Virus record (IMG/VR): IMGVR_UViG_3300046167_000605
Coordinates: 1 to 24,053 of that record
Direction: 5' to 3' (one strand)
DNA from: a virus
DNA: 24,053 nt
In this document: piece by piece, positions 1-24,053 of the stretch
Position numbering within the stretch: position 1 is the first letter of the stretch
How the letters are laid out: each line of letters starts with the position of its first letter
Position numbers and translations under genes: made by a program
Notes under the pieces: model-generated
Told to the model about the DNA's origin: nothing
What the model saw: only the letters and a program-made list of their open reading frames with translations
The model's database searches: none

Positions 1-334
1 CTACAATCACGTTTTCAAAATAAGTAGCTTTGTTTCCAATAGCTGCTTTCATGCGATGCTTGCCACAGCACACAACATAAGTTCCGTCAATCAAAACAAG
101 CACGGGAGCCGGGAACTCTACGCCGTTCCTGTACTTAACCTGATAATCCTTAATCAGAGTTTTATCTGCATTGATGACATCTTCACGGGTTTGGAACTGG
201 ACATCATTGATTTCCAGCTTGCTTGCACGAATGGCGTCGTAGGAAAAGTCTAGACCGTTTTCCTCTAGTATCTTTTCCATTCTTTGATCCCTAGCATAAC
301 GATACGTCTTACTAGCATTTAAAATAACACTCAT
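1..334 (-). CDS. ParB/sulfiredoxin-like domain protein, partial (cut by left edge)
   Basis: An open frame of 111 codons runs from an ATG at 332-334 off the left end of the window. A strong Shine-Dalgarno (AAGGAGGG) lies 7 bases upstream. The C-terminal part reads VLVLIDGTYVVCCGKHRMKAA (two hydrophobic beta strands, then G-K-H-R-x-x-A). This is the pattern of ParB/Srx N-terminal domains, where GxxR or GxHR binds or hydrolyses CTP or a phosphate ester. Phage proteins with this domain serve as DNA-binding, nuclease or modification factors. Here only the family resemblance is visible, and the C-terminus that would decide the role is missing. It is the first gene after the 492-521 promoter and its structured leader. 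The N-terminal 40 residues are charged and match no motif I recognise. Confidence 0.55.
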   Translation of the reverse strand, partial: MSVILNASKTYRYARDQRMEKILEENGLDFSYDAIRASKLEINDVQFQTREDVINADKTLIKDYQVKYRNGVEFPAPVLVLIDGTYVVCCGKHRMKAAIGNKATYFENVIV

Positions 335-363
335 AGTAATCCCTCCTTAGAGATTAAAAACAT

Positions 364-425
364 CCCGCCCCCGTCAGCAGGAGTTTTAAGCACTGCTGAC
401 GGGAAACCGCTGGCACGGTGGCGGG
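364..425 (-). promoter_or_regulatory. Structured 5' leader hairpin ahead of the ParB-like gene
   Basis: An 11-bp perfect inverted repeat (370-380 with 393-403, 12-base loop) sits inside an outer 6-bp GGCGGG/CCCGCC pairing (364-369 with 420-425). On the minus strand the structure is followed by ATGTTTTTAATC and then the Shine-Dalgarno of the ParB-like gene. A further small hairpin (447-461, CAACCA/TGGTTG) lies upstream in the same leader. Stem plus U-rich tail could act as a leaky terminator, an attenuator or an antitermination element. The stretch 335-517 holds no credible gene. Confidence 0.5.
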
Positions 426-491
426 TTGTTCGGTAAATAAAACTCACAACCACAGTGGTTGGTAAGAACAGCTTGCCAGTGCTGTGAAGCA

Positions 492-521
492 ACTATACGC
501 ATGTGTCCACTAAGTTGTCAA
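492..521 (-). promoter_or_regulatory. Sigma70-like promoter for the ParB-like gene
   Basis: A perfect -35 box TTGACA (516-521) and a -10 box TATAGT (492-497) are separated by 18 bases on the minus strand. The predicted transcript starts near 485 and has a leader of about 150 nt before the ATG at 334. The -35 overlaps the stop codon of the DnaD-like gene read in its resumed frame. Confidence 0.6.
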
Positions 522-1556
522 CCTCCCTGGCTACTTTTCTCAAATGCCGCTATTTGCTCCAAAGCACGCCTCTGTGCGGCTGCTGTGTCAAAGTCCTCAT
601 CTGCGTCTCTTGAGGACAGGACGAGGGATCGCTTGAGGCACAGGAGCGTCTTCAGAGGGCGTGTCGCCTCGATGGGCGTCACGGTCTGCATTCTTTTTGC
701 TTCTCTGCTGCCATAGCTCGTATGCGTGCCTGTTGCTTTCACTCTCATTGACCCACGCCTTTGCCTCTTCTGGCCACATCGGCTTTCCTGCTGGTGGGAA
801 GTTGGGGCGTTGCTTTTCCTTGTCTACTGGTGCCGGTCCTCCCCTTGAGAACTCCCCATTTGCTACTCTCTGAACCCAAGAGGTGTTCTTGAAGTTGCCT
901 AAATGGGCGGGACTGTTACCTGAAAGCAAGTCAGTGTGTGCTAGTTCCCTAGATGCTTTCAGGTAGGTGCTAGCATGTCCGTTTGCCATAATCTTTGACA
1001 ACCAGCCAAGATTGCTTCCAACCTCCATCCCTGCTGCCTGTAGATTCTTTTTAAACTCAAACAGATCAGAAGACAGATTTGCCGCTGGGGCGGCCTCTTC
1101 TATTCTATCTTCTTTTATATCTATTATCTTATCTACTCTATCTATGTGATCACGACACTCTCGCGACTGATCGGCGACATGTTGCGACTGTGTCGCGACG
1201 CGCTCACTTTGCGTTTGAGCCTTGTTTTTACGGTATGTCTTGCATCTCTCAGAATTGCTTCCAGTGTAGAAACGAGCTTGCCACTCTGGTACCGTCACCG
1301 TGTTTGCCTCACTGTCACAAATTAGCCAACCCTCAGATTCCACCGCCTGCCAGAATTCGGCGTCCTGATCCAGTTCGTCTGCAAGGTCTTCATAATCACC
1401 CTCGATGGTGCCAGAGTCCCTGCTGTGGACCGCTACGTAGCCCCAGAGGCAAACCATAGCCCCGACGACCTCAGAGCGGCTTTTACCCGTCTTGCGTGCT
1501 ATACGCTTGATTTCGCGTTTGCTGTAAATGTGTGCGTCTACCTGAAAATGTCTCAT
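518..1556 (-). CDS. DnaD/replisome-organizer-like replication protein (C-terminal frameshift)
   Basis: The ATG at 1556 is chosen over the in-frame ATG at 1574 because AAGGAGG sits 6 bases before it. The first 100 or so residues have the look of phage replication initiators with an N-terminal winged-helix domain: YSKREIKRIARKTGKSRSEV, then GAMVCLWGYV, an acidic LADELD stretch and VPEWQARFY. A low-complexity S/Q/R linker follows, then a helical segment (FEFKKNLQAAGMEVG...). This suits an origin-binding or helicase-loading protein. The frame stops at 597, but the +1 frame continues with a natural acidic helix (RDADEDFDTAAAQRRALEQI) to a stop at 518. One extra base near 597-615 would restore a 345-residue protein. 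If the stop at 597 is real, the product is 319 aa. No helicase or primase gene is seen beside it. Confidence 0.6.
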
Positions 1557-1597
1557 ATCAGCCTCCTTTGCCATGTTGTCTTAAAAAATAACTGTGG

Positions 1598-1804
1598 TCA
1601 TTCGTGTATGGTTCCTCCTCTGACTTGCAATGGTCCGGTATTTCCACCGGCCTCAGTCGCTCCCGCAGTCTGTTGAGAAGCCGTAGCTGCTGTATGGAAC
1701 TCATCCAAGACTGCGCCCAGAATCTTCTCCTCGTACTTGTCGAAGTCAGCCTCAATTACCGATTCGACAAGATGCTCATACTGCTTGTATCGTTCGTCCT
1801 TCAT
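1598..1804 (-). CDS. Small hypothetical protein (68 aa)
   Basis: The start codon overlaps the stop of the HNH endonuclease gene by the ATGA arrangement at 1801-1804, indicating translational coupling. A GGGAG lies about 11 bases upstream. The N-terminal 40 residues are a charged amphipathic helix (YEHLVESVIEADFDKYEEKI). The C-terminus is Ala/Thr/Gly-rich and probably disordered. I recognise no family. Its place between the HNH and DnaD-like genes makes it part of the early operon, and the overlapping frame in 1558-1755 is arginine-rich and unlikely to be coding. Confidence 0.6.
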   Translation of the reverse strand: MKDERYKQYEHLVESVIEADFDKYEEKILGAVLDEFHTAATASQQTAGATEAGGNTGPLQVRGGTIHE

Positions 1805-2233
1805 CCATCAAAACACTCCCTCTCTATTCGTGACATAATTTCCTTTAACTCCCTCACTTCTTCCATCAATTCTCTGAATGTTGGGTGTGCCTTTGAAGGC
1901 TTCCCATTGTTTTCAGCGAACCCTTGTCTCCGCTGCGTAGCGGCTGTTCTGTGAATGGCTGCACCACTCCAGATTGGCTGCACGGTTGTCAATTTTGACG
2001 GCGTTCTTGTGGTGGACGACTGGCAGGTCATCAGGGTTCTTTAGCCATGTCATAGCTACTATCCGGTGAACCAACTTCGTCCTGGTGCCGTCAAGTCCAT
2101 TTTCTAAATTCACTTTCTGGTAGCCGTGAGCGTTCATTGACAACGCCAAGTACCTGTCCCCTTTCTTTACCTTCCCTTGGTCGCTGACCATATAGTCTGG
2201 GTGCGTGGAAATCCGTTTCCATTTTTCCGCCAT
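1801..2233 (-). CDS. NUMOD4-HNH endonuclease (single-base frameshift)
   Basis: The ATG at 2233 follows AGGAG by 8 bases. Residues 4-50 match a NUMOD4 module (EKWKRISTHPDYMVSDQGKV). They are followed by an HNH_3 core with VVHHKNAVKIDN and NLEWCSHSQN, which supplies the paired His and Asn residues of a beta-beta-alpha-metal nuclease. The frame ends at 1913 just after the conserved SRYAAET. The +1 frame continues QGFAENNGKPSKAH...FRELMEEVRELKEI to a stop at 1801. Removing one A from ACAAGGG near 1921 would join them as ...YAAETGF..., the usual ETG continuation in this family, giving about 143 aa. Such genes are often free-standing homing endonucleases, and in phages some assist packaging. The early-operon position favours the former, as inference. 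Confidence 0.75.
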
Positions 2234-2242
2234 AGTAGACTC

Positions 2243-2485
2243 CTATTCGTTGGCTGCAGGTCTGTTGCGTGTCCGTCGCTCAAGATCACGATTGCGTATT
2301 TCCTGATAGATCGCTTTTGGTTTTTCGAGTTCCAGAATGCGCCGCCGCATACGAATCAGAATGTCGCCTGTCTCCTTCACCTGGGTCGCCAGCCTTTTCA
2401 CAGCCTCTGCGTGTGTCTCTTGGCCGAAGTCCTTTAGATGGTAGTAGGCGGCTTTCAGTTCTCGGTCGTCAATAGGGAAGCTCAT
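2243..2485 (-). CDS. Small coiled-coil hypothetical protein (80 aa)
   Basis: An excellent Shine-Dalgarno (AGGAGG, 6 bases) precedes the ATG at 2485. The product is highly charged and almost wholly helical: HLKDFGQETHAEAVKRLATQ, then a heptad-like segment ILIRMRRRILELEKPKAIYQ and a basic tail ending RRTRNRPAANE. This suggests a short coiled coil that could bind nucleic acid or a partner protein. It lies 9 bases after the nuclease gene and 9 bases before the HNH gene, in the same operon. No family is recognised. Confidence 0.65.
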   Translation of the reverse strand: MSFPIDDRELKAAYYHLKDFGQETHAEAVKRLATQVKETGDILIRMRRRILELEKPKAIYQEIRNRDLERRTRNRPAANE

Positions 2486-2494
2486 GTTATCCTC

Positions 2495-3013
2495 CTATGA
2501 TAAAAGGCCAAAACTTGGATGCAGGTTAAACTTCAAAAGGTCTTCGAGGTGATTTACGCCATCGAGCTTGTGCCAATGCAACTGATTGAAAATCTCAATC
2601 TTTTTCCCAACCCACTTAAAACGACCCCAGTGCATTTCTTTGGACTCTGCTGGCGTGTCGGCATCCATGACTAGAAATGAAACCCCGTGGTTGCAAAGCG
2701 TCTTTTCGCCGCGTTCATCGCTGAATTTATAGACACCGCAACAAGTCATGTGAAGCTTTGAGAGCGTGTCTAGCTGGCTGACGTTTCTGTCTTGGTACTG
2801 CTGGGGAGTCCAGGGCGAGGTGTATACCTTTGTCTCAATCATCATCATGTGCTGCTTGTCCCTGTTCCCTTGCTCGCTGTGCTTGTGCCAGATGTTTAGA
2901 AGACAGTCAACATCCTGCATACCAAATCCTTTGGTAGCAGATATGCTGTTGTTGTTGCGAATCCAGTTATTAAAAGGCGCGTCTGATCCGTAGACTCGTG
3001 ACTTAGTGTTCAA
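2495..3013 (-). CDS. Putative PD-(D/E)XK-like nuclease
   Basis: The visible motif is an aspartate pair in GMQDVDCLLNIW about 25 residues before a hydrophobic strand ending in IETK (MMMIETKVY). A glutamine-containing helix follows (SPWTPQQYQDRNVSQLDTL). This D...ExK...Q order fits PD-(D/E)XK nucleases such as phage resolvase-like or VRR-type enzymes. An N-terminal FNNWIRNNN segment is also typical of that group. The start is uncertain. An ATG at 3025 has no Shine-Dalgarno, whereas a TTG at 3013 has GGAGG about 6 bases upstream, and that GGAGG is itself built from the ATG codon region. I prefer the TTG, which gives 172 aa. The role in DNA processing during replication or recombination is inferred from neighbours (SSB, Sak4-like ATPase). 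Confidence 0.5.
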   Translation of the reverse strand: MNTKSRVYGSDAPFNNWIRNNNSISATKGFGMQDVDCLLNIWHKHSEQGNRDKQHMMMIETKVYTSPWTPQQYQDRNVSQLDTLSKLHMTCCGVYKFSDERGEKTLCNHGVSFLVMDADTPAESKEMHWGRFKWVGKKIEIFNQLHWHKLDGVNHLEDLLKFNLHPSFGLLS

Positions 3014-3035
3014 ATTAACCTCCATGTAAAAGGAA

Positions 3036-3136
3036 AACGCCGTGCAGGAGTCGAACCTGCAATGTGCCTATCACCGACGCTTGTGCAGCCACTTGCGAGA
3101 AAGCTAAGAAAACGCAAGCCTTACACTACACCGATA
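3036..3136 (-). tRNA. tRNA-like element (clear T-arm, cloverleaf incomplete)
   Basis: Minus-strand GCAGG-TTCGACT-CCTGC (3044-3060) is a perfect T-arm with a canonical loop. Upstream is a 6-bp stem CTTGCG/CGCAAG with a 15-base loop, and a D-arm-like GTGTAGTGTAAGGC. I could not find a 5' strand that pairs with the acceptor-side ACGGCGT, and the loop is too long for a normal anticodon loop. It may be a degenerate or indel-damaged tRNA, or a tRNA-derived relic. The stretch 3026-3206 holds no protein gene. Confidence 0.3.
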
Positions 3137-3206
3137 CAAACCCTCTAGAGTGCGTGGGTGCCAAACCGGCCAATGAGATAACCGGCGCTAGAGCGAGCGT
3201 GTGAGA

Positions 3207-3674
3207 TTAAAAGGGGATATCGTCTTTCGCGGCTGCACTTTGCACAGCCTTTGCCTTCTGATCAACCGTAGCTTTCGCTTTTGGCTGGTCGCAACGCACA
3301 GGCTTTTCCGCGTACCAAATTTCGGTATCACGATCCTGAGGAGTGAAAACCCCAACAGTAGCATCGAGATGACGGCCTTCCAGAGACTCCCAGTTGAAAT
3401 CAACTAGCCTGCCTGTTGGCTTTTCGTCAATAAGACACCTCATCCAAGTCTTGTTGACGTTTGCCTTTTGAGGATCGCCAAAGTAGAGCTTCTTGAAAAG
3501 GCTACCACCATCCTTTGCCTCCAGTAATAAAGACAGTTTTGAACTGTCTTCAAAGTAACTAGCACGCTTTACAATAAAGCGGTGCGGCCCCTCCGAAGGT
3601 TTCTTGCGTTCTGCCAAATTCTCATCCGGCACATTTGCAATCTGCTCGAAGCAATCAAACACTACATCTTCCAT
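3207..3674 (-). CDS. Single-stranded DNA-binding protein, DUF669-like
   Basis: The 155-residue product has a beta-rich body (FIVKRASYFEDSSKLSLLLE, then GRHLDATVGVF) followed by a Lys/Ala-rich linker. It ends in the acidic-aromatic tail AAKDDIPF. That tail is the hallmark of bacterial and phage SSBs (DDDIPF), which recruit partner replication and repair proteins through the final Pro-Phe. The body resembles DUF669-type phage proteins, which sit beside Sak4/RecA-like ATPases, as here. The protein would coat ssDNA during phage recombination and replication. The start at 3674 has AGGAG 7 bases upstream. No classical OB-fold signature can be confirmed by eye, so the family name is tentative while the SSB tail is direct evidence. 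Confidence 0.7.
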   Translation of the reverse strand: MEDVVFDCFEQIANVPDENLAERKKPSEGPHRFIVKRASYFEDSSKLSLLLEAKDGGSLFKKLYFGDPQKANVNKTWMRCLIDEKPTGRLVDFNWESLEGRHLDATVGVFTPQDRDTEIWYAEKPVRCDQPKAKATVDQKAKAVQSAAAKDDIPF

Positions 3675-3698
3675 AACATTCTCCTGTTACTAGCGGTC

Positions 3699-4136
3699 CT
3701 ATTTATTAAAAACGTTGTAGGCTGACCGCTCATGGCCTGCATCGTCCATCTGTTTTCCAAACGCCTCTAGGCCGATCATCTCAATCGGCTGGCAAGGCCC
3801 GTTGTCTAAGAAGTGGTCTTTGCGAGAAAGGATGTGTCGCACGGTCAGGGGGATGTCTTTCTGAACTCTACGGCTAAACTCTGTTTGTTCGTCCCATCCT
3901 GCCTGCACCGCTTCGCAACGCTTCTTCAATTCATCTTCACTTATTTCCTCAAAATGCTTTGTGTAGTCGCCGCACAAATGCCTACGAGCAAGACCGAAGT
4001 TCTTGGCGTAGATATTGATAGTGCTGTTATTGCATTTGAAGTGGTAAGCCATTTCAGAACTTGAAACATTATTTTTCCACATCTCAATGAACTCTTCCTT
4101 GCGTTCTCTTAATCGCTTCCCTGCGTCGTGATTCAT
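3699..4136 (-). CDS. GcrA-like helix-turn-helix protein
   Basis: The N-terminal 55 residues read EEFIEMWKNNVSSSEMAYHF, then KCNNSTINIYAKNFGLARR. This matches the GcrA/sigma-like HTH pattern (a tryptophan in the first helix, S-x-x-x-I/M-A turn, then a recognition helix ending with x-x-GL-x-R). Beyond residue 60 the protein is charged and helical, with no motif I know. Family members bind DNA as transcription regulators or terminase-like factors; the target here is unknown. The start at 4136 follows the ATPase stop (4140) by 3 bases, with AAGG about 8 bases upstream, so the two genes are coupled. Length is 145 aa, longer than a bare HTH. Confidence 0.6.
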   Translation of the reverse strand: MNHDAGKRLRERKEEFIEMWKNNVSSSEMAYHFKCNNSTINIYAKNFGLARRHLCGDYTKHFEEISEDELKKRCEAVQAGWDEQTEFSRRVQKDIPLTVRHILSRKDHFLDNGPCQPIEMIGLEAFGKQMDDAGHERSAYNVFNK

Positions 4137-4139
4137 CTA

Positions 4140-5028
4140 TCAACCTTTCTGATTGCAAAGTTCCAATAGTTCTGTGGCTTGCTCGAACGAGAACGTCCCG
4201 TCTTCTTGGCGTGCCTTGATCTTATTGCGAGCGGACTCACGCTGCTCTGGCGTAGCACCGTTTGACAAGAAGTCTTTGGCGGTCTGGTACGCATCGTTGA
4301 CCTGAATCTTCTTGACGAGTTCGGGAGGTGGTGCGGCTTCACCAGCATCCAGCCATTCGTGCAACTGTTCGCCAAGTTTGCGTCCCGGTTTATTAATAAC
4401 AGCATCGGCGAGAAACGCGGCGCGTGTCTTCGTGACGATTAAGTCATGTTCCTGAGTCAAGTCGCCGACGATTGTAAACTCGTATTCTAGGCCATCACGC
4501 TGCACGGGCTGCATTCCAACCTTTCGCACCTGCGAGCGTCCTTTGACTGTTTCCACAATATGTTCAACCTTTGAACGAAGAGTGCAAATGACGTGAATAG
4601 GTGCCGCCAGTATGGCCTCCACAAGCAGGTTGTGCTTTGGCGTGGCTTCTCTCCAACCTGCAAAATTATTGCCAGTCCGCTTGGCTGCCTTGTCGACGTA
4701 CTCCAAGATTCCATTTTTGCCAGCCCATGCGTGCGAAAGGCTGTCAATGATCAACACGTCATAGCCTTCGCGTGTTGCCAGTTCAATAGCCTTCCACGTA
4801 GTTCTCAACCTCAAACGAAGTGAGCTGTAGGGTGTCGTACTCCACGCCGAACTCGTCAGCGTACAGTGCCGCAGATGCGTGTTCTGTATCTACCACTGCA
4901 ATCTTTTTACCAAGACCACTGGCGAGGCTTAACGCTGTGTACGTTTTGCCTGAGCCACTGGGACCAATTAAACCAAGTCGCAGTTTTGCCTGTGACTTCT
5001 TTGCTTTATTAAACCTCATAGCCATCAT
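4140..5028 (-). CDS. Sak4/RecA-like phage ATPase (AAA_24), single-base frameshift
   Basis: Residues 22-29 form a perfect Walker A (GPSGSGKT) after a basic N-terminus. A second strand IAVVDTEHAS and a Walker B-like YDVLIIDSLSHAW follow. Later segments ICTLRSKVEH and DGLEYEFTIVGDLTQ are typical of AAA_24/Sak4 phage RecA-fold ATPases, which drive single-strand annealing with a phage SSB, here encoded two genes downstream. The frame breaks near 4800-4815: one frame ends ...VENYVEGY at 4783, and the next starts in ...TTWKAIELATREG. Removing one G from GTGGAAGG gives the smooth sequence VENYVKAIELATREG and a 295-residue protein. GAGGAGG precedes adjacent ATGs at 5028 and 5025. The start lies inside the preceding 47-aa gene, overlapping it by 20 bases. 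Confidence 0.75.
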
Positions 5029-5152
5029 TTACCTCCTCAAGTAAACTCGTTAAACAACTTCTCGCTAATACTACTTCACCATTTTTTACTATCGCCCACC
5101 CAACAGTGGGTATATGCGAAATCGTGCTTCCGTGCCAAGTCCAATAGTCCAT
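5009..5152 (-). CDS. Small hypothetical protein (47 aa) overlapping the ATPase start
   Basis: This short gene begins with ATG at 5152, 2 bases after the stop of the 75-aa gene, with AAGGA about 9 bases upstream. It reads MDYWTWHGSTISHIPTVGWA, then an IVKNGEVVLARSCLTSLLEE segment, and ends inside the ATPase gene. The terminal codons contain the GAGGAGG that serves as the ATPase ribosome-binding site. The composition (three Trp, a small beta-type stretch followed by a helix) looks like a folded mini-domain, not random sequence. It fills the gap between two coupled genes. No family recognised. Confidence 0.5.
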   Translation of the reverse strand: MDYWTWHGSTISHIPTVGWAIVKNGEVVLARSCLTSLLEEVNDGYEV

Positions 5153-5154
5153 TA

Positions 5155-5382
5155 TCAAATCCTTTTTTCTTCCTGTAATTCTTCCATAGTGTCTGCGAAC
5201 CGATCTACGAGCCGATCCATGACTTCAAGTTCTCTGACGAGCAAGCCATTATGCGGGTGATCGTCATCTTCCTCAAGTATTTCTTTTAAATATCTTCGAT
5301 GCTGAGATAAGGCTACAAACAAGCCTTTGATCTCATCGTTCCATACGCAATACATTCCAAAATCCGGCGCTTTCGTTTCCAT
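5155..5382 (-). CDS. Small acidic helical protein (75 aa), first gene of the left operon
   Basis: GGAGG lies 7 bases before the ATG at 5382. The product has a short hydrophobic start (FGMYCVWNDEIKGLFVALSQ) and then two acidic helices, one with EILEEDDDHP and one with MDRLVDRFADTMEELQEE. It is a likely small regulatory or partner protein, but no family is recognised. As the first gene after the 5521-5549 promoter and leader it should be among the first products of this module. Its stop is followed within 2 bases by the next start. Confidence 0.6.
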   Translation of the reverse strand: METKAPDFGMYCVWNDEIKGLFVALSQHRRYLKEILEEDDDHPHNGLLVRELEVMDRLVDRFADTMEELQEEKRI

Positions 5383-5409
5383 GCTTTCCTCCGTGAATAA
5401 AAGGCCTTC

Positions 5410-5450
5410 CCGCCGCTCCCTGTAACCTCAGCTAAGAAGGTGAGCGACGG
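5410..5450 (-). promoter_or_regulatory. Structured leader hairpin ahead of the replication operon
   Basis: Minus-strand CCGTCGCT (5443-5450) pairs with AGCGGCGG (5410-5417), 8 bp with one G-U. An inner ACCT/AGGT pairing and then GAAGGCCTTTTATTC follow, and the first gene starts about 28 bases later. A weaker AGCC/GGCT hairpin followed by five T lies nearer the promoter. It parallels the 364-425 leader: promoter, about 100 nt, GC-rich stem, T-rich stretch, strong ribosome-binding site. The stretch 5383-5545 has no credible gene. Confidence 0.4.
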
Positions 5451-5520
5451 TCAACGGCAAACGCAATTACCGGGCCTGTGTTTTGTGATCGCTGAAAAAG
5501 CCTTGCGTGGCTGTGATGTC

Positions 5521-5549
5521 AGTATTGCGAACTGGACATGAACTGTCAA
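5521..5549 (-). promoter_or_regulatory. Sigma70-like promoter of the replication/recombination module
   Basis: TTGACA (5544-5549), 17-base spacer, AATACT (5521-5526). The -35 box is perfect and the -10 keeps the A, T, A and final T of the consensus. It overlaps the stop codon of the last tail gene and faces the left operon, separating late structural from replication genes. Confidence 0.55.
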
Positions 5550-7645
5550 GATTCTTTTTCAAATCTCTTTATAGCCCGTTTGACGAGCATTTCGCCAGCC
5601 CTGCGCACGAACGGCAGATTGCGTTTTTTCGCTTCAGCTTGTAGGTGATCAACAATAGCGTCCATGTGCTTCGTGCAGTCAGACCCCCATCGGTTCATCT
5701 TGACTTCCCAATCACGACATTTACAGCCGCCGCCCTTCTTGGCGTGAATACCCCATGCGGCGAGCATGTTCTTTAAATGCGTACCTGGGCCGGTGGTTGT
5801 GGTTGGCATGGTTCGGCCTCCTTGGGTAGTTGCAAAAGTTGTCGGATCGGTTGCTACTGTCGGCCCGGTTTCATAATCACAGTCTTCTCCGATAGGTCCG
5901 GCAGGAGTCCACGTAGGCGGTGGTTGACCAGAATTGAAATCCCAGCAATGAAAATAATCAGTGTTTGTAAAGCATGGTCCTAGCAGGCCCGCAATGCCGT
6001 CCTTACATTCTTCCACCGATATGTTAGGGGTAAACTCTCCACACAATTCGTAGCAGGCGGGTTCAGTAGAGTTGCCTACGCAATCGCCTGTCGGAAGGCA
6101 GCACGTACCTGCCTCTTCTTCCCATAGCTCAAGATCATAGGACATAGTCATTTTGCCGGACAAAACAACCGGCGCACTTCGGTACACTGGCGTTGTCCCA
6201 ATAGTACCATCAGGTTTAGTATATTGGCTTGACCCGCACGCACTGACGGAACCATTCAGATACGCTGCTGGGACTGTAATATCAACTTGCATCCCGCTTA
6301 CTTTAACGGCAACTTCTTCAGAGCCAGCGGGCGGAAAGCGGTTGTAACCAATCGTACAAAACCCCCCATTTGTAAACTCTTGCTGCACCGTAAAGTCTGG
6401 ATTGATATCTACAGACCAAGATGAGTCTACGCAGCCGCTTGTTATAGCACTGCAAAGGGAGCCAACTGGTCCCACTTCAGGTCTTTTATCTGGGTCTGCT
6501 ATTCCGCATATTACAAAACCGTCTGGGGGTTTAGTGTAGAACAATCCTGCCAAGTCATTGCCGCCTGTTCGTTCGCAGTAATTGTTTGGCCCCTGCTCAA
6601 ATGGAGGAGGGCCGCCTTCCCAGAACTCAACGCAGCCACGAAAGAACCACCGGCCCTCCATTGGGTATTCTGTTTGTGGAGTCTGCTCTGGGTAGAAATC
6701 AGAGAATGCTGAGAAACCTAGGCCTGAAACCCATGAATTAAATTGACTCAAAGTTCCAGTAAATCCTTCTGTATCGGATATGGGCCTACCCCAGCTATCA
6801 GCCTGCAACCCTGATAGATCAATTTCCAATTCCCCACTTGGCTTGACTCTTTTTCCGTTTACCGCACATGGATATTCTTGTGTGCATGGTTTTTTCTGAA
6901 ACCATTGCCTGACCGAAGGAGGTTCTTGGCAGAAGTCTTCACATTCGTCCGCAGTGTCCTTGCAAGACCCAACGGTCTTGTACCATCTTTCTGGGTTTTG
7001 CTTGTCGCAACCGTCGCCCTGAGATTGGTTGATGGGGAAATAGTTGCTAGGGTAATCAGACAAATCCTGAACCAGCAATTTGTCTGTGAGCCTTAGTTGC
7101 ACTTTCACTGTTCCAATTACATTATCAGTAAACGGTTCCAAAACATTCAAGCTAAATTCATGCTGACCAAACCCTTCAACCTGCCATGTTTCCCACCCGT
7201 CTGGAAGCGTAAGGGTATTGCAGGCGGTGCCAAGCTTTTCGTATTGAGGAACTTTCCCGGCAATCCCATCAGAACCTCTATCGAAAACGATAATTGGTTG
7301 GAACGATGGGTCGATGTTGTTGCTGTTGTTCTCTTCGTTTGTTGCTTCAAATTCAATGAAAACAGCGGCCCCGCCCCTTTGGGCTTGTCCGCCGCAGTTG
7401 CACCAATTTCCTGGGCCAAGGTAAGGGCCGATGTGGCTTGCCGTCTGCCGCGATTCAAAACGCAAACGCAACCCCGGCCAAATGCCGCAATTAAAAGTCT
7501 GGCTCATTAAGTCAGGTGGGACGTTGATTTCTGATATGCCAGCTTCATATATAATCCTTCCCCACGTTGCAATAGAGGACGTCAAGCAGCTCCAGCATTC
7601 GCCGACGTCACCACCGCAACACTTACTGCATGGCAGCAAAACCAT
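5546..7645 (-). CDS. Large cysteine-rich tail protein (699 aa)
   Basis: The last structural gene. The start at 7645 has GGAG 9 bases upstream and follows the previous stop by 3 bases. The N-terminus is dense in CxxC motifs (LPCSKCCGGDVGECWSCL). The middle is beta-rich with many Gly, Asn and Trp. Near the C-terminus is a disulfide-rich repeat CCLPTGDCVGNS...CYELCGEF. A Thr/Pro linker then leads to a compact C-terminal module of about 70 aa (GGCKCRDWEVKMNRWGSDC, then a basic helix). The arrangement suggests a distal tail or receptor-facing protein stabilised by disulfides or metal. From memory, the CCLP...C repeat and the CxC...MxxWG...C module occur in Planctomycete phage-like proteins. Function in adsorption is inference from position. 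Confidence 0.65.
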   Translation of the reverse strand: MVLLPCSKCCGGDVGECWSCLTSSIATWGRIIYEAGISEINVPPDLMSQTFNCGIWPGLRLRFESRQTASHIGPYLGPGNWCNCGGQAQRGGAAVFIEFEATNEENNSNNIDPSFQPIIVFDRGSDGIAGKVPQYEKLGTACNTLTLPDGWETWQVEGFGQHEFSLNVLEPFTDNVIGTVKVQLRLTDKLLVQDLSDYPSNYFPINQSQGDGCDKQNPERWYKTVGSCKDTADECEDFCQEPPSVRQWFQKKPCTQEYPCAVNGKRVKPSGELEIDLSGLQADSWGRPISDTEGFTGTLSQFNSWVSGLGFSAFSDFYPEQTPQTEYPMEGRWFFRGCVEFWEGGPPPFEQGPNNYCERTGGNDLAGLFYTKPPDGFVICGIADPDKRPEVGPVGSLCSAITSGCVDSSWSVDINPDFTVQQEFTNGGFCTIGYNRFPPAGSEEVAVKVSGMQVDITVPAAYLNGSVSACGSSQYTKPDGTIGTTPVYRSAPVVLSGKMTMSYDLELWEEEAGTCCLPTGDCVGNSTEPACYELCGEFTPNISVEECKDGIAGLLGPCFTNTDYFHCWDFNSGQPPPTWTPAGPIGEDCDYETGPTVATDPTTFATTQGGRTMPTTTTGPGTHLKNMLAAWGIHAKKGGGCKCRDWEVKMNRWGSDCTKHMDAIVDHLQAEAKKRNLPFVRRAGEMLVKRAIKRFEKES

Positions 7646-7648
7646 TAG

Positions 7649-8224
7649 TCAGCACTCCGCAGAAATCAGGATTGGTGGGGTGTATATATTTGGCATGAAC
7701 GCAACCCACTTGTTTGCCTCAACCTCAGCGAACAAATTTAAAACGCGGAAGCCTGGATTGCACAAAACATTTTCATCTTTGTCTAATGGGGTAATGCTGG
7801 CAAAATCACCAACTTTCCAAATGGCCGTTGTCTTCCCAAATAACACATCCTGCTGGGAGTCCGTCCTTGTAGCACCTTGCCACTGGACCCAGCTATCCGG
7901 CAGCACAGGCCCAAACATGTTGTAGATATTTTTTGCCACAACAGGGTTGCCTTCCTTGTCTAACTTTTGCTCATAACGAGTATCGCCTTTTTTGAACTCA
8001 TAAACATATAGGTCGGCACCAGAGTCATTTCCCCAAAACGCTGAGTCTTCACTGAAAGGCTTTGTCTTGCCGATCTGGAGGGTTGCACCGGCTGGCTGGC
8101 GCTTCTGGTTTTGGCGGAAGGGAAGGTCGCCAGCAATGCCGGTTGTACGCATCTGGTTGACAGTGCGAATCGTAGCGTTAATGCTCCGCACACTGCCTTC
8201 AGTCAGTTTGTAGCCACGACTCAT
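7649..8224 (-). CDS. Tail-associated hypothetical protein (191 aa)
   Basis: Starts with the ATGA overlap on the preceding tail gene. It opens with MSRGYKLTEGSVRSINATIR, a basic helical N-terminus. The rest is beta-rich with many aromatic residues (FWGNDSGADLYVYEF, VLPDSWVQWQGATR, IWKVGDFASI). No enzyme motif is visible. Placed between two large tail genes, it is most likely a tail-tip or baseplate-like structural component. The start is fixed by the overlap. Family not recognised beyond a general likeness to tail proteins of Planctomycete-type phages. Confidence 0.6.
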   Translation of the reverse strand: MSRGYKLTEGSVRSINATIRTVNQMRTTGIAGDLPFRQNQKRQPAGATLQIGKTKPFSEDSAFWGNDSGADLYVYEFKKGDTRYEQKLDKEGNPVVAKNIYNMFGPVLPDSWVQWQGATRTDSQQDVLFGKTTAIWKVGDFASITPLDKDENVLCNPGFRVLNLFAEVEANKWVAFMPNIYTPPILISAEC

Positions 8225-9336
8225 AGTGGCCCTTTCTTCGGCGCGTATGGAGGACCGTTACCAAAGAGTGAGGCAAAAGAGGTTGGGTTTTTCTGTTCAG
8301 TCCACGGTACGATTATTGCTGCCTTTGCGTCAATGTCGTCTTTTTGAATAGCTTCGCCAAAAATGTCCAATGGGAATTCTTCAGTGGTGTCCTCAGAAGC
8401 TGGATACTGCAAGCAATTCTCGTTGTCGGGGAATGTAGACGGGTCAAGAACTTTGCCGTCGCAATCTTTGTAAACAATCGGAATCTTTATCGGCCCTCTC
8501 TCACCTGTGTCCTTTTGGATTTCCTGAAACCCTGCTGAAATGACCCTTGGAAACCATCCCGGCAGAATGTCCTTGTCGGCACCAAGAGGCCACCCTTGTA
8601 GATCATGCACATTAAAGTCAGCCACCTCAAGGTCTTTCCTCTGCAAGGTGACAGTGACTTCGTAATACTCAAGTCTTGTTTGTTCTGATGATTGTTGCTT
8701 GAAAGACCAGTTGCACGACATGATTTTCCACGCCCATTTACCGTAAACAGTCGCATCTGAACCAACAGGCCATGTGTCAGCGTTCATGCAATCAACACGA
8801 TTGGCTATCTTTTGCACTGAAGCCCAATCGCCATAGTAGTTTACCATAGTGATCTGCTCGCTTGCGTAGTCAAGCAGCACGCCAGACGTAATTGGCCTGC
8901 CGTTTGTCATCCGCATTACCGACTGCGTTTGTGGCAAATAGCCACTTTGCTTTGTTTCCAGCGTGCTGCTACCAGCCCAGTACCCATCAGGTATCTGAAG
9001 GGGGTCTGGTGGCGTGTTGCCGCCGCCCGCGTTTGGATCAGTCGGCGTGCCACCTGTGACGCTGAGATCGCCAACAGGACGGGTGTAGCTGTAACTGACG
9101 GTGTAGATCAGCATAGAGTCGCCATCGGCGTCCACGTCAACAGTCGTCACGAAGCAAGAAGCATCGTGCGGGTGTGCGTCGCCATACTTGATGCCAGGGG
9201 CGTTGGCAATATCGACCATAGACGTATCAGGGTTGTCGCAGCGGACAGTAAACGTCCGTTTATATGTCGGCGCGTTGCGAATCTCGCCTGACGATGAACG
9301 AGCAACGACATTTTCGTAATTATTAACAACTGCCAT
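8221..9336 (-). CDS. Tail protein downstream of the tape measure, distal-tail-like (371 aa)
   Basis: The gene after the tape measure in siphophages usually encodes the distal tail protein, and this one sits exactly there with a 1-base TAATG overlap. The sequence is beta-rich: FTVRCDNPDTSMVDIANAPG, DSMLIYTVSYSYTRP, WAWKIMSCNWSFKQQ and YYEVTVTLQRKD are alternating strands. A Gly/Pro/Asn-rich loop lies near residue 100 (PTDPNAGGGNTPPDP). No protease or hydrolase motif is seen. I assign a structural tail-tip role from position and fold style only. Confidence 0.55.
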   Translation of the reverse strand: MAVVNNYENVVARSSSGEIRNAPTYKRTFTVRCDNPDTSMVDIANAPGIKYGDAHPHDASCFVTTVDVDADGDSMLIYTVSYSYTRPVGDLSVTGGTPTDPNAGGGNTPPDPLQIPDGYWAGSSTLETKQSGYLPQTQSVMRMTNGRPITSGVLLDYASEQITMVNYYGDWASVQKIANRVDCMNADTWPVGSDATVYGKWAWKIMSCNWSFKQQSSEQTRLEYYEVTVTLQRKDLEVADFNVHDLQGWPLGADKDILPGWFPRVISAGFQEIQKDTGERGPIKIPIVYKDCDGKVLDPSTFPDNENCLQYPASEDTTEEFPLDIFGEAIQKDDIDAKAAIIVPWTEQKNPTSFASLFGNGPPYAPKKGPL

Positions 9337-10901
9337 TATGCGGCCCCTTGAAGGTTGACTGCTGGTGCGTCAGCTTTCTTCTCAATCTTTTGCAACACTT
9401 TCTCAATCTTCTTTAGCATGGTCACTTCTTTTGTTTCTTTGTATCCGTCGTCAAGAGACTTTAACATCAGTTCTACTCCGGCTTGCGTTGTCGCGTCTGC
9501 TGCTGACAACTTGCCAGGGGCGGAACCGGAAGCGGCGTTGCTGGCAGCCGAGTAAGTTATCTTCTCAATGAACTTGTCTGCTGCGGCTCCAAAGTCGTCA
9601 ACCTGACCTCCTCCTCTTAGTCCCAGCATTCGTTTTAATTGCTCGTCAATTAAGGCCTGAATAGCTTCCATGTTTTTCCTGAACTTCTCACCAAACTCAT
9701 TCATTGAGGGGATTACGCCGCCAACCTTGTCTTCTTTCCAATTACCTTCCTGCGCAAAAAAGGCGTTTACATCATCTAGCTGCTTTTGTTGGTATGCAGT
9801 TAGTCCTATAGTCGCTTCAAGTGTCTCATACAGCTTTTTTGCAAGAAGCATTTCAAACTCATTGCGATCACGCCCGTCTTTTCCTCTTTTTGGCGCAAAA
9901 ACCATAATTGAATCACGCAAGTCGCCAACAAGTTTGGCAAGATATATAAAGGATTCAGTAAACGTCATTAAAGCAGAAGTCATATCAAGAAACATCGCTG
10001 TAAATTCGCCAACGAATTTAACGCGAAACGCTGGGGTTGTTAAATAGTCTTTCAATGTTTTCAGGAATCCGATTAAGCCCGGAGACACCTCAATGAGAAT
10101 ATCACGAGAAAGAGAACGCCATACTTTTTGAGTTTCAGCTAGTTCTATATTCAGAGCTTTTAGGGTTGCGATCTCAACGTCTTCTACAGTCAGGCCTAAG
10201 TCCTTGACCTTCTGCTCCAATTCTTCAATTCCCTCCGCGCCAAGAGCAAAGAACTGACGAAACTTTGGGCCACTTTCTTCAAATATCTTGTTAAAGAAAT
10301 ACAACCTTTGGTTCATGTCCTCAACAGCGTTCAGAGCGTTTGCGATTTCTTTTAATTGAGCAAATGTCCCTTCTGACGACCCAAGATTACGCAACGCCAT
10401 AGCGTCCACACCCATCTCTTGGAAGGTCTTGACCATATCTAAAGACCTTCCTGTTGCAGCTTCTTGCAACTTCCTCGGCAGTTTGGAAATCGGCTCGTAT
10501 AACTGACTCATTTCCAAACCAACATCTGCGGCAGCTAAAGCTAGCGCTTGCATTTCGTTGATGTTGGCATTGATTGCTACGCCAAGATTGTATTGCTGAA
10601 GAGTCCCTTTAAGCGTTTCATCAACAAACACTGCAAAGGAGTCAATGAAAGGTATTTGCTGGATGGGGTTGTTCAGTCCTCTCATCAACTTGTCAAACCC
10701 AGTCCTTAAAGCGTTGAAACCAATGTTTATTGCTTTCAGTCCAAGCTCAAGTTTTTTAAAAAACTTTAAAGACTGAAGTGCTGAGTCACTTTGCTTGGAG
10801 ATAGTAACAAGTTTCTTTAACGAATCCGTAGCAGTCTTTACGCCAAACTTCACGTCTTCGGCGTTCATCGTTACGGCTGTTGCGACTCTTGAACTGGCCA
10901 T
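9336..10901 (-). CDS. Tail tape measure protein (short, 521 aa)
   Basis: This is the longest helical gene in the tail region and sits directly after the G/GT chaperone pair, the invariant tape-measure position. It has AAGGAG about 8 bases before its ATG. Nearly the whole sequence is predicted helix. It begins with a repeated VKTATDSLKKLVTISK pattern, has hydrophobic stretches such as FLDMTSALMTFTESFIYLAK, and ends in an Ala/Lys-rich coiled coil (MLKKIEKVLQKIEKKAD). Residues 100-240 resemble the N-terminal domain of tape measures (YNLGVAINANINEMQALALA, with FQEMGVDAM). At about 1.5 angstrom per residue, 521 aa implies a tail near 75-80 nm, shorter than typical siphophages. No lytic transglycosylase or peptidase domain is visible. 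Confidence 0.75.
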   Translation of the reverse strand: MASSRVATAVTMNAEDVKFGVKTATDSLKKLVTISKQSDSALQSLKFFKKLELGLKAINIGFNALRTGFDKLMRGLNNPIQQIPFIDSFAVFVDETLKGTLQQYNLGVAINANINEMQALALAAADVGLEMSQLYEPISKLPRKLQEAATGRSLDMVKTFQEMGVDAMALRNLGSSEGTFAQLKEIANALNAVEDMNQRLYFFNKIFEESGPKFRQFFALGAEGIEELEQKVKDLGLTVEDVEIATLKALNIELAETQKVWRSLSRDILIEVSPGLIGFLKTLKDYLTTPAFRVKFVGEFTAMFLDMTSALMTFTESFIYLAKLVGDLRDSIMVFAPKRGKDGRDRNEFEMLLAKKLYETLEATIGLTAYQQKQLDDVNAFFAQEGNWKEDKVGGVIPSMNEFGEKFRKNMEAIQALIDEQLKRMLGLRGGGQVDDFGAAADKFIEKITYSAASNAASGSAPGKLSAADATTQAGVELMLKSLDDGYKETKEVTMLKKIEKVLQKIEKKADAPAVNLQGAA

Positions 10902-11556
10902 TCACTTACTCCTTAGCATTGCCAAGCGTTGCCGAATTTCGTCATCTGTCATGGGAGGAGCTGGATCGTAGCTTGGCAGGAACTTGGCCACAAAGTCAGA
11001 GGAGGCTTGCCGCCTGCTGATGCAAGTGCGACGTATGCAGCCAACCCAGTGCGGTGCCAATCCATGCCGAAAGGCTCTTCTTTCCAGAACTCCATCCATT
11101 CAAAAAACAGTTGTGTGTCAATCTCTTCGGCCATTGCGTCTACGTCGGCACGGCCTACTTGTGCCGCCAACCGGAACAGGAATCGCCTGTCAGGTTGGCC
11201 TAACCTTTTTTTGCTTCTTGAGCAAAGTCCTTCTGCAGTATGTTCGTCCAGCACGCTTGATAGATTTCCATGAAGACAGAAAACTCAAACGTGTCGGATA
11301 TTGTCTTTTCCTCATCCCTCTTGAACAGCCTGTGTCCCTCGCTATCACACAGGCACGCCCCAACAGCTTCGGCCATCACTTCCATTGGCGGCACAGCCTC
11401 GTCCTTGAGCGTCTTGGCGTGATTGGCGTTGATCCTTCGCCACTCTGCAATAGATGGCGTTCGCATTAAAACCGTGTCTCCAAGAGATTCGATTGAAACC
11501 TCAATCGTGTTTGTTTTCTTGGCGCGTTCAGAAATCTGATCTTTCGTTAAAGGCAT
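10902..11556 (-). CDS. Tail assembly chaperone GT (G fused to T by -1 frameshift)
   Basis: The G reading frame (11556 to 11200) can slip -1 on A-AAA-AAA at 11206-11212 and continue as KKRLGQPDRRFLFRLAAQVG, then MAEEIDTQLFFEWMEFWKEE, and beyond. This is the T extension that ties chaperone G to the tail tube. Continuation to the C-terminal DPAPPMTDDEIRQRLAMLRS and the stop at 10902 requires one more -1 change between about 11000 and 11020 (AAGCCTCC region). No slippery site exists there, so that one is probably a missing base. The whole GT would be about 218 aa. Expression through frameshifting gives a low GT:G ratio, as known in lambda. The stop at 10902 abuts the tape-measure start. Confidence 0.7.
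11166..11212 (-). promoter_or_regulatory. Programmed -1 ribosomal frameshift signal (G to GT)
   Basis: On the minus strand a slippery heptamer A-AAA-AAA (11206-11212, in phase with G codons GCA AAA AAA) is followed by a 6-base spacer GGTTAG that holds the G stop codon. Then comes a perfect 7-bp stem GCCAACC/GGTTGGC (11193-11199 with 11166-11172), with an inner ACAGG/CCTGT stem. Slippery site, spacer and structure match the classical arrangement of -1 frameshift signals. Confidence 0.8.
11200..11556 (-). CDS. Tail assembly chaperone G
   Basis: The start is set at 11556 (MPLTKDQISERAKKTNTIEV) because GGAGGG lies about 8 bases upstream; an upstream in-frame ATG at 11601 has no site and overlaps the tail-tube gene. 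The 118-residue product has an N-terminal short helix, a beta strand pair (VSIESLGDTVLMRTPSIAEW) and a helical C-terminus (FSVFMEIYQACWTNILQKDF). This looks like lambda-G-type and related chaperones, which coat the tape measure before tube polymerisation. It ends with AKKG-stop over the slippery A run. Position between tail tube and tape measure supports the assignment strongly. Confidence 0.75.
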   Translation of the reverse strand: MPLTKDQISERAKKTNTIEVSIESLGDTVLMRTPSIAEWRRINANHAKTLKDEAVPPMEVMAEAVGACLCDSEGHRLFKRDEEKTISDTFEFSVFMEIYQACWTNILQKDFAQEAKKG

Positions 11557-11560
11557 AACC

Positions 11561-11962
11561 CTACCCTCCAGTGAATTGGAAATCCATCGAAATCGTAACA
11601 AAGCCGCCTACGTTGGCGACTAATCTATAGTCCATTAGAATTGCGTTGCCAGAATAAAACCAGCCATTACCCTGCACGTTCAACATGCGAGTGTCACCTC
11701 TGTCGTTCTGAACAACAGAAATGCCGGTACTGTACGCAGTTAGTGACACGCTGGCTGGCTCCACGCTTGCTACTCCAACTTCACGCAGAACGCGGCTGTT
11801 GCTGCCTGATCCAACAACCGTTGCATTGACAGAAGTTATGTCAACTAACTGCGCCCTCCCTGCGCTGACTTGCACTGAAGTCAACATACCAAGATTGTCA
11901 CCGCCCCATGACGCAGTGGTGCCTTGTGCAGATGCAGCATCTCCCTCGTAGCAGTCGGCCAT
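11561..11962 (-). CDS. Tail tube-like protein 2 (133 aa)
   Basis: GAGGA lies 7 bases before the ATG at 11962. The product is small and beta-rich: SWGGDNLGMLTSVQVSAGRA, then VASVEPASVSLTAYSTGISV, then a last strand GGFVTISMDFQFTGG. It has the size, composition and terminal beta hairpin expected of a siphophage tube protein (about 130-180 aa). It immediately precedes chaperone G in transcription order. The gene upstream has the same style, so the tube may be built from two related proteins, or one may be a tube initiator or decoration. No Ig-like domain is seen. Confidence 0.55.
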   Translation of the reverse strand: MADCYEGDAASAQGTTASWGGDNLGMLTSVQVSAGRAQLVDITSVNATVVGSGSNSRVLREVGVASVEPASVSLTAYSTGISVVQNDRGDTRMLNVQGNGWFYSGNAILMDYRLVANVGGFVTISMDFQFTGG

Positions 11963-11974
11963 GAACTGTCCTCA

Positions 11975-12424
11975 TTAGTCAGTAGTCTTTGACAGTTCAA
12001 ACGTGGCAGAACCAGTTACAAACTCACCAACAGATGCGTCAAGTGAAAGGCTCGTACAGCGTGCGGTTTGATCAATTCCGAATTTTGGAAAGACCAGCGT
12101 AGCCTCTGTGTCGGTTGTTGGTATTTCTGTTACTGTGCCGTTTTCGTCCCCGACACAGTACCAGTTCAGAGTCAGCGTGCCGTCACTGGTCGTGTCACCA
12201 CAGTCGTAAAGGGGTGGGTCGACTTTAGGCCTGCAGCAACCACTTGGGAGTGATAGCGTTGAAAGATCGACGGTTTGGTCGCCTGCATCGTACCCGTCAA
12301 TTTGAAGGTTTACGGACGTGGCACCGTAGGTGATGTTATTAAAGGTAAAAGTGCTGCCTTGTGAATCTACAAAGGTTGTGTGCTTCGGATTCTCGGCTGC
12401 ATTGCATTCTGATTCAGTTGGCAT
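11975..12424 (-). CDS. Tail tube-like protein 1 (149 aa)
   Basis: The start at 12424 overlaps the tail terminator gene by 11 bases, with GGGAG about 10 bases upstream. It is a beta-rich protein: STFTFNNITYGATSVNLQID, TSDGTLTLNWYCVGDENGTV, EATLVFPKFGIDQ, and a closing SLDASVGEFVTGSATFELSK. The pattern "sequence tag, beta sandwich, final strand ending xxFxLxK" is typical of phage tube proteins. A central pair SGCCRPKVDPPLYDCGD adds cysteines, in keeping with the cysteine-rich style of this phage. Placed directly after the DUF3168-like terminator, it is the more likely major tube protein. Confidence 0.6.
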   Translation of the reverse strand: MPTESECNAAENPKHTTFVDSQGSTFTFNNITYGATSVNLQIDGYDAGDQTVDLSTLSLPSGCCRPKVDPPLYDCGDTTSDGTLTLNWYCVGDENGTVTEIPTTDTEATLVFPKFGIDQTARCTSLSLDASVGEFVTGSATFELSKTTD

Positions 12425-12833
12425 TGCTGGCTAACTCCCTGTATTTAATGGTGAACGATGTTTCTGCTGCGTAGGCTGGTTTGCTTTCGCCCTCAAATTC
12501 GATTGGTGCGCCGTCTGACTCATCGACGAGATAGCACTGTTGTATTTCTATAGTATCTTCGCCTATTCCGTAGGCTCCGGTAAAGTTATCGATGACAAGC
12601 CGAATGCAGTCATTCTTCTCCTTGCCTGCGATGTATGTGTCGGTGTAGACAGTGACCGAAAATGCTGTCATGGGACAACCAGTGGCATGAGGCATCACGC
12701 GGCTTCGATCCGTCGTATTCCGCTGATACACGCAAAACGGGGTTGGCTGGTTTTCAGGAGCAAATACGGGGTATACAGGCACCCCAGGAAGTGCTTGCTC
12801 CAGCTTCTCCTTCATGAATGTTTCAACTCTCAT
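12414..12833 (-). CDS. Tail terminator/completion protein, DUF3168-like
   Basis: The 139-residue product starts by ATGA overlap with the gp10-like gene, and has GAGGA upstream. The family pattern is clear: an N-terminal helix (METFMKEKLEQALP-type), a strand with VYPVFAPENQPTPFCVYQ, and FSVTVYTDTYIAGKE, where a beta strand is followed by a helix. It ends with a strand, AAETSFTIKYREL. DUF3168 / gpU-like proteins form the ring that caps the finished tail tube and joins it to the head. Gene order connector, closure, gp10, DUF3168, tube is conserved in HK97-type phages and is followed here. Confidence 0.7.
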   Translation of the reverse strand: MRVETFMKEKLEQALPGVPVYPVFAPENQPTPFCVYQRNTTDRSRVMPHATGCPMTAFSVTVYTDTYIAGKEKNDCIRLVIDNFTGAYGIGEDTIEIQQCYLVDESDGAPIEFEGESKPAYAAETSFTIKYRELASNAN

Positions 12834-13826
12834 TTTGTCCTCGTACTAAATATTCCGTATTGGCTATTCATTTGCTGCAGAATCCTGCCGCCCCCATACT
12901 TGCGAGCGTACTTCCGCATCATGGCCTGATACTTTGGAGAAGCCACTTCCTTACCTGCTGCCTTCAACGCATTAAGCAGTTCTCGCGGCAGTATCTTTTG
13001 ACTCATGGATTTGATCTGTGACAATGCAGTGGACTGAATAGGGCTGGGAGTGATGCTGCCGGTGTAGCCGGGACGCTGGCCAGAGTTTCTTTTGGATTGC
13101 TTCCCTCGCATGATCTTTGCGTTCAACTCAAAGCCTCTTGCGCTTGTTTCGGCTGTAATGAAGTCACCGGGTTTCTTTCGGCGAACTGCACGCACCTTAG
13201 CCTTACCTGGTTCGGTTATTCTGTATGTGCCTTTCTTTTTCCCAGAACGAATCAGGTTATTGTCCAGCACTCTCAGGTTTCTTGCTGTGTTATCAAAATC
13301 AGCCGCCTTGCTTGCATCAATCTTCCTGTACCTCGCCTGCGTGCCTTCATCAAGCAGCATGGCAACATGGCCTCGCTTCGCCCCTGTCCGCATGTAGCCA
13401 ATCTTGCATTCAACGGCAGAGTCTCTTGGATAGCCGGGAAATATCTTTGTGGCACCTACTGAGTTCTGTAGTGCGTTAGGAATACGGCGAGTATATGATT
13501 TGCCATTCTTGCGAGTGTATGTTTTGTACTTAGAACCATACTTCTGCCTTGTTTTGTCAAACTTCTTTGCCTCTTGAACGTAAGCGTAAGCAAGGACTGC
13601 CAGACTGCACCCTCCCTTTTGAAGGCGACTTTACTGTTTGTTCTGTCTCGTATTTGTTTGTGCAGGCTCGTCGCAAGGCAGCACCAATGTGCTTGCGTCT
13701 GAGATTAACTGGAAACGCCAAAAACGCTTGGATGATGACATCGACCTGTTCTTGGATTTCCTTTTGGTTAAGTTCAATTCGACCCCCGCCGAACTTGCCA
13801 TACCTCTGTTTTGCAACACGTCCCAT
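12830..13826 (-). CDS. HK97 gp10-like head-tail protein, extended and frameshifted
   Basis: The N-terminal part (13826 to about 13615) reads GRIELNQKEIQEQVDVIIQA, then NLRRKHIGAALRRAC, the HK97 gp10 signature in which a helix is followed by RKxxxAALRRA. That frame then ends as SPCLRLRSRGKEV at 13557, but the +1 frame continues KGGCSLAVLAYAYVQEAKKF, ..., YTRRIPNALQNSVG, and GYMRTGAKRGHVAMLLDEGT to the stop at 12830. One extra A in TCAAAAGGG near 13615-13622 explains it. The joined protein is about 331 aa, much longer than the usual 120-170, with a basic Lys/Arg-rich C-terminal half ending in QMNSQYGIFSTRTK. Its start overlaps nothing but follows the fusion gene stop directly, with GAGAGG upstream. 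Confidence 0.65.
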
Positions 13827-14747
13827 TTACGACCTCTCTTCGCAAATGATGGTGTGGTACTCTTCATGACCAATCTCGGTGATTTGTGAGATGTACAGTA
13901 TCTTGTTGTATCGACTTTGCCAGCGTATCCGCATCTTGCCAGTGAGGCCAGGAAGGAATCGAGTGCGACATTGCCAAGACGTGTCACCCGCCGCCTGTTC
14001 CATTCTGGTGCTTTGAGAGTATGACAAGGAGGTGATGCTGCATCTGATTTTAGAGAAGCAATGCCACGTTTGGATGAATTCGCCCGTCTCGTTCTGCGTC
14101 TCTTTTGCGTACTCAACGTAGGCAACTTCTCTGAATGTGCCGAATCGCATTATGCTCTCCCATCGTAAGAGCACCCTGCAGGCCATCATGTCAAAACTCA
14201 TTGGCACCTCTACGCCGCCGCCTTCGGTTGAAACGGCAGAACGATTTTCATACCAGTGTCCAATCAAAACTAACATGCAGGACTTCCATAGCTGGCTGAT
14301 CTTCATTGGTGCATCAACGCCAGCCCACCATTCTATAGTCATCGTTGTGTCGCACCCTGGCGACGGTCCTGTGTAGTTGACCGTGCCGGGATAGTTAGCG
14401 TCGTCGTAGTTGATGTCCATTTCGGAAACAACAACTGTGTTGCCAGCATCGTCTTCGTAACTAAGTGTGATCGGGTGATTCTCGTCAACGTACAGCGGTG
14501 GGTATGGCAACTCTTGACCAACACAACTGCATGAATTCCAACCCTTTGTTTTTGCACGCCACTGGATGAGAGTTGTTGTTTGGCCTACCCTGTTTTCAAA
14601 GTAGATACGTGCTGCAGCTATTAACCCCATGAGATACTGATCGTCGTCTTTCATGTCCGGCATGATGCGAAGATGCGACTTGACTTCAGACAGTGAAAGA
14701 GGCTCGAAGTCTGGCTGAGTGCTGCGTCTGATGCTAGAGAAAGACAT
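13827..14747 (-). CDS. Head-tail connector (gp6-like) fused to head-closure protein (gp16-like)
   Basis: The start is placed at 14747 (MSFSSIRRSTQPDFEPLSLS) because the upstream in-frame extension reads through a terminator-like hairpin. Residues 1-199 are a gp6-like connector: LSEVKSHLRIMPDMKDDDQY, ARIYFENRVGQTT, IEWWAGVDAPMKISQLWKSC, VLIGHWYENR. Residues 200-306 begin MRFGTFREVAYVEYAKETQN, continue GEFIQTWHCFSKIRCSI, then MRIRWQSRYNKILYISQITE, the SPP1-gp16/Phage_H_T_join pattern. These are normally two genes. Here no stop separates them, but an internal ATG (14148-14150) has GGGAGA 5 bases upstream, so a separate closure protein could also be made. Total 306 aa. Confidence 0.7.
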   Translation of the reverse strand: MSFSSIRRSTQPDFEPLSLSEVKSHLRIMPDMKDDDQYLMGLIAAARIYFENRVGQTTTLIQWRAKTKGWNSCSCVGQELPYPPLYVDENHPITLSYEDDAGNTVVVSEMDINYDDANYPGTVNYTGPSPGCDTTMTIEWWAGVDAPMKISQLWKSCMLVLIGHWYENRSAVSTEGGGVEVPMSFDMMACRVLLRWESIMRFGTFREVAYVEYAKETQNETGEFIQTWHCFSKIRCSITSLSYSQSTRMEQAAGDTSWQCRTRFLPGLTGKMRIRWQSRYNKILYISQITEIGHEEYHTIICEERS

Positions 14748-14767
14748 GAGGGTTTCCTGTAAGAAAG

Positions 14768-14806
14768 CCCCCCTCACCACCGGAGGGTTAGGAGTGGTGA
14801 GGGGGG
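14768..14806 (-). terminator. Strong hairpin between capsid and connector genes
   Basis: A perfect 13-bp inverted repeat (CCCCCCTCACCAC at 14768-14780 with GTGGTGAGGGGGG at 14794-14806, 13-base loop). On the minus strand it is followed only by GCTTTCTTAC, so termination would be partial. Placed just after the capsid gene, it could lower expression of downstream genes relative to capsid or act as an RNA stabiliser. Confidence 0.6.
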
Positions 14807-14866
14807 TTGTGAACCTGCGGCGAGGAGACTCTAGCACGCAGGTCTAAAGCCACCGCCATTTTAAAA

Positions 14867-16162
14867 TCAACCACCGCCAGGAGCCGCGTCTTTGATCAAA
14901 GTGCAGAACTGCGGGACTGTGGTTGTTCCAGCCAGACTCGCATCTGGCCAAGGAATGTCGAGTAGCATCAAACTCCATAGCCCGTGTGTCACTACTGATG
15001 ATCTTTACGCCGCGTGACTTGGTGCCGTATGCACAAGCCTGCGAGAAAGAACCATGAACAGCTAGCACGTCTTCTGGCAACTCGTAAGACAAGTAAACAG
15101 GGCTACCAAACAAGTTTGCTTGGACTGCGTTTGTCATGATTGCGCCAGACTCAGGAGTCACAACATGCGACATTACGCTAGCCCAACCAGCAGGACTTAC
15201 AAGCCATGAAGGATTCTGGGTGTTGCGGTATGTCAGCATGACTGCCATTGATGCTTCGTCTGGCGAAATCTTGCCAGCTTCAGCAGCGGTTATGACATGC
15301 GATCCCGGTGTCGTAGCCTTCGATTGCATCACAAAGGCCTTCAACGCCAATGCCTGCATTTCCTTGCAGCCATGTGTTGTCGATTGTCTTCGCAAACGAA
15401 TTCGCAAAGGTTTCAACAACGTATCCAGCAGCGTAGATAGTGTCCTCAAGAAGTTCGCTAGAACAGTAGTTCAAGGTGTGCCATCTTGTGAAGCACAAGC
15501 TGTGCTGCATTGACAACTGGCTGCATTGGATCGATATGCGTCAGTTCTGTATAGAACTTGGCGTAAGGAGCCTCGTCAGCAATTGGAATTTGCAGGCCGT
15601 TTGTTGGCACGTTGAATGTGCGAGCAAGTTGAGGACAAAGTGCAATGTAGCCGACTTCGTTAATCAGACCGTTATAGAGAGTGTCCATAACGAGTGCCGA
15701 CATGGAAGTTGGGAACGTGGTTGCGTTCTCACCAGAACCGTAAGCAGCAATGCTGTCTACAGAAGCCTGCGGGTATGCGGAAGCAGCACGGGCCTGTACG
15801 CCTGCGATGCTTTGTACATATCGACCAAGTGCAGAAGCACCTTCATAGTCGCCGTCAAAGCAACGATGAAGTCTCTTCTTGTCGATAGCACGAATTTCGG
15901 TTTTCTTCTCTGGCTTTGATCGTACAAGGCCAGTTGTAGTGACTTGAGACTTGACAGACTCAACCTTCGCAAGTGCTGCGGCTGATCTCTGTTCTCTCTC
16001 AAGTGCTGCAGAGTGATCTTCTACAGATGCAACGAGTTTTTCGATCTCGCTAGCACGCACTTCCTCTTCCTCTGAGGTTTCGCACACCATGTCTTGCATG
16101 AGGCGAAGCTCTTCGGTTTTTTCGTTAAGGCTCTTCAAAGCCTTTTCTTCGGCTGGATTCAT
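14867..16162 (-). CDS. HK97-fold major capsid protein (three single-base frameshifts)
   Basis: The start is ATG at 16162 (MNPAEEKALKSLNEKTEELR), with GGAG 6 bases upstream; ATG 16174 lacks a site. Residues 1-75 are an acidic coiled coil, the delta (scaffold) domain cut by the prohead protease. The HK97 core follows: ALGRYVQSIAGVQARAASAY, then MSALVMDTLYNGLINEVGYI, PTNGLQIPIADEAPYAKFYT. It then shifts frame three times, always +1: near 15475-15482 (to TLNYCSSELLEDTIYAAGYV), near 15296-15310 (to HVITAAEAGKISPDEASMAV), and near 14952-14966 (to DIPWPDASLAGTTTVPQFCT). The third returns to the first frame and stops at 14867 after DAAPGGG. The resumed frames are all typical capsid sequence, so the intact gene is about 430 aa. 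Confidence 0.8.
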
Positions 16163-16211
16163 TTCTTTCTCCATGTAGTGAAATTGGCTGTAAGAGCCTT
16201 ATACGGTTATA

Positions 16212-16607
16212 TTACGTTGATTCGTCAGTTTCGGTAAAGTTCGACGGGGGGGTGTATGCCTGTCCCCGCCCGCCCCTCAGATCGTCCAGCTTTCGGCTGA
16301 TTTCCTTTGATGCTTCTTCCACGTCTTGAAGCCTGCGGTCAATGTCTTTTAGCATGTCCTGATTAATTGAGACGTTTTCGCTGTTTGTGCGACCAATGGT
16401 GACAATACCTTCCTTCAGTTCCTTGACCGTTTCGCTAAGGCTGGCATTGGATTGGCTGACTTCTTCCAACATCTTTTGATATCGCTGGTTAAGTGGTAAC
16501 ACGATAAACCACAGGCCAGCCAGAACTAGCATGGTGGCCAGCCCGTTCTTTTGCAGGAATTCAGATATCCCATTGACGGTTGCTATGTTCGGTGTGTCTT
16601 CGCTCAT
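16212..16607 (-). CDS. Membrane-anchored coiled-coil protein (131 aa)
   Basis: A single transmembrane helix (LATMLVLAGLWFIVLPLNQR, residues about 23-42) follows a short polar N-terminus. A long coiled coil occupies residues 45-110 (MLEEVSQSNASLSETVKELK, later DMLKDIDRRLQDVEEASKEI). A Gly/Pro tail follows. This could be a spanin-like or holin-accessory protein, or an inner-membrane scaffold; no lipobox or dual-start motif decides. It overlaps the PHA-like gene by ATGA and is followed by a 49-base gap to the capsid start, with only AT-rich sequence and no confident promoter. Role unknown; a lysis-cassette member by position is inference. Confidence 0.6.
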   Translation of the reverse strand: MSEDTPNIATVNGISEFLQKNGLATMLVLAGLWFIVLPLNQRYQKMLEEVSQSNASLSETVKELKEGIVTIGRTNSENVSINQDMLKDIDRRLQDVEEASKEISRKLDDLRGGRGQAYTPPSNFTETDEST

Positions 16608-16870
16608 AACGCCTTATCCATTTCTTTTTCAACTTGTTTCTGAATGCGGCTAGTGAACATCCTGGCTAGGCGTGGCAGATCAACGTCTAGCACCACTTCG
16701 TTATCTGTAACCTGGGCGGCACCGCTAACTGTGACGCCGTTGTAGGTCATGGACCCAGTGGCCGACTGATCGTCTACCCACTCCAGTGCCATACCCATTG
16801 TGTTAGCCAGACCAACCAACCGCTGTTTGGCTTCTGCCTGTGTTCTGTTGTGTTTGCGTTGAATTCTCAT
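16604..16870 (-). CDS. PHA-granule-regulator-like small protein (PHA_gran_rgn)
   Basis: The start is set at 16870 (MRIQRKHNRTQAEAKQRLVG), which overlaps the preceding stop by ATGA and has GGGAG 7 bases upstream. The upstream in-frame ATGs lie inside the cysteine-rich gene. The 88 residues show a basic helix, a strand ALEWVDDQSATGSMTYNGV, a GvSG-like loop (TVSGAAQVTDNEVVLDVDLP) and a C-terminal helix (FTSRIQKQVEKEMDKAL). This matches the polyhydroxyalkanoic-acid system / PHA granule regulatory family in order and size. The biochemical role of that family is poorly known, and in a phage a membrane- or head-associated role is possible. Confidence 0.6.
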   Translation of the reverse strand: MRIQRKHNRTQAEAKQRLVGLANTMGMALEWVDDQSATGSMTYNGVTVSGAAQVTDNEVVLDVDLPRLARMFTSRIQKQVEKEMDKAL

Positions 16871-17772
16871 CGTCTTCTCCCAAAGAGGCCGCGACTGTAC
16901 GAACGTGACGGGCCGGTTGGACATTGGCCACCAGGACACCCGCCGCTACTGTACGTTTTGGTTTTGCTTTTTACCGACGGCGTAGACGCCCTGACTTCTT
17001 CATTGTGAAGGAGGTTGTGCAGTGCAATCAATTCTTCACGGCTCATCTTGTCCAAACTAGCGGGATCAATAGAATGCTCACTTGTTAGGTGTTCACGCAT
17101 TCGGGATACCGGGACATTGGAAGTTCCCTGCCAGTTCCATTGCGTTTGAGAAAGGTCTGTGAGACATGCGGGTTCTGGTTCTATCGTTTCTGGCTGGTCT
17201 TCTATTTGCTTTGGCTCTACACATGTTGGACAATCGGGACACCCTTGCTTCCCCATTCCAGATTCTTCCAAAGCCTCCTGAAGCTGACGTTCCAGATACA
17301 GAACGTATCCTTCATCCGCCCGCTTCGGAGCAGTAGCCAGATCGTCAATCAGTTCATCGCGTTTTGGCGTGGCGCAGTTGCAGTTGTCACAGCACCCGCC
17401 GCCGCACTTACCGTCACAGTTGCCGCAGTTGCAGACGGATTCGCACATAGCTTCATCGACGTCATAGTCCATTTCGTCGCCAGCAGACTTCTTTGCTATC
17501 TTGCCTTTGTTGCAGTAGTAGAGTCCGTCTGACCATTCGCAGGGAAAGACGACGGTTCCGTCACCTAATTCGCCTGAACCGTTGCACTCATTGCAGTTGG
17601 CTCCAACTGTATAGATGCTTCCGCCGTCAGGTGCTTCTGCCTCAACGCCGACGACGACGTAAGCCAGATAGCTGGCCAGACGATGCTTCTCTGCATCTGG
17701 TAAGGCTGTGGCCGCTGCGGCACTATTCGCTATCAGTAAAAGTGAAAGTGAAAGCACATTTGCAATCTTCAT
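16867..17772 (-). CDS. Secreted cysteine-rich protein (301 aa)
   Basis: AGGAGG precedes the ATG at 17772. Residues 1-24 are a clear Sec signal peptide: Lys near the start, hydrophobic core NVLSLSLLLIANSAAA, and Ala-rich cleavage site. The mature part carries a DnaJ-like zinc-ribbon pattern (CNECNGSGELGDGTVVFPC). It then has a run of CxxC/CxCxNC motifs (CNCGNCDGKCGGGCCDNCNC), another CPDCPTC, an acidic coiled segment (YVLYLERQLQEALEESG), a SAP/LEM-like helical hairpin (REELIALHNLLHNEEVR), and a Cys/Gly/Ser basic tail ending SRGLFGRRR. A periplasmic or surface metal-binding or disulfide protein is likely; no enzyme is recognised. Unusual inside a head module. Confidence 0.7.
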   Translation of the reverse strand: MKIANVLSLSLLLIANSAAAATALPDAEKHRLASYLAYVVVGVEAEAPDGGSIYTVGANCNECNGSGELGDGTVVFPCEWSDGLYYCNKGKIAKKSAGDEMDYDVDEAMCESVCNCGNCDGKCGGGCCDNCNCATPKRDELIDDLATAPKRADEGYVLYLERQLQEALEESGMGKQGCPDCPTCVEPKQIEDQPETIEPEPACLTDLSQTQWNWQGTSNVPVSRMREHLTSEHSIDPASLDKMSREELIALHNLLHNEEVRASTPSVKSKTKTYSSGGCPGGQCPTGPSRSYSRGLFGRRR

Positions 17773-17896
17773 TATTGGCCTCCTGTTCTGATCTGGCTAT
17801 TGAGTCGTGGCACGTTGCAATCGAATCGGCATCTGTGGGGTAGCCGAAGAACCACAAATAGGGAACTATTATTAAATGTGCAGTCATGACGATCAT
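17723..17896 (-). CDS. Small membrane protein (57 aa) overlapping the secreted protein start
   Basis: A TAATG overlap couples this start (17896) to the peptidase stop, with an AGGG about 10 bases upstream. The product begins with MIVMTAHLIIVPYLWFFGYP, a hydrophobic helix suited to a signal anchor. It continues with an acidic, Cys-containing tail (SIARSEQEANNEDCKCAF) ending TDSE. The last 50 bases are read in a second frame as the signal peptide of the next gene. It could be a small spanin/holin-type lysis protein; no lipobox is evident. Real or not needs expression data, but the coupling and anchor argue for it. Confidence 0.45.
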   Translation of the reverse strand: MIVMTAHLIIVPYLWFFGYPTDADSIATCHDSIARSEQEANNEDCKCAFTFTFTDSE

Positions 17897-19023
17897 TAAA
17901 TTAAGTCCCTCAAATTCCAATCTTTCATCTTCTGTGGTGGGTAGCCTGAAATCGACGAAAGTATATAAGAGTCTCTGCCTGAGAAACTGGAGGCGGTACA
18001 AAAGAAGGAACCCTTTGGAATGCCGGGATATTTTGTGTTCCCCTGCGGGTGTGGGCGACTGCTGCCTAAGTATCCCGCCCAACTATTAAGTATCAAGAAC
18101 AAGGTGTCGCCATACTTCTGGTGCGCCCATTCGGTGTCATCATATCCGACGATTGCAAGGGCGTGTGACCAACTACCTGAGCGTTTGCAGTAGCCATCTG
18201 AATTCCTAGCACTACTACCCTTCCCGTAGCCCTGACCGCCACATGTAGACACGCCATAACCATTGGCAATGGCGTCCATGATCTCTTCCTTCTTGCTGGT
18301 GTTGCTTCGGCTGTATGTCAACGTGCAATGTTTGTTCAGCGTCTGAACAACATCATCAGGCGCACCAGTCTTACACCATTTGCCGATGACGTTGGTGTTG
18401 TACTTCAGTAGTAGATCGCCAAGTTTTGGATTCTCTGGATAGCTGATAGCCAGCACTAGACCTGTCTTGTCTTTGCTTCTGGCCGCTGCACTACTGCAAG
18501 ACCATCCTGAGATGCCGCCTTTTTTCTCTCATGTTTTATTGAACTTGTGGCCCACGCTTTCCTAACGCAGGCCACAAGCCCAATATGTGGGACTGGGATG
18601 AAATGGCATCCCGCTCCTGTAGGCAGCGTCTGGTATGTCAGGCCAACTTCCATTGCCATTCTTCACAGCATTAGCCAACGCCAAGATACCGGAATGGCTT
18701 TGACTTCTGGAAACACAGTCTCCGGTAGGCTGGCTGATGTATCCGTGAAACCAATCGTCTCTGCCGGATACTTCCCAACAAGAAGCATAGGAGAGAATCA
18801 ACTTCCCCTTGCCACTGTCGGCTATTCCATATTTGTGTGCCGCGTCAGCAAAGACACCATCAGTCTGTGCCTCTACTTCTTCGGCTCCATCTGGATCATA
18901 GATGGCACCTTCGCCACCTGATTCGTAATAGCTGACGCATTCATCAGGATTCTTAAACTCAGCAGGCGGTGGCATTGTGCCATCTGCCATGCGTTGTCGA
19001 AGTGTCTTCAGTTTCTTTGCCAT
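17896..19023 (-). CDS. Papain-family (C1) cysteine peptidase, interrupted by two in-frame stops
   Basis: The reading frame from 19023 carries the oxyanion Gln and catalytic Cys in ISQPTGDCVSRSQSH (Gln98, Cys103). After a break the same frame carries the catalytic His (GSWSHALAIVGYDD, residue 287) and Asn (LFLILNSWAGYLG, residue 313). The layout is that of C1 peptidases, about 375 codons, with no signal peptide. Codons 154 (TAG, 18562-18564) and 165 (TGA, 18529-18531) interrupt it; the sequence after them (KKGGISGWSCSSAAARSKDK) is in frame again. Either two point stops or a pair of compensating indels is present. Phage C1 peptidases may serve lysis, host-wall or host-defence roles; peptidoglycan is not a usual papain substrate, so the target is unknown. 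Confidence 0.7.
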
Positions 19024-19128
19024 TTACTTATTCCTATTTATTCGTTGATCAATAAACAAAGCAATGAACACCAACCCAATACCGACTATTGCAGTGACAC
19101 AGTGGTATTCAGTCGGCAGCAGGTTCAC
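19024..19128 (-). CDS. Small single-span membrane protein (34 aa, GTG start)
   Basis: A GTGA overlap with the stop of the 153-aa gene gives the start at 19128, with GGAAAGG about 7 bases upstream. Translation is MNLLPTEYHCVTAIVGIGLV, then FIALFIDQRINRNK. This is one transmembrane helix of about 18 residues with a polar start and a basic tail, a typical holin-like small membrane protein. It ends directly before the peptidase start (TAAATG). It would be missed by a 60-residue cutoff. Confidence 0.5.
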   Translation of the reverse strand: MNLLPTEYHCVTAIVGIGLVFIALFIDQRINRNK

Positions 19129-19586
19129 CTTGTTGCCTTTCCAATTTCCGTCAAGCAGTTTGCAAACTTACTACGGTCTGCGTCACTCATCGGTGCGATG
19201 TCATCGCCGATGCACTTCACCAATTCCGCTTCGATTGAATCCGCTAATGCTGGATACTTTGCAGATGGTTTGAATACACCGGCATAGTCAAATGACAATA
19301 TGCCAACTACGAAGGACTGTGCCTTCTCTGTGTCGGCTATCAATCCCCGCCCATCTGCGTTGACCATGTCCCCACCAGCTTTAAAGGCGTCTGATAACCA
19401 GATACGATCCTGATCTTCCATGCTACGGCTAGCCTGGTGTACGCCCGTCATCGGGCCGGTATATGGCTCCACAACTACACAGGGAACAGGTTCAGGCTTA
19501 GGAGGACGCCCTCCACCATCACCACCGAACAGGTAGCCCAGGGTGGCAAGGACTATTGCAATACGAACTAGATCATTGAACTTCAT
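19125..19586 (-). CDS. Membrane-anchored or secreted hypothetical protein (153 aa)
   Basis: Starts by ATGA overlap with the upstream gene. The first 22 residues (MKFNDLVRIAIVLATLGYLF) form an N-terminal hydrophobic anchor or signal peptide, followed by a Gly/Pro linker (GGDGGGRPPKPEPVPCV). The soluble remainder has short helices (RIWLSDAFKAGGDMVN, PALADSIEAELVKCIGDDIA) and two or three cysteines. No catalytic motif is seen. It forms a tight cluster with the membrane protein before it and the 34-aa membrane protein after it, so it is probably exported by the phage cassette. Family not recognised. Confidence 0.6.
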   Translation of the reverse strand: MKFNDLVRIAIVLATLGYLFGGDGGGRPPKPEPVPCVVVEPYTGPMTGVHQASRSMEDQDRIWLSDAFKAGGDMVNADGRGLIADTEKAQSFVVGILSFDYAGVFKPSAKYPALADSIEAELVKCIGDDIAPMSDADRSKFANCLTEIGKATR

Positions 19587-19942
19587 CGTGCCACCTTTGT
19601 CACAGTGACGCTAGCCCCTTCTACCTGCGGCCTTCCGCTGACTATTTCATGGATAAGTGTGTCACAGGCTGCAACTGCCTCTGGCAGCTTTCGCTTGTCA
19701 ACGTAGATGCGAACGGCCATAACATCGGCAACCCATTCGGTTCTAGTCTTCTCCTGCACTGGTTCAGGGACACAGCAGCAGGGACAGTTGCCGTGAACGT
19801 GTCCGTTCTCTTTCTTCTCTTCCCCGCCACCAGCCTGCAATGCGGCAATCTGTTCTTTGATCTTTGGCCAGAACAACACAACGGCTGCACCGATGGCTAT
19901 TAGAATCTTGTCAATGTTTGACGTTATCGTCTCAATCATCAT
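19583..19942 (-). CDS. Membrane protein with Cys/His-rich motif (119 aa)
   Basis: AGGAGG sits 4-7 bases before a double ATG at 19942. Residues 12-28 (ILIAIGAAVVLFWPKIKEQI) are one transmembrane helix. They are followed by a soluble segment with GHVHGNCPCCCVPEPVQ, in which clustered His and Cys could bind metal. The C-terminal half (MAVRIYVDKRKLPEAVAACD, later IHEIVSGRP) looks like a small helical domain. It starts right after the prohead protease gene (6-base gap), opening the non-structural cassette. No family recognised; a holin or membrane-adaptor role is possible but not shown. Confidence 0.6.
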   Translation of the reverse strand: MMIETITSNIDKILIAIGAAVVLFWPKIKEQIAALQAGGGEEKKENGHVHGNCPCCCVPEPVQEKTRTEWVADVMAVRIYVDKRKLPEAVAACDTLIHEIVSGRPQVEGASVTVTKVAR

Positions 19943-19948
19943 CCCCTC

Positions 19949-20581
19949 CTATGTGCTTCTCTTACTTAACTGTTCCGCTCTGGCCAACGAGGCCTTAGCA
20001 GTGGCTTGTGCGCGTTTGTATGCAACGCATGGATTGGCTGGTACTTCTGCCTCTTTGGCTATCTCTTTGCGTTCGCCTAATGAACGAATAGCGACAGAAG
20101 CGTCTTCGTATGCGCCGACTGTAACCAGAGATACGTCGAAAAGACCAGATACTTTTTTAATTGTTCGCAATGAAGTTCCGTCGTCTCGTTCTTCCCACTC
20201 CTGGCCGTCGTCTTCAACGGTGAACGCGAATGACGATCCGTTTACGTCGCCACGCTGCAGTAACTCACGCATGTCATTGCCAAGAGTTGTGTTTGGTGGA
20301 TCAACCTCGTAGTGCAGTCCGTCGTCTTCAGTCCATAAGCGAAGGGTGCCGCTGCTAGTCCTACCAAGAAGGTCATCAGAATTGTGATTCCATAGACAGG
20401 TAACGTCAGGATTGGCCTCGAGTGCATCGTCAAAGGCGTGCCGATCAATAACCTCTGTGAAACCGCCAAGATCGCGTGACTCACTGTTGAACACGCTGGC
20501 AACACCGCGTATCTTCTTGTCTTCGCCTTGCTCAATAGCACGCTCTGATGAGGCTACGCCTCGTCTTTCAAGATTCTTCAT
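19949..20581 (-). CDS. HK97-type prohead maturation protease (U35/S78)
   Basis: The start is placed at ATG 20581 (MKNLERRGVASSERAIEQGE), with GAGGA about 9 bases upstream; a TTG at 20602 would extend it by 7 residues. The catalytic His is in TCLWNHNSDD (residue 66) and the catalytic Ser in DVNGSSFAF (residues 116-117). These spacings agree with HK97 gp4. A conserved GVASVFN strand and GLFDVSLVTVGAYEDASVA strand surround the site. It cleaves the capsid delta domain before maturation; in this window the capsid gene has that domain. Length about 210 aa, usual for the family. It overlaps the portal gene by 14 bases. Confidence 0.85.
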   Translation of the reverse strand: MKNLERRGVASSERAIEQGEDKKIRGVASVFNSESRDLGGFTEVIDRHAFDDALEANPDVTCLWNHNSDDLLGRTSSGTLRLWTEDDGLHYEVDPPNTTLGNDMRELLQRGDVNGSSFAFTVEDDGQEWEERDDGTSLRTIKKVSGLFDVSLVTVGAYEDASVAIRSLGERKEIAKEAEVPANPCVAYKRAQATAKASLARAEQLSKRST

Positions 20582-21881
20582 CGTCTGTTTCCTCATCTTC
20601 AAATGGATTGGCTTGTGGTTCGGTTTGTGGTTCGGGCGCTTCTTCGCCTACTTCTCCGACGTTGTTTGTTGGCAAGTAGTATTTGTCCATTCCCTCTTGG
20701 TCCACTGGCGGCAAATCTTCCAACTTTCTAATATCAGCAGGAGACAAAGCACCAACAGAAAAAAGCGAACTGTAAAAGCTGGCTCTTGCTTGCGAATCGC
20801 CACGCATTACACCTCTTACATCGAGTTGTATGAACTTCTTCGGCTTGCCACGAAGCAGGCCCATGTTAAACGCACTTTCAAAGCGTTCTACCCATGCAGA
20901 AAGTCCACCAGACAACCAATTCAACTGTGCCTGTTCAGCGTTGCTATATGTGCTGCGTGAGTCTTCTCCAATAAGCGAGTTTGGGACACGCATAGCCCTT
21001 GCTATCTGTTGAGTCAGCAGTGTTCTCAATTCAACTAGCTGCGAACTCTCATTTGTTTGTGCGGCAATCGGCGCAACAGCAACTCCATTTGGCAGGACTG
21101 CAGTACGGCCTGCGTTTGATGCACCTTTGTGCATTGACTCCCACTGCCTACGCATCTTGTCAGCCGCTTCTTGCGGAATTGGCTGGCTAGTCGTCAGCAC
21201 AACTGCAGGCTTTGCTTCATTTGCAAAGAAGTTGTTGACATAGAGGTCAATCTGGCGTGCTGCAGCAATGCAGGTTTGCATTAAGTGTGCCGGAACCACT
21301 CCCGTGTAGCCGTTGTCACTGAGGTATCTAACATGAATGATGTCGTCTTGAGAGTAGCGAACACCTTCCTGTCCAGGATGCGTCATGTAGTCGTATGCAA
21401 GGCGATTGTTCTTTAACATCTGCACGCTGACAAGCGCAGGATGCAATGGCCAGATGGCCTTGACGTTGCCACTGCCATCATACTCTTTGACTGCATAGCT
21501 ATTGCCATAAGTGCAACAGTGCATCGCCATTTGGCAACGAGCGTCCCATGATGACTGATATTCGTTAAAGCGATTTGCCAAGACGTTGTAAAGAGGATTG
21601 TTTTCGTCAGGCACAGAACCGTCATCGTTCTTTTTCATCAGCTTCATTGGCAGGCCAGCAACGCCTTCCGCAATAACGCGGACGCACGCATGGAAAGCAG
21701 AAACGGCGAGGGATTGCTCAACTTCCGTTTCGCTCAACCCCCCACCGTAGATAGCTACATCGCCACTGAGAAGGCGGACGCCGCCACCTGAGTTGCTGAA
21801 AGAGAATGCTGGGCGTGGTGCGGCTCGCTCGTCTCTCGGAGACGGGTCAATGAAGCTCGCTAGTCTGGTTCGTAAACTCAT
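20568..21881 (-). CDS. HK97 family portal protein
   Basis: The 437-residue frame is intact. Landmarks of the family are EVEQSLAVSAFHACVRVIAE, VAGLPMKLMKK, DARCQMAMHCCTYGNSYAVK, VQMLKNNRLAYDYMT, YSQDDIIHVRYLSDNGYTGV, and the C-terminal QIARAMRVPNSLIGEDSRST with NAEQAQLNWL. Ends in a long acidic Glu/Asp tail (FEDEETDDEES). It forms the dodecameric ring through which DNA enters and exits. The start overlaps the large-terminase stop by ATGA. Size matches HK97-type portals (about 400-450 aa). Confidence 0.9.
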   Translation of the reverse strand: MSLRTRLASFIDPSPRDERAAPRPAFSFSNSGGGVRLLSGDVAIYGGGLSETEVEQSLAVSAFHACVRVIAEGVAGLPMKLMKKNDDGSVPDENNPLYNVLANRFNEYQSSWDARCQMAMHCCTYGNSYAVKEYDGSGNVKAIWPLHPALVSVQMLKNNRLAYDYMTHPGQEGVRYSQDDIIHVRYLSDNGYTGVVPAHLMQTCIAAARQIDLYVNNFFANEAKPAVVLTTSQPIPQEAADKMRRQWESMHKGASNAGRTAVLPNGVAVAPIAAQTNESSQLVELRTLLTQQIARAMRVPNSLIGEDSRSTYSNAEQAQLNWLSGGLSAWVERFESAFNMGLLRGKPKKFIQLDVRGVMRGDSQARASFYSSLFSVGALSPADIRKLEDLPPVDQEGMDKYYLPTNNVGEVGEEAPEPQTEPQANPFEDEETDDEES

Positions 21882-23515
21882 ATGATAAAGATGTCGTAGT
21901 TTTGCTCTAACTGAGCTTCGGCTGTATCAAGAACGCCTATAGCCATAGCTAAAGCGACAATACCATCCACTTTCTCCGACGAATGTTTTTTAGATACTCG
22001 TATGTTTTGGTTTGCGTCTTCAATAGTGACTGCATTGTCGCTTTGCCATGCCAGCACGGGATTGCCGCCATGCCTGAGACCTCCACTGGCAACCAACGTT
22101 TCCAAGCGTTTGCAAGGTGACGAAAGAGCGGAGAATCCTTGACCATATCCTGTCACAGGAATGCCTTGTTGGTAAAGTTGAGTCATGAGGCTAGCAGCGT
22201 TCCATTTGTCGCACGCTATCTGCTGTACGTTGTGATTTGCACAGAATTCTTCGATATATTGACGCACTACTTCGTAGTCGCAGATGTTGCCAGGTGTGGC
22301 GATCATGTAGCCTTGTTCAGTCCACATTCCATATGGAACTTTATCTTTAGCCTCTCTTTCAACCGCATTATCGCGAGGCACAAAGAACTGGGTCTGTATG
22401 TCGAGTGTGCCATCGTCTCTTTTTGCTATAGCTACGAATGACGTAGTGTCCCAAGTGCTTGCAAGATCGAGGCCACAGAAAACCGGCCTGTCGCCAAACG
22501 GTTCTGGCTGTTCGTTACCCTGCGCCCAATCACCAGGACGGAACCAGCCGAACATCTGCAGTTGTGTCAGGACAGTTGAGACGATAACGCAACCAGCTAT
22601 TCCTCTTAGGCTGGCATGTTGCGGCTCTCAGGCCTCATCTGACTTGAAACGAGTCCAAAGAGATGGTTGTGCCAAGAGACGGGTTCGCTTGCTTCCACAC
22701 CTCCGGGTCTTCGTGGTCGTCGTCTTTGATGCAGCCCAGATGCGGCCATAGAAAGATGGATCAAGTGACGGATCGGCCATGTTCTGTTCTGACTGTCGCC
22801 ACAACTCCCACCAGATACCACGCTTGTCATATCCTGCTGTACTGATTGTTATGAACAGCGGGTTGCGTCTGGCTGCAGTTGCATACCGCAAAGCACGGAA
22901 CAGCTTGTCATTTGGCAAGGAATGCACCTCGTCAACGGCGACAAATGACGCATCAATACCTTCTGCACGGAACGCATCCGACGACAGGACCGTGTACCGG
23001 CTATTACTCTTGCGATGCAACACAGCGTTGCGTGATTCGACGATCTCAACTTGTTTCAGCAGCAATGGGTGAGACTTCATCATTGCAATCATTTCGCGTG
23101 CAATGATACCGGCCTGCATTCTGTCAGCAGCAGCAGAGAAGCACTGTGCGCCTGCTTCACCATCAGCCAATAGCATGTATGCAGACAATGCAGAGACGAG
23201 GAAGGACTTGCCGTTCTTTTTGCTGATCCAGATAGACGCATTACGGAACCTGCGTGTTCCATCCTTGTTGTACCAGCCAAACAAAGGTGCAATCACCTCG
23301 TCACGCTGCCAAGGAAGCAGGGTGATTGACTCACCCGCATTGTCGCCTTTTGTGAACCTGCAAAACGTCTCTATGAACTTGCAAACGCGATCCACCTTGT
23401 CTTGCTTCCAGACATACCCTGGTAGGTACTCTGGACGACTCTTTTCAGGCGCTTTTATGCGTTTGCGAGTTGTCTTTTTCTTGACAGTAGACTTTGCAGC
23501 CTTTTTTCGCGGCAT
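21878..23515 (-). CDS. terL: Terminase large subunit (five single-base frame changes)
   Basis: The N-terminal ATPase has Walker A KKNGKS (residues 99-104) and Walker B VAVDEVH (192-198). The C-terminal nuclease has GLDLAS, ACDKWNA and KVDGIVALAMA, the acidic residues of the RNase-H-like fold. The middle is broken. From 22740 to 22565 the expected family sequence can be followed only by hopping frames: ASK-DDDHEDPEVWKQANPSL, DSF-KSDEA, ESRNMPA, then NSWLRYRLN, then LTQLQMFGWFRPGDW. That needs one missing base and four extra bases within about 175 bp, with net frame unchanged. The two frames flanking it are open and intact. Full length about 545 aa. The start overlaps the small-terminase stop by TAATG. 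Confidence 0.85.
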
Positions 23516-23946
23516 TAACCAGCCTCGCTAAGGAATCCCGCCAATTCGTCTTCTTCGACAGTCCCTAAGTTCATACTTCGACGTGCTTCAGGAGTTAAGC
23601 CCAAAGCACGTTCCAATGAACGCAATTCACTGCTGACTTTGAGGAAACAAGACAGTTCTGCGCTGACTTGCGTGTATCCTGTCTTGGTTGTCTGGTATCC
23701 ACCGTTCTCAAAACAGACGGCAGCGTATTTTGGTATTAATGCCGCACAGATCGCATGACGCTCTAAGGCAAATCGGTCGCAATCTTGATATGTGCCTTGC
23801 AAAACAAGCTGATCTACCGATCTATTCCAAGTTTCAATCGCTAATTTGTTATTTTCAAGCGATTTAGGCGGATTTCGGTTGTTTCCAACGGGTCCTGTTG
23901 GATTTATGGCTAATTCAGCCCCTTTTTTCGGTCCTCTGCGTCCCAT
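23515..23946 (-). CDS. terS: Terminase small subunit, P27 family
   Basis: The start is ATG at 23946, where AAAGGAGGT lies a few bases upstream; an earlier in-frame ATG at 24033 would read through the promoter and terminator. The 143-aa product starts MGRRGPKKGAELAINPTGPV, the basic Gly/Lys start typical of P27 small terminases. Helices follow (NKLAIETWNRSVDQLVLQGT, FALERHAICAALIPKYAAVC, VSSELRSLERALGLTPEARR), ending in an acidic tail. It recognises phage DNA and recruits TerL for packaging. It is the first gene after the promoter at 23981-24009. Confidence 0.8.
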   Translation of the reverse strand: MGRRGPKKGAELAINPTGPVGNNRNPPKSLENNKLAIETWNRSVDQLVLQGTYQDCDRFALERHAICAALIPKYAAVCFENGGYQTTKTGYTQVSAELSCFLKVSSELRSLERALGLTPEARRSMNLGTVEEDELAGFLSEAG

Positions 23947-23980
23947 CAAAACCTCCTTTGTTAGGGTTGTGGGTGTCGAT

Positions 23981-24009
23981 AGTATACCCCTATAGAAATA
24001 TAACGTAAA
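23981..24009 (-). promoter_or_regulatory. Sigma70-like promoter of the terminase/structural operon
   Basis: TTTACG (24004-24009), 17-base spacer, TATACT (23981-23986) on the minus strand. The predicted start is near 23974, with a leader of about 28 bases carrying the AAAGGAGG site of the small terminase. A perfect TTGACA (24010-24015) with only a 15-base spacer to TATAGG offers an alternative. It lies just after a terminator, so it likely starts the structural operon. Confidence 0.55.
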
Positions 24010-24013
24010 TGTC

Positions 24014-24049
24014 AAAAAGCCCCTACAAAACAACTAAGTTGTTGCAGGG
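24014..24049 (-). terminator. Rho-independent terminator ahead of the structural operon
   Basis: On the minus strand CCCTGCAA-CAAC-TTA-GTTG-TT-TTGTAGGG (24021-24049) folds into a stem with one two-base bulge and a 3-base loop. It is followed by GCTTTTT (T run 24014-24018). It would end a leftward transcript coming from beyond the right edge and insulates the promoter just downstream. The opposite strand lacks a T run after the stem. Confidence 0.7.
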
Positions 24050-24053
24050 AAAG

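Follow-up and report, generated by a model that had tools for sequence, protein, structure and literature searches.

Comparing sequences between phages, we identify a conserved, horizontally exchanged phage module whose core is g1-g2-[g3]-g4-g6-g8 and whose cargo varies, g7 being one example. It was found as a cassette at 19942..16212 on the minus strand of the window, by which we mean the whole 24,053-base uncultivated virus record analysed here, with its phage genes on that strand. We regard the module as exchanged because its genes are shared, in order, by phages with unrelated head genes, and because g1 and g2 can be far more alike between relatives than portal and protease are. Co-occurrence in order also argues that these genes form a coherent module and are not unrelated fillers. 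The preliminary description had proposed looking for such co-occurrence in related phages, and the genes do travel together, even where capsid, portal and terminase are unrelated. The literature yielded no description of the module, and tblastn searches of 50,697 deposited phage records with g2, g4 and g7 gave no match.

The cassette and its genes

Upstream of the cassette, all on the minus strand, lie the small terminase (24033-23515), the large terminase (23515-21878), the portal (21881-20568) and a prohead protease of the Peptidase_S78 family (19949..20602; E 2.9e-45). Downstream is the major capsid gene (14844..16174, minus strand), which is of HK97 type, and the head-tail and tail genes come after it. 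The cassette therefore does sit between prohead protease and capsid, as had been described. The capsid gene is frameshifted by single-base indels when compared with an intact homologue, L003:1137-2429 (PF05065, E 5e-12), and the large terminase carries single-base indels relative to L005. On these comparisons the indels are most likely sequencing errors, so the record probably contains errors of sequence.

Where eight tightly coupled genes had been counted, seven are supported (g1, g2, g3, g4, g6, g7 and g8), and most of these abut or overlap by 4 nt. Five junctions are of this kind: g1/g2, g2/g3, g6/g7 and g7/g8 have 4-nt stop/start overlaps, and g3/g4 abut. Several junctions of the module in L007 likewise abut or overlap by 4 nt. 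The eighth candidate, g5 (17723..17896, minus strand), is a doubtful, hydrophobic ORF of 57 codons that we do not accept as a gene, because BLASTP of the window ORFs against related records found no homologue in any relative and because its 3' part overlaps the start of g6 in a different frame. The description had listed two very short hydrophobic proteins, and g3 is the one that stands. Encoded at 19024..19128 (minus strand), it is a 34-aa miniprotein with a single TM segment, whose GTG start overlaps the g2 stop; counterparts alike in position and size occur in L005 and L017, and its start only in L020.

Three N-terminally anchored proteins had been predicted, and g1, g2 and g8 each have one N-terminal hydrophobic segment. 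The core gene g1 (19583..19942, minus strand) encodes 119 aa with one N-terminal TM segment (NIDKILIAIGAAVVLFWPKIK), a CPCCC cluster and a C-terminal part, and has homologues in L005, L007, L013, L014, L017 and L020. A second core gene, g2 (19125..19586, minus strand; 153 aa), combines a hydrophobic N-terminal anchor with a Pro-rich linker and an all-helical domain. Its AF2 model reaches a pLDDT of about 80 across parts of residues 41-153 and has no match at E<=0.001 in a PDB search; the best viral matches of the model are two uncharacterised uncultured-phage proteins, found with high probability yet at E 0.012 and 0.089. The core gene g8 (16212..16607, minus strand; 131 aa) has a TM segment (residues 21-41) followed by a coiled coil and is present in every module record that extends this far. 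Against the PADLOC anti-phage defence profiles g8 gave weak, partial coiled-coil matches (best ZorA, E 1.2e-4), and beyond these the cassette matched no PADLOC defence protein.

The secreted Cys-rich protein of the earlier account is g6 (16867..17772, minus strand), a core gene whose product of 301 aa has a signal-peptide-like N-terminus and 19 Cys and is predicted to be secreted. It features a zinc-ribbon-like CxECxGxG motif, a conserved W...HL...H...LHN..HN region and a C-terminal RGLFGRR, and the L014 copy shows a weak match to DnaJ_CXXCXGXG, below the cut-off. The PHA-granule-like protein is likewise confirmed: g7 (16604..16870, minus strand; 88 aa) belongs to PHA_gran_rgn (PF09650; E 3.9e-12), scoring 46.7 bits where the cut-off is 26.6. 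The match spans its full length, and the g7 proteins of relatives score 45.6-52.1 bits. It clears the Pfam cut-off, but is phage-borne and tied to no PHA gene here.

Topology was predicted from hydrophobicity by the Kyte-Doolittle scale only (threshold 1.6, which g2 and some g8 homologues do not exceed). One hydrophobic segment each is found in g1, g2, g3 and g8, g6 has its signal-peptide-like start and g4 has none. Each core gene but g4 thus has a TM- or signal-like segment, an observation that we counted for the lysis reading discussed below.

In the closest usable pairs, pN/pS was 0.095 for g2 (against L005), 0.17 for g1 (against L013), 0.18 for both halves of g4 (against L007), 0.21 for g7 and 0.19-0.22 for g8, and it was higher for g6 and g3 (0.46-0.57). 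By these ratios, the supported cassette genes are under purifying selection.

Exchange between two phage types

Searches of viral contigs yielded siphovirus-type relatives (L002-L006, L013 and L020) and a second phage type, represented by L007 (from the 39-kb record G001), L014/L015 (one phage in two samples, 99.9% identical) and L017. The portal of this second type is P22-like (2.1e-11 in L007), and the capsid and terminase are unrelated to those of the window. When all window ORFs were compared with the P22-portal-type records by BLASTP (E<=1e-5), g1, g2, g4, g6 and g8 alone gave matches, with their order kept; g4 is 81-84% identical between the window and L007. These phages carry the module between the capsid/decoration genes and the large terminase, just upstream of the latter. 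The slot between protease and capsid, which had been put forward as the defining feature, is therefore not one.

Exchange is also visible among the siphovirus-type phages. Compared with L013, the window is 85% identical in g1 and 90% in g2, and 42% in the portal and 49% in the protease. Across 23066-19115 the window and L005 share 97% identity; beyond g2, however, the g3 of L005 is 47% identical and a different ORF then stands where g4 should start. The alignment marks this break near g3 as a recombination boundary. Since the ORF at the g4 start in L005 is a different one, despite near-identity as far as g2, g4 may be dispensable or displaced, which we counted against the lysis reading. Cargo differs as well: g7 occurs in 4 of 10 related records, all of the siphovirus type and none of the P22-portal type, and L007 carries a DUF6321 gene (6.9e-25) and a secreted HExxH protein.

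Outside the viral records, 84,980 bacterial and archaeal genomes were scanned for exact short peptides, a method that misses distant relatives, with no hit for g4 or for the C-terminal domain of the tail protein. We take this GPGTHL tail domain to be typical of Planctomycetota, and build no inference on that assumption.

A candidate papain-like peptidase and its insert

The cysteine peptidase of the preliminary description corresponds to g4 (17896..19023, minus strand), a candidate papain-like (C1-like) enzyme with no signal peptide that is interrupted at 18579-18529 in the window. Intact homologues of 351-358 aa are encoded in L007 (7488-8564), L014 (4207-5265) and L017 (8001-9056). The motifs on which the assignment rests are a Cys in QPTGDCVSR, a His in GSWSHA and an Asn in LNSW. 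QPxGDCVSR, GSWSH and LNSWG are conserved across the homologues, and Cys, His and Asn (of NSW) stand in C1 order in the g4 of the window, L007, L014 and L017. The His...NSWG stretch aligned to a C1 papain-family profile, built from a small papain-family alignment, with an hhalign probability of 87% (E 3.7e-6) over 30 columns only; none of 200 column shuffles exceeded 8.2%, and reversing the profile gave 0.2%. The region round the Cys agrees with C1 by motif alone.

Other features set g4 apart from this family. C1 papain (PF00112) shares the Cys ... His ... Asn order with NSWG, in addition to the profile match, but the spacing from Gln to Cys is 5 residues in g4 and 6 in papain, and unlike the C1 family g4 has a long conserved N-terminal extension and no signal peptide. 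It had no sequence match in Pfam (even at E<=10), NCBIfam, PHROG or the PDB, and its AF2 model, built from 3 sequences, had a pLDDT of 34.5 and was kept out of fold searches. With a motif and a short profile match on one side, and no database match and a poor structure model on the other, the assignment of g4 as a papain-like cysteine peptidase is well motivated but not proven. What survives of the original claim is the Cys/His/Asn motifs and the profile-profile match; a match to a family database and an uninterrupted gene in the window do not accompany them.

The interruption is an in-frame insert of 51 nt (18529..18579, minus strand) that is absent from L007, L014 and L017. It splits the gene with two stops, a TAG at the hairpin loop and a TGA at the end of the insert, which we counted against the lysis reading. 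Together with flanking bases (stem ~18585-18537) it forms a predicted 22-bp RNA hairpin with an MFE of -34.2 kcal/mol and a z of -5.5; no other 51-nt stretch on the minus strand is as stable. UGG and UGA stand at its exact boundaries; a GGC/GGC pair could be chosen, but no stop follows it directly. One scan of viral contigs with a degenerate pattern found no other copies. The insert may inactivate the gene, be an artefact, or serve as an element for read-through or bypass.

What the module may do

Our leading interpretation, held tentatively, is that this is an envelope-directed module of the late operon, most likely one for non-canonical lysis with a protease as its enzyme. Three things make this the most likely reading: the make-up of its proteins, their tight coupling with late genes and, in one phage type, a site directly upstream of the large terminase. 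T7 and N4 also keep their lysis genes near the large terminase. The genes would be transcribed together as part of the late operon and their products would target the host envelope. Holin-like or membrane-lesion roles may fall to the small single-TM proteins g1, g3 and g8, which would let the cytosolic g4, which lacks a signal peptide, reach the envelope, where it would cut protein or peptide cross-links. The anchored domain of g2 and the secreted Cys-rich g6 would act on the outer side.

This arrangement invites comparison with the canonical lysis cassette of tailed phages (holin, endolysin, and i- and o-spanin). Both have small single-TM proteins and a soluble enzyme without a signal peptide, a secreted protein, a TM/coiled-coil protein and tightly overlapping genes, and in one phage type the module shares the position directly upstream of the large terminase. 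In contrast, the enzyme resembles a C1 peptidase and not a peptidoglycan hydrolase, and the secreted g6 is Cys-rich and zinc-ribbon-like and not a spanin lipoprotein. C1 enzymes cleave proteins rather than peptidoglycan, which we counted against lysis. No cassette gene scanned has a peptidoglycan-degrading endolysin domain (Pfam, PHROG and NCBIfam) or a significant holin, endolysin or spanin profile match. The single-TM-like g1 and g8 match no holin profile in Pfam or PHROG; against Rz-like spanin PHROGs g8 gave weak matches (E 0.056-0.07), and no lipoprotein partner was identified. The earlier remark that the window lacks a classical endolysin agrees with the Pfam search, which found no lysis enzyme there: none among 49 further proteins encoded in the window and G001 (25 of 61 families are listed for the PHROG scan of these 49), nor among ten more of the L014 phage. 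As all these records are fragments, and a standard lysis gene may lie elsewhere, we treat this absence as weak evidence.

Among other explanations, non-lytic modification of the envelope ranks next and a virion-associated role third. A moron-like module for host modification or superinfection exclusion, in which the membrane and secreted proteins and the peptidase remodel or shield the envelope without lysis, is possible but rather less probable than lysis. Mobility between phage types, the secreted and anchored proteins and the variation in cargo (g7 in siphovirus-type phages, DUF6321 and the HExxH protein in L007) all speak for it. Classical morons, however, carry their own promoter and terminator, and promoter- and terminator-like sites in 13800-21900, assessed for sigma-70-type promoters only, were no more frequent than chance; the genes are also tightly coupled inside the head operon, and a conserved five-gene core is large for a moron. 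The module is shared as a unit across phage types, but L005 keeps g1-g3 with its other ORF at the g4 start. We think it unlikely that the proteins are instead packaged or assist in maturation or ejection, g4 being a protease that acts in maturation or is injected. Both phage types do carry the module near capsid, decoration or terminase genes, yet it is common to both when their capsids, portals and terminases are unrelated, the siphovirus type already owns a prohead protease of the S78 family, and heads seldom contain TM or secreted proteins.

Two further accounts fare worse. The clear PF09650 membership of g7 suggested an auxiliary metabolic set for polyhydroxyalkanoate, but g7 falls below the cut-off of NCBIfam TIGR02610 (25.2 bits against 40.25), is missing from all P22-portal-type carriers and has no other PHA gene beside it; we rejected this very improbable reading because g7 lies outside the shared core. 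Least probable of all, and already refuted by the homologues, is that the cassette consists of chance ORFs or is an assembly chimera. One could cite in its favour the g4 hairpin insert and the single-base indels of terminase and capsid, but independent records have the same genes in the same order and under purifying selection.

Non-canonical lysis thus remains our preferred reading. In its boldest form, which we consider doubtful, lysis would proceed without a peptidoglycan hydrolase: a mobile module common to unrelated phages, in which a papain-like protease, set free by holin-like membrane proteins, takes apart a protein-rich or protein-cross-linked envelope. A gene set that keeps its synteny while passing between phages whose capsids are unrelated, and that for the genes searched has no match among deposited phage records, marks a needed function that annotation pipelines miss. 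If lysis is the true role, the module would introduce a protease-based enzyme into a step generally ascribed to peptidoglycan hydrolases; if envelope remodelling is, it would represent a new class of exchangeable module at the phage-host interface. Either reading yields specific genes to test.

Secreted proteins and a tail-protein domain

In every P22-portal-type carrier of the module, the stretch immediately upstream of cassette gene g1 (L007:6078-6494, L014:2977-3324 and L017:6605-7003) codes for a small secreted protein in which CHG motifs recur; the L007 copy has no family match. Between g4, the papain-like cysteine peptidase candidate, and g6, the secreted Cys-rich protein, L007 also encodes a secreted 196-aa protein (L007:8561-9151) that features HECVH (HExxH, zincin-like); no other carrier has this protein, and it likewise has no family match. 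An 87-aa C-terminal tail-protein domain (TGPGTHL...CKC...) is common to the window (5549-5809, minus strand) and L011 (7149-7409, minus strand), with no match among deposited phages or plasmids.

Frame breaks and hairpins

Several single-base indels break the minus-strand terminase frame (window 22740-22545, relative to L005) and capsid frame (window 15500-15290, relative to L003), and are likely sequencing errors of the record. The window's g4 contains a 51-nt in-frame insert (18579-18529, minus strand) with two stop codons that forms a 22-bp hairpin and is absent from all g4 homologues; it may represent a small mobile hairpin, an element for read-through or bypass, or an artefact. Downstream of the capsid gene, the window (about 14756-14816) and siphovirus-type relatives (L002:2051-2105, L003:2476-2550, L004:2531-2587 and L006:2756-2812) carry a strong hairpin, which is probably a terminator or attenuator.

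A recombination boundary after g2

L005, a siphovirus-type relative, is near-identical to the window as far as g2, after which g3, the single-TM miniprotein gene, is divergent and a decoration-protein-like ORF (MAVIELSDLIVMDGSASS...; L005:3933-4342) occupies the expected g4 start. This switch is a recombination boundary.
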